Shown: positions 1-47,410 of the stretch, in pieces | Numbering within the stretch: the stretch's first letter is position 1 | Layout of the letters: every line of letters begins with the position of its first letter | Virus record (IMG/VR): IMGVR_UViG_3300009080_000017 | Span: 1-47,410 of that record | From: a virus | Direction: 5' to 3' (one strand) | DNA: 47,410 nucleotides | Translations under genes and position numbers: made by a program | The notes under the pieces: model-generated | The model's database searches: none | The model's input: only the letters and a program-made list of their open reading frames with translations | What the model was told of the DNA's origin: nothing

Positions 1-865
1 AATGAACCGGTATCAGGATGTTTACATCTTGAAACTTTTCAGAACCACAAGCGTGTCCTATCTTCGTACACGAACCGCATTTAGACGGGCAGATGAATGT
101 CTTAGCTTTCGGGCCGAAATTTTCGCGAGCCCACAACCTCATTTTTGCTTTGTCGTCTTTGTCGAGTTTATCCATCCTTCGATGGACCGTTGGTACCGCT
201 GTAAAGCGACCTCGTACCCAACCGAGGCGATCCTTGATAAAACTTTCGTGAAGGTGATCAAACTTTCCACCGCTACTAAGGTTCAGCTTGTAGTTGAACG
301 GAACGTCAACCCCGTTTAGGAAAAGATGCAGGCTTTTAGAGTAACCATATACTCGAAGCGATGGTCTATCTCTTATAATCTGCAACCAGAAATCCAAATC
401 ATCTTGAGACGAGAAATCACCGTCAACATAAAGACGAACGTTGACAAGCCTACCACTATACTTGCGTCGCCTCAATTGAGCGTCAAGTTGGTCTGTGATT
501 GCCTTGTCGTTTCGTCTAACGAGAATCTCATTTTGTAACTGTCTCATGAAAGGGGATAGCGTGCGCCAACTCTTAAACGAATAGCAGAACGTCAAACAAT
601 CACCAGCGCCGGGACATGTAAACTTTCCGGGCAACCCCGAAAACGATAAGAACGGGAGCTTGGAATTTCCCTCAGTCCAGATGGAGAATTGGGGTACACC
701 AGTCAACAAAAATTTCTCAAACTTTGCGAGTCGTTTTTCGATAAAGGGTGTTTTTGATACGTTATCCCTGATATAGGTCATAGCGTTGTCCATATCACGT
801 CCGGTTTGTGCAACTAGAATTTTAACTGCAAATTGCTTTAACACTTCATAAGTAAAAGTAGACAT
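1..865 (-). CDS. Gp88-family phage protein, 3' end off the window
   Basis: An open frame starts with ATG at 865 behind a strong ribosome site (AAAGGGG) and is still open at the left edge, giving 288 residues. It carries an N-terminal Cys cluster (CPGAGDCLTFCYS), a central VDGDFSSQDDLDFW segment followed by YGYSKS, and a C-terminal Cys cluster (CPSKCGSC...C) before IPVH. This order matches the phage Gp88 family, whose biochemical role is unknown; the Cys clusters suggest metal binding, which is inference. It is the last gene downstream of an array of five regulatory cassettes. Plus-strand frames at 2-538 are its antisense shadows. Confidence 0.7.
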   Translation of the reverse strand, partial: MSTFTYEVLKQFAVKILVAQTGRDMDNAMTYIRDNVSKTPFIEKRLAKFEKFLLTGVPQFSIWTEGNSKLPFLSFSGLPGKFTCPGAGDCLTFCYSFKSWRTLSPFMRQLQNEILVRRNDKAITDQLDAQLRRRKYSGRLVNVRLYVDGDFSSQDDLDFWLQIIRDRPSLRVYGYSKSLHLFLNGVDVPFNYKLNLSSGGKFDHLHESFIKDRLGWVRGRFTAVPTVHRRMDKLDKDDKAKMRLWARENFGPKAKTFICPSKCGSCTKIGHACGSEKFQDVNILIPVH

Positions 866-886
866 GATTTTTTCCCCTTTCTATTT

Positions 887-921
887 ACAACCCTTTGACG
901 TTTGGATTGAAGTTTTATTCA
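887..921 (-). promoter_or_regulatory. Cassette copy 1
   Basis: Box 1 (TGAATA on the minus strand) is at 916-921 and box 2 (CGTCAAAGG) ends at 900, with a 15-bp spacer. An inverted repeat CAATCC/GGGTTG-like brackets box 2. It is the promoter-proximal copy for the Gp88-like gene. Confidence 0.75.
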
Positions 922-948
922 CTTTTATTTTCTCACTCTCGCTCACTT

Positions 949-983
949 ACAACTCTTTGACGTTTGGGTTGAAGTTTTATTCA
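949..983 (-). promoter_or_regulatory. Cassette copy 2
   Basis: TGAATA at 978-983 and CGTCAAAG at 955-962, spacer 15 bp. It is the second of five copies in a gene-free stretch of about 350 bp. Confidence 0.7.
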
Positions 984-1007
984 CTTTTATTTTCTCGTTT
1001 TCATTCG

Positions 1008-1044
1008 CTCCAACCCTTTGACGTTTGGGTTGAAGTTTTATTCA
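1008..1044 (-). promoter_or_regulatory. Cassette copy 3
   Basis: TGAATA at 1039-1044 and box 2 at 1020-1023, spacer 15 bp, stem CAACCC/GGGTTG. It is the third copy of the array. Confidence 0.7.
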
Positions 1045-1073
1045 CTTTTATTTTCTCACTCTCGTTTTCATTC

Positions 1074-1111
1074 GCTCCAACCCTTTGACGTTTGGATTGA
1101 AGTTTTGTTCA
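1074..1111 (-). promoter_or_regulatory. Cassette copy 4, box 1 variant
   Basis: Box 1 reads TGAACA here (1106-1111), while box 2 at 1087-1090 and the 15-bp spacer are kept. It is the fourth copy of the array. Confidence 0.65.
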
Positions 1112-1137
1112 AAGTTTATTTTCTCACTCTCGTTTGC

Positions 1138-1173
1138 CTCAACCCTTTGACGCTTGGGTTGAAGCTTTATTCA
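1138..1173 (-). promoter_or_regulatory. Cassette copy 5
   Basis: TGAATA at 1168-1173 and CGTC at 1149-1152, spacer 15 bp. It is the upstream end of the five-copy array and follows the stop of the gene at 1213-1440. I see no gene between 866 and 1212, only the five cassettes and linkers rich in short CTC/TTTTA runs. Confidence 0.7.
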
Positions 1174-1212
1174 AACAACACAGCCCCAGTCACTCCCGTC
1201 AGTCAAACCAAT

Positions 1213-1440
1213 TCAATACCAAATCCAGAACGGGTCAGACCAGTCCCGCCGGAACCCTAGATTTTCGGTCAAGAGTTCATTAAGCAATTGGGCGTCACCG
1301 TTCTTATCTCGCGCCGGTATTTGTATTGCAGCGGTCGCACGACCGTGAGAGCGGGACCCCTGATATTCCTCTATGACTTCATGATCAACATTATACTCCT
1401 CACAAAAATAAATAATATCATCGATCTGCTTCAAGTTCAT
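1213..1440 (-). CDS. Small hypothetical protein (75 aa)
   Basis: ATG at 1440 is preceded at normal spacing by GAGAGG, which favours it over an in-frame ATG 18 bases upstream. The product begins MNLKQIDDIIYF and ends WIWY. I do not recognise a family. It is flanked by cassette copies 5 and 6, the usual single-gene unit of this region. Confidence 0.6.
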   Translation of the reverse strand: MNLKQIDDIIYFCEEYNVDHEVIEEYQGSRSHGRATAAIQIPARDKNGDAQLLNELLTENLGFRRDWSDPFWIWY

Positions 1441-1470
1441 GCTGTCCTCTCGTTTCAACTGGCTTCATTT

Positions 1471-1508
1471 GCTTCAACCCTTAGACGTTTGGGTTGAAGT
1501 TTTATTCA
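1471..1508 (-). promoter_or_regulatory. Cassette copy 6
   Basis: TGAATA at 1503-1508 and CGTCTAAGG with CGTC at 1484-1487, spacer 15 bp, stem CAACCC/GGGTTG. It precedes the gene at 1213-1440 and directly adjoins the 22-bp tandem repeats. Confidence 0.75.
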
Positions 1509-1520
1509 CTTTTATTCTCT

Positions 1521-1674
1521 CATGTGCGCGTGGTTTTATTCTCATGTGCGCGTGGTTTTATTCTCGTGCGTGCGTGGTTTTATTCTCATACGTGCGTGGT
1601 TTTATTCTCGTGCGTGCGTGGTTTTATTCTCGTGCGTGCGTGGTTTTATTCTCACATGTGCGTGGTTTTATTTT
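1521..1674 (-). repeat. 22-bp tandem repeat, 7 copies
   Basis: Seven uninterrupted 22-bp units fill 154 bp. On the minus strand each unit contains AGAATAAAACCACG followed by a variable CGCAC-type segment. Substitutions are confined to about six positions at one end of the unit. The AATAAAAC core resembles box 1 of the neighbouring cassettes, so the array may have grown from a cassette end. Because 22 is not a multiple of three and no stop codons occur, all three plus-strand frames stay open; these are artefacts, not genes. Confidence 0.9.
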
Positions 1675-1685
1675 CTCATGCAACC

Positions 1686-1853
1686 TCACTCCTCAGCACC
1701 GCAATGATGACAGATAGGTCCAACACCGCTTGAGTCCTCAATTATCTCACACTCAACACGGTTAACGTCTATAACCTCCCCGCACCCCGCTAAACATTCT
1801 TCTAATCTTACGTCGCTCGTCTCAAAGTTCTTATAATAGTCTAGGTGATCCAT
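1686..1853 (-). CDS. Small Cys-rich protein (55 aa), possible zinc ribbon
   Basis: ATG at 1853 follows a strong GGGGG ribosome site, and the frame ends TGA at 1686. The product begins MDHLDYYKNF and has CLAGC near residue 20-24 and CHHC near the C-terminus, a spacing that could bind one zinc ion. The family is unknown. It sits between cassette copy 7 and the 22-bp repeats. At 55 residues it is short but has a proper ribosome site and the same cassette-gene layout as its neighbours. Confidence 0.6.
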   Translation of the reverse strand: MDHLDYYKNFETSDVRLEECLAGCGEVIDVNRVECEIIEDSSGVGPICHHCGAEE

Positions 1854-1874
1854 TTGTTCCCCCTTGCTTGATTC

Positions 1875-1912
1875 GCTCCAACCCTTTGACGTCTGGGTTG
1901 GAATTTTATTCG
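1875..1912 (-). promoter_or_regulatory. Cassette copy 7
   Basis: Box 1 is CGAATA (1907-1912) and box 2 CGTC is at 1888-1891, spacer 15 bp. It precedes the Cys-rich small gene. Confidence 0.7.
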
Positions 1913-1915
1913 TTT

Positions 1916-2143
1916 TTATTTTCTCATGCGTGCTGGAGTTACTTCGGAGTCATAATATAGTCCCCCCGTAGCAGAAAAATCTTTATAGGGGGTGACACTT
2001 TTATCGTACCGCGTCCATCGAGCATGAGACTGACGCTCAGCCATTCTGCGCCTGCGATGATGTGCGCGTTTCCAACGGCGCTTGACGTGGGGTCGTGCGC
2101 TGACGGCTGCGAACGCTGGTGTTTTTTTCCTGCTACGTGACAT
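1916..2143 (-). CDS. Small very basic protein (75 aa)
   Basis: ATG at 2143 lies behind GGGAGGAG. The N-terminal half is strongly basic (MSRSRKKT, then KRRWKRAHHRRRRM), and the C-terminal half contains YYDSEVTPARMRK. The charge suggests nucleic acid binding, which is inference only. No family is recognised. It lies between cassette copies 7 and 8. Confidence 0.6.
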   Translation of the reverse strand: MSRSRKKTPAFAAVSARPHVKRRWKRAHHRRRRMAERQSHARWTRYDKSVTPYKDFSATGGLYYDSEVTPARMRK

Positions 2144-2171
2144 CAACTCCTCCCTTACTAAATATTCAATC

Positions 2172-2209
2172 GTTCCAACCCTTAGACGTTTGGGTTGGTG
2201 TTTTATTCA
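2172..2209 (-). promoter_or_regulatory. Cassette copy 8
   Basis: TGAATA at 2204-2209 and CGTCTAAGG with CGTC at 2185-2188, spacer 15 bp, stem CAACCC/GGGTTG. It precedes the basic protein gene. Confidence 0.75.
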
Positions 2210-2212
2210 GAT

Positions 2213-2296
2213 TTATTTTTTTGGTGGCGCTGCGGCACCTTCGAGGGCCAGTGCCAAACACAGAAAAACTATATTAATAAAAGCAAAAGTTAACAT
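2213..2296 (-). CDS. Possible 27-aa hydrophobic peptide
   Basis: ATG at 2296 follows a GAGAGAGA stretch, and the frame encodes MLTFAFINIVFLCLALALEG and ends APPKK. It is one hydrophobic segment with a Cys and a small basic tail, like a tiny membrane peptide. It lies alone between cassette copies 8 and 9. The size makes the call tentative. Confidence 0.35.
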   Translation of the reverse strand: MLTFAFINIVFLCLALALEGAAAPPKK

Positions 2297-2358
2297 GTAT
2301 CTCTCTCTCTTCGTTTTGTTCTTATAGACAACGAGGTTGGTTTTTATTGGCGCTGATA

Positions 2359-2598
2359 TCAGGAACCCTTAGTCTCTTCGTTCCAAGCCTTAGACGAGCG
2401 GGGGGGGAGTTTATTCAGTTTTTGGTTAATTAAAAAAAATTCTCGCTTGCGGATTTGTGAGCCAGAGGGCACAAACCCTAGAGATGATGGGTTGATCCTC
2501 TTACATTCAACCTCCCCAGAGGGGGAGATGATAGTGACAAGAATAAAATGTGAATTGAGCCACCCTATATGAACCTCATGACCCTCAAATATCACCAT
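2359..2598 (-). CDS. Hypothetical protein (79 aa) whose frame reads through a cassette
   Basis: ATG at 2598 lies behind GGGGGAG, better than the longer in-frame start at 2634. The product starts MVIFEGHEVHIGW. Near its end the frame runs through cassette copy 9, including a run of eight G (plus strand, about 2400-2407), so the last ~25 residues (after REFFLINQ) are cassette-derived. A loss of the original stop or a length change in the G run would explain this. The family is unknown. Confidence 0.5.
   Translation of the reverse strand: MVIFEGHEVHIGWLNSHFILVTIISPSGEVECKRINPSSLGFVPSGSQIRKREFFLINQKLNKLPPRSSKAWNEETKGS
2381..2417 (-). promoter_or_regulatory. Cassette copy 9, inside a reading frame
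   Basis: TGAATA at 2412-2417 and CGTCTAAGG with CGTC at 2393-2396, spacer 15 bp. The stem is poorly kept (CCAAG versus a run of C). The gene at 2359-2598 reads through it. Confidence 0.65.
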
Positions 2599-2628
2599 TT
2601 GCTCCCCCTTGTTTCTGATTGAATAAAG

Positions 2629-2665
2629 CCTCAACGCTTTGACGTCTGGGTTGAACCTTTATTCA
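2629..2665 (-). promoter_or_regulatory. Cassette copy 10 with dyad extended through box 1
   Basis: TGAATA at 2660-2665 and CGTCAAAG with CGTC at 2641-2644, spacer 15 bp. The plus strand also carries TGAATAAAG just outside (from about 2615), so TGAATAAA...TTTATTCA forms an outer arm of the inverted repeat. The GAATAA of box 1 supplies the TAA stop of the gene at 2659-3000. Confidence 0.7.
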
Positions 2666-3000
2666 CTTCTGAATAACCTTGACTGCAAAATATCACGGGG
2701 GGTGGCTTCTTCATACCCGAGATATTCGACCTCAGAAATCCCATTCCAATGTTTCTGCCAATAACTGCAAATTTCATTAACACAGCTCTCATCTCTATAA
2801 TGCTCCAACCCGAACGTCGAAGGGTTGGAGCAAACGAAGCCGTTGCAAACGAAGCCGCCGCTTTCTTGAAGCGCAGCCGTCAGCTCTGATGCGACCTTTT
2901 CAATCTCCTCATTAATGTTATTATTTTCTTCGGGTACAACAACCTCTACGTCATAGAACATCGTTTTGGACAGTTCGATTATAATCTTCTTCACAGTCAT
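2659..3000 (-). CDS. Hypothetical protein (113 aa) carrying an inverted cassette insertion
   Basis: ATG at 3000 is preceded closely by AGGGAGA. The N-terminus MTVKKIIIELSKTMFYDVEV is paralogous to MTKKIIIEMSKTKYYDIEV of the gene at 4438-4680, and both contain a (V/I)E(Y/W)(L/I)GYE segment near the end. Between these conserved parts this copy has an extra segment, GGFVCNGFVCSNPSTFGLEH, which is the translation of an inverted regulatory cassette (2807-2838) plus a 15-bp direct repeat. The frame survives the insertion. Function unknown. Confidence 0.6.
   Translation of the reverse strand: MTVKKIIIELSKTMFYDVEVVVPEENNNINEEIEKVASELTAALQESGGFVCNGFVCSNPSTFGLEHYRDESCVNEICSYWQKHWNGISEVEYLGYEEATPRDILQSRLFRSE
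2807..2838 (+). repeat. Inverted partial cassette inside a CDS
   Basis: This 32-bp segment matches cassette copy 14 (minus strand of about 3566-3610) at 31 of 32 positions but in the opposite orientation to every other copy. It keeps the full stem (GCTCCAACCC/GGGTTGGAGC) and the CGTCGAAGG loop but not TGAATA. It is followed by a 15-bp direct repeat (GCAAACGAAGCC..., 2830-2844 and 2845-2859). Confidence 0.85.
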
Positions 3001-3021
3001 TCTCCCTATTGGTGTTCAATC

Positions 3022-3059
3022 GCCCCAACCCTTCGACGTTCGGGTTGGTGCTTTATTCA
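3022..3059 (-). promoter_or_regulatory. Cassette copy 12
   Basis: TGAATA at 3054-3059 and CGTCGAAGG with CGTC at 3035-3038, spacer 15 bp, stem CAACCC/GGGTTG. It precedes the gene at 2659-3000. Confidence 0.75.
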
Positions 3060-3078
3060 GATTTAATTTTCCATCTTA

Positions 3079-3297
3079 TTAATCCCCTGCCTCAATCAAA
3101 GTTAACTCGGCCTCAACCTCTCTTTTAAGCTGGTTTACTGTCCGACACTTAAAACCAAGCTGGGCCCCAACCTTAGTCAAAGGAAGCCGCGATCTCATCC
3201 CTGCCATGTGCAATCGACATGCCGCCTTTAACTGGATTAGCTGCATCGTGCGATATTCGATCTCTCCTGAGGAAGAGCCGTCAGAATAGTGAACCAT
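3079..3297 (-). CDS. Small hypothetical protein (72 aa), HTH-like segment
   Basis: ATG at 3297 lies behind GAGAGG. The second half (MRSRLPLTKVGAQLGFKCRT, then VNQLKREVEAEL) looks like a helix-turn-helix of a small DNA-binding protein: a helix, a turn with LGF, and a following basic helix. This is a visual judgement. It is flanked by cassettes 12 and 13. Confidence 0.55.
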   Translation of the reverse strand: MVHYSDGSSSGEIEYRTMQLIQLKAACRLHMAGMRSRLPLTKVGAQLGFKCRTVNQLKREVEAELTLIEAGD

Positions 3298-3332
3298 TTT
3301 AACCTCTCGTACTGTTTGTTCTCTTTTTCACT

Positions 3333-3370
3333 CGCTCAACCTTTAGACGCTTGGGTTGGAAATTTGTTCA
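3333..3370 (-). promoter_or_regulatory. Cassette copy 13, box 1 variant
   Basis: Box 1 is TGAACA (3365-3370) and box 2 is CGTCTAAAGG with CGTC at 3346-3349, spacer 15 bp. The T-to-C change removes the usual in-frame TAA, and the upstream gene stops inside box 2 instead. Confidence 0.7.
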
Positions 3371-3549
3371 TTTTTACTAAAAAGTTCTGTCATCTGCGAT
3401 ACCGCGAGGTTGAAACCCAGCTTGGCTGCGTTCGTTTGCGTAAGGTTACTAAATCTGTGTATAAATTCTATAAGTTCGTCCCACTCTTGCACAATCGGGG
3501 TGGTGTCCTCTTCAATTTGCTGGAGTCTGGGGGTGTCTTTTCTGTTCAT
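3343..3549 (-). CDS. Small hypothetical protein (68 aa) ending inside a cassette
   Basis: ATG at 3549 lies behind AGAGG. The product starts MNRKDTPRLQQIEEDTTP and ends EQISNPSV, where the last codons are cassette copy 13 and the stop TAA is the TAA of CGTCTAA. In most copies GAATAA would have stopped the frame earlier. Predicted mostly helical; family unknown. Confidence 0.55.
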   Translation of the reverse strand: MNRKDTPRLQQIEEDTTPIVQEWDELIEFIHRFSNLTQTNAAKLGFNLAVSQMTELFSKNEQISNPSV

Positions 3550-3571
3550 CGTTTACCTCTATTGTTTCGTT

Positions 3572-3610
3572 TGCTCCAACCCTTCGACGTTCGGGTTGGA
3601 GCTTTATTCG
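3572..3610 (-). promoter_or_regulatory. Cassette copy 14
   Basis: Box 1 CGAATA at 3605-3610 and CGTCGAAGG with CGTC at 3586-3589, spacer 15 bp, stem GCTCCAACCC/GGGTTGGAGC. This copy is the closest match to the inverted segment at 2807-2838. Confidence 0.75.
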
Positions 3611-3612
3611 GA

Positions 3613-3873
3613 TTATTTCAAAGTAATCGTGTGATCAGGGGGTAGATTAAGTTCGACGATCCGCTTTTCTTCCAACCTCAAATCTGAGGTCGAAATATTG
3701 CTCATCTTTACTGTCGAGAAAGAGCGCCAACCCTCTCGATCAATGTCAATCCCTTTGATCAACCCTTCAGATACATCTGTGACAAAGAGCGTCCTGCGCT
3801 CGAAATGTCCTGTCGCAGCCTCCCCACCCTTATCATAGTCAAACTCGATTTTTTTGTTCTTGTTTTCATTCAT
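3613..3873 (-). CDS. Hypothetical protein (86 aa), small beta-barrel-like
   Basis: ATG at 3873 lies behind AAGGA. The segment RRTLFVTDVSEGLIKGIDID followed by REGWRSFSTVKMSNI resembles the beta-barrel pattern (strand, G-x-D, R-x-F) of WYL/SH3-like regulatory modules. That similarity is weak and seen only by eye. It lies between cassettes 14 and 15. Confidence 0.55.
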   Translation of the reverse strand: MNENKNKKIEFDYDKGGEAATGHFERRTLFVTDVSEGLIKGIDIDREGWRSFSTVKMSNISTSDLRLEEKRIVELNLPPDHTITLK

Positions 3874-3899
3874 GTGTTTTCCTTGTTTGGTTTGATTCG

Positions 3900-3936
3900 C
3901 TCCAACCCTTAGACGTTTGGGTTGAAGTTTTATTCA
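3900..3936 (-). promoter_or_regulatory. Cassette copy 15
   Basis: TGAATA at 3931-3936 and CGTCTAAGG with CGTC at 3912-3915, spacer 15 bp, stem CAACCC/GGGTTG. It precedes the gene at 3613-3873. Confidence 0.75.
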
Positions 3937-3939
3937 GAT

Positions 3940-4317
3940 TTATTTTTCACTTCCCGATGCTGAAGCTTCAATCCACACCCCGTCGGGCCTAAAAGCCACG
4001 ATTGGTGCTTCGCTGATCGCTTCCCCTGAGCCTACAATAACAAATGTATCCTCCTTGAATGGATTGTATGAGACACGCTTCTGACTACCTGAGAGAGCCA
4101 GTGTCGTTGGTGTACCGCAGATAAATGCGTGTACATTCCTCTGACCGGTTTTTTTTGCTCGATAACTGCCCCCTTTTTGGACCTTAAAGATTGCATCCTG
4201 TATGGTCAAATTGCTGGTATGCTGAGAAACCCGCCAGCCTCCTTCTGAGCGGGTTAAGACAGAATAGACTGCGTTGCCCTTTCGACTGAGGCGTTTATTG
4301 AGGTGAACCTTAAACAT
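3940..4317 (-). CDS. Hypothetical protein (125 aa)
   Basis: The start MFKVHLNKRLSRKGNA at 4317 has AGGGAG at good spacing; an upstream in-frame ATG at 4341 does not. The sequence is rich in strands and basic in its first half (VQKGGSYRAKKTGQRNVHAF). No family is recognised. Confidence 0.6.
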   Translation of the reverse strand: MFKVHLNKRLSRKGNAVYSVLTRSEGGWRVSQHTSNLTIQDAIFKVQKGGSYRAKKTGQRNVHAFICGTPTTLALSGSQKRVSYNPFKEDTFVIVGSGEAISEAPIVAFRPDGVWIEASASGSEK

Positions 4318-4337
4318 TTGTTTCTCCCTGCTGCTGT

Positions 4338-4372
4338 TCATCTCTCAGACGTTTGATGGCGATAGTTATTCA
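4338..4372 (-). promoter_or_regulatory. Cassette copy 16, diverged
   Basis: TGAATA at 4367-4372 and CGTCTGAG with CGTC at 4348-4351 keep the 15-bp spacer although the rest has drifted. The stem is changed to CATC/GATG, a paired replacement of the usual arms. Confidence 0.6.
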
Positions 4373-4437
4373 TCTTTTATTCAATTAAGAGTAACTCTCA
4401 TCATCAAGCAGCGACGTGTGTCCCTCTTATTTCCGTT

Positions 4438-4680
4438 TCACTCAACCTCATACCCTATCCACTCTATGTCACACCCGCCCCCGTAGTGGTCCTCTGGGTC
4501 AAAACTCAGATCAAAATCTGGCCTCTCCATCTCAACACTGACATCGTGCGCAAGGGCGTTCTCAATTTCCTCGACAATTTCCCTGAGTTTATTATCAAAC
4601 TCCGCCTCTCCCAGATCAACGTTCACTTCGATGTCATAGTATTTTGTCTTAGACATCTCAATAATAATTTTCTTCGTCAT
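4438..4680 (-). CDS. Hypothetical protein (80 aa), paralogue of 2659-3000
   Basis: The start MTKKIIIEMSKTKYYDIEV at 4680 is chosen because the 25 residues that extend it upstream are the translation of cassette copy 17. GGGAGAG lies about 11 bases before the ATG. The acidic C-terminus contains DIEWIGYEVE, matching EVEYLGYEE of the paralogue. Function unknown. The family exists here in an intact copy and a cassette-interrupted copy. Confidence 0.6.
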   Translation of the reverse strand: MTKKIIIEMSKTKYYDIEVNVDLGEAEFDNKLREIVEEIENALAHDVSVEMERPDFDLSFDPEDHYGGGCDIEWIGYEVE

Positions 4681-4717
4681 AGTAGACAACTCTCCCTTGT
4701 GTTCTCGTTTCCATTCG

Positions 4718-4754
4718 CTCCAGTCTTTAGACGTTGGAGTTGAGATTTTATTCA
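4718..4754 (-). promoter_or_regulatory. Cassette copy 17
   Basis: TGAATA at 4749-4754 and CGTCTAAAG with CGTC at 4730-4733, spacer 15 bp, stem CAACTCC/GGAGCG-like weak. It precedes the gene at 4438-4680. Confidence 0.7.
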
Positions 4755-4761
4755 AAAAAAA

Positions 4762-5136
4762 TCAGTTAATCCTGTGATCCAAAAGCAGAGAGTCCATGGC
4801 GACGCTACTGTGAAGCCATTGAAACAAATCTTCATCAACGATATCGACATCGAACATACCAACGATATCGACAACCAGTTTCTCTATTTCTGACCACTCA
4901 AAATCATGGATCTGATATTCGTTAAACAAATAAATATGGGCGTTCAGGGTTGGGTTCTTATCCCCATAGACTATCTGCGAAAGCCTCTTGAAATAATAGG
5001 CTTTGCCGAGTTCATAGGCGTGTCTGTAAACTTCAGACACCCTGTCGGACGGGGATTGAGACTTTTTATGTCCTCCAGTGCCGCGCCGGATACGATTTTC
5101 ATTAGTATTGATATCGGAAACCTTCAAGCTCTTCAT
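4762..5136 (-). CDS. Hypothetical protein (124 aa)
   Basis: ATG at 5136 has AAGGA from the 3' arm of cassette copy 18 as its ribosome site. The product has a basic N-terminus (NRIRRGTGGHKKSQS) and a helical, acidic second half (EIEKLVVDIVGMFDVDIVDE). No family is recognised. Confidence 0.6.
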   Translation of the reverse strand: MKSLKVSDINTNENRIRRGTGGHKKSQSPSDRVSEVYRHAYELGKAYYFKRLSQIVYGDKNPTLNAHIYLFNEYQIHDFEWSEIEKLVVDIVGMFDVDIVDEDLFQWLHSSVAMDSLLLDHRIN

Positions 5137-5172
5137 TCCAATCCTTAGACGAGGGGGTCGGTTTTTTATTCA
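5136..5172 (-). promoter_or_regulatory. Cassette copy 18
   Basis: TGAATA at 5167-5172 and CGTCTAAGG with CGTC at 5148-5151, spacer 15 bp. The AAGGA of its distal arm doubles as the ribosome site of the gene at 4762-5136. Confidence 0.7.
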
Positions 5173-5226
5173 AACTCCGACCCACCTCTGTTGAAAAGTG
5201 CTGTTGCCAACGGTTACATTGAAACT

Positions 5227-5260
5227 CTATCCTTGGACGAATGAGTAGGAAGTTTATTCA
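5227..5260 (-). promoter_or_regulatory. Cassette copy 19
   Basis: TGAATA at 5255-5260 and CGTCCAAGG with CGTC at 5236-5239, spacer 15 bp. Only about 55 bp separate it from copy 18. A start-less open stretch lies between them, and I see no certain gene there. Confidence 0.65.
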
Positions 5261-5280
5261 GCCCGAACTGCCCTCGGGGG

Positions 5281-5541
5281 TCATTTATCAGATCCCCAAC
5301 GCGATATCCAACACAAGCAACTAGCTGGGTCATTAGTTGGGTCACCACAATTGTTACAACTGGCTTCTATGGCTGTTTGAAGAAAAAGGTCGCCTGCCAT
5401 CAAAACATCATCGTAAGAGGCGGTCCCGGCTGAGGTAACCGCCGTATACTCATCCGAAATAGGGCAGAATATTGTTACTGTTTGTTCTAGTTCTTCAACA
5501 GACAGGCCCCTGAGGATTTCGAGCAATTCAACGTATTTCAC
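5281..5541 (-). CDS. Hypothetical protein (86 aa), GTG start
   Basis: GTG at 5541 overlaps the TGA of the upstream gene (GTGA) and has AGGAGA before it, so the two are translationally coupled. The N-terminus VKYVELLEILRGLSVEELEQ resembles VKYQNLLDILLTADSETLN of the gene at 15297, suggesting a shared small family. The C-terminus has four Cys (CNNCGDP...CLCW) that could bind metal. Function unknown. Confidence 0.6.
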   Translation of the reverse strand: MKYVELLEILRGLSVEELEQTVTIFCPISDEYTAVTSAGTASYDDVLMAGDLFLQTAIEASCNNCGDPTNDPASCLCWISRWGSDK

Positions 5542-5777
5542 TTTTTGTCTCCTGACTCATCGAGGACTGCAATTATCGCCCTTAATCTGCGGTCAACTTC
5601 CTCTGCCGTACCGATGATTTGGACGGAGAAGCTGAGTTCGATCCCGTCTTCGGCAACTTCTATGGCTGTCGCCATCGTGAGATCATCGGCGTCGTTGAAA
5701 AACAGCTCAGCAAATGAGCCATTTCTGTTTTTCGTGTAACATGTTAAGTCATTAATCAGTTTTAGGAACTTTCTCAT
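5538..5777 (-). CDS. Hypothetical protein (79 aa)
   Basis: ATG at 5777 has AGGG eight bases upstream; a GTG at 5786 is an alternative. The product starts MRKFLKLINDLTCYTKNRNG and ends DESGDKK, overlapping the next gene by four bases. No family is recognised. Confidence 0.55.
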   Translation of the reverse strand: MRKFLKLINDLTCYTKNRNGSFAELFFNDADDLTMATAIEVAEDGIELSFSVQIIGTAEEVDRRLRAIIAVLDESGDKK

Positions 5778-5799
5778 TGTTTTCACCCTGTCTCATTCG

Positions 5800-5836
5800 C
5801 TTCGACCCTTAGACGAGGGGGCTGAGTTTTTATTCA
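5800..5836 (-). promoter_or_regulatory. Cassette copy 20
   Basis: TGAATA at 5831-5836 and CGTCTAAGG with CGTC at 5812-5815, spacer 15 bp. It precedes the two coupled genes 5538-5777 and 5281-5541. Confidence 0.75.
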
Positions 5837-6195
5837 AAAGAATATTTTTGGTCTGTCAGTGTGTCGGGGATAGAAAGAATCTTTACCTCCCCAAAATAAT
5901 TATTACGGAACAGATATATTCCGCTGGGCCCCAAGTAGTATTTCTCTGCGGTGATTTGCCAATAACTATTGTACGCTTCCAACCAATACACCCTTGCAAG
6001 ACCCTGCGGGATCATAATGTATGATCCCGCAGGGTCGATATGCGCCGCCGAGTAGCCCTGCGTCTGACATGCTCGAAGGGGATGGATGGGCTCCGCTTGC
6101 GGGCGCTCGGGTTCTGTCGATAATACAATGCCCTTACCGAGAGTCGAACTCCCCAAAAGAGCGCCTTTAATGTCTCTCATACTCTTATAGCCCAT
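5830..6195 (-). CDS. Hypothetical protein (about 121 aa), start uncertain
   Basis: The open frame reaches 6276, but its first part is cassette copy 21. The best ribosome site (AGGAGG) serves an ATG at 6227 in another frame, which encodes only 15 codons and ends in ATGA at the in-frame ATG 6180 (MRDIKGALLG). Either a short coupled leader or a frameshift near 6180-6227 is possible. I give the in-frame ATG at 6195 (MGYKSMRDIKG). The body contains SYIMIPQGLARVYWLEAYNS and several aromatic strands; family unknown. Confidence 0.45.
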   Translation of the reverse strand: MGYKSMRDIKGALLGSSTLGKGIVLSTEPERPQAEPIHPLRACQTQGYSAAHIDPAGSYIMIPQGLARVYWLEAYNSYWQITAEKYYLGPSGIYLFRNNYFGEVKILSIPDTLTDQKYSFE

Positions 6196-6232
6196 TCGAA
6201 ACGCGACCTCTTCAGGACCCCACCCATTGTCG

Positions 6233-6269
6233 TTGCCTCCTTTAGACGAGGGGGCTGAGTTTTTATTCA
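6233..6269 (-). promoter_or_regulatory. Cassette copy 21
   Basis: TGAATA at 6264-6269 and CGTCTAAAGGAGG with CGTC at 6245-6248, spacer 15 bp. Box 1 supplies the TGA stop of the gene at 6267-6605, and the 3' side supplies a full AGGAGG ribosome site. Confidence 0.7.
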
Positions 6270-6605
6270 AAACCATTCAGGTCTTGGTGTCAAACGCAGC
6301 GAAGCACGTCCGTTGAGGGTGCCTTGAGGGTGATGTTGCTGATCCTCACCCTGATCTATATGGCCATCATCAAGATAGAGCAAATACTCAAGGCCATACA
6401 ACTCTTGAGTTATTGCTTCAAGCCGAAGCTCGGCACGCTCGACCGCTATTAAACAAGTGTCCTCCCCTTCATTCCTGCACATGACAATATCGTCGAAGAG
6501 ATCACAGGAAACTTCCTCTAATTCATCTAGTGAAATTAAAAACTGTTCCAGTGCTGATTTTTGCCGACGTAGATATTTAATTTTTTGTAACATTGCAGAT
6601 GACAT
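6267..6605 (-). CDS. Hypothetical coiled-coil-like protein (112 aa)
   Basis: ATG at 6605 overlaps the TAA of the upstream gene (TAATG) and has GGAG in range. The first 75 residues (MLQKIKYLRRQKSALEQFLI and onward) form long amphipathic helices. The stop TGA lies in box 1 of cassette copy 21. The tail LNGRASLRLTPRPEWF is unlike the rest. Function unknown. Confidence 0.6.
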   Translation of the reverse strand: MSSAMLQKIKYLRRQKSALEQFLISLDELEEVSCDLFDDIVMCRNEGEDTCLIAVERAELRLEAITQELYGLEYLLYLDDGHIDQGEDQQHHPQGTLNGRASLRLTPRPEWF

Positions 6606-7606
6606 TATTTATCTCCTTTCTTCTTTTTCTTTTTGATGCCTCGAATCTTTTTGATGATGGCTTCCTCAACTAATATGGGTTTTGTATCGCCAGCGACAAT
6701 GACTTTATATAGTTTATTGCCTCTGCGATGGCCTACGGGAATTCTCGGATTGATCCCGATGATAGTCAAAAATCCCCGACGAGATTTTTGCATGTCCTTT
6801 AACCTATCGAGTTCTCTCCAGCCGAGCTCATTACAAGTGCTAATGCCTTCGCTAAAGATTTTAAGGTGAAATGAGTTTGAATAAGCAGACCTTAATTCTA
6901 CCATATCACCTAGTTTATATTTAGGCTCAGCAAACCATCCTTCTGCAATTTTGTGGAGTCTAGCTAGTTCCCTAACGTACTCTCTGAGCATAGGCACCAC
7001 GTGCCCGTCGCCAAGGAAATCTGTCTTGGAGCCAAAATGATACGAAATACTACATCCATACCGATCGGTACCGGTAAGAAATTCCATCGCCTTTTTATAT
7101 TTGGTTGACCAATTTTGCTTCCACTCCTTAACCCACGCCTTCCGATTTTCAATCGCTTTTTCTGAAAATAGAAGAAGCAGTCTTTTAGCTTCCCTGACCT
7201 GAAAATACGAGGGAGCGACACCAAACATTGCGCGCGAGGAGGGGTCTCTCTGAGACTTTTCTATTCCTAGTCGCCCTAAAAGAGAATCAATCTCAATCTG
7301 AAGACGCCTAAAATCCACTGCACGGTTGCCCACCCAGAAAGGACCCTCGTTCTTTTCTCTCTGTGGATCACCCTCGGTTTCAAGACTGTGTGCTTCAGTG
7401 TCATAAAAGAAATAAAGGTCTTTATTTTCGATAAGCGATTCTCTTAGTTTGAGAACTAAGTCGTAGAGAGCCGCTGTGTTTTGGGATGCTTTAGAGAACG
7501 ACTGCGATTCATAATCTTCATAGTAGATTGCAGTTGTTGGGAGAAGTTTTGAAACTGCGGGGAATTTTTCGCGGAATTTTTCGCTATCGAGTAAGTCAAA
7601 ATGCAC
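6605..7606 (-). CDS. Hypothetical protein (333 aa), paralogue of 12736-13668
   Basis: GTG at 7606 has GAGG at correct spacing. The C-terminal two thirds align by eye with the 12736-13668 product: NRKAWVKEWKQNWSTKYKKA / LRKAWTTQWKTNYSKYEKS, FLTGTDRYGCSISYHFGS / FLTSCVDRWGQPISYFFSA, a W/YLSEPKY motif, and the end HRRGNKLYKVIV...LVEEAIIKKIRGIKKKKKKG. The lysine-rich tail suggests nucleic acid or membrane contact (inference). Neither copy matches a family I know. In both cases a small coupled gene follows immediately. Confidence 0.7.
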   Translation of the reverse strand: MHFDLLDSEKFREKFPAVSKLLPTTAIYYEDYESQSFSKASQNTAALYDLVLKLRESLIENKDLYFFYDTEAHSLETEGDPQREKNEGPFWVGNRAVDFRRLQIEIDSLLGRLGIEKSQRDPSSRAMFGVAPSYFQVREAKRLLLLFSEKAIENRKAWVKEWKQNWSTKYKKAMEFLTGTDRYGCSISYHFGSKTDFLGDGHVVPMLREYVRELARLHKIAEGWFAEPKYKLGDMVELRSAYSNSFHLKIFSEGISTCNELGWRELDRLKDMQKSRRGFLTIIGINPRIPVGHRRGNKLYKVIVAGDTKPILVEEAIIKKIRGIKKKKKKGDK

Positions 7607-7635
7607 GAGTACCTCGTTGTCTGGCTGTTGTCGCT

Positions 7636-7670
7636 GTACCCCTTAGACGGCGGGGTTGAGTTTTTATTCA
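7636..7670 (-). promoter_or_regulatory. Cassette copy 22
   Basis: TGAATA at 7665-7670 and CGTCTAAGG with CGTC at 7646-7649, spacer 15 bp, stem AACCCC/GGGGT. It lies between the tmRNA 3' end and the gene at 6605-7606. Confidence 0.75.
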
Positions 7671-7719
7671 AAAAAGCTTTCGACACTACTGCGGTGGGAG
7701 TTATTTCAGGTTCCCAAAG

Positions 7720-8052
7720 TGGAGGTGGCGGGAGTCGAACCCGCGTCCAGCATAATGAGACATCAAAGTCATTCACAGGCTTGGTTAATTTTATCTATAA
7801 CAAATCAACAAAGATAGGTGATAATAAAACAGAGGGAATCGCCATAACCCCTGAGTTTGTTTGATTTTTACAACTTGTCTGTTGATTGCCCCTCTTCGTT
7901 AAGATGGTTTGGGGCGACCACCCTCACGCTGCCAATGCAACTTGTGAGTAAGAGTCGTTGTTGTTTGCAACTATTGTTTTGGTTCTTTGTGGAGATACCA
8001 TTCCAGCCTGCACTCTTATGTTCTTTTATACTGTCGAAACCAAAGCACCCCC
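7720..8052 (-). ncRNA. ssrA: tmRNA (trans-translation RNA), one-piece
   Basis: The 5' end GGGGGTG (8052-8046) pairs with CACCTCC near the 3' end, and GGTTTCGACAG follows the 5' arm as in bacterial tmRNAs. The 3' end is the usual T-arm (GGACGCGGGTTCGACTCC) and acceptor, with discriminator A at 7720; CCA is not encoded. The tag frame begins with resume codon GCA at 7968 and ends TGA at 7924, giving ANNNDSYSQVALAA, whose ALAA end is the classical proteolysis signal. Length is about 333 nt. It belongs to an RNA cluster with two tRNAs upstream. Confidence 0.93.
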
Positions 8053-8090
8053 TAAATAAAAAGTTACTACTCTTATAAATAGATTGTTGA

Positions 8091-8141
8091 TGATAGAATC
8101 TCCGCTCCACCTCTTAGACGACAGAGCGGAGATTCTATTCA
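8091..8141 (-). promoter_or_regulatory. Cassette copy 23 with long perfect stem, upstream of tmRNA
   Basis: TGAATA at 8136-8141 and CGTCTAAGAGG with CGTC at 8117-8120, spacer 15 bp. The inverted repeat is unusually long: AGAATCTCCGCTC pairs perfectly with GAGCGGAGATTCT (13 bp), and box 1 lies in the outer part of the arm. It probably drives or processes the tmRNA about 40 bp downstream. Confidence 0.8.
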
Positions 8142-8368
8142 AACAAAACTCTTATTCTTTTGTGCATCACCCTCCTTTGCCCTTGGTTATCAAAACTGTA
8201 AGGGCTCAGATATAGTGTTTTAAGCACTCGCTCTCCTGTATCCTTCGTGAGAACATTGACAGGTGCATAGAATAAAAGAGGTTCCAGTGGGCGCTCACAG
8301 CAACAAAAAAGGAGGTTTTGTCTGTATAGACTCTTGCCCTTGCCCTTGTCATTGGGCTCTGGAACCAG
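8135..8368 (-). pseudogene. Possible start-less coding remnant
   Basis: One minus frame is open from the tRNA at 8369 to a TAG at 8135 that lies in box 1 of cassette copy 23. It reads ...PNDKGKGKSLYRQNLL, then ERPLEPLLFYAPVNVLTKDTG and ends HKRIRVLFE, which looks protein-like. It has no ATG or GTG start and no ribosome site. It may be a gene fragment cut by insertion of the tRNA, or chance. Otherwise 8142-8368 shows no feature. Confidence 0.25.
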
Positions 8369-8442
8369 TGGACCCAGAAGGAGTTGAACCTTCGACCGAC
8401 CCGTTATGAGCGGGTTGCTCTAACCAACTGAGCTATGGGTCC
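8369..8442 (-). tRNA. tRNA with CAU anticodon (Met or Ile2)
   Basis: A full cloverleaf is visible: acceptor GGACCCA/TGGGTCC, D-arm AGCTCAGTTGGTTAGAGC, anticodon loop CTCATAA closed by ACCCG/CGGGT, and T-arm GAAGGTTCAACTCCTTC. The CAU anticodon fits elongator Met or, after lysidine modification, Ile (AUA). The sequence alone does not decide. CCA is not encoded. Confidence 0.95.
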
Positions 8443-8445
8443 GGT

Positions 8446-8471
8446 CCACATATATGTGCACATATATGTGG
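8446..8471. repeat. 26-bp perfect palindrome between tRNAs
   Basis: CCACATATATGTG is followed by its exact inverse to 8471, without a loop. It starts 3 bases 5' of the mature tRNA(CAU). In RNA it would form a long hairpin immediately before the tRNA, possibly a processing signal; as DNA it could bind a dimeric protein. Confidence 0.8.
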
Positions 8472-8483
8472 TGGCTGTTTATC

Positions 8484-8546
8484 CCAGTGATCAAACTGGT
8501 TCATTCGTAGGAGAGCCACCTCCTACTAGCCCCCGATCAAAGGGCT
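8484..8546 (-). other. Run of three short hairpins in the tRNA spacer
   Basis: Three consecutive inverted repeats fill the spacer: CCAGT/ACTGG (8484-8499), GTAGGAG/CTCCTAC (8507-8526) and AGCCC/GGGCT (8528-8546). They could be processing structures or a small structured RNA. No protein frame is present. Confidence 0.5.
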
Positions 8547-8548
8547 CA

Positions 8549-8622
8549 TAGCACTGGTGGGACTCGAACCCACACTTGACGGATTTTAAGTCCGTTGCCT
8601 CTACCTATTGGGCTACAGTGCC
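8549..8622 (-). tRNA. tRNA with UAA anticodon (Leu-type, short variable arm)
   Basis: Acceptor GGCACTG/CAGTGCT (one terminal G-U), D-arm AGCCCAATAGGTAGAGGC, anticodon loop CTTAAAA closed by ACGGA/TCCGT, T-arm GTGGGTTCGAGTCCCAC. The anticodon UAA reads UUA (Leu). A standard bacterial tRNA-Leu has a long variable arm; this one has only about five bases there, a form that does occur among phage tRNAs. CCA is not encoded. Confidence 0.9.
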
Positions 8623-8629
8623 TCGCCTG

Positions 8630-8666
8630 TCTCGTTCCTTTGACGATCGGCCTCAAGATTTATTCA
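8630..8666 (-). promoter_or_regulatory. Cassette copy 24
   Basis: TGAATA at 8661-8666 and CGTCAAAGG with CGTC at 8642-8645, spacer 15 bp; the stem is weak. It lies directly upstream of the tRNA cluster and is its likely promoter. Confidence 0.7.
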
Positions 8667-8924
8667 TTAAATGGTTTTTATCTCATTAAGTTTTTTCGAG
8701 ATAAGTTCTTTAAGAGAACTCAGATCTGAACTCATCGCCAAGCATACTAAGTCGAAGTTGTCGTCGTCATACCCACTTTCTCGTGCGATTGCGAGTGCGT
8801 CCTCTGTGCTGCCCTGTGACAAGAATTTGACCACGGTGTTTTCAAAGCTTATCAAACAGGGGAGAAGAGCAAGGGGGTTTTCCACCTCCGCGTCTGCCCA
8901 TTTCCAGTTGTTCGGCGTTTTCAA
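8667..8924 (-). CDS. Hypothetical protein (85 aa), TTG start
   Basis: TTG at 8924 overlaps the TGA of the upstream gene (TTGA) and has AAGGAG seven bases before it. The product contains GSTEDALAIARESGYDDDNFDLVC and an N-terminal WKWADAEVE. It appears coupled to the FGE-like gene. Family unknown. Confidence 0.6.
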   Translation of the reverse strand: MKTPNNWKWADAEVENPLALLPCLISFENTVVKFLSQGSTEDALAIARESGYDDDNFDLVCLAMSSDLSSLKELISKKLNEIKTI

Positions 8925-9670
8925 GTGTTTTCTCCTTCAAGGTGATGTTGTTTAGCTACTTCGTCTGGTCCCCACAGACTCGTCGTCCATTCGAACGAGT
9001 TACCCAACATGTCATAGACACCCCATGGGGTGGGGGCTTTCAGGCCTATCTCCTGTGTTATCCCCCCACTGTTCTCCCAAAACCACGCGTATGGCTCCAG
9101 AAATTCCTGCGGTGTGAGGTCGGGTGGGATATCGCCCCATGGCGTTTCACTGTGGCTGCCGCACTTGAGAGCGTAAACCCACTCTTCTTTGTTCGGCAAG
9201 CGATATCCCGCAGAGTCGAGATCTTCATAAACCTTGATGTTGATGAGTTGGGATTCAGTTATCCGATATAGTTCATCAACAGCTAGTGGTAAGAAGCCGC
9301 CGTGAGGAACCGCGAACCAATATCTAGGTGCCTGATGGTTCTTCAGACTGTGTTTGTTGCACAGTGCTGTTGCTTCAAGGAAACTTAATTTTATGTCGGG
9401 CTTGTTGTCCTGCTTTGCATACATGTGCTTATTTATGTAAAAAGACTCGGTGTTGCTCGGCCCTTTAAGGATTAGCCTCCATTCTGTGCGGCGCTCAAGC
9501 TCCTTGGCTTGTTGAAACTTAAAAGAGTCGGGAGAGGCCAACAGCCATTCCCCACAGATAAAATCAATTTTGTCTTTGTTCTCTATTCCTTCCCACCCAC
9601 TATAGAGGCGGGTTGTGTTGTTGTTATGTTTCAAAATCAAATTCTGCCACACTGATATCTCACAAGCCAC
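8921..9670 (-). CDS. FGE/SUMF1-like (C-type lectin fold) protein (249 aa)
   Basis: GTG at 9670 has AGGAGG eight bases before it. The second half carries the hallmark run of formylglycine-generating-enzyme-like domains: SAGYRLPNKEEWVYALKCG, then TPWGD, YAWFWENSGG, and GLKAPTPWGVYDMLGNSFEWTT. The fold is used both by sulfatase-activating enzymes and by ligand-binding phage proteins. I see no catalytic Cys pair in the usual place, so ligand binding is more likely than oxidation (inference). It is coupled to the gene at 8667-8924. Confidence 0.8.
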   Translation of the reverse strand: MACEISVWQNLILKHNNNTTRLYSGWEGIENKDKIDFICGEWLLASPDSFKFQQAKELERRTEWRLILKGPSNTESFYINKHMYAKQDNKPDIKLSFLEATALCNKHSLKNHQAPRYWFAVPHGGFLPLAVDELYRITESQLINIKVYEDLDSAGYRLPNKEEWVYALKCGSHSETPWGDIPPDLTPQEFLEPYAWFWENSGGITQEIGLKAPTPWGVYDMLGNSFEWTTSLWGPDEVAKQHHLEGENT

Positions 9671-9696
9671 TACTTATCCTCCTAGTCTCTCTCTGT

Positions 9697-9732
9697 CTCA
9701 ACTCTCTGACGTTTGGGGTGGAAGTTTATTCA
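9697..9732 (-). promoter_or_regulatory. Cassette copy 25
   Basis: TGAATA at 9727-9732 and CGTCAGAG with CGTC at 9708-9711, spacer 15 bp. It precedes the FGE-like gene. The stretch 9733-9810 beyond it shows no gene. Confidence 0.7.
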
Positions 9733-9810
9733 AGAAAAATCCTGAATCTAAAAACATTCTATTTCTTCGAGTTAAGAGCGTGAGTAAGGAGGCGGTCCAC
9801 GAGATGGTGT

Positions 9811-10938
9811 CTATATTCCGATGATTCGCTCTCTTGTCTTGAAATACGGTTTTGACGCCGCTTCCTTTGTGGTCACCCACAGACGAGGACAGCGTGAGGC
9901 GATTGGCTTTGGTGCTTCCATATCTGTCAAGATGATGTGCCCATCAAATTTCTGCCCATTCACCCACTTGGTAGGAGCATTGAAATCTGTCCCCCCTCTG
10001 AGTACTCGGGTCGCTGGTCTCTTATTACCTTTCTCCCACTTATAAATCTGGGTCTCAGACACCTCGGTGTCAAATGGTATCACGGTGAACTCGACAAGTG
10101 TCGCAAGGCTGTTAAGTTCGCCAAAGAACTGTTCTAAGAGACTGTCAGACACAGACCCGCTGTTGTCAATCGAAATTGCTAGTTTTGCGGTACGGGTCAC
10201 TCGCTTGCCGGGGTGAATGTACGGATAGCGTCGGTTCAGTCGCCGCATCGTGGACCTCTTGTTAGTGCGAGTTGACTGAGACAAAAACGATCTGAGTACG
10301 CAACGCCAATCTACCGTTCTCCTGAGGCTGGCGACAATATTCGACCTGATTTCTCGTGAAACTGACCCCCAACCTTTTGAGTCTGCCTCTTGGACAGCTT
10401 CGGTCATGACTTCTTTGAGACGCTCACTGATGATATTATCTGAGCCTTCGCCCCACCTATCGTGGACTCCGCGATTGCCCCCAACCAAAATGTCCGCGCT
10501 GGCACTGTCAGAGTCGGGCCAGTCAATGTTCGCCATATACCACTCTGCACCCTTGTAAGCAGGGAGGTGCTCCCAAGGGGTGCCCTCTTGCCCGACCCGA
10601 AGAGCGTTCTCGGGGAGATCATCTAGGTAACAGTTTATGGCTAGATCACAGGCCACATTCCACCTTTTTGTCATACCTTCAGAGGGTAGGCGAGTTCCCA
10701 CATGCTCGAAGACCAGATGGTATAGCTCATGGATGATCACATCTCTGACCTCTGGGTCGCGAAGACCCCCCATCCACTCTGCATTGTAGTACATAATAAA
10801 TTGGAGGGATTCTTCATCTATTGCTACGCCCGCAGTGGGCAGGTCAGTCGTTCTGACCTTTGTGATGCGACGCGAAAGCGCAGCAAAGAAAGGTTCTGAA
10901 CTCAGAAGTCGATGAATATGAAAATTAAGATCAAACAC
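9811..10938 (-). CDS. VWA-like metallopeptidase-type protein (375 aa)
   Basis: GTG at 10938 has AAGGGG before it. Residues ~65-80 hold a zinc-protease HExxH motif (VIIHELYHLVFEH), and the C-terminal third begins KLAISIDNSGSVSDS, a MIDAS-type DxSxS motif of von Willebrand A-like domains. This two-part layout is that of the DUF2201-type VWA-like metallopeptidases that are paired with MoxR ATPases. The ATPase gene lies 65 bases upstream with a cassette between. The target is unknown. Confidence 0.8.
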   Translation of the reverse strand: MFDLNFHIHRLLSSEPFFAALSRRITKVRTTDLPTAGVAIDEESLQFIMYYNAEWMGGLRDPEVRDVIIHELYHLVFEHVGTRLPSEGMTKRWNVACDLAINCYLDDLPENALRVGQEGTPWEHLPAYKGAEWYMANIDWPDSDSASADILVGGNRGVHDRWGEGSDNIISERLKEVMTEAVQEADSKGWGSVSREIRSNIVASLRRTVDWRCVLRSFLSQSTRTNKRSTMRRLNRRYPYIHPGKRVTRTAKLAISIDNSGSVSDSLLEQFFGELNSLATLVEFTVIPFDTEVSETQIYKWEKGNKRPATRVLRGGTDFNAPTKWVNGQKFDGHIILTDMEAPKPIASRCPRLWVTTKEAASKPYFKTRERIIGI

Positions 10939-10953
10939 TTTTTTCCCCTTGGC

Positions 10954-11000
10954 AATGTTTTCGCTTCAACCTTTAGACGAAGAAGCGAGAACATTATTCA
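10954..11000 (-). promoter_or_regulatory. Cassette copy 26 with 14-bp stem
   Basis: TGAATA at 10995-11000 and CGTCTAAAGG with CGTC at 10976-10979, spacer 15 bp. The arms at 10954-10967 and 10982-10995 pair over 14 positions with a single G-T, and the sequence differs wholly from the CAACCC arms of other copies. It separates the MoxR and VWA genes. Confidence 0.8.
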
Positions 11001-11003
11001 GAT

Positions 11004-12086
11004 TTACTTCGCTGTCGCTGACAATAGGTCAACTACGTGGCCAGAGACCGACAAGCCGTCAACCGTCGTTTGATGGAAAGCCAGTGTTTGTTCAATATCG
11101 CCGGACGTGAAACGAGTATACAACTTCATAGCCACCTCAGATGGCAATACGAAGAAATACTTTGCAGCGTTTGTCAACCTCTGGTCAACCACTTCTGAGG
11201 TGTTGATCGGAACAGAGAAGAAGTTTGTATCCTTAGCGAACATCTTCTCCACCAGCCCCGCATGTTCGTTTATGTCAAATTCCTTCGTCAAATCAATCCT
11301 GCCTTCATCAAGAATCTGTTCTGCGGTGACATTCCTCTCATAGTTCTGGAAGAAAGACGCAAGCGCAAACGCCGCCTCTGTCCCCACGTATCCCGAGGCG
11401 AGGTGAAACAGTTCATTGTTGTCCACCTTGCCCTGAAAAAGCCCAGAGGCTTTGAGGGTGTCATCCAACCTCTTCCATGATCGGCGGCTGGGGTATACTT
11501 TGCTGGGTTCGATATCGTCTGTGTGTTCTAGGTGAACACGGTTTTGATTGATGAACTCGCAAGTAAAGGGGGAGACGTTCTCGCGTCCCCAAGTCAACCA
11601 GTCTTCTACAGAGGGTTGCAAGTCGAACACTGTCCAGCGATCGAGCTCTGCGGGGTCCATGTCCCGCACCTGATACTGCGCCCCATGTTCTCCCCCGTTG
11701 ACGGCAGAGACAATAAGAGTATCGGGGTGTAAGTGATTCCCATTGAACTTACGTGAATCCGTAAGTTCAAATATTTGTTGACTTATTTCATTGCATCCTC
11801 TGTCGACTTCATCGAAGAAAATGAGGCAGGGTGAGGTCATTGCCTGCCGAAACCATTTTGGAGGGGCAAAATCAGTGTTTTTTCCATCAATCAATGGTAA
11901 CCCGATCAAATCCCCGTCCTGCATTTGGGATACGCGCCTCTCAAGGACAGGAAGGTTGAGGTCACGAGCGAGTGAGTAGACAACCTCACTCTTTCCAATA
12001 CCATGTCGACCCCTTAACATTACAGGGTGCTTCGATCTTAGGATGTGGGGCAAAATTAGGTGTGCAGTTTTGAAATCGATAGACAT
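11004..12086 (-). CDS. MoxR-type AAA+ ATPase (360 aa)
   Basis: ATG at 12086 has AAGG in range. Walker A is GRHGIGKSE near residue 26-34, Walker B is CLIFFDEVDRG, sensor 1 is VSAVNGG, and an arginine finger is likely in ELDRW. The order and spacing fit MoxR/RavA-type AAA+ proteins, which remodel partners with a VWA-domain protein. The partner is the downstream gene 9811-10938. Phage role unknown; virion maturation or host-complex remodelling are possibilities. Confidence 0.85.
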   Translation of the reverse strand: MSIDFKTAHLILPHILRSKHPVMLRGRHGIGKSEVVYSLARDLNLPVLERRVSQMQDGDLIGLPLIDGKNTDFAPPKWFRQAMTSPCLIFFDEVDRGCNEISQQIFELTDSRKFNGNHLHPDTLIVSAVNGGEHGAQYQVRDMDPAELDRWTVFDLQPSVEDWLTWGRENVSPFTCEFINQNRVHLEHTDDIEPSKVYPSRRSWKRLDDTLKASGLFQGKVDNNELFHLASGYVGTEAAFALASFFQNYERNVTAEQILDEGRIDLTKEFDINEHAGLVEKMFAKDTNFFSVPINTSEVVDQRLTNAAKYFFVLPSEVAMKLYTRFTSGDIEQTLAFHQTTVDGLSVSGHVVDLLSATAK

Positions 12087-12117
12087 TTAGTCACCTTAGC
12101 GTGGTGTTTTGATTGTT

Positions 12118-12155
12118 GCTACGTACTTTAGACGAAGCAGACGAAAGATTATTCA
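12118..12155 (-). promoter_or_regulatory. Cassette copy 27
   Basis: TGAATA at 12150-12155 and CGTCTAAAG with CGTC at 12131-12134, spacer 15 bp; the pairing is short (CGT..CTT/AAG..ACG). It precedes the MoxR gene. Confidence 0.7.
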
Positions 12156-12162
12156 AAAAAAA

Positions 12163-12429
12163 TCAAAGTTGTGATTGTACGTCTCGGACGTACTTCCAGT
12201 TAATTGCTGTCATAACCTCGCGATCGGAGGCATTAAGATCATAGTCTAGTTGTTCAACTATGTGTTCAATTACATTAACTAGGTCTTCTATAGGATAGCT
12301 AAGTAAAATTTTCTTTGTGATCGCTGATGCGACAATAGCCCGTTCCTCTGGATTGTCGAGGCACTTGGTCGACAAATCTTCCTCGATAGTGTCAATAATT
12401 ATATTCTGAAATTCATCAGCTAATTTCAT
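12163..12429 (-). CDS. Hypothetical protein (88 aa)
   Basis: ATG at 12429 is used; the ribosome site is weak (GAGAG about 13 bases upstream). The product starts MKLADEFQNIIIDTIEEDLS and is acidic and helical throughout. No family is recognised. It lies between cassettes 27 and 28. Confidence 0.55.
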   Translation of the reverse strand: MKLADEFQNIIIDTIEEDLSTKCLDNPEERAIVASAITKKILLSYPIEDLVNVIEHIVEQLDYDLNASDREVMTAINWKYVRDVQSQL

Positions 12430-12458
12430 CAACTTGGTTTCTCTCTTCGGTTGTTGTT

Positions 12459-12493
12459 ACATCCCTTAGACGCGGAGGGTGGAATTTTATTCA
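12459..12493 (-). promoter_or_regulatory. Cassette copy 28
   Basis: TGAATA at 12488-12493 and CGTCTAAGG with CGTC at 12469-12472, spacer 15 bp, stem CCCT/AGGG. Confidence 0.75.
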
Positions 12494-12739
12494 AAGCTTA
12501 TCATTGTCCAGTAGATAATTAAGATAGTCTACTTTGCGAGCGCTGGTTTGTTCTAGTTCATTGGCTCTCTCCAACAACTCACGCGATTGCCACGTGTGGT
12601 TACTGAAGATAAACACATCGGCAGATGATGTCCCGATTTCCACCTGAGTGTTCTCTTCAATCGTCATTGCCTCGCGCCTAAGTAACCGCTGGTGGTGTTC
12701 GACATGTTCAAGATGTTCTATGAGCAGGTTTCTCATCAT
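12491..12739 (-). CDS. Hypothetical protein (82 aa)
   Basis: ATG at 12739 overlaps the TGA of the upstream gene (ATGA) and has AGGAAGGG before it. Helical, charged sequence starting MMRNLLIEHLEHVEHHQRLL. It is in the same position relative to its upstream gene as 6267-6605 is to 6605-7606. No family is recognised. Confidence 0.55.
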   Translation of the reverse strand: MMRNLLIEHLEHVEHHQRLLRREAMTIEENTQVEIGTSSADVFIFSNHTWQSRELLERANELEQTSARKVDYLNYLLDNDKL

Positions 12740-13668
12740 TTTCCCTTCCTTTTGACCGCACGGAGTTTCTTGATCAAGGACTCTTCTATCAGAAATGGGC
12801 GAGGGTCTTGCCTTGAGAATACCGTGTACAATTTGTTTCCTTTGCGGTCTCCCCGAGGCGCTATAGCGTCGACCCCTATGATAACCACGAACGCCCTCTC
12901 TCCGAAGCCCGCTATCTTACGCCATCTCCGGTAATCACTGCGAGCCAGCTTGAGGCCCTTGACGTTAAAAATCCTGAGTTCATAGTTTGAACTCCTCAAT
13001 GGCCTAAGTTCCACTATGTCTTCTACTGCATATTTGGGTTCGCTCAGGTACCCTTCTGCTCTTTTTATATGTCGGGGGAAAGCCCTACAATATGTTTCGA
13101 AAGGGGGTGCGAAGTTCTCATCGAACTTCGCACCGTTTGCAGAAAAGAAATACGATATGGGCTGACCCCATCGATCGACACAACTAGTCAGAAAATACAT
13201 AGACTTTTCGTATTTTGAGTAGTTGGTTTTCCACTGGGTGGTCCACGCCTTTCTCAAGTTCAACGCCTCTGGGCTGTACAATTTCGCGATAGAGTTCAAA
13301 TCTCTTACGTCAAAATAGCTAAGGACCTCCTGAGGCGTCTGTAAGATATTCTCTATTGTTTCGAGATACCCAGCCCCTTTATCACTTTGAATAGTGCCCG
13401 GCTTCGGCGTCGCTTGGGTGTATAAATAGTCGTTGTCTTTTACTCGCTTAATCAACGCCCTGAGGTCTGCCTCAGTGGGCGTTACGTTACAATGATAGGA
13501 ATATATAGGCGTGTCGTTGGGCACACTAGCTTTGGCATGTTCGGCTTCTTCAGTAGTTAATTCTCCCCAAGACTCCCACTCATCAAAAGATATAAGAGAC
13601 CTGACTGTTGGGAATTTTTTTTTCATGAGCCTTATTGCTTGAACATGGATGTGCGATGTATACGACAT
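12736..13668 (-). CDS. Hypothetical protein (310 aa), paralogue of 6605-7606
   Basis: ATG at 13668 has GAGG in range. It shares with the 6605-7606 product the RKAWTTQWKTNYSKYEKSMYF-type block, FLTxxxDRxGxxISYxF, the (F/L)SEPKY(A/K) motif followed by EDIVELRPLRSSNYELRIF, and a C-terminal GNKLYTVFSRQDPRPFLIEE then SLIKKLRAVKRKGK. The conserved order suggests one fold with a basic tail. Function unknown. A coupled small gene follows. Confidence 0.7.
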   Translation of the reverse strand: MSYTSHIHVQAIRLMKKKFPTVRSLISFDEWESWGELTTEEAEHAKASVPNDTPIYSYHCNVTPTEADLRALIKRVKDNDYLYTQATPKPGTIQSDKGAGYLETIENILQTPQEVLSYFDVRDLNSIAKLYSPEALNLRKAWTTQWKTNYSKYEKSMYFLTSCVDRWGQPISYFFSANGAKFDENFAPPFETYCRAFPRHIKRAEGYLSEPKYAVEDIVELRPLRSSNYELRIFNVKGLKLARSDYRRWRKIAGFGERAFVVIIGVDAIAPRGDRKGNKLYTVFSRQDPRPFLIEESLIKKLRAVKRKGK

Positions 13669-13696
13669 GGTGGCCTCACTAGTGCTTGTCTGGTTT

Positions 13697-13735
13697 CGCT
13701 ACACCCCTTAGACGAAGGGGGCGAAGTTTTATTCA
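13697..13735 (-). promoter_or_regulatory. Cassette copy 29
   Basis: TGAATA at 13730-13735 and CGTCTAAGG with CGTC at 13711-13714, spacer 15 bp. The stem is CCCC/GGGG, replacing CAACCC/GGGTTG on both sides. Confidence 0.8.
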
Positions 13736-13756
13736 AAAAAGTTTAGATTTTGCTGA

Positions 13757-14047
13757 TTAAGAAATGGGATGACTGCGGGCTAGATTTGTATGTGGTGATT
13801 CGAGCACGACCTTATCATATCGGCCTTCAAGTGCTGATACGATGACTTCACATTTCAAAGTTCTTATGTTCATTACGCTGTAAGCTTTCACAGTGGTCGG
13901 TCGAAACGTGGTGCTCCCATATCCAGAAGCCTCATAAGATCCTAATTTATAAACAAGGTAAATGTGGTATGCTTGGCGGCGCTTGTGGTCCCAAAAGTCA
14001 TTTCTTCTGATTAAATCCCCTACCGCGAACTTGTATTTAGAACTCAT
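13757..14047 (-). CDS. Hypothetical protein (96 aa), tandem duplicate A
   Basis: The start MSSKYKFAVGDLIRR at 14047 has GAGGGG; the longer frame upstream is cassette copy 30. It is a close duplicate of the gene at 14133-14423 (MSSKYKFAAGDLIRR, YLVYKLGS/YLVYGLGS, RPTTVKAYSVMNIRTLK / RPTTGEAYSVINIKTLK, and a LEGRYDKV / LENRYDKV block). The small strand-rich N-terminus resembles an SH3-like barrel. Function unknown. Confidence 0.65.
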   Translation of the reverse strand: MSSKYKFAVGDLIRRNDFWDHKRRQAYHIYLVYKLGSYEASGYGSTTFRPTTVKAYSVMNIRTLKCEVIVSALEGRYDKVVLESPHTNLARSHPIS

Positions 14048-14063
14048 TGTTTTCCCCTCTCCT

Positions 14064-14100
14064 CTGCACCCTTTAGACGGTGGCGGCGACAATTTATTCA
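14064..14100 (-). promoter_or_regulatory. Cassette copy 30
   Basis: TGAATA at 14095-14100 and CGTCTAAAGG with CGTC at 14076-14079, spacer 15 bp; stem weak. It lies between the duplicated genes. Confidence 0.7.
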
Positions 14101-14132
14101 AACAACAGATAACAGGTCGACGCAATCGCAAA

Positions 14133-14423
14133 TCAATCTGACCCTTGAGGCTGCCAATGGCTGGATCTCTTCAGGGGCGGGGGTTCACCCGATTCGACCT
14201 TATCATATCGGTTTTCAAGTGCTGTGAAGACGGCTCCACGTTTCAAAGTTTTTATGTTAATTACGCTGTAAGCTTCCCCAGTGGTCGGTCGAAGCGCGAC
14301 GCGCTCAGCTTCAGAAGCTTCAATAGATCCTAATCCATAAACAAGGTAAGTATGTTGCGCGTTGCGGTAAAGACCTCTTCTTCTGATTAAATCCCCCGCC
14401 GCGAACTTGTATTTAGAACTCAT
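14133..14423 (-). CDS. Hypothetical protein (96 aa), tandem duplicate B
   Basis: ATG at 14423 behind GAGAGA. It is the second member of the duplicated pair with 13757-14047; the C-terminal 20 residues (ESGEPPPLKRSSHWQPQGSD) have diverged. Gene plus cassette was probably duplicated as one unit of about 370-390 bp. Confidence 0.65.
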   Translation of the reverse strand: MSSKYKFAAGDLIRRRGLYRNAQHTYLVYGLGSIEASEAERVALRPTTGEAYSVINIKTLKRGAVFTALENRYDKVESGEPPPLKRSSHWQPQGSD

Positions 14424-14437
14424 TGTTTTCTCTCTCC

Positions 14438-14475
14438 ACTGCCCCCCTTAGACGAAGGGGGCGCAGCTTTATTCA
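14438..14475 (-). promoter_or_regulatory. Cassette copy 31
   Basis: TGAATA at 14470-14475 and CGTCTAAGG with CGTC at 14451-14454, spacer 15 bp, stem GCCCCCTT/AAGGGGGGC-like, with about six G-C pairs. Confidence 0.8.
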
Positions 14476-14514
14476 AAAAAAGATTGTGATTGTTTTGTCT
14501 TTCTGGTTGTCTTC

Positions 14515-14841
14515 TTATGTTAGAAACAAAATCCCATAAAAGTGATAAAAAACTAACCCAACATGCGCCAGTGTAAGGATAAAAATAGTTATAATAAGTA
14601 TTTTTGCTTTTTGGCCCTCCAATTTACCTGCTCCAAAATAAAGCATATAACAGCAGATTGTATTGAAAAATAGTTTTGCAGCCGCGAAGTGCAACGGGCC
14701 TTTAGAGGCATAGAACTCCATCACAGGGTTTGCCTCAACAGCATAACCCATTGTTAAACTGTAATTTGTTAACCCGAGGTCACACACTGTGAGGAGAAAT
14801 AAGGCATAAACGAGGTAAAGTTGAAAGTCTTTCATTTTCAT
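14515..14841 (-). CDS. Small membrane protein, DUF5658-like (108 aa)
   Basis: ATG at 14841 overlaps the TGA of the upstream gene, so it is coupled. Three to four hydrophobic segments are visible (LYLVYALFLLTVCDLGLTNY, FAAAKLFFNTICCYMLYFGA, AKILIITIFILTLAHVGLVF). The pattern DLGLTNYSLTMGYAVEANPV fits the D...T...G..EANP signature of DUF5658 membrane proteins. Function unknown; an inner-membrane location is likely. Confidence 0.65.
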   Translation of the reverse strand: MKMKDFQLYLVYALFLLTVCDLGLTNYSLTMGYAVEANPVMEFYASKGPLHFAAAKLFFNTICCYMLYFGAGKLEGQKAKILIITIFILTLAHVGLVFYHFYGILFLT

Positions 14842-15170
14842 AAGACTCGCCGCTTAATCATCCGAAATTCCCGAGCTATCTTTAGGACTTTCTTGTAAGG
14901 TATTTTGAAGGTGGCCTCCTGTTCGGCCTTGGCAATTGGCTCGTAACCAAGTCGCACAAGTTTGGAATAAGTATGAGACATCTTGAACTTTGTATCTCGC
15001 CAGATATAAAGTCCCACGTAATGGTTCCCGAAACCTTCGAAGAGATGGGTTCCGGCGATATCTTTACCGCGAGACTTAACTATTGGTAAACCATCTTCGG
15101 CTCGGACCAACCTAAGCCGATTGTCTTTTGCAAATTTACGAAATTTCTTTTTTCCAAAGTCCTTTACCAT
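14838..15170 (-). CDS. Hypothetical basic protein (110 aa)
   Basis: ATG at 15170 lies behind GAGGAG. The N-terminus is very basic (MVKDFGKKKFRKFAKDNRLR) and the middle reads FEGFGNHYVGLYIWRDTKF. It ends RMIKRRVL at the coupled start of the membrane protein gene. No family is recognised. Confidence 0.6.
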   Translation of the reverse strand: MVKDFGKKKFRKFAKDNRLRLVRAEDGLPIVKSRGKDIAGTHLFEGFGNHYVGLYIWRDTKFKMSHTYSKLVRLGYEPIAKAEQEATFKIPYKKVLKIAREFRMIKRRVL

Positions 15171-15190
15171 GAGTTCTCCTCATTGTTGTT

Positions 15191-15227
15191 CCTCAACCCT
15201 TAGACGAAAGGGCTGGTTGTTTATTCA
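15191..15227 (-). promoter_or_regulatory. Cassette copy 32
   Basis: TGAATA at 15222-15227 and CGTCTAAGG with CGTC at 15203-15206, spacer 15 bp, stem GCCC(T)/(A)GGGT. Box 1 also supplies the stop of a possible start-less frame (15226-15296) that ends GIGVRFVKDKNE. Confidence 0.7.
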
Positions 15228-15296
15228 TTTTTATCTTTTACGAATCTAACTCCGATGCCGTTGGCCCGACCCGAAGGACTGAATATAACTTTGGGG

Positions 15297-15479
15297 TTAG
15301 TATGTCCCGTCTTCAACAAATATGACAACTTCTGGCGTGTCGTAGAACAGGTCATTGATCCGCTTACACTCTATAGCTTCCAAAAGCTCACCTGTATCGG
15401 GGTGTTCGACCAGAACGGGTGAGTTCAATGTTTCACTATCGGCAGTTAATAGAATATCTAGGAGGTTTTGATATTTCAC
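15297..15479 (-). CDS. Hypothetical protein (60 aa), GTG start, related to 5281-5541
   Basis: GTG at 15479 has AGAGG before it and begins VKYQNLLDIL, like VKYVELLEIL of 5281-5541. The frame is open to an ATG at 15581 that overlaps the upstream stop, but that extension is made of cassette copy 33 plus a decayed second cassette (AATAAAAACTCAGCC, about 15490-15510). Both starts are possible. Function unknown. Confidence 0.5.
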   Translation of the reverse strand: MKYQNLLDILLTADSETLNSPVLVEHPDTGELLEAIECKRINDLFYDTPEVVIFVEDGTY

Positions 15480-15542
15480 TTTGGGCCTCTTGGTGGCTGA
15501 GTTTTTATTTGGCGACAGCGAGGCATGGACGACTCCGACCAT

Positions 15543-15580
15543 GCTCCGACCCTTAGACGAAAGGGTTGAGGATTTACTCA
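15543..15580 (-). promoter_or_regulatory. Cassette copy 33, box 1 variant
   Basis: Box 1 reads TGAGTA (15575-15580) and CGTCTAAGG has CGTC at 15556-15559, spacer 15 bp, stem CAACCCTT/AAGGGTCG. The box 1 change creates the ATGA junction that ends the gene at 15578-15754. Confidence 0.7.
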
Positions 15581-15754
15581 TCTTAGACTCTTAAAAAAAC
15601 GAGTGGCAGATTTCTTGTGCAGACCTCCCTGTACTTCCTCGACCCTACGCATAAGAAACCTGCCAGATCCGAGTGCGAGGGGTCCACCTAACAGAATAAT
15701 TGGCATACTGCGCCAGCTTCGAAGCTGACTGCCTATCAGCAATTTTATTTTCAT
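15578..15754 (-). CDS. Micro-ORF C (58 aa) of a coupled chain
   Basis: ATG at 15754 overlaps the TGA of micro-ORF B, and AGGGGG lies six bases before it inside that gene. The product starts MKIKLLIGSQLRSWRS and ends SATRFFKSLR. The ending R-F-[FL]-[RK]-x-L-[RK] is shared with the two genes upstream. Function unknown; too short for the usual 60-residue cut. Confidence 0.5.
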   Translation of the reverse strand: MKIKLLIGSQLRSWRSMPIILLGGPLALGSGRFLMRRVEEVQGGLHKKSATRFFKSLR

Positions 15755-15954
15755 TTTAGCCCCCTAAGGAACCGAACTCCATTTCCGATGCGGAAGCCGT
15801 CGTGACCCATCCATCCCAGCGCACTCATAACCGCGATGGTCATGGGAATCTCGGGGGCGAACCCAGTCGTCTTGCTTTTAGAAAAGCGGGTTGTGGAACT
15901 TCCACCTACCGATATTAAATTCAACTTGACTATGTTTTTTTTATTTATCTTCAT
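15751..15954 (-). CDS. Micro-ORF B (67 aa) of a coupled chain
   Basis: ATG at 15954 overlaps the TGA of micro-ORF A, with AGGAGA before it. The product starts MKINKKNIVKLNLISVGGSS and ends GFRIGNGVRFLRGLK. The end resembles the GFR-type C-terminus of FGE/C-lectin domains, but the rest is too short to prove this. Coupled to C downstream. Confidence 0.5.
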   Translation of the reverse strand: MKINKKNIVKLNLISVGGSSTTRFSKSKTTGFAPEIPMTIAVMSALGWMGHDGFRIGNGVRFLRGLK

Positions 15955-16148
15955 CTTAATCTCCTAAAAAACCTAACTGAGCAACGGATGCTCGCCGAGC
16001 ATCCCGTGTGGTGTATTAACCAGTCAGCAGGGTGGCCTGCTGAGCCACCCGCTATATGGACCAACGGCCATTCGCTAACCGTGCGTTTCTGAGGGGGGGA
16101 CACTGGTACAGATGATAATAAAAATACATTTATCTGCCTGAGGTTCAT
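15951..16148 (-). CDS. Micro-ORF A (65 aa) of a coupled chain
   Basis: The start MNLRQINVFLL at 16148 has GGAGG at good spacing; the longer frame to 16271 lacks one. The product ends CSVRFFRRLR, where the codons for RRLR and stop (AGG AGA TTA AGA TGA) also contain the ribosome site and start of micro-ORF B. Function unknown. Confidence 0.5.
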   Translation of the reverse strand: MNLRQINVFLLSSVPVSPPQKRTVSEWPLVHIAGGSAGHPADWLIHHTGCSASIRCSVRFFRRLR

Positions 16149-16199
16149 CTTATTGCCTCCAAAAAGTAAATGAGCTAGGGTCTGGGGGTTGACCCCTTG

Positions 16200-16234
16200 T
16201 GCTACTTTGGACGATGTGGCCAAAAATTTATTCA
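16200..16234 (-). promoter_or_regulatory. Cassette copy 34, last of the accessory block
   Basis: TGAATA at 16229-16234 and CGTCCAAAG with CGTC at 16210-16213, spacer 15 bp; the stem is not kept. It precedes the micro-ORF chain and follows the amidase gene. Confidence 0.65.
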
Positions 16235-16289
16235 AATTTAATATAAAAAGGTGTTCACGAGGCAGGGGCACCTCTCAAGAATTGAAAAA

Positions 16290-17054
16290 TCAGAATTTAA
16301 AAATTCTTTTAAGCATGGAAAAAAAGCTCGGATATCTGGGTGCAACGAAGTGGGCCGCCTTCTTCTTGTGAGGTATCCCTCTGTTGCGGCTGTCTATCTC
16401 ACTCTGAACCATGTCGAACATCTTATCCCAGTCGAAAGGGCTCGGATCCCAGCCACCCTTTTCTGTCCCTCTTGATATCGGGTCGATATCTTCATGACCA
16501 AGGATGTGTTCTCGCTCGTAGGGTATAGAGTAGTCCTCACAAAGACAGTAGACCAACCTCGCCAGACTTTTATACTGTTCTTCTGTGTAAGCTTCTGTGA
16601 TTTCACCGTTGCCATGGGCGAGCAGGTCAATACCTATTGAGTTTATATTCGGAGAATGGTCCCAAGAAGGAAGATCTGTGGGCTTCTTAACCACACCCCC
16701 CCAGCGATTAGACCACCACTTAAATGGTTTATTTTTTTTTAGATTGGTTCTTTGCTTCGAGCCCGAGTGCCATGCAATTTCACCGACATCGAAGAACTGC
16801 CAAATCTCTCCTGTGTGGTCAATTAAAAAGTGGCCCTTGTATTTTAAAATGGTCGCCATACGGTGTGCGTAAATCTCGCCGATAATCTTCAAACTATCTT
16901 CTTTTTCCTTTTGATGTTTGACTATCCTTTGTAGGCCAACACCATACCCTGTGGTGTGGATCACCACTGAGTTCACAAGATCGAGTCTTCTTTTCTTTGT
17001 ATCCTTTGGTATCGTACTGCGTTTAAGTCTGGTTGCACCTCTATATAACTTCAT
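16290..17054 (-). CDS. N-acetylmuramoyl-L-alanine amidase (endolysin, 254 aa)
   Basis: The Amidase_2 fold is recognisable: VVIHTTGYG near residue 30 (first zinc His), HFLIDHTGEIWQ, AWHSG, SIGIDLLAHG, and HILGHEDIDPISRGTEKGGW then DPSPFDWDKMF near the end (second zinc ligands). It cleaves the amide between MurNAc and the stem peptide. There is no signal peptide, so release would need a holin, not seen here. ATG at 17054 overlaps the Nudix gene by four bases (ATGA). It is the last gene of the groEL operon. Confidence 0.88.
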   Translation of the reverse strand: MKLYRGATRLKRSTIPKDTKKRRLDLVNSVVIHTTGYGVGLQRIVKHQKEKEDSLKIIGEIYAHRMATILKYKGHFLIDHTGEIWQFFDVGEIAWHSGSKQRTNLKKNKPFKWWSNRWGGVVKKPTDLPSWDHSPNINSIGIDLLAHGNGEITEAYTEEQYKSLARLVYCLCEDYSIPYEREHILGHEDIDPISRGTEKGGWDPSPFDWDKMFDMVQSEIDSRNRGIPHKKKAAHFVAPRYPSFFSMLKRIFKF

Positions 17055-17533
17055 ATTTGTTCCCCTACTAGTGAAATGTAAAAACTTACTTTCTCTTCAT
17101 TTAACTCCCCCGATTTTATAATTTTTTCCAAGATCTGGTGTTTCGGGTCTAAATCACTTAACCGCTCTAAGGGAACCCAAGTGAAAAAATCAGCCTGCCC
17201 GTTACTTACGGAGCCGGGGTTTAAGTATGGGATAACCAATATAAAAATCTTATATTTGTTGTTTGTTTCTAAGAGTGTTATGCTGTCGACTATCCTAAAT
17301 CCTCCGGTGTGACCTGTTTCTTCTTCAAATATCCTTAACGCGGCGTCAACACATCTCTCTTCTTTCTTAACAGAACCGTTAGGGATGCTCCATTGACTTC
17401 CACCCGTTTTGGGGAGTGAGACTTTTCCAACGAGGATTTTACCACCCTTCTCTAAGCAAATAACTCCAATATTATATGAGTTTGCTTTACCCCTTTTCTG
17501 GCTTTTTAGTGGTTTCGGTTTCATTTTTATCAT
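17051..17533 (-). CDS. Nudix-type hydrolase with altered box (160 aa)
   Basis: A Nudix domain is visible with box residues G53, E59, R67, E70-E72 and G74 (GSVKKEERCVDAALRIFEEE then TGH). In the usual GX5EX7REUXEEXGU box the residue after Arg is Glu; here it is Ile68, so catalysis may be changed. Strand IGVICLEKGGKILVGK and QWSIPNGSV precede it as normal. Substrates of the family are nucleoside diphosphate derivatives. Overlaps both neighbours by four bases. Confidence 0.8.
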   Translation of the reverse strand: MIKMKPKPLKSQKRGKANSYNIGVICLEKGGKILVGKVSLPKTGGSQWSIPNGSVKKEERCVDAALRIFEEETGHTGGFRIVDSITLLETNNKYKIFILVIPYLNPGSVSNGQADFFTWVPLERLSDLDPKHQILEKIIKSGELNEEKVSFYISLVGEQI

Positions 17534-17871
17534 AAGATCCGCTCTGGATTTCTAAAAAACATTATATTTTTTAAGCCGGGAATCTTTTTTCCGGGCCTCA
17601 GATCATGGATGCAGATGTGTTTTACAAATTTTAAATATTGTGGCCAAGGTATCGATTTAATGAACTTAAATTTTATAAGATAGATTTCTCTATCCGCAGT
17701 TTTCGATAGCCTTGTCGAAGTTACTACTGTTACCCCCTGAACCGCTCTAAAATTTTCAAGGATATCCGTTATGTTAAACCCACGGTCAATAACGAATTTA
17801 CAATAGACTTGCCACAATTCATATGACTCTATTTCTTTAATTATTTTTTTAATTGTTTTAATTTCACTCAT
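17530..17871 (-). CDS. Hypothetical phage protein (113 aa)
   Basis: ATG at 17871 (MSEIKTIKKIIKEIE) has GAGGG in range, better than the ATG at 17886. The middle FRAVQGVTVVTSTRLSKTAD followed by REIYLIKFKFI looks like a small alpha/beta ferredoxin-like fold. Family not recognised. It overlaps the Nudix gene by four bases. Confidence 0.6.
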   Translation of the reverse strand: MSEIKTIKKIIKEIESYELWQVYCKFVIDRGFNITDILENFRAVQGVTVVTSTRLSKTADREIYLIKFKFIKSIPWPQYLKFVKHICIHDLRPGKKIPGLKNIMFFRNPERIL

Positions 17872-17900
17872 TTTATCCCTCCTCAATGATATAAATAGTT

Positions 17901-18230
17901 TTAATGAAGGGATAAAGAAACGTTTAGGTTTAATAAAATCCCTTTAAACTTTTCATATTCTCGGTAATAGGCGCGAAGAATAAGCACTTCTAAGTTGGGG
18001 ATATCCATCTTGTCCTCGGAACCCTCAGTCGCCAACAACCTTCTCAGCGAATCCTGAAGATATGAAATAGTGGAGCAGAGCGAACAAAGAATATCGGTTT
18101 TGTACAGATTTATATATTTTTTACTTAGGAACATCCTAACATAATACATCACCAGATTCTTCTCTTTACTAACCTCCTTTAGCATCTGCTTGGCAGATTT
18201 TCTTGAAACAAAGTTAGTTTCTTTCATCAT
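17901..18230 (-). CDS. Hypothetical protein (109 aa)
   Basis: ATG at 18230 overlaps the upstream TGA. The product is basic and helical (MMKETNFVSRKSAKQMLKEV) with a cluster CSLCSTISYL. No family is recognised. Part of the groEL operon. Confidence 0.55.
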   Translation of the reverse strand: MMKETNFVSRKSAKQMLKEVSKEKNLVMYYVRMFLSKKYINLYKTDILCSLCSTISYLQDSLRRLLATEGSEDKMDIPNLEVLILRAYYREYEKFKGILLNLNVSLSLH

Positions 18231-18571
18231 CCCCTCAGAAGTGATTTATTGCCATTGACTCTATTCACCAACTCTTCAACGCTGATGACAGCGACAATTT
18301 CTCTTGCCGCGTTGCCGGAAACATAATTTACTTTTGTAAATTTTTGCATTGAGTTTAGTTTTTTGCCACCCTCGATAACCAGAAGGCCCCTGCTTAACTT
18401 TTGCTGATAAGAGGCATCACATCGCATTAAAGTAATATATTCTGGGTTTAGAAATACCTCTCTTAGATTATAACGCGTTTTTAATTTAGGGCCCCCGTAG
18501 AAGTCCTCTCCGGAGTGGTAATCTCGGGACTCAGCAGTCTCATCCTCGTATATTTCAATTAACTTTATCAT
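18227..18571 (-). CDS. Hypothetical protein (114 aa)
   Basis: The start MIKLIEIYEDETAES at 18571 has GGAGG seven bases upstream; the longer frame to 18625 has none. The start overlaps the TGA of the upstream gene. It contains YGGPKLKTRYNLREVFLNPE. No family is recognised. Confidence 0.6.
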   Translation of the reverse strand: MIKLIEIYEDETAESRDYHSGEDFYGGPKLKTRYNLREVFLNPEYITLMRCDASYQQKLSRGLLVIEGGKKLNSMQKFTKVNYVSGNAAREIVAVISVEELVNRVNGNKSLLRG

Positions 18572-18816
18572 AAAGAAACCTCCTTTTTTCTTGCAAGAAA
18601 AATATCCTCTTTGGGAGTCCAGCAAAATTTACTATCCCAATACATTTTTATCACCGGATTAGGTAGAGCATTTATTGGGCAAGCGCCCCCCTGTTCGTTT
18701 TTTAAGAAAACGGCAGAAGATGGGGTTTGTGTCTCCCAAAACACCCAGCGATCGACGCCATCTCTAAATATTATACGTGCATTTGCCGGTAAATAAAGTA
18801 AATCACCCTTGTTCAT
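18568..18816 (-). CDS. Hypothetical protein (82 aa)
   Basis: ATG at 18816 lies inside the end of the upstream gene (14-base overlap). The product MNKGDLLYLPANARIIFRDG has a strand-rich, SH3-like start and VDRWVFWETQTP. Family unknown. Confidence 0.55.
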   Translation of the reverse strand: MNKGDLLYLPANARIIFRDGVDRWVFWETQTPSSAVFLKNEQGGACPINALPNPVIKMYWDSKFCWTPKEDIFLARKKEVSL

Positions 18817-19195
18817 TTTCCAGCTCCCTTTTCGTAAGCTGAAGAGTTTTAACTATCTCTTGAACGCTGTCACTAAATTCGTCAAAAGGTTTGAGGTCAT
18901 TCGGCGCACTTAATTGTTCCTGTTTGTGTTGATCCTCTCTAATTTTAACATAACCTTCCGCGATAACCGAGATGTTCTTCAATCGCATGTCTGCGAGGGC
19001 AAGATTTCTTCTCAATAAATCTATTTTATCAATCAATTTATCAGACATGTTATTTGTCGTCAGCATCGTTTCAATCTCAACAAGCTCTGTTGAGAGGCCT
19101 CCGAGATATTTTCTTTGTATATCTTCCAAAAACAAGTCTGACAGTCTTTTTGGTATCTCATCTAAGTTCACGGTAAAAGAAATATCTACTAACAT
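18803..19195 (-). CDS. Hypothetical coiled-coil protein (130 aa)
   Basis: ATG at 19195 follows the groEL stop directly, and GGAGG in the groEL 3' end is its ribosome site. Residues ~30-80 and 105-130 are long charged helices (ETMLTTNNMSDKLIDKIDLL, VQEIVKTLQLTKRELENEQG). It is not GroES-like despite its place next to groEL. Family unknown. Confidence 0.6.
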   Translation of the reverse strand: MLVDISFTVNLDEIPKRLSDLFLEDIQRKYLGGLSTELVEIETMLTTNNMSDKLIDKIDLLRRNLALADMRLKNISVIAEGYVKIREDQHKQEQLSAPNDLKPFDEFSDSVQEIVKTLQLTKRELENEQG

Positions 19196-20761
19196 TTATA
19201 CCTCCACAATTGCGTGATTTGTTGTTATAAGTACTGAGGCCGCCGACACTGCGTTCTGTAATGCAGTTCTTGTCACTTTAACGGGATCAACGATCCCCAC
19301 CTCCAATAAATCCACCACCTGTCTTTTTGAGAAATCATAACCAACAAACCCTGAGTTTTTAACCTCCGAAAGGATTAAGTCCGGTGACTCACCAGCATTT
19401 TCTGCCATTTGCCGAAGAGGAACTTGAGCCGCCGCCTTTACGATATTGACGCCTATCTGTTGCTCTTCGCTCTCCACTTCAACTTCCAGAGTATTAGCAA
19501 TTTTAGCCAGTGTCGCTCCGCCTCCTGCAACGATACCCTCCAGTTGCGCAGCTTTTACTGCGCTGAGTGCGTCTACAATTCGATGTTTTTTCTCAATTGC
19601 TTCGACTTCAGTTCTGGCTCCAACATTGATGACTGCAATACCAGCAGCCAACCTGCCAATGCGTTCTTGTATCTTTTCACACTCGTTTAAATTATCCGTC
19701 TCCTCGATCTCCCGCTTCAACGAATCAATTCTTGCATCAATTTTATCCGGTTCTCCTGCTCCGCCAACTATCACCGTGGTCGATTTTGAAACTTCGATGG
19801 TGTCAGAAGTTCCGAGGTCTGTGAGTTTAGCCGATCTCAAGCTCCTACCCGATTCCCTAGTAATGAACTCGGCCCCCGTAGCAACAGCTAGGTCATGTAA
19901 AATGTTCCTTCTTTCGTCGCCATACCTCGGTGCTTTTACCGCGACCGTCTTTATAGCTCCCCTGACTACGTTTACAATCAATGTTGCCAGCGCTTCAGGA
20001 GATATATCCTCTGAGATGATTATCAGCGGTCTACTAGCCCTCGATGCTTGCCCCATAATTGATTCGATATCTTTTAACACCTCAATCTTATAATCTGTAA
20101 CTAGGATAAGGGGATTCTCAAACTTTGCCACTCCCCGCTGAGGGTCTGTTATGAAGCGTGGTGAAGCGAACCCAGAACTAAACCTGAAACCTTCTTTTAT
20201 TTCCAAAGAGGTCTCAGAGGATCTTGAGTCTTCTATAGTTATGCTTCCATCTTTTCCGACTAAATCAACCGCTGTGGCAATCATCGCGGCGATAGTTTTA
20301 TCGCCGTTTGCCGAAACGAAAGCGACAGACTCTATGTCTTCTTTGCTTCTAATTGGCCTCGCTAGCTCTTTTAACTCACTAATTATTTTAGCAGCCGCTT
20401 TATCCATCCCCCGTTTGAGTTCAACAGGGGATAATCCCGCCACAAGGTATTTTTGAGATTCAGCCAATAAAGCGCGAGACAAAACGGCAGCAGTCGTTGT
20501 ACCATCTCCAGCATCAATATTCGTTTTCTCTGAAGCCTGTTTAATAATTTGGGCACCAAGATTTTCAAAAGGATCTTCGAGGTCTACGTTTTTTGCGACA
20601 GTGACTCCATCTTTTGTAATGATGGGGTTCCCACCTTTATTGTGAAGGATCACATTTCGCCCTCTCGGACCCATAGTTGAAGCAACATTGTCTGCGAGTA
20701 CGTTAGCCCCCCGAAGAATTTTTTCTCTTAATTCCAACCCTGATTTAAAAAGTTTTGGCAT
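19196..20761 (-). CDS. groEL: Chaperonin GroEL (521 aa)
   Basis: The start MPKLFKSGLELREKILRG at 20761 has GGAGG four bases upstream; the longer frame to 20785 overlaps the promoter. GroEL hallmarks are present: STMGPRGRNVI, ITKDGVTVAK, the nucleotide motif GDGTTTAAVL, EGIVAGGGATL, and the apical RxPLIIISEDISPEAL. The C-terminus ends ITTNHAIVEV and lacks the GGM tail. Length is slightly below the bacterial ~540. It should fold phage proteins; a GroES-like gene lies 13 kb away (33753-34052). Confidence 0.97.
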   Translation of the reverse strand: MPKLFKSGLELREKILRGANVLADNVASTMGPRGRNVILHNKGGNPIITKDGVTVAKNVDLEDPFENLGAQIIKQASEKTNIDAGDGTTTAAVLSRALLAESQKYLVAGLSPVELKRGMDKAAAKIISELKELARPIRSKEDIESVAFVSANGDKTIAAMIATAVDLVGKDGSITIEDSRSSETSLEIKEGFRFSSGFASPRFITDPQRGVAKFENPLILVTDYKIEVLKDIESIMGQASRASRPLIIISEDISPEALATLIVNVVRGAIKTVAVKAPRYGDERRNILHDLAVATGAEFITRESGRSLRSAKLTDLGTSDTIEVSKSTTVIVGGAGEPDKIDARIDSLKREIEETDNLNECEKIQERIGRLAAGIAVINVGARTEVEAIEKKHRIVDALSAVKAAQLEGIVAGGGATLAKIANTLEVEVESEEQQIGVNIVKAAAQVPLRQMAENAGESPDLILSEVKNSGFVGYDFSKRQVVDLLEVGIVDPVKVTRTALQNAVSAASVLITTNHAIVEV

Positions 20762-20780
20762 TGTTCCTCCAAATAAGAAA

Positions 20781-20809
20781 GCCATGTAGTGTACATTATA
20801 CTACATGGC
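20781..20809. promoter_or_regulatory. Operator-like inverted repeat over the groEL -10 box
   Basis: GCCATGTAGT and ACTACATGGC are perfect 10-bp arms separated by 9 bp, and the right-hand part contains the -10 box. The 10-9-10 geometry resembles CIRCE heat-shock operators (9-bp arms, 9-bp spacer) but the sequence is different. Confidence 0.7.
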
Positions 20810-20823
20810 CTGTGTTTTGTCAA
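20795..20823 (-). promoter_or_regulatory. Sigma70 promoter of the groEL operon
   Basis: On the minus strand TTGACA (20823-20818) is followed after exactly 17 bp by TATAAT (20800-20795), a perfect consensus. The start codon lies about 34 bp beyond the -10 box. The promoter serves groEL and the seven coupled genes to the amidase. Confidence 0.9.
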
Positions 20824-20866
20824 TAAGATAATTCTAACTTTTCTATGAAAAAGTCGTTTACGGTAG

Positions 20867-22153
20867 CTAGGGTGACCCTGAACTAGACTCAGTTACTAAG
20901 TTGATTAAGTCGGTGGTCTCACTCGCCATCTCTTTAGAAAGTTGCAAAGCCTGACCACCAGTGCTCGCCTCGAAACCGTTGGTGGCGTAATCGTGCGTTT
21001 TATCGGTCAACGAAGACAATTTCTCAAGCACCTGCATAGCTTGGGACAAAATTTTAGCAAAACCACTTTCCGTTTTCTCAAGGTAGTTTTTAATGTTTTC
21101 TACTATAGCTTTCTTGCCTATTTTGAGTTCGATCGGCGCGCCCTGTTCCGCAAGTCCGATCACCTGCGTTTTATTAAATTTGAATTTGCCGCCCTTTTGC
21201 CAGCCATAAGTTGTCTTTAAATTTTTAAGATCAAAAGTCTTGAGCACGTTCTCTGTGTTACCTTTGTCTCCCCATATTATGGTGTCGGCATCTTTGGGAT
21301 TATTTTCTTGGAAGGTGTTCTGGATAGCGCGAACAACAGCGGCGGGATCATCGAGGGCGTCCCCCAACTGTTCAAGAAACGATGCCTGAGGTGTGCGCAT
21401 AGAACTCACATTGGTAGGATTGCTAGCACTAGTTAATAACTGTATTATGTTGTCAGAGGTAATAGGTATTTCGTAAGTAGTTACTGTGCCCTCTATTTCG
21501 AGACCCTCACCGGTTATTTTCTTGAGGCTTGTTAGATATGTTATGCTATCGTGTTCTAATAGGGTTGCCATTAAGTTTCGAAAGCTACCGGAAACCACAC
21601 CATTCTTATTAAGTTTTACACCATAAAAGCCCCCATTGATCTTTATGTCTGCTATATTAGTTAGTTTCTCGCCATCTAGGATAATTTCCCGCCCAGAGAT
21701 TTGTTCACCATTGACACAGGCTGCCAAAAATGCTTCATATAAGAAACCACTTGAGCTCGGACTAAAATCTGTGAGTATGCTGGTCAAGGTTTTAACAGCG
21801 TTGACATAAAGAATAAAATTGCTAACGTCCCCTGCGGTCTGCGGAGCGGGAGGGTGTGCAAGGTAACCAGACAAGCTGGTGAGCTTTTCACCAATGGAAT
21901 CCCCGTTTAAACCCCTGACAAGTCCGATTAGTTCGTCCTTACTTTCTTTTTTGGGTGTCCCCAATGATCTCTCTGTGAAAGACTCGGGGGGGATACTACC
22001 TAAATCTGGTAAGCCATCGCTACCTTCTTCGGAGACCCCCTCCGTGAAGAGTATGCCTTCTTGTTCTGCGGGTTCCTCTGTCAGTTTTCGTTCGAGTTCA
22101 CTCCAAACCATCTCCCTAAAACTTTCAGCAAGTATCTTCTTTTTCCCAACCAT
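20867..22153 (-). CDS. Putative virion protein (428 aa)
   Basis: ATG at 22153 has GGGAG upstream. The N-terminal 75 residues are acidic and low in complexity (EEPAEQEGILFTEGVSEEGS), followed by a globular part with SGFLYEAFLAACVNGEQISG and IADIKINGGFYGVKLNKNG. The segment FLYEAFLAA...VKL recalls proteins encoded near head genes in marine myoviruses, but I cannot assign a family. The next genes (ClpP-like, acidic scaffold-like) point to a head morphogenesis role (inference). Confidence 0.5.
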   Translation of the reverse strand: MVGKKKILAESFREMVWSELERKLTEEPAEQEGILFTEGVSEEGSDGLPDLGSIPPESFTERSLGTPKKESKDELIGLVRGLNGDSIGEKLTSLSGYLAHPPAPQTAGDVSNFILYVNAVKTLTSILTDFSPSSSGFLYEAFLAACVNGEQISGREIILDGEKLTNIADIKINGGFYGVKLNKNGVVSGSFRNLMATLLEHDSITYLTSLKKITGEGLEIEGTVTTYEIPITSDNIIQLLTSASNPTNVSSMRTPQASFLEQLGDALDDPAAVVRAIQNTFQENNPKDADTIIWGDKGNTENVLKTFDLKNLKTTYGWQKGGKFKFNKTQVIGLAEQGAPIELKIGKKAIVENIKNYLEKTESGFAKILSQAMQVLEKLSSLTDKTHDYATNGFEASTGGQALQLSKEMASETTDLINLVTESSSGSP

Positions 22154-22164
22154 ATTCGGACTCC

Positions 22165-22824
22165 CTATATTATTTCATCTGCAATGCCATATTGAACGGC
22201 TTCTTCTGCCGTAAGATAAACGTTAGATTTCCTTGCAACAAACCTTTTCAACTGCTTCATCGTTAATTCTGTGCACTCTTCGAGGCAATCAAGGTAACGT
22301 TGCTGGTTCCACTTGACTTCTGCCAGTTCTGTTTCCATTTCATGAACATACCCAGCTTGGCCAGCCTTTACACCATGAAGCATAACCCGGCAATTTCTTC
22401 CGATCTTTCTCTTTCCCTTCGTACCTGCTGCCAATATGAGCACACCCGCTGACATAACCTTCCCGAGGGCTAAAACCCCTATTTCACAATCTTGTTTGAT
22501 CATCCTCATTACGTCATAGACAGCGAACATTTCTGCTGCGATTCCGCCCGAGGTTGATATAACCATATCAAATGGTTCATAAATCTCCTCTTTCTCTTCA
22601 GAGCCTTCCAACTCTTTTTCTTTTTTACCCGAATGTAAGAGAGACATCATCGAGTAGATGACTTCTGCTGCCCTTTCTTCGTCGATATCGCCATAAAGTC
22701 CAACAGTTCTCATGCTTGACGAACTTGAGAGTTCGTCAAAAATAGATAGAGAAAGAGTGCTGTTCGCTTCCTCTTCTTTATCTTTGGATTCTTTCTCAGT
22801 TTTCTCTTCGCTAAATCGAAACAT
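22165..22824 (-). CDS. ClpP-like serine protease (219 aa)
   Basis: ATG at 22824 has AAAGGAG. The Clp protease fold is visible: STSGGIAAEMFAVYDVMRMI, the nucleophile in GKVMSAGVLILAAGTKGKR (Ser125), VMLHG with His150, and LTAEEAVQYGIADEI at the end. At the place of the third catalytic residue (Asp in the xRDxxL/M pattern) this protein has Asn201 (KSNVYLTAEEA). A charged insert (SGKKEKELEGSEEKEEIYEP) is unusual. It could be a head maturation protease or take part in Clp-type proteolysis. Confidence 0.85.
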   Translation of the reverse strand: MFRFSEEKTEKESKDKEEEANSTLSLSIFDELSSSSSMRTVGLYGDIDEERAAEVIYSMMSLLHSGKKEKELEGSEEKEEIYEPFDMVISTSGGIAAEMFAVYDVMRMIKQDCEIGVLALGKVMSAGVLILAAGTKGKRKIGRNCRVMLHGVKAGQAGYVHEMETELAEVKWNQQRYLDCLEECTELTMKQLKRFVARKSNVYLTAEEAVQYGIADEII

Positions 22825-22854
22825 GTTTACTCCTTTGTTGTTTACGATAATTCT

Positions 22855-23238
22855 CTACTCTTCGGTTTCGATCACGGTATAAAGGTATTTCTCTAATTCT
22901 TTAACCGCTGACCTATCAAGTTGGGGGTATACCGCCTCCAGTTTTAAAACACTCGAAGACGCCCAATCCCGCATCATCTTATCGTCTAGTTGTCTTGAGA
23001 CCTCTTCCGTTTCACTTAATAATTCTGACCCTGCGAGAATCTTGTATTTGATCCCCAATATAAATTTAAGATCCAGAAGTACATTAGTTTGCATTTCTAA
23101 GAAAGCCTCTAGTGCCTTTAACCTTGTTTTCTTTGCCGCTTTGTTTGCTGGGCTGTTTGCCATTATTTTGAGCAAGCACTTGTATAATAGGGCACCCCCA
23201 AAAAACCAAAGCCCCTCATATAAACCGGAAATATCCAT
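22855..23238 (-). CDS. Hypothetical protein with N-terminal hydrophobic segment (127 aa)
   Basis: ATG at 23238 has GGAG just beyond a terminator. Residues 8-27 (YEGLWFFGGALLYKCLLKIM) could span the membrane; the rest is charged helix. Function unknown; position near head genes suggests a structural or assembly role. Confidence 0.55.
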   Translation of the reverse strand: MDISGLYEGLWFFGGALLYKCLLKIMANSPANKAAKKTRLKALEAFLEMQTNVLLDLKFILGIKYKILAGSELLSETEEVSRQLDDKMMRDWASSSVLKLEAVYPQLDRSAVKELEKYLYTVIETEE

Positions 23239-23247
23239 AATTACTCC

Positions 23248-23277
23248 AAAAAAAACCCCAAAGGAAGTTCTTTGGGG
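23248..23277 (-). terminator. Rho-independent terminator
   Basis: On the minus strand CCCCAAAG-AACTTC-CTTTGGGG is followed by eight T. The 8-bp stem is perfect. It lies after the acidic protein gene (23307-23888) and just before the ribosome site of the next gene, so the following gene depends on read-through or a promoter I cannot see. Confidence 0.92.
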
Positions 23278-23306
23278 TTGTTAGCTGATTATTGGTCTCT
23301 TGTAAC

Positions 23307-23888
23307 TTACTTGAGTCGATTCAACAGTCGTTTAGTAACTCTTTTCATCACCTCCTTTACGATCTTATTTTGATCAACGACCTTTATATCGAGTCGCTCA
23401 AGTCTTGAGAGATTCTCAGCCAACTCTTCATCTTCTTCATCTTCTTCCATATCAGAATCGTCGCCCATTTCCATGTCATCGAGGCCTTCATCTTCATCCC
23501 CGATCGGATCCGCGAGTTCATCAGCGAAATCATCCTCATCATCATTGCCCATACTAGCTGTCGCGAGGTCAGCAAGTTTTCGAAGCAGTGGTTCCGCCCC
23601 TTCGAGCTCTTCATTGGAAATCTCAAGTTCATCCTCTGATGAGGAGGGCTCGGCGTCGGGTTCTTCGCCCATGCTGAAGTCAGGCTCTTCGTCAAAACCA
23701 GAGTCGCCTTCTTCGTCAAAATTAGGCATATCGTCCATGGACACCTCTTCTTCTCTTTCTTCCCCGTCGTAGGCTTCTCCGTAAGACCCCATCTCATTAA
23801 TCGCAGCGAGAGACTGCCATCTTCGGACAGTGCGCTCACTTAGCAAAGACTTTCCACTCTTTCGTGCTTTTTTTCTATTCTTAGACAT
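23307..23888 (-). CDS. Very acidic scaffold-like protein (193 aa)
   Basis: ATG at 23888 has AAGGAG. The N-terminus is basic (MSKNRKKARKSGKSLLSERT, then VRRWQSLAAI), residues ~40-160 are dominated by Asp/Glu, and the C-terminus is basic (KEVMKRVTKRLLNRLK). This charge pattern is typical of prohead core/scaffold proteins of T4-type phages, but low complexity prevents a firm family call. A terminator follows. Confidence 0.55.
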   Translation of the reverse strand: MSKNRKKARKSGKSLLSERTVRRWQSLAAINEMGSYGEAYDGEEREEEVSMDDMPNFDEEGDSGFDEEPDFSMGEEPDAEPSSSEDELEISNEELEGAEPLLRKLADLATASMGNDDEDDFADELADPIGDEDEGLDDMEMGDDSDMEEDEEDEELAENLSRLERLDIKVVDQNKIVKEVMKRVTKRLLNRLK

Positions 23889-23975
23889 GTATAGGATCTC
23901 CTTGTCATCATATATGATTAGATTTGTATAATAAATAGTGTTTTAAATCTTAAAATCACCGCTTTAACAATAAAA

Positions 23976-24284
23976 TTAATATTCTTCAAGCTCTTCGGCG
24001 ATCAGATCGAAAATACTGTCGATTTGAGTGTCGTCAAGGGCAAAATGGTCAATAACCTGCTGACCTTTTTTTTTCAAAATCTCGTCGGTTATCATCTTCT
24101 TCTTCTCTTTGACGTTTGAGGCGGTTTTATATTCATTTATAATCTGAGATATTCTCTGGTCTCCGGCAATATAAGCCCTCAAAATAAGTTTAAAGAACTC
24201 CGACTGCTTCAGGTTGTCGTGAAACAACCTTATCCTTAGCTGTGCTTTTCTCTCCTCCGGTGTTTTAAAAACAATTCTATTCAT
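23976..24284 (-). CDS. Hypothetical helical protein (102 aa)
   Basis: ATG at 24284 overlaps the TAG of the thioredoxin gene; a GTG at 24296 is an alternative. The product (MNRIVFKTPEERKAQLRIRL...) is helical, with an acidic tail ending AEELEEY. It holds an intragenic match to the cassette boxes (24107-24135). Family unknown. Confidence 0.6.
   Translation of the reverse strand: MNRIVFKTPEERKAQLRIRLFHDNLKQSEFFKLILRAYIAGDQRISQIINEYKTASNVKEKKKMITDEILKKKGQQVIDHFALDDTQIDSIFDLIAEELEEY
24107..24135 (-). promoter_or_regulatory. Intragenic match to the cassette boxes
   Basis: Inside a coding sequence, TGAATA (24130-24135) is followed after 15 bp by CGTCAAAG (CGTC at 24111-24114). Spacing and both boxes are exact, while there is no stem. 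It may be an internal promoter for the end of this operon. Confidence 0.5.
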
Positions 24285-24639
24285 TATCTTGGACACTCGT
24301 CAGGAAGGAAGAAAGGTGAAAAAAACTGTAGCCACTAGAAGGATCAGGGCTGTCAGGCCATGGTACTTCGAAATGGGTCCCATCCGTGTCGAAATAATAT
24401 AAAGTTGGGACACCATCTTCTATAAATAGTTCGGTTAATTTTCTTTCGACCCTCGTGTTCACATTCCCAAAATTGATTTTACCATTGAAAGCTAAAGCAG
24501 CGTTCTCAAATACGGGCTTTAAGCCCTCACAAAGATGGCAGGTGTCGGAGGTGAATTTAACCAACCATGGTTTTTCTGAGTCTAATACCAACTTTTTAAA
24601 GTTTGAAAGAAATATTCGGTGGACCTTACTGCTTTTCAT
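24277..24639 (-). CDS. Thioredoxin-like protein (120 aa)
   Basis: A thioredoxin fold is visible with WLVKFTSDTCHLCEGLKPVF (CHLC active site, Cys34 and Cys37), then INFGNVNTR and the cis-Pro region DGVPTLYYF. It is a dithiol reductant or oxidoreductase and could feed the phage ribonucleotide reductase. It overlaps the dUTPase gene by 14 bases. Confidence 0.85.
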   Translation of the reverse strand: MKSSKVHRIFLSNFKKLVLDSEKPWLVKFTSDTCHLCEGLKPVFENAALAFNGKINFGNVNTRVERKLTELFIEDGVPTLYYFDTDGTHFEVPWPDSPDPSSGYSFFHLSSFLTSVQDNE

Positions 24640-25084
24640 CGGTTGACCCCAGTGCTCCCTCTCCCCTATTGGAGATTGTTATTGGATCCTTAAATAGCTT
24701 ATCTCCCTCTACTTGTCTCGGTCTAAAATGGACCACGGGGATGAGAACCCCTTGTGCAACCTTGTCGCCAGCGTCCAAACACGTTGGTTCTCTTCCCACG
24801 TTGTGAAGATTTACAAAAACTTCTCCTTCGTACCCCGAATCGACAACGCAAGCACCAACCAACAATCCTCTCTTTGCAGCTATGCTTGATCTATTTTTGA
24901 TCTCGAACATATATCCATGTGGGACTGCAATCTTTATTCCTGTACTCAAGACAACACTCTGGCCGGGGCGAATACTTGCCCACCCCCACTCGTTCTCCGG
25001 GTTATAATATAAATCCAGTCCTGCGTCTGATGGGTTAGCACGGGTTGGTGCTTTTCCTCTCAGTAATATGTATTCTAAAATCAT
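24626..25084 (-). CDS. dut: dUTP diphosphatase (152 aa)
   Basis: All five trimeric dUTPase motifs are present in order: DAGLDLYY, KNRSSIAAKRGL, VVDSGYEGEVFVNLHN, GDKVAQGVLIPV and RGEGALGSTD. It hydrolyses dUTP to dUMP, the substrate of ThyX (31864-32565). ATG at 25084 has AAGGAG, which overlaps the end of the upstream gene. Confidence 0.96.
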   Translation of the reverse strand: MILEYILLRGKAPTRANPSDAGLDLYYNPENEWGWASIRPGQSVVLSTGIKIAVPHGYMFEIKNRSSIAAKRGLLVGACVVDSGYEGEVFVNLHNVGREPTCLDAGDKVAQGVLIPVVHFRPRQVEGDKLFKDPITISNRGEGALGSTDEKQ

Positions 25085-26103
25085 TATATCTCCTTTGGTG
25101 ATTCTGAAAAAATAACGTTAATATAATTAGAGTTTAAATCGGAAAGTTCGCTTTGGATATATTCCTTCCAAGTCTTTTCGCTAGAGAATTCTAATACCGG
25201 AGCGTCAGGTTGACTTCCTATTCTAACTGCGAATTTACCTAGTTTCCTTAAAATATCCACTTTATTAATTATAACAGTATTGGAGCCGTTAATGTTTATT
25301 GCCTTCTTTAAGAGATCGAGGTCCAGCCAGTTACATTGTCTTGGTCTACCAGTTGTTGCTCCGTATTCCTCGCCTATTACCCTGAGGGCGTTAAAGATTT
25401 CATCGTTAGGTTGAAAATCTTTTGTTCCGACATACGTATCATAAGCTTTAGTGACCCCGTAAACGGTGCGAATAGCTTGTGGAGGCACAGCGTTCAAACA
25501 AGCAGAAGCTGTGGTACAGTGAGACGATGTGACATAGGGATAATCTCCCCAATCAATATCCAACCCAAAACCCTGTGCTCCTTCGCAGAGGATTCTTATG
25601 TCTTCCTCCTGACTATAAAATTCTTTATACAGATCCAAGAGATAACCATCTGATCTCAGCCTTTCACTGTCGCTTGCCCTTTTGCCAACTCTTGCGTATT
25701 TGTCACGATAACATGGACCGTTGCCTCTTTTTGTTGTGCCCAGTTCACTCTCTATTGCGTCTTCGTTAACATTATCGTCAGTGATGATATGGGCGTTCTC
25801 TGCGATAAAGACCAAACCTTTTGTTTTAATCCCAAATCTTTCTAGTTGACGGATCTCATCATAGAACTGCTTGACCCTTACAACGCAGCCGCTCCCTATA
25901 ATACTCTTTACCCCAAAAAACACCCCTGCGGGTATATGATGGGTTACGAATTTTCTCTCATTGTGAAAGATCGTGTGACCTGCATTGCAGCCACCATTGT
26001 ACCGAACACAGTAATCGTATCGCCCAGTCCTTAATAAATGATGAGTCACCTTTCCCTTACCTTCGTCCCCGTAAGCTAGGCCTACAACCGTATCTACTTT
26101 CAT
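25084..26103 (-). CDS. purA: Adenylosuccinate synthetase, short PurA-type (339 aa)
   Basis: The start MKVDTVVGLAYGDEGKGKV at 26103 has AGGGGG; the longer frame to 26163 overlaps dnaE. Motifs are YGDEGKGK (catalytic Asp kept), NAGHT, GSGCVV, GTTKRGNGPCYRDKYAR, CEGAQGFGLDIDWGDYPYVT and TTGRPRQCNWLDL. At 339 residues it is of the short archaeal/phage kind. The phage PurZ that makes 2-aminoadenine precursors typically has the Asp replaced (GSTGKG); its retention here argues for IMP-dependent PurA activity, though this is not proof. Confidence 0.9.
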   Translation of the reverse strand: MKVDTVVGLAYGDEGKGKVTHHLLRTGRYDYCVRYNGGCNAGHTIFHNERKFVTHHIPAGVFFGVKSIIGSGCVVRVKQFYDEIRQLERFGIKTKGLVFIAENAHIITDDNVNEDAIESELGTTKRGNGPCYRDKYARVGKRASDSERLRSDGYLLDLYKEFYSQEEDIRILCEGAQGFGLDIDWGDYPYVTSSHCTTASACLNAVPPQAIRTVYGVTKAYDTYVGTKDFQPNDEIFNALRVIGEEYGATTGRPRQCNWLDLDLLKKAININGSNTVIINKVDILRKLGKFAVRIGSQPDAPVLEFSSEKTWKEYIQSELSDLNSNYINVIFSESPKEI

Positions 26104-26111
26104 TTTACCCC

Positions 26112-29100
26112 CTAAGCTAAAAGCTTGAAATTTTGATATACAGATCTCGTGGAGAAACCCCAAGAGTCGTTGTATGATAGCTTTGCATGATATGGGCGGT
26201 TTAGATAAATTACATCTCTATCTTTTACCGACCAACATCTTATCTTTGTTGTCTGACTATTTGAGTCAATGACTTCCAAAATCCAATAATCTTTCCCAGT
26301 TTTTGTTTTCTTTCTTATTATCGCCCTCGGTATAAACCAAGCATCCCCAAGTTCTGGGTCGAACTCCGAAATTGGATTGATATATCCGTCTCGAATCTTT
26401 CTTAATATAGCCGGTGTCATCACTTGATCGAAAGGAAACAGACCCGTTAGAGATACTAAATATTCCAGTTTTTCTTCTTCGGAAAAATCACCCTCACCTT
26501 GGTATGTTTCAATGTTTTGAAGCAGTCTTTTCTTTGATTTTGGCCTGTCTACCACCACAGAAGACCAGAAATGGCGAAGACCTGTGAACCTCTCATCGAC
26601 TAGTGAATTTAAACCCCCACATCTAGCTAAGACGTCGAGAGCTTTCTTGTTTAACTTCGAATAAACGATGTCACTATTGAACAGCAACTCTTCAACTGTG
26701 GAAAAGGGTCGATTATTTAATATTTGCTCTATAGCCTTTTCCCCTAGTCCTTTGATAGAGGTAAGAGGTTGGACCAAAGTTTCCCCATCCTCTGAAACTC
26801 CCCAAGTCGCGCCCGAGGTATTGATATCGATCCTTTCTATTTTATATCCGAGTCCTTTCGCAATTGTTATTGCCTGTTCTTTTCTCGATTCAGGCTCTCT
26901 GTCAAGAAACGCTGCCAACCATTCAGCAGGGTAGTAGTTAAGCAGGAACGCGCACTGGTAAGAGATCAAACAATAAGAGGCCGCATGGCTTTTGTTGAAA
27001 CCATACCCCGAAAAGTATTCAAAAGTTTGCCAGAGCCCCTCGGCGTCTTCTTTAGAAAAGCCCTTGTCAAGGCACCCAGCTAAAAACTTATTGAAGATCT
27101 TGTTCTTTTTCTTTACTACCTCGGGGTTCCCCTTCTTCGTTAGAAGTTTTCGTAGCTTATTACCTTCATCAAGAGAGACATCTTTCCCTAATTTGTGCGC
27201 AAGTATTGCAATCTGTTCCTGATAAATGAGGAAGCCGTAAGTGTCTTCTGTATACTTTTTCAGAATATCGTTTTTGTATTCAACTTCATTTGGGTTCTCT
27301 TTGGCGGAAATGTATTGTTTGTCAACCTTCGCAGACAACGGGCCGGGACGATAGATGGAGGTTATAGCCATTAAGTGATCAATTTTGGATGGTTTCGCTT
27401 TCACGCAAAACTTCTGTGCGCCTTCCTGAGTAAGTTGAAAAGTCCCCGCAAACTTTCCATCTTGAAAAATGTTTTTCCATACGCTCTGATCTTCAAGATC
27501 TATGAGATCGGGGTGCAGCCTCTCATCGTAGAAGCTCTTTATATTCTCAAAAGAAGTGTCTTTACCCTCCCTTTTGAGAATATTGGTAATACACTGCTCA
27601 ATCATTTCAATGGTTGCCAAGCCGAGTAAATCGAATTTGATGAACCCCATTGGTTCAAGGTGACGGACATTCATGCCCTCCGACCACGGAGTTTGCGTGA
27701 CGCCGCCACTGTTGATGAGTGGCATGTGTTTATCAAGATCTTCTCCGATAACTACTCCCCCTGCATGGCGACTAACACTTCTTACTTGGCCGTGTAAGGC
27801 CTCAATGTGAGTTTTCACATTCGGGTACTTATTTAAAAACTCCTGCAAAGTAGAGCTAAACTTCATAACCTCTTCGAAAGTCGGGGTGTACACTCCGGCT
27901 TTGATACCGTGAACCGCCTTTGCAGCAGGAGTTGCTTCATCAAACATCTTGCTCGTAACGGGATTGACCTCTTTAAATGGAATATCGTAAAATTTCGAGA
28001 TATCTTTAATCAAGGATCTCAACTTCAGAGTATTGAAGTTCGATATAGGTACGACAACATTACTTCCCCACTCTCTAATAAGAGTTTCCTTCAGACGCAT
28101 TGGGTTGGCGACATCATAGTCGATGTCAGGGTACCCATCGCCATCTGCCGTTAAAAACCTTTCAAACAGGAGGCCCCACCTAATTGGATCTACTTGCGTG
28201 ATTCCAAGCACATAGGAAGTTAAGGCTCCGGCAGCCGATCCTCGTGCGGGACCTACCAGAGATATCTCTTGCGCCCTATCAGAGATGGCTTTCATAGTCA
28301 AAAAGTATTTAGAAAAGCCACGACCACTAATCACATTCAATTCCCTGCGCAGCCTATCGACATATTTTTCGTCCTGATGTAATCCTTTGGAGCGCAGCCC
28401 CTCAATCGCAGCTTTGGTAAGAGTATAATCTTCGTTTTCACCCTCTTTTAATACAAACGAAGGCAACCTAACTGTTGTATCGGGCCTAAAGTCTTCAATT
28501 CTCTCATGGGCGATATGGTATGTCCGTTCAATACTTTCAAGTATGATTTGATCATCGTAATCAACTTGTTCCGTGATCTCAGGTATTGCAGTATATTTCT
28601 TATATGATTCCCAAACTTGATCACCATTTTTTGGATAAAGTTCATAACCAATGTCATCAACAGAAGTAGGTAGATCACCAGATAACCATTCGGGCATTGA
28701 CTTGCCGAGCCATGCGAGTCTCTTATAAAGCTCTCGGTCTTTCCACGCTTCTGGGTTTGGGTAATGAGAGTCGACGGTCGACACTAAAGGAATGTCATAT
28801 TTTTTTGCAATAGCAATAGTATAGTGGTTAAGTTCGTGTTGCTCGGGCACCGCGTTCCACTGAAGCTCTGCGTACCACCTGTCATCGAATATATTTAACA
28901 TCTTCTCTGTGATATCTGAAAGAGCGTCCATCACTGCCTGCTCACCTTCTTCTTTGTGCTCCCAATAACACCCCGCGTAAACGCCACCAAGACAGGCGCT
29001 CGTTGCGATGATCCCTTCATTATATTTCTTGAGCATATCAAGATCTATTCTTGGATAACGATAAAAGTTTTCCGGTCTATAAGACAGCGATACCAATTTA

Positions 29101-29522
29101 AATAGGTTGTTGAGTCCTGTTTGATTTTGTGCGAGCAAAACAAGATGTCTTCGTCGGTTAAGGATATTCTTGACTCGACGCGCCTCACTTTCGTCTTCTA
29201 TGAGCGTGGCGGTAATCTCTTGATCTTTCTTCGATCTCTTTTTATTTTTCTTCTTATCGTATTCTACTCGCCATTCTGCGATAGACGGAGTGAAATAAGC
29301 CTCAACCCCATAAATAGCCTTAAAATCTTTACCTTCGGCCTTCATCTTATCAGTGTGCATTAAAATATGGGGAACCGAATTCATATGACCATGGTTAGTG
29401 ATGGCATGAGCGTCAAGTCCGTTATTAAACGCAAAATCAAAATGTTCATCTGGGTATCCAAGCCCGTCTCCGATAGAGTGGCCGTCGTGTGCGTGCAGGT
29501 TTACGAATTTTATATTGCTCAT
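26112..29522 (-). CDS. dnaE: DNA polymerase III alpha subunit, DnaE-type (1136 aa)
   Basis: ATG at 29522 has AAGGAGG. The order is typical of family C polymerases: an N-terminal PHP domain (NLHAHDGHSIGD, AITNHGHM, YGVEAYF, TVDSHYPN), palm with GPARGSAAGALTSYVLGI and the acidic pair in YPDIDYD, third acidic residue in IKFDLLGLATIE, and fingers YGFNKSHAASYCLISYQCAF. It lies alone behind cassette copy 35. It should replicate the phage genome with the helicase and SSB; a second polymerase (family A) is encoded at 43652-44842. Confidence 0.96.
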   Translation of the reverse strand: MSNIKFVNLHAHDGHSIGDGLGYPDEHFDFAFNNGLDAHAITNHGHMNSVPHILMHTDKMKAEGKDFKAIYGVEAYFTPSIAEWRVEYDKKKNKKRSKKDQEITATLIEDESEARRVKNILNRRRHLVLLAQNQTGLNNLFKLVSLSYRPENFYRYPRIDLDMLKKYNEGIIATSACLGGVYAGCYWEHKEEGEQAVMDALSDITEKMLNIFDDRWYAELQWNAVPEQHELNHYTIAIAKKYDIPLVSTVDSHYPNPEAWKDRELYKRLAWLGKSMPEWLSGDLPTSVDDIGYELYPKNGDQVWESYKKYTAIPEITEQVDYDDQIILESIERTYHIAHERIEDFRPDTTVRLPSFVLKEGENEDYTLTKAAIEGLRSKGLHQDEKYVDRLRRELNVISGRGFSKYFLTMKAISDRAQEISLVGPARGSAAGALTSYVLGITQVDPIRWGLLFERFLTADGDGYPDIDYDVANPMRLKETLIREWGSNVVVPISNFNTLKLRSLIKDISKFYDIPFKEVNPVTSKMFDEATPAAKAVHGIKAGVYTPTFEEVMKFSSTLQEFLNKYPNVKTHIEALHGQVRSVSRHAGGVVIGEDLDKHMPLINSGGVTQTPWSEGMNVRHLEPMGFIKFDLLGLATIEMIEQCITNILKREGKDTSFENIKSFYDERLHPDLIDLEDQSVWKNIFQDGKFAGTFQLTQEGAQKFCVKAKPSKIDHLMAITSIYRPGPLSAKVDKQYISAKENPNEVEYKNDILKKYTEDTYGFLIYQEQIAILAHKLGKDVSLDEGNKLRKLLTKKGNPEVVKKKNKIFNKFLAGCLDKGFSKEDAEGLWQTFEYFSGYGFNKSHAASYCLISYQCAFLLNYYPAEWLAAFLDREPESRKEQAITIAKGLGYKIERIDINTSGATWGVSEDGETLVQPLTSIKGLGEKAIEQILNNRPFSTVEELLFNSDIVYSKLNKKALDVLARCGGLNSLVDERFTGLRHFWSSVVVDRPKSKKRLLQNIETYQGEGDFSEEEKLEYLVSLTGLFPFDQVMTPAILRKIRDGYINPISEFDPELGDAWFIPRAIIRKKTKTGKDYWILEVIDSNSQTTKIRCWSVKDRDVIYLNRPYHAKLSYNDSWGFSTRSVYQNFKLLA

Positions 29523-29540
29523 CAATCCTCCTTGTGTTCA

Positions 29541-29577
29541 TGTCGATATTTAGACGGTTTTAGGGGGCGTTTATTCA
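29541..29577 (-). promoter_or_regulatory. Cassette copy 35, upstream of dnaE
   Basis: TGAATA at 29572-29577 and CGTCTAAAT with CGTC at 29553-29556, spacer 15 bp; the stem is not kept. Box 1 supplies the TAA stop of the gene at 29571-30479. It is one of only four intergenic copies beyond 16.3 kb. Confidence 0.7.
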
Positions 29578-30479
29578 AAAATACCTGTAGTTGGGGCAAG
29601 TTCATGATATTGAAGGAGCCTTTTTGAAGGACGAACAATCTTGTTGCTGAGGTCGGATGCCCAGTACCTTCGGAGCCCCTCCCACGAACCAATATTAGAA
29701 TATTCTTCTATTTCTAGAAACTCGCCTTCACTCATTGTTTCTTGGTTGAAAACATCACTTAACGAAAAGAATCGTGCCGAATTTCTTTTTTCAACTGGGT
29801 ATTCTTTGGCAGGGGATCGGCCATAAATCAAGTCTTCAGGTGATTGATTTGGTAGGAATCTACCCGTCCCTTTCTTCCTGACATATTTTGCTAACCTCGG
29901 TATATCCTCTTGAGTTAGAGAGAACCCAAGATATTCATCGTCTTTGACTGTCTTACCTCCAAAGGTTATGTAAAATTGTTGGTTCTTTAAGATTCTCTGC
30001 CTTTGAGATCGGAGGAGATGGGGTGGGTAAACCCCATAGGGGAAGGAAATATAAAAGCGGTCAGGGAGAGCCCACTTGCTTATTAGGCTTGTAATTTTGT
30101 TGGCAGTCATGGCACCATGGAGCACGCTCCATGAAAGGCAATCTCGTTTATCGCGGTCTCTGTGATGTATCGGGACATAAAAAATGGGGCAATACTTAAT
30201 CTCCGCCTCTTTACTGACCACAAAGTTGGAGCGTCTCAGAGAGGTCGGGTCACCCAAATAATCCCCAAGTCGATGTCTTATGAGTGGTTGTTGGTCGTCA
30301 TTGCATATTATCCAGATAGAAGAAGCCCCAGCGTAAGCACACTCAACCGCCGCTCTTTCTACTGCAAGATAATCTTGTGCAATCGGCTGGCAGCAGTCGT
30401 GCCATGGAAATTTAAAATCTAATTTTTGGCCTGCCACTGGTACTATTCCAGCCAAAAACTTTCTTTTGTTTAACTCCAT
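29571..30479 (-). CDS. Nucleotidyltransferase-fold-like protein (302 aa)
   Basis: ATG at 30479 has GAGGTG. The start LAGIVPVAGQKLDFKFPWHD, with CCQPIAQDYLAVERAAVECA and SSIWIICNDDQQPLIRHRLG, follows the pattern of sugar-nucleotidyltransferase folds (GIIPVAG..., PW, A..C...G...IWIV). A further signature is HHRDRDKRDCLSWSVLHGA. Proteins like this occur in large marine phages without assigned substrate. It overlaps the upstream gene by 68 bases. Confidence 0.5.
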   Translation of the reverse strand: MELNKRKFLAGIVPVAGQKLDFKFPWHDCCQPIAQDYLAVERAAVECAYAGASSIWIICNDDQQPLIRHRLGDYLGDPTSLRRSNFVVSKEAEIKYCPIFYVPIHHRDRDKRDCLSWSVLHGAMTANKITSLISKWALPDRFYISFPYGVYPPHLLRSQRQRILKNQQFYITFGGKTVKDDEYLGFSLTQEDIPRLAKYVRKKGTGRFLPNQSPEDLIYGRSPAKEYPVEKRNSARFFSLSDVFNQETMSEGEFLEIEEYSNIGSWEGLRRYWASDLSNKIVRPSKRLLQYHELAPTTGIFE

Positions 30480-31314
30480 CGATCACCTCATCTAATGTTG
30501 TATTCATAAATATGATGTCATCATAATCTTCATAATGATGACGAGTCGTCTTCACTATGTCTCTTATATTTGTTGTAACTTGGATTATCCTTCTTTTTTT
30601 CTTAAAAGCCCTCTTCGGGTCACGGTCGTGGACATTACCTTTTAAACCGATTTCCTTAAATTTATTTTGAGCTTTGATTCTTATATAGGTATCGGAGTAT
30701 TCAAATTCTTGCAGCTTATCTGCGTCTATATAAGAAATAAGACAACAGTCTTTAAATCTTGGATTAAACCCATCTCTTCTGTCTGAGGGATAGAAAAACA
30801 TTTCGTTCATTATTTCCTCATCCGTTTTAATATATTCAAGTGGGTGAGGTTCCATTTTCCGAATATCTAGCCAATCTAGTATCCTTAGTCTCTCTTTGTT
30901 CTTTTTTTTGGGAGCAGATAAGCCCTGAACCCCCTCCTCACTAAAAATAAAAAGTTCATTGTATTTTACCGTTGTTATATATGGACTCGTCGCAATTATT
31001 CTTACTCGATTTTCTTCGAGCCTTATTGAGCCGATATGACTGGGGGGGTAAACTCTGCCAACGAGAGACAGATTTATCGCAAGTCTTTTCCATAGATTTA
31101 GTTCAAAGAAGCCGAGGGTGACTTCCTCAACCCCATTAAAAAGTTTAATGGGGTCTTTTAGCCCTATCTGTTCTCCTAACTCTTCGGAGATGAACTTAAA
31201 ATGATCTGGTCTATCTTGATTATTAGGGATTAGATAACAGTCGTGATAAAATGCATACAATAGTGCCTCTACCGTATTCCCTATCACCACTTTGTCATAT
31301 TCGATGACACTCAT
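30412..31314 (-). CDS. Hypothetical protein (300 aa)
   Basis: ATG at 31314 overlaps the upstream TGA. The N-terminus YDKVVIGNTVEALLYAFYHD could be a Rossmann-type strand and helix as in FAD-dependent enzymes, but glycines of a full dinucleotide motif are missing. A strong hairpin lies in the coding sequence (31131-31153). Function unknown; its end overlaps the next gene by 68 bases. Confidence 0.55.
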   Translation of the reverse strand: MSVIEYDKVVIGNTVEALLYAFYHDCYLIPNNQDRPDHFKFISEELGEQIGLKDPIKLFNGVEEVTLGFFELNLWKRLAINLSLVGRVYPPSHIGSIRLEENRVRIIATSPYITTVKYNELFIFSEEGVQGLSAPKKKNKERLRILDWLDIRKMEPHPLEYIKTDEEIMNEMFFYPSDRRDGFNPRFKDCCLISYIDADKLQEFEYSDTYIRIKAQNKFKEIGLKGNVHDRDPKRAFKKKRRIIQVTTNIRDIVKTTRHHYEDYDDIIFMNTTLDEVIDGVKQKKVFGWNSTSGRPKIRF

Positions 31315-31574
31315 TCTTCCCCTTTCGATTTATTAATGACCCAAGCTACATACCAAGGCATAAGACTGTCAAGCTCTTTTTGTTCTTCTGTCGAAAATGT
31401 TTTCTTTGCTGTGTCTATAAGTTCTAAAACTGGCCCATGGAAAGCAAGAGCTTCTTCCTCTGAATCGGGAAGAGGTTTTATTATCATGTGAGTATTGTTT
31501 TTATAAAATTCATCATCAAGAGAAGCGACCATAAGTTCAAAATGATCTTTGACTTTTTTGCTTTTAATCTTCAT
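31311..31574 (-). CDS. Hypothetical protein (87 aa)
   Basis: ATG at 31574 and the end at 31311 both overlap neighbours by four bases. The product (MKIKSKKVKDHFELMVASLD...) ends MPWYVAWVINKSKGEE. No family is recognised. Confidence 0.6.
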   Translation of the reverse strand: MKIKSKKVKDHFELMVASLDDEFYKNNTHMIIKPLPDSEEEALAFHGPVLELIDTAKKTFSTEEQKELDSLMPWYVAWVINKSKGEE

Positions 31575-31867
31575 TCTCCTCCCTTTACAAACCTCTCCAA
31601 GTCCTTTCTCGCATCATCTATTGGACACCATCGATAGATGTCGTCTTCGTCGTAAAGTGTTAACTTCCAGTTTTCGATATCTACTATCTCATACCAGTCG
31701 ACATCTCTGTAGTGTCCGTTTATTGTTATTTTGGCTTCTCTCCAGTGGATAGGGCTTTGTGCTACATGCCGCTCCGCTTCTTCTCGCGTCTCAAAAAACC
31801 CCACCCAATCGTGAGTGGGGTGAGGATAGCACTCATCTCCTGCTGTCAATAAAAATCTTTTTTTCAT
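31571..31867 (-). CDS. Hypothetical protein (98 aa)
   Basis: ATG at 31867 overlaps thyX by four bases. The product has many aromatic and acidic residues (WVGFFETREEAERHVAQSPI, VDWYEIVDIENWKLTLYDED). A terminator-like hairpin lies in its first 75 bases (31793-31820). Function unknown. Confidence 0.6.
   Translation of the reverse strand: MKKRFLLTAGDECYPHPTHDWVGFFETREEAERHVAQSPIHWREAKITINGHYRDVDWYEIVDIENWKLTLYDEDDIYRWCPIDDARKDLERFVKGGE
31793..31820 (-). terminator. Terminator-like hairpin inside a gene start
   Basis: On the minus strand CCCCAC, a 10-base loop and GTGGGG are followed by six T. It begins about 47 bases after the start codon of the gene at 31571-31867, so it could attenuate transcription beyond thyX. 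Confidence 0.5.
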
Positions 31868-32565
31868 TTCTTCCTCTCTCTATAGGATTTAACTGCTATG
31901 GGCCAGAGTTCTTCTGCGATTTCCAAACAAGCTTCTGCTACCTTTTGAATCTCCCATTGTGCCCCCATATGGTTTCGTAGCTCAATAAATTTAAGAAGAT
32001 TATTAAGATTAACTGTTCCATAATACTCCGTGTAGAGGTTTTGAGGTAGTACCCCTCTTGCTTGTTCTCGACAGACGCCTGCTTCAATAAGTTCTTCAAA
32101 GAGGTTTAGAGATACTTTATGATGACCTTTAACCGCTTCAGACACAGATATTTTATATTTACCATCTGCCAGAAGCATAACTGGGTTGATCAACTCTTCA
32201 GTATTTGATGCTTGTCGGTTTGACTTATGCTGTGTCCTAAACGCCTCTGGCTCGTAGAATTCTAAGTTAAAGCCTGTGTATCTCCGACTAATCTCGTTGT
32301 AAGCCCAAGTGCGGTGGCGGTGGTGTTGGCTTCTGATATAGAGTGGAACCTTAAACCGAAATGTAACGCAGTTGTGCTCAAGTGTTGAGGTGTGCTTGTG
32401 ATCGACAAGATACTTAACTAATTTTTTATCTTTGCTGTCCATCTCTTTTTTGTGGACCCCAAAAGAGACACGGGCTGCGTTCACCACTGTGATATCCTCG
32501 CCCATGTGTTGGACGTACTCTACTGCTCCAATGCCATCTCCGTATAATTCAATTCGTTGTTTCAA
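31864..32565 (-). CDS. thyX: Flavin-dependent thymidylate synthase (233 aa)
   Basis: The ThyX signature RHRX7S is present as RHRTWAYNEISRR, with SFGVHKKEMDSKDKKLVKYL, STLEHNCVTFRFKVPLYIRSQ and EQARGVLPQNLYTEYY. It methylates dUMP to dTMP with FAD and methylene-folate. With the dUTPase and RNR it completes the dTMP supply. It overlaps both neighbours. Confidence 0.96.
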   Translation of the reverse strand: MKQRIELYGDGIGAVEYVQHMGEDITVVNAARVSFGVHKKEMDSKDKKLVKYLVDHKHTSTLEHNCVTFRFKVPLYIRSQHHRHRTWAYNEISRRYTGFNLEFYEPEAFRTQHKSNRQASNTEELINPVMLLADGKYKISVSEAVKGHHKVSLNLFEELIEAGVCREQARGVLPQNLYTEYYGTVNLNNLLKFIELRNHMGAQWEIQKVAEACLEIAEELWPIAVKSYRERKK

Positions 32566-32909
32566 GTTGAACCTCCTTTTCCTTCTTGTCCGTTCGCCAA
32601 GTTCATCCTTTTCATGAAGGCCTTACGTTTTGCCACCTCTAGACTTTTTGAGTAACCCTCCGGCAGCGCTGCGTTTAGTGCCCTTTTGATGATCGCCGCT
32701 TTGGTTCCTTTGAATTCTTGCCTTGTCTTTTCGCGGGCAGATGACAGGCCAAAACCCAGCACAAAGACGTACCAAATAGCCCTACCTACGGCGAGGGTGT
32801 CCTTGCGTGTTAAAGTATATTCCTTCCCTCTAAAGGGGACAGCAGAAGGTATTCTATTTTGAGTTGCGTACACAATTATTTCCAGTCTCTCCCTATCTGT
32901 TAACCTCAT
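32562..32909 (-). CDS. Hypothetical protein (115 aa)
   Basis: ATG at 32909 is used with AGGTAAC in range; the end overlaps thyX. The product begins MRLTDRERLEIIVYATQNRI and has a hydrophobic helix (AVGRAIWYVFVLGFGLSSA) and a basic C-terminus. No family is recognised. Confidence 0.6.
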   Translation of the reverse strand: MRLTDRERLEIIVYATQNRIPSAVPFRGKEYTLTRKDTLAVGRAIWYVFVLGFGLSSAREKTRQEFKGTKAAIIKRALNAALPEGYSKSLEVAKRKAFMKRMNLANGQEGKGGST

Positions 32910-32948
32910 GTGTTACCTCCTTGATTTAATTGTTTTCATAGATGCCCA

Positions 32949-33437
32949 TTAGAGAGGGGAAGCACCCACAGATGTTTCCCCCAGTTTTTTCTTGAGCTTT
33001 CTACTCAATCTTAATACCCTTCTAGAATATTTTGTCCCTCGCTTCCTCACAGATCTTGAATTACAACTGCGCAGTCCTTGGTTATAGAAGCAAAGTGCTT
33101 GGTTATAGTTCCCCTTAGATCTTTGAAGATGAAGTGCGAGGATTTGTGTGCCGACTTTGATTGAAGTCTCGGGGTTTTTCAAATCCTTGCATCGATAGGT
33201 CTTATCGAGGACTGGACCTGTCCACCTCGGGATCACCTGTGTCAAGCCACAGGCACCAGCTTCGGACACTCGGTTCGGAAAATAACCAGACTCCCAATAA
33301 ATAAGGCTTGTAACAACAGTAGGGTCTAATGAGTATTTTTCTGAGTATTCAAGAATTAATTCTGCTTGTTCGCAGGCTCTTTCTCCTTGTGGAAAGTTTG
33401 CTGCATATATTGCAATGCAAAATAAAAATGCGTTCAT
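32949..33437 (-). CDS. Secreted lytic transglycosylase, SLT-type (162 aa)
   Basis: The N-terminus MNAFLFCIAIYAANF is a short signal-like segment. The SLT fold follows: YSLDPTVVTSLIYWESGYFP with the catalytic Glu, ASEAGACGLTQVIP-like segment (SEAGACGLTQVIPRWTG), then NPETSIKVGTQIL and YNQALCFYNQG. It would cleave the glycan strand from the periplasmic side and may help entry or lysis beside the amidase. ATG at 33437 overlaps the upstream TAA (TAATG). Confidence 0.85.
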   Translation of the reverse strand: MNAFLFCIAIYAANFPQGERACEQAELILEYSEKYSLDPTVVTSLIYWESGYFPNRVSEAGACGLTQVIPRWTGPVLDKTYRCKDLKNPETSIKVGTQILALHLQRSKGNYNQALCFYNQGLRSCNSRSVRKRGTKYSRRVLRLSRKLKKKLGETSVGASPL

Positions 33438-33712
33438 TACGGAGTATTCCCCCCTTGGTTGGCGAAGTGATCAAGTTGGAGATTGTATGTTTTCTCTTTC
33501 TTTTTACTTTGTTCGAGGTTATCCAAGCTTCTTTTGAGATACCAGATTGCTTTCTTTACATCCTCTTTGTAAGAACCCTTATATTCTGCCCTACAAATAT
33601 ATTTAACCGCATTACCGAGGTGAAAGTCGAGGCCCCAATCTTCGATTACATCAATTGCCTCGATATTCCCACTGTTATAGTGTGGAGGGTGATCTATTTT
33701 TTGTTTCTTCAT
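33437..33712 (-). CDS. DUF3310 protein (91 aa)
   Basis: The start MKKQKIDHPPHYNSGNIEAI at 33712 is preferred, with an in-frame ATG at 33742 as alternative. The sequence HPPHYNSGNIEAIDVIEDWG, then LGNAVKYICRAEYKGSYKED and KKAIWYLKRSLD is the DUF3310 pattern common in phages (sometimes called nucleotide kinase-like without proof). Confidence 0.85.
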   Translation of the reverse strand: MKKQKIDHPPHYNSGNIEAIDVIEDWGLDFHLGNAVKYICRAEYKGSYKEDVKKAIWYLKRSLDNLEQSKKKEKTYNLQLDHFANQGGNTP

Positions 33713-33752
33713 AATATTACTTTCCTCTTGTTTGTCTTGCATTACTATTTTG

Positions 33753-34052
33753 CTATTCCTCTTCTAAGACTCCGAGGACAAAACCCTCAAGGATAACGTT
33801 GACAGTCCATCCAGAGACTTCGAGTGTTCGGATCATATTCGATTCAACGACGGCGTACTGCCCGGTTGTAATTCCCGTACTGCAATTTGGAGCAACCGCC
33901 AATACTCGAACTAGGACATTTTCATTCCTCTGGATGAGGGTTTTGTCCTCTTCCCACTCGAAGATATCCTCGGTTTCTTGGTGTTCTTCACAGATTTCAA
34001 TGTGAAGATGTCGATTTCGCGGCTTGAATTTGTGAAACACTTTTTCTTCCAT
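33753..34052 (-). CDS. GroES/gp31-like co-chaperonin candidate (99 aa)
   Basis: ATG at 34052 has GGGAG in range. The layout is Cpn10-like: an N-terminal strand (RHLHIEICEEHQETE), a flexible segment (IFEWEEDKTLIQRNEN) where GroES has the mobile loop, VLVRVLAVAPNC, GQYAVVESNMIRTLEV and a final VILEGFVLGVLEEE like the GroES C-terminal strand. Length 99 fits. With a phage GroEL in the same window, a dedicated co-chaperonin is plausible. Identity is low and needs structure comparison. Confidence 0.5.
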   Translation of the reverse strand: MEEKVFHKFKPRNRHLHIEICEEHQETEDIFEWEEDKTLIQRNENVLVRVLAVAPNCSTGITTGQYAVVESNMIRTLEVSGWTVNVILEGFVLGVLEEE

Positions 34053-34096
34053 CTATTGTTTTCTCCCAATAATAGTAGCTCTCGTTATTATTTTCA

Positions 34097-34339
34097 TTAC
34101 AACATTTTAGAAGTAAGTTTGCTATACATTTCGTTAAGCTCTTCTAAGTCAACATCGTTCTGAATCATTCGGTACGCTTTGACAGCCATTCGTATTTCTC
34201 CTCTGGTCAGGTAATCGTTGTCCACATAGTTTTTTCGCAGTTCTCTGCGACTCTCTTTGTACGGTTCCATCTCACCTTCGATGGCCGCGAGAGATTTTAC
34301 ATAGTTAATGATATGCTGTTGTTTTTCTTCGTTTGACAT
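34097..34339 (-). CDS. Small hypothetical protein (80 aa)
   Basis: The start MSNEEKQQHIINYVKSLAAI at 34339 has AAAGGAG; the upstream extension is cassette copy 36. The sequence IEGEMEPYKESRRELRKNYV is a charged helix reminiscent of GapR/DUF2312-type small proteins, a weak resemblance. Function unknown. Confidence 0.6.
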   Translation of the reverse strand: MSNEEKQQHIINYVKSLAAIEGEMEPYKESRRELRKNYVDNDYLTRGEIRMAVKAYRMIQNDVDLEELNEMYSKLTSKML

Positions 34340-34359
34340 TAGGTCTCCTTTGTTATCGT

Positions 34360-34395
34360 TGCACCCCTTAGACGAAAGGGGGCGTTGTTTATTCA
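34360..34395 (-). promoter_or_regulatory. Cassette copy 36
   Basis: TGAATA at 34390-34395 and CGTCTAAGGGG with CGTC at 34371-34374, spacer 15 bp, stem CCCCTTT/AAGGGG-like. It precedes the gene at 34097-34339, and box 1 overlaps the end of the HNH gene. Confidence 0.75.
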
Positions 34396-35400
34396 TTTAA
34401 TTTCTTCTGTCAGGAGCTTATCGCTCTTCTCCAGATTCTCCCGAGAACAGAGGGGTCTAAGGTTGCTTAGAGCCCAGCACTTCTGGAAGTTGGGGTGCAG
34501 AAGAGAATCATAGATTAGGCGGCTTTGTGGTATGATATGGTCCACCTGCCATGTTCTTCTTTTTTTGGAAACCATTCCCCAGTTATCCCAGTTCATCCAA
34601 GGCTCCCAGAGGGACTCAATATGTTCTTTAAGTTCTTTAGATGTATAAGGAAGATGTTCAAAAGTTGAACCGCCCTTTCGTTTTCCTTGAGACTTTAAAA
34701 TCTTGCGTACAACTGAGGATACTCTATTTCTCAGTTTGTATGCAGGGTCGCTAGCCATTCTCTTTCTTTTATATTGTTTCTCACGCTCAGCTATCTTTTC
34801 TTTGTTTGCTTTGCGATATTGTTTCTCACGCTCAGCTATCTTTTCTTTGTTTGCTTTGCGATATTGTTTCTCACACTCAGCTACCTTTTCTTTGTTTGCT
34901 TTGCGATATTGTTTCTTATACTCAGCTATCTTTTCTTTGTTTGCTTTGCGATATTGTTTCTCACGCTCAGCTATCTTTTCTTTGTTTGCTTCGTAGTATC
35001 TCTTACTACCCTCCGCGAGCTTTTCTTTGTTTGCTTTGCGATATTGTTTCTCACGCTCAGCTATCTTTTCTTTGTTTGCTTCGCGGTATCTCTTCCTATC
35101 CTCAAGGAGCTTTTCTTTGTTTGCTTCGTAGTATCTCTTACTACCCTCAAGGATCTTTTCTTTGTTTGCTTCGTGGTATTGTTTCTTATACTCAAGGAGC
35201 TTTTCTTTGTTTGCTTTGCGATATTGTTTCTTATACTCAGCTATCTTTTCTTTGTTTGCTTCGCGGTATTGTTTCTGCTGTTGACGCACACAAGATTTGC
35301 AGCGTGCTTTTATTCCACTCCTATTCGCTCTTCTATCCTTAAAAAACTCAGTTACAGGTTTTACTTCTTTGCATTTGTTGCATTGTTTTGTATCATTCAT
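34393..35400 (-). CDS. HNH endonuclease-like protein with 15-residue repeats (335 aa)
   Basis: ATG at 35400 has AGGGGGG. An N-terminal zinc-finger-like CNKCKEVKPVTEFF...CKSC is followed by eleven tandem 15-residue repeats with core ANKEK (residues ~43-207). The C-terminus has an HNH-type core (WQVDHIIPQSRL, HPNFQKCWALSNLRPLCSRE, N). The repeats are very charged and would form a long helix linking finger and nuclease. Such proteins are often free-standing homing-type nucleases; the target is unknown. Confidence 0.8.
   Translation of the reverse strand: MNDTKQCNKCKEVKPVTEFFKDRRANRSGIKARCKSCVRQQQKQYREANKEKIAEYKKQYRKANKEKLLEYKKQYHEANKEKILEGSKRYYEANKEKLLEDRKRYREANKEKIAEREKQYRKANKEKLAEGSKRYYEANKEKIAEREKQYRKANKEKIAEYKKQYRKANKEKVAECEKQYRKANKEKIAEREKQYRKANKEKIAEREKQYKRKRMASDPAYKLRNRVSSVVRKILKSQGKRKGGSTFEHLPYTSKELKEHIESLWEPWMNWDNWGMVSKKRRTWQVDHIIPQSRLIYDSLLHPNFQKCWALSNLRPLCSRENLEKSDKLLTEEIK
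34780..35274 (-). repeat. 45-bp coding tandem repeat, 11 copies
   Basis: Eleven in-frame 45-bp units encode 15-residue repeats of the type KQYRKANKEKIAEYK or KRYYEANKEKLLEDR. Copies differ by a mosaic of substitutions, which suggests repeated unequal exchange. Plus-strand open frames here are shadows of the repeat. Confidence 0.92.
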
Positions 35401-35410
35401 ATACCCCCCT

Positions 35411-35455
35411 GTTGACCCTGCTCGACCCTTTGACGTCGAGCAGGGTCTTTATTCA
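35411..35455 (-). promoter_or_regulatory. Cassette copy 37, spacer exception
   Basis: TGAATA at 35450-35455 and CGTCAAAGGG with CGTC at 35432-35435; the spacer is 14 bp, the only exception found. The stem is about 10 bp (CCCTGCTCGA/TCGAGCAGGG) with arms unlike other copies. It precedes the HNH gene. Confidence 0.75.
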
Positions 35456-37327
35456 TTTAATTTCACAAGATCCGCCGCCGCAAGCTATTTCTCCTTGCAG
35501 GTTTGTGTCATCGTCATATTCCAGCACGTCCCTGAGATCGATGTTCGTCAACTTCGAGAACAGTTCTTGATATTGTTCTTCTGTACAGTCTTCGAACGGA
35601 GCTTGAACATAGGTTCCTCCATCATAAGGAAGAACACTTAAACCATTAAAGATATTCCTGTTCTCCCACATCCACTCACCTGTTGACTCCCACTCGTCCT
35701 CTTTGATTGTAACAGTGGCGGAAACATTGTGTGAATTTTGCCCCTTAATGTGACCTTCTTGAATCCATTCAACAGAGAATTTTCTGACCCTCTCAAGAAA
35801 ATCAATATTTGATTCTTGTCTTGTGATTGCGCCTTCCGGAGCTTTAATTGGGACGGTGATCACGGCCTGTGTCGATGGAGAGAAAAAATCATCTTCGACA
35901 AGCTCAGGGTGATGTTTCTGGAGATGAGCATAAATTGCTTCATTCTTCCCGACTCGGATTCTTCGGAAATAACACTCGTTGTGCCATGCATGGATACCAG
36001 AAGAAGTACCAAGAACACATGAAGTTGTCCCCGCTGGTTTGACACAGGTCAATCTTGCTGCCGGATTGATTCCAAGTTTCTGTGCCATCTCTTCGTTGGT
36101 ACTTCGTATAATGGCTACGGCACTCCTAAGGTTCAAGTCAAGCACTGCGCCTGAAGCAATGCCCGTCATTGACACACCGATTAATGCGTCTTTCTCCGTT
36201 GTTTCCTTCCAAACCTCGCGCAGATAATGGAAGTCGGTGTAAGAGGCCTGCAGGGTTGCAATAGTTGTTGCGGCGCGGCATCTTTGCTCAAGATCGATTT
36301 GACCATCTATGTCTGAACCATTTATTTCAACGAGATTACAAAATTGATATGGTCTCAACCCAATCTCAACACAGGGATTTGCTCCCCATTCTTGGTTGTT
36401 CGAGAAATAAACGCCCGGCTCGCCAGACTTAGATTCTTTTACTCTACCCCAGAAGTTAAAAAACTCAAGCTCAGTTGCCCTGTGCCTCAACGCAACGGCT
36501 GAGTTGTTCGCTCGTGCTCTTTGCGGGTTAAGTTCCCACCAAGAGCCAGATTTGGCAGACATCATTTCTTCGTCGTTGAAGCTAAAAAGAGAAATAAGTG
36601 CGGCGCGACGAATACCGCCTGCAAGAACCGCGTCGGCAATGTAACAGATGATATCGTGAACTTCGATAGGTCGAAGGTTCTCCCCGGGAGTCTTAGCGTC
36701 GAGAACCTTTCTTACATTGAACAGGCAAGTCTTGAGTGGTTGTGGTCCGGGAGCTTTCCCACCAGAAGTGATCAGTCGGGCACCCTTTCGTCTGATGTCG
36801 TCAAAGATAAAATCCGGATCAGACTTCTGATAGAAATAAGCTTCCATCAAAACCTTAACCGCGTCTGCCCATCCTTCGATCGAGTCGGAGATAACATACC
36901 GTCGTCGCTTAAACTTACCAGTTTTGGGGTTGACACGAGGGAACATCACCGGTGGCAGTTTTGCAACGTGATGCCTCTGGACTGAGAAACCCACGCCAGT
37001 GCCGCCAAGTAGAAGAAACATAATTTCGTTAAAGGCGGCCACAGATTCTGCAGGCAAATAGGCACAGTTAAATATTCTAGAATTATTCAGCACAATTGGC
37101 TTACCCGCAAATTGCATAGATCTCATAGAGGGTAAGGCTTTTTTATCGTAAACAAAAGTATATGCCTCATCAATCTCTTTCTTGAGCGAAGGGTGTTTTT
37201 TCAGGTGCATCGATTTATTTCGGTCAACTATTTCTTTATAAGTCTCCCTTCTGTATTTCTCTGGAATATACTTAGCGTACTTCATAAAGGTAACAATTTC
37301 TGATAAGATTTGTGCTGATTTTTCCAT
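35453..37327 (-). CDS. Class II (adenosylcobalamin) ribonucleotide reductase, RTPR-like (624 aa)
   Basis: The monomeric RTPR pattern is visible: MRSMQFAGKPIVLNNSRIFN, LLLGGTGVGFSVQ, ARLITSGGKAPGP, DAVLAGGIRRAALIS, the active-site region ANPCVEIGL, VKPAGTTS, and a C-terminal redox pair ending CGGGSCEIK. It makes dNTPs using B12 and is independent of oxygen. At 624 residues it is shorter than bacterial enzymes (~740). ATG at 37327 has AGGAG. The thioredoxin at 24277 is a possible reductant. Confidence 0.93.
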   Translation of the reverse strand: MEKSAQILSEIVTFMKYAKYIPEKYRRETYKEIVDRNKSMHLKKHPSLKKEIDEAYTFVYDKKALPSMRSMQFAGKPIVLNNSRIFNCAYLPAESVAAFNEIMFLLLGGTGVGFSVQRHHVAKLPPVMFPRVNPKTGKFKRRRYVISDSIEGWADAVKVLMEAYFYQKSDPDFIFDDIRRKGARLITSGGKAPGPQPLKTCLFNVRKVLDAKTPGENLRPIEVHDIICYIADAVLAGGIRRAALISLFSFNDEEMMSAKSGSWWELNPQRARANNSAVALRHRATELEFFNFWGRVKESKSGEPGVYFSNNQEWGANPCVEIGLRPYQFCNLVEINGSDIDGQIDLEQRCRAATTIATLQASYTDFHYLREVWKETTEKDALIGVSMTGIASGAVLDLNLRSAVAIIRSTNEEMAQKLGINPAARLTCVKPAGTTSCVLGTSSGIHAWHNECYFRRIRVGKNEAIYAHLQKHHPELVEDDFFSPSTQAVITVPIKAPEGAITRQESNIDFLERVRKFSVEWIQEGHIKGQNSHNVSATVTIKEDEWESTGEWMWENRNIFNGLSVLPYDGGTYVQAPFEDCTEEQYQELFSKLTNIDLRDVLEYDDDTNLQGEIACGGGSCEIK

Positions 37328-37338
37328 TGGTGACTCTC

Positions 37339-38718
37339 CTATTTTCGTTCACGTCTTTTGTTAATATATTTTTTTCTAAGCTCTATGTTCTTTTCTTTTA
37401 GGCTCTTCACTGAGGCACCTTCTTCTGCTGCTTCACCTTTTGGCAAGATTCTTATCTTCACACAAGAAGTGTCCATAAAGATTGGTATCACAATCCCATC
37501 TGCTCCGTTTCTATTCTTTGCAACAAAGATTCGGCCACTGTTGGTGTTCTTATCCTCGATTGTCCGAGATAAAGTCATAATCAAATCTGAGACAAAACAT
37601 TTGGAGAAAGCCTCTGATATAGACTCCATTGTGATCACTTCTTCGTTTAAGCCCGATCGATTAGTTTGGCTCGCTGTCCAAATGGGACACTGGTATTCTT
37701 GAGCCAGCCCTCTCAATTCTTCGTAGATCGACTCCAGCTCATTCCTCTTTTCTTTTCTTCTCTCTACGGGGCGGAGTAGGTCTCCATAGTCCACTATAAT
37801 CATGTCGATCTTTTTACCATGCATTCTTATCTTCTCTAGGTGAGAAGCCAGAGTCCGAGTTGAGGCAGATTTTGTCGGATACTCCTTAACAATTAGCTCT
37901 CCCTCGATGTTCTTCACTATATCCAAGACCTCGTTTTTTCTACTGTCAAGCTCTGATAGCGGAATCTCAGTGATACAGCTATCATATCTCTTAGCCACCA
38001 CTGTATCCTGCAATTCTAGAGTGTAATGAATAACACTGTGGCCGTTGGAGACGGCCTCAGCCCCAAGGTGGACAAGGGCCATGGATTTACCAGCACCAGT
38101 TGGTGCGACAACGACACCAAGTTCGCCTTTCCCTAGTCCACCTTGAGTAAGTTCGTCCATTCTTAACCAACCAGTAGACACGGGCTTCCGATATCGTGGA
38201 ACATATCTGGTTTCAAAGTCCTGAAAATATTCATACCCAAAATCGTTATCATTCCCAAGCTTCAATGCACCGTCAATAAGTGTCCTTATCTCCTCGAAAG
38301 AAGAACCGTTTAATAGATTAATCGATTTTAATATTGCTTCTTTAAGCTTTTGTTTTTTACAGAAATCCAGAGAGGTCTCTTTTATATATTCGATACCGTC
38401 AACATCTGCTCCCTTCGCCATAAGCCTAGCAAAGTAATCTCTAGTCTGTTGAGCTACAGCTTCATTCTCGCCATTCAAATCTGATCTCAAGACTGACAGG
38501 AGAATATCATAAGTTGGGTGAAGTTTGTATTTCTCTTTATATTCATATATTTTAGCAGAAAAGACTTGTAAATACCTCAGTTCAAAGAAAGAAGGAGTTA
38601 ATACTTCACCAATCTGGTCTGCAAACGGTCTATCTTGTAATATCAATTGACACAGGCTTTCTTGGAAGGTTTTCCCAAATCTGGAAAAGTCTTCCTTAGT
38701 AGTTAGAGTCGAATTCAT
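37339..38718 (-). CDS. Replicative helicase, DnaB/gp41-like (459 aa)
   Basis: A helical N-terminal domain is followed by a RecA-fold helicase domain with Walker A APTGAGKS, HYTLELQDTVVAKRYDS, Walker B MIIVDYGDLL, and IWTASQTNRSG as motif H3. The basic C-tail ends YINKRRERK. It unwinds DNA ahead of the polymerase. Confidence 0.92.
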   Translation of the reverse strand: MNSTLTTKEDFSRFGKTFQESLCQLILQDRPFADQIGEVLTPSFFELRYLQVFSAKIYEYKEKYKLHPTYDILLSVLRSDLNGENEAVAQQTRDYFARLMAKGADVDGIEYIKETSLDFCKKQKLKEAILKSINLLNGSSFEEIRTLIDGALKLGNDNDFGYEYFQDFETRYVPRYRKPVSTGWLRMDELTQGGLGKGELGVVVAPTGAGKSMALVHLGAEAVSNGHSVIHYTLELQDTVVAKRYDSCITEIPLSELDSRKNEVLDIVKNIEGELIVKEYPTKSASTRTLASHLEKIRMHGKKIDMIIVDYGDLLRPVERRKEKRNELESIYEELRGLAQEYQCPIWTASQTNRSGLNEEVITMESISEAFSKCFVSDLIMTLSRTIEDKNTNSGRIFVAKNRNGADGIVIPIFMDTSCVKIRILPKGEAAEEGASVKSLKEKNIELRKKYINKRRERK

Positions 38719-38799
38719 TATGCCCTCAGGGAGAAAAGGTTTAGTTGGAAAGAGTGGCTTTATTGGTACTAATAACTACTAAAAGCCTTGGTTAACGGA

Positions 38800-39750
38800 C
38801 TAAATAATTTTATGTTTTTCTCGCCATGTAGATACAGCGAGTTCCTTGCGCTTTGCTTCCACCATGCAATGGACTTTTGCGCCATAAGTATCAATTGGCC
38901 TATAGATATAATCGGAGTGGGCTTGTACTTTGATTGAGTCATCCGACTGTTCTTTGGCTCGCGACTCACTATAATGTACCACAGGGGTTATATCGCCCCA
39001 TGTAGACGCAGCAAGTTTGAGAGCCTCCGCTTCAGGTACCCCGTCAGAGTGGCACTCGTGGTGGTGGTAATCAAAGACCAATGGAGTACCAATCCTCTTG
39101 TATACGGTATCGTATAATTCATGAGTTGTATATAACGATTTCTTGTCATCATTCTCAACAGTTAAACGTGACTTAACAGAATCACTAAGTTTATCAAAGT
39201 TTTTACAGAAATTGCCAGTAGCCATTGGTTTGTCGTTATACGCAGCGCCAACGTGAATATTAATTTTTGCCCAAGGTGTCCGAGGCATCCCCAGTCTGTC
39301 CATCATCCAACCATGAATTTCAAGGTCTTTAATAGTATTTTTGACCACCCTCTCATGTGGAGAGGCTAGTTTGTTGAAGGGTCCGGGGTGAGTAGTTAAT
39401 CTCTGATTGGTGGCGATCGCGTATTGACCACACTTATCTAGCCAGTCAATGATGTTTTCATAATCCTTGAGGTCTTCAAATTCATACTCGGAAGCCCATG
39501 GAAACAAATTTGAAGAAATTCGAAAAAAATCAAAACCATTTTCGTGATTCCACTTCAATATCTGGTATAAGTCTATGCAGTTCTGTAAGGCAAGAGAAGA
39601 TGCATAATCAACACCCTTTTGGTTAAACGTCCTGCGGATCATTGTGCGGTTGGTGAATACTTTTTGAGCTTTAGGGTTGGGTCCAAAATTCTTTGGTTGG
39701 GAAAGTTGCATGTTGATACATGCGTAGCCCATACGTTCTGGGGTGTTCAT
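38800..39750 (-). CDS. UV damage endonuclease UvdE-like (316 aa)
   Basis: The start MNTPERMGYACINMQLS at 39750 has GAGG; the longer frame to 39783 enters cassette copy 38. The UvdE TIM-barrel motifs are NRTMIRRT, FFRISSNLFPWAS, LTTHPGPFNKLASPHERV, INIHVGAAYNDK, LTVENDDK, LVFDYHHHECH and VVHYSESR, with His/Glu/Asp metal ligands at the expected places. It nicks DNA 5' of UV photoproducts. Confidence 0.92.
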   Translation of the reverse strand: MNTPERMGYACINMQLSQPKNFGPNPKAQKVFTNRTMIRRTFNQKGVDYASSLALQNCIDLYQILKWNHENGFDFFRISSNLFPWASEYEFEDLKDYENIIDWLDKCGQYAIATNQRLTTHPGPFNKLASPHERVVKNTIKDLEIHGWMMDRLGMPRTPWAKINIHVGAAYNDKPMATGNFCKNFDKLSDSVKSRLTVENDDKKSLYTTHELYDTVYKRIGTPLVFDYHHHECHSDGVPEAEALKLAASTWGDITPVVHYSESRAKEQSDDSIKVQAHSDYIYRPIDTYGAKVHCMVEAKRKELAVSTWREKHKII

Positions 39751-39782
39751 AGTAACCTCATTGTGTGTTTCAGTAGTAGACA

Positions 39783-39814
39783 CATCTTAGACGAGGATAG
39801 GAAGGTTTTATTCA
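39783..39814 (-). promoter_or_regulatory. Cassette copy 38, upstream of the UvdE gene
   Basis: TGAATA at 39809-39814 and CGTCTAAG with CGTC at 39790-39793, spacer 15 bp; only a short ATC/GAT pairing. Box 1 overlaps the TGA or TAA end of the exonuclease gene. Confidence 0.7.
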
Positions 39815-40792
39815 CTTATTCGACCCTGTTGCTTCAAATGATATTCGCTTGCAGCATGAGTAAAGGTCGGCCCAGTTGAATTCTGCGATGCCGTCCTCCA
39901 TAAACATCTGTAAAAGCCCTGTTTTATTGAAAAATCTCTCTTTTATATCGAGTTTTTCGCTGATCGAGGACGACGCTTGCGGAGATATTGCCGGTGAATA
40001 TAACTGCATGATTCTATAGTTAGCAAGAATCATCTTCTCACTATCCAAAATCCGCTTATGAATCACTAGTTGTTTGTCTATTTCCTCACAATGTTCAATA
40101 ATATCAGAGGTGTAGTAAGATTTTTCCTCCTTCAGAAAAGGGAATCGCTTCGCAATAGTCGGTAAACCTGCCCCCTTAACTCCGTCAATGTTATCGGATT
40201 TATCTCCGACTATTGCGCGTGCGAGCGCGAAGTTATTTGGGTGAATGTTATATTGTTCAAGTATCTTTGTTCGATTAAGCACTTCTTTCGCGATTGGGCG
40301 CATAAGAACAGTATTCTCGTCAACCAATTGAATAAAGTCCTTGTCCATTGATAAAATTACCTTTTCTTTCCCTCGGTATTCAGGTAATCTACATATATGC
40401 CCTATGATATCGTCGGCTTCAAGACCCTCAATGCGGAACTGAGTTATAGGTAAGCGGTTAAGATACTCTATAACTCTGATCTGTTGCCAGTGTTTGTTTT
40501 GAACTTCTTGATTTTCTGTTAGGTTTTTTATGTTTCTGTTAAGTCGGATTGGAGACCGACCTTGTTTATAATTTTTGTTTGTTTGTTTGCGGCGGCGGCT
40601 GCCCCCTATGCCATCCCAACAAATGATTATCTGATCGGGTTTGACCTCTCTTACGGTCTTTTGTAAACTTTTCATAAAGCCCTTCGCACCGCCAATTGGA
40701 TGGCCATCAACCGACAAGGAAGGGTCTACAATATAGTTTCGAATAAACATATTAAGTGCGTCGATTATCAATACCCGTTCAGCTTTTTTCAT
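39812..40792 (-). CDS. 5'-3' exonuclease / RNase H, FEN-type (326 aa)
   Basis: FEN-family acidic motifs are in order: LIIDALNMF, IICWDGIGGSRRR, GLEADDIIGH, LSMDKDFIQL and GDKSDNIDGVKGAG. It probably removes RNA primers and flaps in lagging-strand synthesis, as the family A polymerase encoded here lacks its own exonuclease domain. It overlaps the recA gene by four bases. Confidence 0.92.
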   Translation of the reverse strand: MKKAERVLIIDALNMFIRNYIVDPSLSVDGHPIGGAKGFMKSLQKTVREVKPDQIIICWDGIGGSRRRKQTNKNYKQGRSPIRLNRNIKNLTENQEVQNKHWQQIRVIEYLNRLPITQFRIEGLEADDIIGHICRLPEYRGKEKVILSMDKDFIQLVDENTVLMRPIAKEVLNRTKILEQYNIHPNNFALARAIVGDKSDNIDGVKGAGLPTIAKRFPFLKEEKSYYTSDIIEHCEEIDKQLVIHKRILDSEKMILANYRIMQLYSPAISPQASSSISEKLDIKERFFNKTGLLQMFMEDGIAEFNWADLYSCCKRISFEATGSNK

Positions 40793-41913
40793 TCTTCACC
40801 TTCTTCGTTATCGATGTTGTAATAATTTGATGCGTCACCACTTCTATTTTTAAATTTGGTGATTACTTCTTCGTCCATTAGTTCAAGCACTCGGGCTCGG
40901 AATTGTTCTTCTTGGAGTTTGTCTAACCAGTGTGCAGTTTGAAACTTAATTTCTGATCCGTCGGGCATCACTAGGGAAAACCATGCGCCAGCGTTTTTGA
41001 CGTATTCTGACGGTTTGATTGCCTCAAACCACGACTCTTCATCTTGGATTTTTACTTCATCCCCCCAAAGGATCTTAAAGGTACACTGGCGACCTTGAGA
41101 GCCAAAGCGCGATTTCTCTAGTTTCACCTTTACTTCTGATCCAATATTATATCCTTTTTCGTCTTTAATAAAAGAAGCTTTTGCCTTCCTACCGGTAAGC
41201 CAAATCCGGAGAGAGTAAGAATACACCAGTGCTTTACCGCCCGGCGTGACATAGGGGGTAGTAAAAATTTCAGACCTGTTGCTGGTAATATTTGTTTTAA
41301 GTTGGTTGAGGACCAACAAAGTAGATTGAGAGTTAGCAAGAGGAGTTAAGAGTTTTGGAAGGCCTTTCGCCAGAATCCTTGGTTTTACTGCCATTGAAGA
41401 CTGCGGATTGTAATCCCCTTCGAGATCAGCTAGAGCGGGGGTGAAAGCCAAAGAGTCCCAAACAAACAGAAATCTATCATCCGAGCCTGCAAGGACAGCT
41501 TCTATTGTTTCAAGAACCCCCTCGACATGTTCTGGTTGGACATACACCAGTTCCTCAACGTCGCATCCCGCATTTGACAAAAAATTAGAATCCAGTGCGC
41601 TCTCGCTGTCAAAATAAATCACCTTTATTCCCTTTTTCTGGGCATGTGCAGAGATGACCGCTGCCAAGAAAGATTTCCCGGTTCCCGACAGACCGGCGAT
41701 CTCTGTAACTTTGCCGACTGGCACCCCAGCCATTTTCCCGCGACATACCATAGAATCTAACCATCGAGACCCAGTGGGAATCCAATCAATCACATCAGTC
41801 GGGTTGTCGTCTTTCAAATTGAAAGCCAACTCGGAGCCAGATGATTTATTGATCAAAGAGCGAATATCACCCGCAGATAGACCAATCTTGTTTTTTTTAT
41901 TTTTTCGAGCCAT
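40789..41913 (-). CDS. RecA/UvsX-like recombinase (374 aa)
   Basis: The start MARKNKKNKIGLSAGDIRSL at 41913 is chosen; the ribosome site is weak and an in-frame GTG start lies upstream. The core has ITGS-type lead (DWIPTGSRWLDSM), Walker A GLSGTGKS, KVIYFDSESALD, Walker B FLFVWDSLAF and LLVLNQLKTNI. It drives strand exchange in recombination-dependent replication and repair. Confidence 0.93.
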   Translation of the reverse strand: MARKNKKNKIGLSAGDIRSLINKSSGSELAFNLKDDNPTDVIDWIPTGSRWLDSMVCRGKMAGVPVGKVTEIAGLSGTGKSFLAAVISAHAQKKGIKVIYFDSESALDSNFLSNAGCDVEELVYVQPEHVEGVLETIEAVLAGSDDRFLFVWDSLAFTPALADLEGDYNPQSSMAVKPRILAKGLPKLLTPLANSQSTLLVLNQLKTNITSNRSEIFTTPYVTPGGKALVYSYSLRIWLTGRKAKASFIKDEKGYNIGSEVKVKLEKSRFGSQGRQCTFKILWGDEVKIQDEESWFEAIKPSEYVKNAGAWFSLVMPDGSEIKFQTAHWLDKLQEEQFRARVLELMDEEVITKFKNRSGDASNYYNIDNEEGEE

Positions 41914-41973
41914 TTTTTTACCGTGGTTGAAAGGTGGAGCAGGACGCCCCACCAAGTTAGGAGAGAGTCAGAG

Positions 41974-42762
41974 CTACGCTGACAAGAAATTACTAAAGGC
42001 TTTATCAACCTGAGTGGTTGTCGGAGCAGAGGAGTATTTGGTGGTCTCTGAAGAGACTTCCTCCGCTGGTATCCCTTGGGATAAGAAAGCGTCCAAGATT
42101 CTACCCTGTTCCTCTACACTGATCTTGTTTAGCTTAGAAGAGACCTCAGGTAGATTTCTCATGATCTCTAGTGCTCGTGAGCCAGAGGGATCGTCATCAA
42201 AAATCGCAGTCTTTCGAGGACGAGCCGTCATCTTAATTGCGTTCCAGCCGTTGTCACCCTTGTATTTAAGAACCTTGAGATCGTTGCCTTCGACTGGATC
42301 CGAGATGTCGCCATAATCTGGGTCTGTCATGAGCATAAGAATATCTCCATAAACATTCTTTGAGAAATTCCAGAGCTTCGGGCCTTCATCTTCAGCTCCC
42401 CGCTCTATAACCCAGCAGTAGTATTGTTCAGAAGGTGTTAGGGCCTTTGCTAAATCCTTGACATGAACCTGTGTCTTGTCTTTATTGAATTCTGCCCACA
42501 TCTCTTGACAAGCATTGTAAATGGGGTCGTGCTTACCGAAATTGTAGTGAAGATCCATGAAAGGACGCCCGCCTGTTTGCTTTTTAAAATCCCAATGGAT
42601 TCGGTAATCTTTAAAAGGGTCTCCATCTGCACCACAGAGAACTCGGATGGTCTTTGGTGTGTCAAGAGGAAGCTCAAAGAAATCAGACTTTCCTCCTCCC
42701 CCGGCTGATTTTGTTTGGTGCTTTGAGAGACGCGCTTTAATTTTTGCCATATCAATAGCCAT
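41974..42762 (-). CDS. Single-stranded DNA-binding protein, gp32-like (262 aa)
   Basis: ATG at 42762 has AGGAG. The product starts MAIDMAKIKARLSKHQ and carries RVLCGADGDPFKDYRIHWDF, YYCWVIERGAED and WNAIKMTARPRKT, which fit the OB-fold core of T4 gp32-like proteins of marine phages. A Ser/Thr-rich linker leads to the conserved tip VDKAFSNFLSA. It has its own sigma70-like promoter. Confidence 0.8.
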   Translation of the reverse strand: MAIDMAKIKARLSKHQTKSAGGGGKSDFFELPLDTPKTIRVLCGADGDPFKDYRIHWDFKKQTGGRPFMDLHYNFGKHDPIYNACQEMWAEFNKDKTQVHVKDLAKALTPSEQYYCWVIERGAEDEGPKLWNFSKNVYGDILMLMTDPDYGDISDPVEGNDLKVLKYKGDNGWNAIKMTARPRKTAIFDDDPSGSRALEIMRNLPEVSSKLNKISVEEQGRILDAFLSQGIPAEEVSSETTKYSSAPTTTQVDKAFSNFLSA

Positions 42763-42802
42763 GAGAAACTCCTGTTGTTATAGTGCCATTTAAAGAAGGT
42801 GT

Positions 42803-42832
42803 ATTATAGCACTATTATTGTTTTTTAGCCAA
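42803..42832 (-). promoter_or_regulatory. Sigma70-like promoter of ssb
   Basis: On the minus strand TTGGCT (42832-42827) is followed after 18 bp by TATAAT (42808-42803), with TGC just before it (extended -10). ATAGTGC and GCACTAT form an inverted repeat around the -10 and start region. It sits in the only sizeable gap of this operon. Confidence 0.75.
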
Positions 42833-42834
42833 GA

Positions 42835-43659
42835 TTAATCTTGAATTTGTGAAGAATAATTTACTGTGTAGCAGAAACTGCTTTCGTAGTTTGTGGAATA
42901 GATTGCAAACTCTGTTTTTAGACTAGAAGTCAGAGTTTTCGATTGGTTCGTAATTTCTTTTAGAAGGGATCCATTTTCCTCCAGTTCTTTTTGGGGTATT
43001 CCGAAGAATAATCTCTTTTCTTTTATATTTTTAAGGGGGTACAAAAACTTTTCTTCGCCGGTTAACATATCGAGCACACCAAATGTCGCAATTCTCGATA
43101 TGTCAGATACACTGGAGAATTTTGTCATCAAAGGCTTTGTGTTTTCAAAGACCTTTACCATGTTGTAGATAGATGACAAATACTCATTAATCGAATCATA
43201 ATATTTAGCAATTGGCACATCTCCAATCAGGGTGGACATCAGTTCATTGGAGACAATGAACACTCTTTTGAACAAGCCAGACCTAGCGTATTCCTGCAAC
43301 ACATTGAACGTTACCTTCTCCATCAGTAAGGCGTTGCCGGACAATAATTCTAAGTCAGGTCTTATATATAAGACAGTTATATCTCTGTCTTTAATAGATT
43401 CTAGTAATTTTAAAGATAAAGCAGTGATTTTACCCGATCCCCCCAAGATCAAGCAAACCTCTGGCCCAATGTCTTCAAAAAATGAGCTAAAATCTGGATC
43501 GTACTGTTCGTATAGTTCTGGAGTCTTACACTCCGGGATCAGAAGATTTCGAGAGCCTCTCTCTTCTGAGTCTGTGTATTTGACGAAATAGTGACCGAAT
43601 TGTTCAAATTTTTTTGCTACTTCGCAACCACAATTCCCTAACCCTATAATACTATACAT
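42835..43659 (-). CDS. Divergent tubulin/FtsZ-like protein (274 aa)
   Basis: The N-terminus MYSIIGLGNCGCEVAKKF matches the first nucleotide loop of the tubulin/FtsZ fold. CLILGGSGKITALSLKLLES occupies the place of the GGGTGTG signature loop, then VLYIRPDLELL and FIVSNELMSTLIGD as in FtsZ (P..., NDxL). The T4 loop is shortened, so GTP use is uncertain. The family match is by pattern only. It overlaps the polymerase gene by eight bases. A role in positioning or segregation is speculation. Confidence 0.5.
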   Translation of the reverse strand: MYSIIGLGNCGCEVAKKFEQFGHYFVKYTDSEERGSRNLLIPECKTPELYEQYDPDFSSFFEDIGPEVCLILGGSGKITALSLKLLESIKDRDITVLYIRPDLELLSGNALLMEKVTFNVLQEYARSGLFKRVFIVSNELMSTLIGDVPIAKYYDSINEYLSSIYNMVKVFENTKPLMTKFSSVSDISRIATFGVLDMLTGEEKFLYPLKNIKEKRLFFGIPQKELEENGSLLKEITNQSKTLTSSLKTEFAIYSTNYESSFCYTVNYSSQIQD

Positions 43660-44842
43660 TTAACTTCCTCAGGTCTCCATAATTATCTCCAACACTAGCG
43701 TTGACCTTAAATTTTCCAAGGTCGGTGTCTGCGAATAGAGACACAAGCTCTTCCAGAGAACTTCGGTCTTCTATTGACAAATCAATCACAATCGAATCGT
43801 GAACACAAAAGGCAACATATGATTTTTTATCTTTTAAGAAGTCGTGAATCTTAATCATTTGTTTTAGGAGCAAGTCTGCTGTCGTGCTTTGGATAATATA
43901 ATTCAGTGAGTGATGATTATCCGCCTGTATCTCTCTATCGAACAATGTTTTGACGATTGAGCCGTCGAAATATTCATTTTTTATTTTTTTTCTATCGTAA
44001 ATCTTTTCGGCTTCTGGCATTTGACTAGTCGAGTTATATAACCAAGCGAATATCTTTGTCTTTGCCTCTTGCCTCGATAAAGTTTCATCCTTAAAAATAT
44101 TTTCTTTATTCCACAGATGAATGTCTTCCTCGGGTTGTTTGTGACCGGCAAGAGAAAGGAGGGTTCTAAGCTCCGCTGAGTTAAAGTCTAATTCAAGTAG
44201 CCAATCATTATTTGGAAGGATAAGTTCCTTATAGTTAGACTTTAAAGTAAGAATTGGAAAAGAGTTTGGTCTTGTGGTTAACCTTCCCGTTTTTGTCCCA
44301 AAAAGGTTATATACAACCCGATTTCCAGACTCAGAGAGCCTCGACAGCTTTCTATGTGCACCGTAGGTCTCAAAAAGATTCTCAAGGGCTTTTTCGTCGA
44401 TATTTAGCCTCTTATCGGAAATCGAGGTCAGAACCCGGTTAAGATTATAAAGAAAGTCATAGTTGTCTGGTTTTTGGTAGGTTTCAAGAACGTGATCGGT
44501 TATCTTGTTCTTTACATGAAAGAATTCGAGAAGAAATTTCTCCGGGATCATGTTGAACATACAGAATTCATCTAGTGAGATTTTTGCAGCTATAAACGAT
44601 TTTAAGAAAGACTTCATTTTCTTGCTGACTTCTGTCCATTCTTGCCTAATGTGATCAGGGCAAACTTCATCCGGTGTTTTTCCACCACAATAAAGATTCG
44701 CACACTCTATTTTTGCCTTTTTAAGGTGGGAGGTGTAAGACCAAGTTCTGGTAAGTTCGTCATGGTTTTCAAATTTTAGGATTTTACCGTCGTAGAATAT
44801 TTCTGGGCATTTGTTTTTCTTGTCAATAACTTGAAATAACAT
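43652..44842 (-). CDS. Family A DNA polymerase, no exonuclease domain (396 aa)
   Basis: Polymerase motifs are A: LLELDFNSAELRTLLSLAG, B: SRQEAKTKIFAWLYN, and C: VAFCVHDSIVID, where HDS replaces the usual HDE. TGRLTTRPNSFPI precedes motif A. The length and lack of proofreading motifs mark a bare polymerase unit. It may act in repair or primer replacement beside DnaE. An intragenic cassette-like element lies at 43949-43976. Confidence 0.9.
   Translation of the reverse strand: MLFQVIDKKNKCPEIFYDGKILKFENHDELTRTWSYTSHLKKAKIECANLYCGGKTPDEVCPDHIRQEWTEVSKKMKSFLKSFIAAKISLDEFCMFNMIPEKFLLEFFHVKNKITDHVLETYQKPDNYDFLYNLNRVLTSISDKRLNIDEKALENLFETYGAHRKLSRLSESGNRVVYNLFGTKTGRLTTRPNSFPILTLKSNYKELILPNNDWLLELDFNSAELRTLLSLAGHKQPEEDIHLWNKENIFKDETLSRQEAKTKIFAWLYNSTSQMPEAEKIYDRKKIKNEYFDGSIVKTLFDREIQADNHHSLNYIIQSTTADLLLKQMIKIHDFLKDKKSYVAFCVHDSIVIDLSIEDRSSLEELVSLFADTDLGKFKVNASVGDNYGDLRKLNV
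43949..43976 (-). promoter_or_regulatory. Intragenic match to the cassette boxes
   Basis: Inside the family A polymerase gene TGAATA (43971-43976) is followed after 15 bp by CGTCAAAA (CGTC at 43952-43955). No stem. Possible internal promoter. Confidence 0.45.
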
Positions 44843-46094
44843 TGTTCTCCTTTTGTCCGGTAAATCTCTTGTGTCTGTTCTCTGTCGATGTCATAATATC
44901 GTTATTTATCATTTTCAGGACAAGTGTGAACCCTGATAACCTCGTACTGTTTGGTAGACGAATATGTCTTTTATAATGTGTAATATATCTCCTCTCTTTG
45001 GCTCTTAAGACAGAGCTGTCCCAAGTTAATTTGTACTCCAGACACTTTAGCTGAAAATAAAAAATAAGCCAATATAAATCAGTATATTTTTCAGAATAAT
45101 CGCTTAACTCGATAAACTCTCGGTCCTCTTTCGCTATTACTGCATGATAACTCTGGTTTCTTATCGAAGCCCTACCTCTGATCTCAGAACATCCCTTCAA
45201 AATAGATTTCTGCACAACTGGAAACTCTCTTACAAAATCGTTATACATATCAAAAAGTGTAGTCTTGATCATATATATGTCGTTCATGAAGGATTTTATA
45301 TAAAATGAAGAGAATAGTTCCTGTACACTATCAACCTGATAGGTTCTCATATACTTGTACATCTCTGAAGAAGAGACGTCGGCAATCAGTCTCCATGGGC
45401 AGTTACGATCAATATAAAAGCCAAATTTCCTACTAGCATGAACATAGAAAGAAAAATTAATATCCGATATATATTGTTGGTATTTTGCAGAATCGACTGA
45501 TTCCCTCTGCTCAGAAATCTCTAGGAATAATCCGCTTATCGCATTGGTACAATACTTAGACTTCACAAAGCCCGACATCGTTAGCGGCCTCTTTTTGACT
45601 CGACCACTTAAATACTTTCTAAATTCTCTAAAAAAATCGTGAAAATTATAAATCTTTTCATGTAGTTGGCTCCGAAAAAGATATTCGGTTGAAAAAGTGC
45701 CAATATAACCTTCAAGGTGAATCCTGTACATTTCTTCTGGGTCTGAGTATGCTCTCACGACTTTAGACGATCTTAAAAAAGAATTATTCAAATTTATTTT
45801 TTTGTGTCGGTGGGCGTCATGAATATGCCGTTGCAGTGCCTCAAATGCGTCAACAACAAACGGGAGGGCAAAAACGCGGGCTTCAGTAAATCGAAATGGA
45901 ACCATCGAATCTTTAATAGGATACACTGTGTCGAAAAAGTGGTCAACTTTACCATATAAAGGGTTTTCATACATAAAATCGAATAGGAGGCTTTGGTCAA
46001 AGGTTGAAGCTGCGTATGCCATCTCCTTAAACCTTTTCCTAGACTCAAAAGATCTAAACGACCCCAAAATGTTACTTCCAATAAAATTAGTCAA
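44823..46094 (-). CDS. Putative virion structural protein (423 aa)
   Basis: ATG at 46094 follows the upstream gene by four bases; the end overlaps the polymerase gene by 20 bases. Segments such as RVKKRPLTMSGFVKSKYCTN, AISGLFLEISE and INFSFYVHASRKFGFYIDRN then CPWRLIADVSS recall a large structural protein family of marine myoviruses. No enzymatic motif is visible. An intragenic cassette-like element is at 45762-45790. Confidence 0.5.
   Translation of the reverse strand: MTNFIGSNILGSFRSFESRKRFKEMAYAASTFDQSLLFDFMYENPLYGKVDHFFDTVYPIKDSMVPFRFTEARVFALPFVVDAFEALQRHIHDAHRHKKINLNNSFLRSSKVVRAYSDPEEMYRIHLEGYIGTFSTEYLFRSQLHEKIYNFHDFFREFRKYLSGRVKKRPLTMSGFVKSKYCTNAISGLFLEISEQRESVDSAKYQQYISDINFSFYVHASRKFGFYIDRNCPWRLIADVSSSEMYKYMRTYQVDSVQELFSSFYIKSFMNDIYMIKTTLFDMYNDFVREFPVVQKSILKGCSEIRGRASIRNQSYHAVIAKEDREFIELSDYSEKYTDLYWLIFYFQLKCLEYKLTWDSSVLRAKERRYITHYKRHIRLPNSTRLSGFTLVLKMINNDIMTSTENRHKRFTGQKENNVISSY
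45762..45790 (-). promoter_or_regulatory. Intragenic match to the cassette boxes
   Basis: Inside the putative virion gene TGAATA (45785-45790) is followed after 15 bp by CGTCTAAAG (CGTC at 45766-45769). No stem. It lies about 930 bases upstream of the polymerase gene start. Confidence 0.5.
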
Positions 46095-46098
46095 CCTG

Positions 46099-47410
46099 TT
46101 AATCCTTCTTTCGTTTAGGTGTCTTTGTCTTGACCTTCGGTGAGGTCCTTGTTTGCTCCGCTTTGCTTTGCCTCACACTCTGAGACCTAGAGATAGCTGG
46201 GAAGGGGACATCTGAGTCTTGCTCTATCCCATGGAGACAGCCAGCTTGAGCACTCTTTACGTAGTTAAATGGCGATGCGCGGCCCCTACATAAATTCTTT
46301 GCCCCGGAAGAAAAATAATATTCATTTGGTTTAGTACTGCAAGTGTGAAAACTTCCCCTTTTTCCAATTAGTTTATTATTATTGTAGTCAGTGCCTACGT
46401 AACCTTGCCAGACTGCTTTTATAGTTGTTTCGTTTTTACCCGCTGAAATCTCGTGACTAACGTTTGTTATAATGTAGTATCCACCAATCCCGATTATCCC
46501 CTTCATGTTCGGGTTTTTCTCACCAAAACTATTTGGGAGGCTATCTTCGATATAAATCATTATACCCGGCTTAAAATAATGTGTACCGTATAACTTAATA
46601 TCAGCATCGTACTGGTCCAAAAGTTGGCCTCCAATACCGAGGTGTTCAGATGCTTCCACTATTCTTTGGGCCCTTAGAGCTTGGAAAGCCACCTTTTTAA
46701 AATCTATAGACTTAACTATACCTGATGCTGCGGCGAGGTCGAAATGAAAAACCCCTAACTTCTCGTCTGATCTTCTATTTCCGGTCCAACCACCTATATC
46801 TATTGGCTCTCCAAAAAAATAAAAATACGTAAATACATTTTTAGCTTGTTGATGTGGTTGGTACATTGACGGTGCCTGTGGGGTTGCCAATAAACCCGCC
46901 AGTCGCCTATTCTTGAGGTAAGGCCCTGCCCCCCCATCCCACACAGCTCGGCCTTTTTTTTGATTTTTTATGTTTTCTATTCTAATTTTATCCAAACAGA
47001 CAACTGGTAATCTAGGTATTACATCTCTAAACTTTTTTTTCCCACACCTTGTTATTACATCTTGAACACCAATCGATTCCATTACAGCAAACGCAGGTCG
47101 GCTCGGCTGCCTGATCTTCGTTGAGCACCCCTCTCCAAGCGATGTAAAGATAAGATCTCCGAAAGCGTCACGCACAAAGTTCATCAATGACCAAACTTTG
47201 GTTTGTCTGTCTACAACCTTCTTTTGAAACCACACCATATAGTCGTGAACAGAAACTGGAAGATGCCCCACATTAACAGAGTAGTTAGAATTAAGACTCT
47301 GGAAGTCTTTCAATAGTAGATTTCCTATCGTCACTGCTGATCTAGATTGGATGTTTGTAGTTGTGCGATCATCTTTCCCGATACTGATGGCTTCGATCGC
47401 GGCATCAATA
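46099..47410 (-). CDS. Putative tail/baseplate protein, 5' end off the window
   Basis: The frame is open through the right edge: residues before the GTG at 47334 read AAIEAISIGKDDRTTTNIQS then RSAVTIGN, so that GTG is not the start. The visible part has 437 residues with YSVNVGHLPVSVHDYMVWFQ and GIGGYYIITNVSHEISAGKN then ETTIKAVWQG, a pattern seen in baseplate hub-type proteins. The tail is basic (KVKTKTPKRKKD). The assignment is tentative. Confidence 0.5.
   Translation of the reverse strand, partial: IDAAIEAISIGKDDRTTTNIQSRSAVTIGNLLLKDFQSLNSNYSVNVGHLPVSVHDYMVWFQKKVVDRQTKVWSLMNFVRDAFGDLIFTSLGEGCSTKIRQPSRPAFAVMESIGVQDVITRCGKKKFRDVIPRLPVVCLDKIRIENIKNQKKGRAVWDGGAGPYLKNRRLAGLLATPQAPSMYQPHQQAKNVFTYFYFFGEPIDIGGWTGNRRSDEKLGVFHFDLAAASGIVKSIDFKKVAFQALRAQRIVEASEHLGIGGQLLDQYDADIKLYGTHYFKPGIMIYIEDSLPNSFGEKNPNMKGIIGIGGYYIITNVSHEISAGKNETTIKAVWQGYVGTDYNNNKLIGKRGSFHTCSTKPNEYYFSSGAKNLCRGRASPFNYVKSAQAGCLHGIEQDSDVPFPAISRSQSVRQSKAEQTRTSPKVKTKTPKRKKD

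What the first reader, a model, noticed from the sequence alone, without database searches (positions are those of the whole stretch)
7720..8052. Phage-encoded tmRNA with tag ANNNDSYSQVALAA
Acceptor pairing, TTTCGAC motif, T-arm and a clean 14-residue tag frame with TGA stop make the call strong. tmRNA genes are rare in phages. It may rescue ribosomes on degraded host mRNA or retag products during infection. It lacks encoded CCA.
Basis: partly seen in the sequence, partly recalled or inferred. Interest (0 to 1): 0.75.

Follow-up and report, generated by a model that had tools for sequence, protein, structure and literature searches.

The report
Phage-carried ribosome-rescue RNA (tmRNA) gene
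This phage carries a complete one-piece tmRNA gene, an RNA that frees stuck ribosomes and tags the unfinished protein for destruction; it belongs to a little-known lineage found almost only in phages and appears to have its own phage promoter, but phage tmRNAs as such are already known.

Summary
Minus strand 8052-7720 is a complete one-piece tmRNA (ARAGORN; Rfam RF00023, 120.6 bits against a cut-off of 47) with tag ANNNDSYSQVALAA, a G3·U70 alanine-identity pair, an intact T arm, and helices for all expected pseudoknots. The stems covary in phage relatives. CCA is not encoded, as in the two neighbouring tRNAs.

(1) It belongs to a 23-member tmRNA clade (support 0.96). All members are viral contigs except one second copy in a WOR-3 bacterium MAG. 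The tag signature hit 15 viral contigs but only two of 84,980 species genomes, one of them a tmRNA.
(2) Eleven of 20 tmRNA-bearing viral records encode a relative of this phage's DnaE polymerase. The gene is patchy on the DnaE tree, and the closest relative lacks it.
(3) The clade appears to have an extra pseudoknot.
(4) A promoter-like element (TGAATAA-N14-CGTCTAA; 23 copies, coding strand only) lies directly upstream.
(5) No SmpB gene was found, so the host must supply SmpB.

Most likely it supplements host trans-translation during infection. Phage tmRNAs are known (about 2.3% of phage genomes), so this is a new member of a known kind. The tag does not identify the host.

The parts
7720..8052 (-). 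one-piece tmRNA (ssrA) gene, mature 5' end G8052 to discriminator A7720, no encoded CCA
   Evidence: ARAGORN and RF00023 120.6 bits
8046..8052 (-). acceptor stem 5' strand GGGGGUG; G3 pairs with U (alanyl-tRNA synthetase identity), invariant in 10 homologues
7721..7727 (-). acceptor stem 3' strand CACCUCC, with U70 opposite G3
7728..7744 (-). T arm GCGGG UUCGACU CCCGC
7924..7968 (-). tag reading frame ANNNDSYSQVALAA plus TGA, resume codon GCA after UAGUU
7980..8005 (-). pseudoknot 1: P3 UGGA/UCCA and P4 UGGU/ACCA
   Evidence: P3 is paired in all 10 homologues, while P4 is 4 pairs here but only 2 pairs in most relatives
7888..7922 (-). pseudoknot 2: P6 GGUGGU/ACCAUC and P7 GCCCC/GGGGC
   Evidence: P6 paired in 10/10; H-type pseudoknot found in 15/15 homologues scanned
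7863..7884 (-). small pseudoknot 3: CAAC/GUUG plus a short second helix (2 pairs here, 3 in most relatives)
7817..7855 (-). pseudoknot 4: P10 (CAGGGG/CCCUCUG, bulged U) and P11 (GGCGAU/AUCACC, one C.A mismatch)
   Evidence: strong covariation in homologues, 9 of 12 pairs with changes on both sides
7784..7817 (-). fifth, additional pseudoknot: CUAU/AUAG and UUGAUUU/AAAUUAA
   Evidence: helix 14: 95.7% paired, 4 pairs with changes on both sides; helix 13: 80% paired, no covariation
8114..8141 (-). promoter-like element TGAATAG-N14-CGTCTAA directly upstream of the tmRNA
   Evidence: one of 23 copies with fixed 14-base spacing, all on the coding strand
8093..8138 (-). 15-bp perfect inverted repeat (ATAGAATCTCCGCTC / GAGCGGAGATTCTAT, 16-base loop) centred on the CGTCTAA element
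   Evidence: role unknown
8368..8442 (-). tRNA-Met (CAT), no encoded CCA, upstream of the tmRNA
8549..8622 (-). tRNA-Leu (TAA), no encoded CCA, upstream of the tmRNA

Best explanation
The locus is a working phage-borne tmRNA gene. From a phage promoter at 8141-8114 the phage makes a precursor. RNase P trims it at 8052, and host enzymes trim the 3' end, add CCA and charge it with alanine (G3-U70). With host SmpB and EF-Tu it enters ribosomes stalled on broken mRNA, resumes translation at GCA, adds (A)ANNNDSYSQVALAA and stops at UGA. The ...ALAA end sends the product to host ClpXP-type proteases. During infection this keeps ribosomes free while host and phage mRNAs are being cut, and it keeps rescue going if the host ssrA gene is destroyed. 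Shown here: gene anatomy, conservation of structure and of tag ends in phage relatives, linkage to one phage polymerase lineage, and the promoter-like element. Inferred from established tmRNA biology: processing, charging, SmpB use, tagging, and benefit to the phage.
For: RF00023 at 120.6 bits over the whole model, plus ARAGORN. All alanine-charging and resume elements are present, and G3-U70 is invariant in 10/10 homologues. Stems covary: 33 pairs have changes on both sides against 15.9 +/- 2.3 in shuffles. In the seven relatives found by T arm alone (L118, L120, L139, L163, L177, L190, L221) the tags keep ANNN and LAA in spite of synonymous codon changes, so the tag frame is under selection as protein. 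Twenty-three-member clade at 0.96, nearly all viral. Relatives of this phage's DnaE are encoded in 11 of 20 tmRNA-bearing viral records, six of them at 61-63% identity. The upstream element is one of 23 identically spaced coding-strand copies.
Against: No expression data. No SmpB in the window or in 18 related records, so it must work with host SmpB. The closest relative (G042, DnaE 75%) and 49 other DnaE relatives have no detectable tmRNA, so the gene is dispensable for this kind of phage, although those records may be fragments. P11 has one mismatch and P9 is short in this copy.
Confidence: 0.78

Rival explanations
1. The phage tmRNA serves mainly to change the fate of tagged proteins: its tag differs from the host tag so that products of interrupted translation go to another protease, are spared, or feed amino-acid recycling.
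For: The tag is unlike any in 84,980 species genomes searched by its degenerate DNA pattern. The middle residues vary between phage relatives.
Against: The ends of the tag (A...LAA) are the conserved part, which is what ordinary ClpXP-directed tagging needs. The host tag is unknown, so no difference from it is shown.
Confidence: 0.1
2. It is a passenger or relic: a tmRNA captured from a host and not used by the phage.
For: Patchy distribution: at least 4-6 gains or losses on the DnaE tree. A WOR-3 MAG carries a copy among cellular genes, so the gene moves between genomes.
Against: Compensatory changes in stems and synonymous changes in tag codons across phage relatives show long-term selection in phages. 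The clade is nearly phage-only. It sits behind a promoter-like element of its own.
Confidence: 0.07
3. It is an integration-site remnant or a decoy that titrates SmpB, as proposed for the tRNA-like fragment of mycobacteriophage DS6A (PMC4131195).
For: Host ssrA can serve as a prophage integration site (PMC9004378), and tRNA-like fragments can inhibit tmRNA (PMC4131195).
Against: The gene is full length with mRNA-like domain, tag and pseudoknots intact. No integrase was met among the proteins scanned, though not every small ORF was scanned.
Confidence: 0.05

Closest known systems
Bacterial one-piece tmRNA (ssrA, Rfam RF00023)
   Same: Complete tRNA-like domain, long P2 helix, pseudoknots, resume codon GCA, tag ending ALAA
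   Different: Phage-encoded; no encoded CCA; a fifth pseudoknot after PK4; small PK3; tag pattern not found in species genomes
One-piece tmRNAs of cultured phages (Streptomyces BE cluster, mycobacteriophage Bxz1 group, Bacillus phage G)
   Same: tmRNA gene in large phages, often with tRNAs; Streptomyces BE phages also have a DnaE-like polymerase
   Different: At the nucleotide level only the near-universal T arm and 3' end match; different tags such as ANSNVASAYALAA
Two-piece tmRNA of marine phage Melnitz and pelagiphages (PMC9004378)
   Same: Phage-encoded tmRNA presumed to use host SmpB
   Different: This one is one-piece, in normal order; no glutamine riboswitch was found by Rfam
Cyanobacterial one-piece tmRNAs with tandem PK4a/PK4b (PMC1168896)
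   Same: Two pseudoknots where most tmRNAs have one PK4
   Different: Here a small PK3 is kept as well, giving five; sequence and tag differ
ANNN-tag tmRNA clade in uncultured viral contigs (L118, L139, L163, L177, L190, L191, L234, L242 and others)
   Same: Homologous beyond the universal ends, 67-75% identity over aligned stretches; shared ANNN...LAA tag; several carry a related DnaE
   Different: Most encode CCA; tags differ in the middle; PK1 P4 is longer in the window

Membership tests
tmRNA (RF00023) | Covariance-model match above the curated cut-off over the whole model | tested here: met
   120.6 bits against 47, model 1-374/374
tmRNA (RF00023) | tRNA-like domain with G3-U70 acceptor stem, TTTCGAC segment and T arm | tested here: met
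tmRNA (RF00023) | Pseudoknot 1 and downstream pseudoknots | tested here: met
   PK1, PK2 and PK4 with covariation, PK3 short, and an extra fifth
tmRNA (RF00023) | Tag reading frame with Ala resume codon, hydrophobic C-terminus and stop codon | tested here: met
   ANNNDSYSQVALAA*
tmRNA (RF00023) | Works with SmpB, is alanylated, tags proteins | not testable with these tools
   No SmpB in the window or in 18 related records; the host would have to supply it
Permuted / two-piece tmRNA (RF04321) | 3' tRNA half encoded upstream of the 5' half | tested here: not met
   The gene is in normal order. The borderline RF04321 hit (47.7 against 47) covers only 8127-7924, the 5' half and tag plus the upstream inverted repeat
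Phage ANNN-tag tmRNA clade | Groups with viral tmRNAs rather than cellular ones | tested here: met
   23-member clade, support 0.96; the only non-viral member is a second copy in a WOR-3 MAG. Cellular references in that tree were few (WOR-3 phylum and one Spirosoma)

The most novel reading that the evidence does not exclude
A tmRNA lineage that belongs to phages rather than hosts: inherited within one broad lineage of large DnaE-encoding phages, often lost, driven by a dedicated phage promoter, with its own five-pseudoknot architecture and tag signature, and once transferred back into a bacterial chromosome (WOR-3).
Probability: 0.5. Interest if true: 0.5.

Novelty: new member of a known kind. 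Interest (0 to 1): 0.38.

Why it matters
It shows that some large phages carry a tmRNA lineage that is not a recent copy of a host gene, so ribosome rescue may be a selected part of infection rather than a leftover. The relatives give a defined set of phage tmRNAs for testing what phages gain from them. The fixed upstream element gives a concrete, testable promoter for this phage group.

Tried and rejected
Host identification by tag: the degenerate tag pattern gave no hit in genome contigs or viral contigs. A looser pattern gave only a WOR-3 MAG and a chance hit in Spirosoma (no tmRNA at the match) among cellular genomes. WOR-3 as host: only the one genome of 80 has a second tmRNA, its flanking genes look cellular rather than phage, and the phage promoter element is absent from 100 genomes of that phylum, so it is a lead only. 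Permuted tmRNA: rejected. SmpB partner in the phage: none found. tmRNA in the closest relative G042: none by RF00023 or ARAGORN. Sigma-70 promoter at the tmRNA: no site on its strand. Literature search for the CGTCTAA promoter motif: no relevant paper in the titles listed. L350, a viral contig with five copies of the promoter element, shares no detectable protein with the window and has no tmRNA.

Full report
What was checked. The window is a 47,410-base IMG/VR virus record, linear and so probably a fragment. It encodes DnaE-type polymerase, DnaB-like helicase, UvsX-like recombinase, ribonucleotide reductase, ThyX, dUTPase, head maturation protease, GroEL and endolysin, so it is a tailed-phage genome. 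The reported feature is real: ARAGORN calls a tmRNA at 7719-8052 on the minus strand with tag ANNNDSYSQVALAA, and RF00023 matches 7717-8052 over the full model at 120.6 bits (cut-off 47). The mature gene runs from G8052 to discriminator A7720. The next bases are CTT, so CCA is not encoded. The two tRNAs just upstream (Leu 8622-8549, Met 8442-8368) lack it too.

Anatomy. The acceptor stem is GGGGGUG/CACCUCC, with the G3·U70 wobble that directs alanine charging. It is followed by TTTCGAC, a P2 helix, the T arm, the segment UAGUU-GCA (resume codon), 14 tag codons and TGA. I wrote out a structure with pseudoknots and counted it on an alignment of ten homologous phage tmRNAs. It has 86.8% paired cells and 33 pairs with changes on both sides. 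When 3' partners are slid by 1-3 columns it has 38-48% paired cells and 3-11 such pairs. PK1 (P3), PK2 and PK4 are supported, and PK3 is small. PK2 helix P7 was out of register in that alignment. A direct search finds the PK2 H-type knot in 15 of 15 homologues. After PK4 there is a further H-type knot (CUAUC/GAUAG with UCAGUUU/AAACUGA in relatives). One of its helices covaries (4 pairs with changes on both sides); the other is mostly paired but does not covary. Most tmRNAs have four pseudoknots, and one-piece cyanobacterial ones have tandem PK4a/PK4b (PMC1168896), so five is a variation, not a new principle.

Relatives. The degenerate DNA pattern for the tag is absent from 84,980 species genomes and from other viral contigs, so the tag does not name the host. 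A looser tag signature gave 15 viral contigs and two cellular genomes, of which only one match is a tmRNA. In a tree of 72 one-piece tmRNAs the window's copy falls in a 23-member clade (support 0.96), made of viral contigs plus one second tmRNA in the WOR-3 MAG CP070664. That MAG has its own, different ssrA, and it is the only one of 80 phylum members with two. The second copy lies among genes without phage hallmarks. Two cautions: part of the clade was found by tag, and the cellular references in the tree were few.

Link to one phage lineage. Eleven of 20 tmRNA-bearing viral records encode a relative of this window's DnaE, six at 61-63% identity and the rest near 40%. Yet none of 50 other records found by DnaE has a tmRNA, including the closest one, G042 (136 kb, DnaE 75%, syntenic from window position 14.8 kb to the end). 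On a DnaE tree of 37 rows the trait needs six changes, and at least four are forced by well-supported branches. The simplest reading is an old phage gene often lost or swapped. Many of these records are fragments, so some absences may be false.

Expression. In the window, TGAATAA-N14-CGTCTAA (with minor variants in the first half) occurs 23 times, always on the coding strand and always with a 14-base spacer; 23 of 24 minus-strand CGTCTAA sites have the partner at exactly this distance. Most copies lie 10-50 bases before an ORF start. One copy (8141-8114) lies just before the tmRNA, and no ordinary sigma-70 site lies on the tmRNA strand there. The nearest relative has four copies, and an otherwise unrelated viral contig has five. 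This looks like a phage promoter, so the tmRNA seems to be under phage control. The arms around CGTCTAA are also partly complementary (sum 149 against a shuffled mean of 124, 0 of 2000 shuffles as high). The tmRNA copy has a perfect 15-bp inverted repeat. That part is unexplained.

Mechanism. The best-supported explanation is ordinary trans-translation with host SmpB, EF-Tu, alanyl-tRNA synthetase and the CCA-adding enzyme. No SmpB was found in the window or in 18 related records. Sequence and conservation are shown; processing, charging, tagging and benefit are inferred. In relatives found without use of the tag, the ANNN start and LAA end persist through synonymous codon changes, which argues that the tag is translated and used. 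Retagging for a special purpose, a relic, or an SmpB decoy (as for DS6A, PMC4131195) are less likely.

Novelty. Phage tmRNAs are known: ten were listed in 2014 (PMC4131195), 402 of 18,146 phage genomes in 2021-22 (PMC9004378), and huge phages carry them, some with SmpB (PMC7162821). In 50,697 annotated phage records only the near-universal 3' end matches this gene. It is a new member, in a new clade, of a known kind.

Noticed in passing
minus strand; CGTCTAA starts at 1487, 2188, 2396, 3349, 3915, 4733, 5151, 5815, 6248, 7649, 8120, 10979, 12134, 12472, 13714, 14079, 14454, 15206, 15559, 29556, 34374, 39793, 45769: Twenty-three copies of a two-part element TGAATAA-N14-CGTCTAA, fixed spacing, coding strand only, mostly just before ORFs; also in L272 (4 copies) and in an unrelated contig L350 (5 copies). 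Probably a phage promoter class not of sigma-70 type; flanking arms often form an inverted repeat.
   Followed up: partly
8549-8622: tRNA-Leu(TAA) is only 74 nt with a short variable loop, unlike the usual long-variable-arm tRNA-Leu; its charging identity is uncertain.
   Followed up: no
L107 (CP070664.1, about 1.266 Mb), G051: A WOR-3 bacterium MAG has a second tmRNA of the phage type (tag ANNNANFDVALAA, identical to viral contig L235) among cellular-looking genes, besides its own ssrA.
   Followed up: partly
1518-1671: Seven tandem copies of a 22-bp repeat (TCTCATGTGCGCGTGGTTTTAT type).
   Followed up: no
6000-6036: Perfect 17-bp inverted repeat with a 3-base loop inside ORF 5830-6276.
   Followed up: no
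6605-7606 and 12736-13668: Two ORFs that look like paralogues by eye (shared W..QWK..Y and FLT..DR.G motifs), without any Pfam or PHROGs match.
   Followed up: no
19196-20785: Phage GroEL, 62% identical to that of the closest relative and 55% to the GroEL of tmRNA-bearing record L242.
   Followed up: partly
L117, L160, L192, L194: Viral tmRNAs with unusually long tags (about 23-24 residues, e.g. DVELSTMTFEDAMAFVGADYALAA), a separate phage tmRNA group.
   Followed up: no
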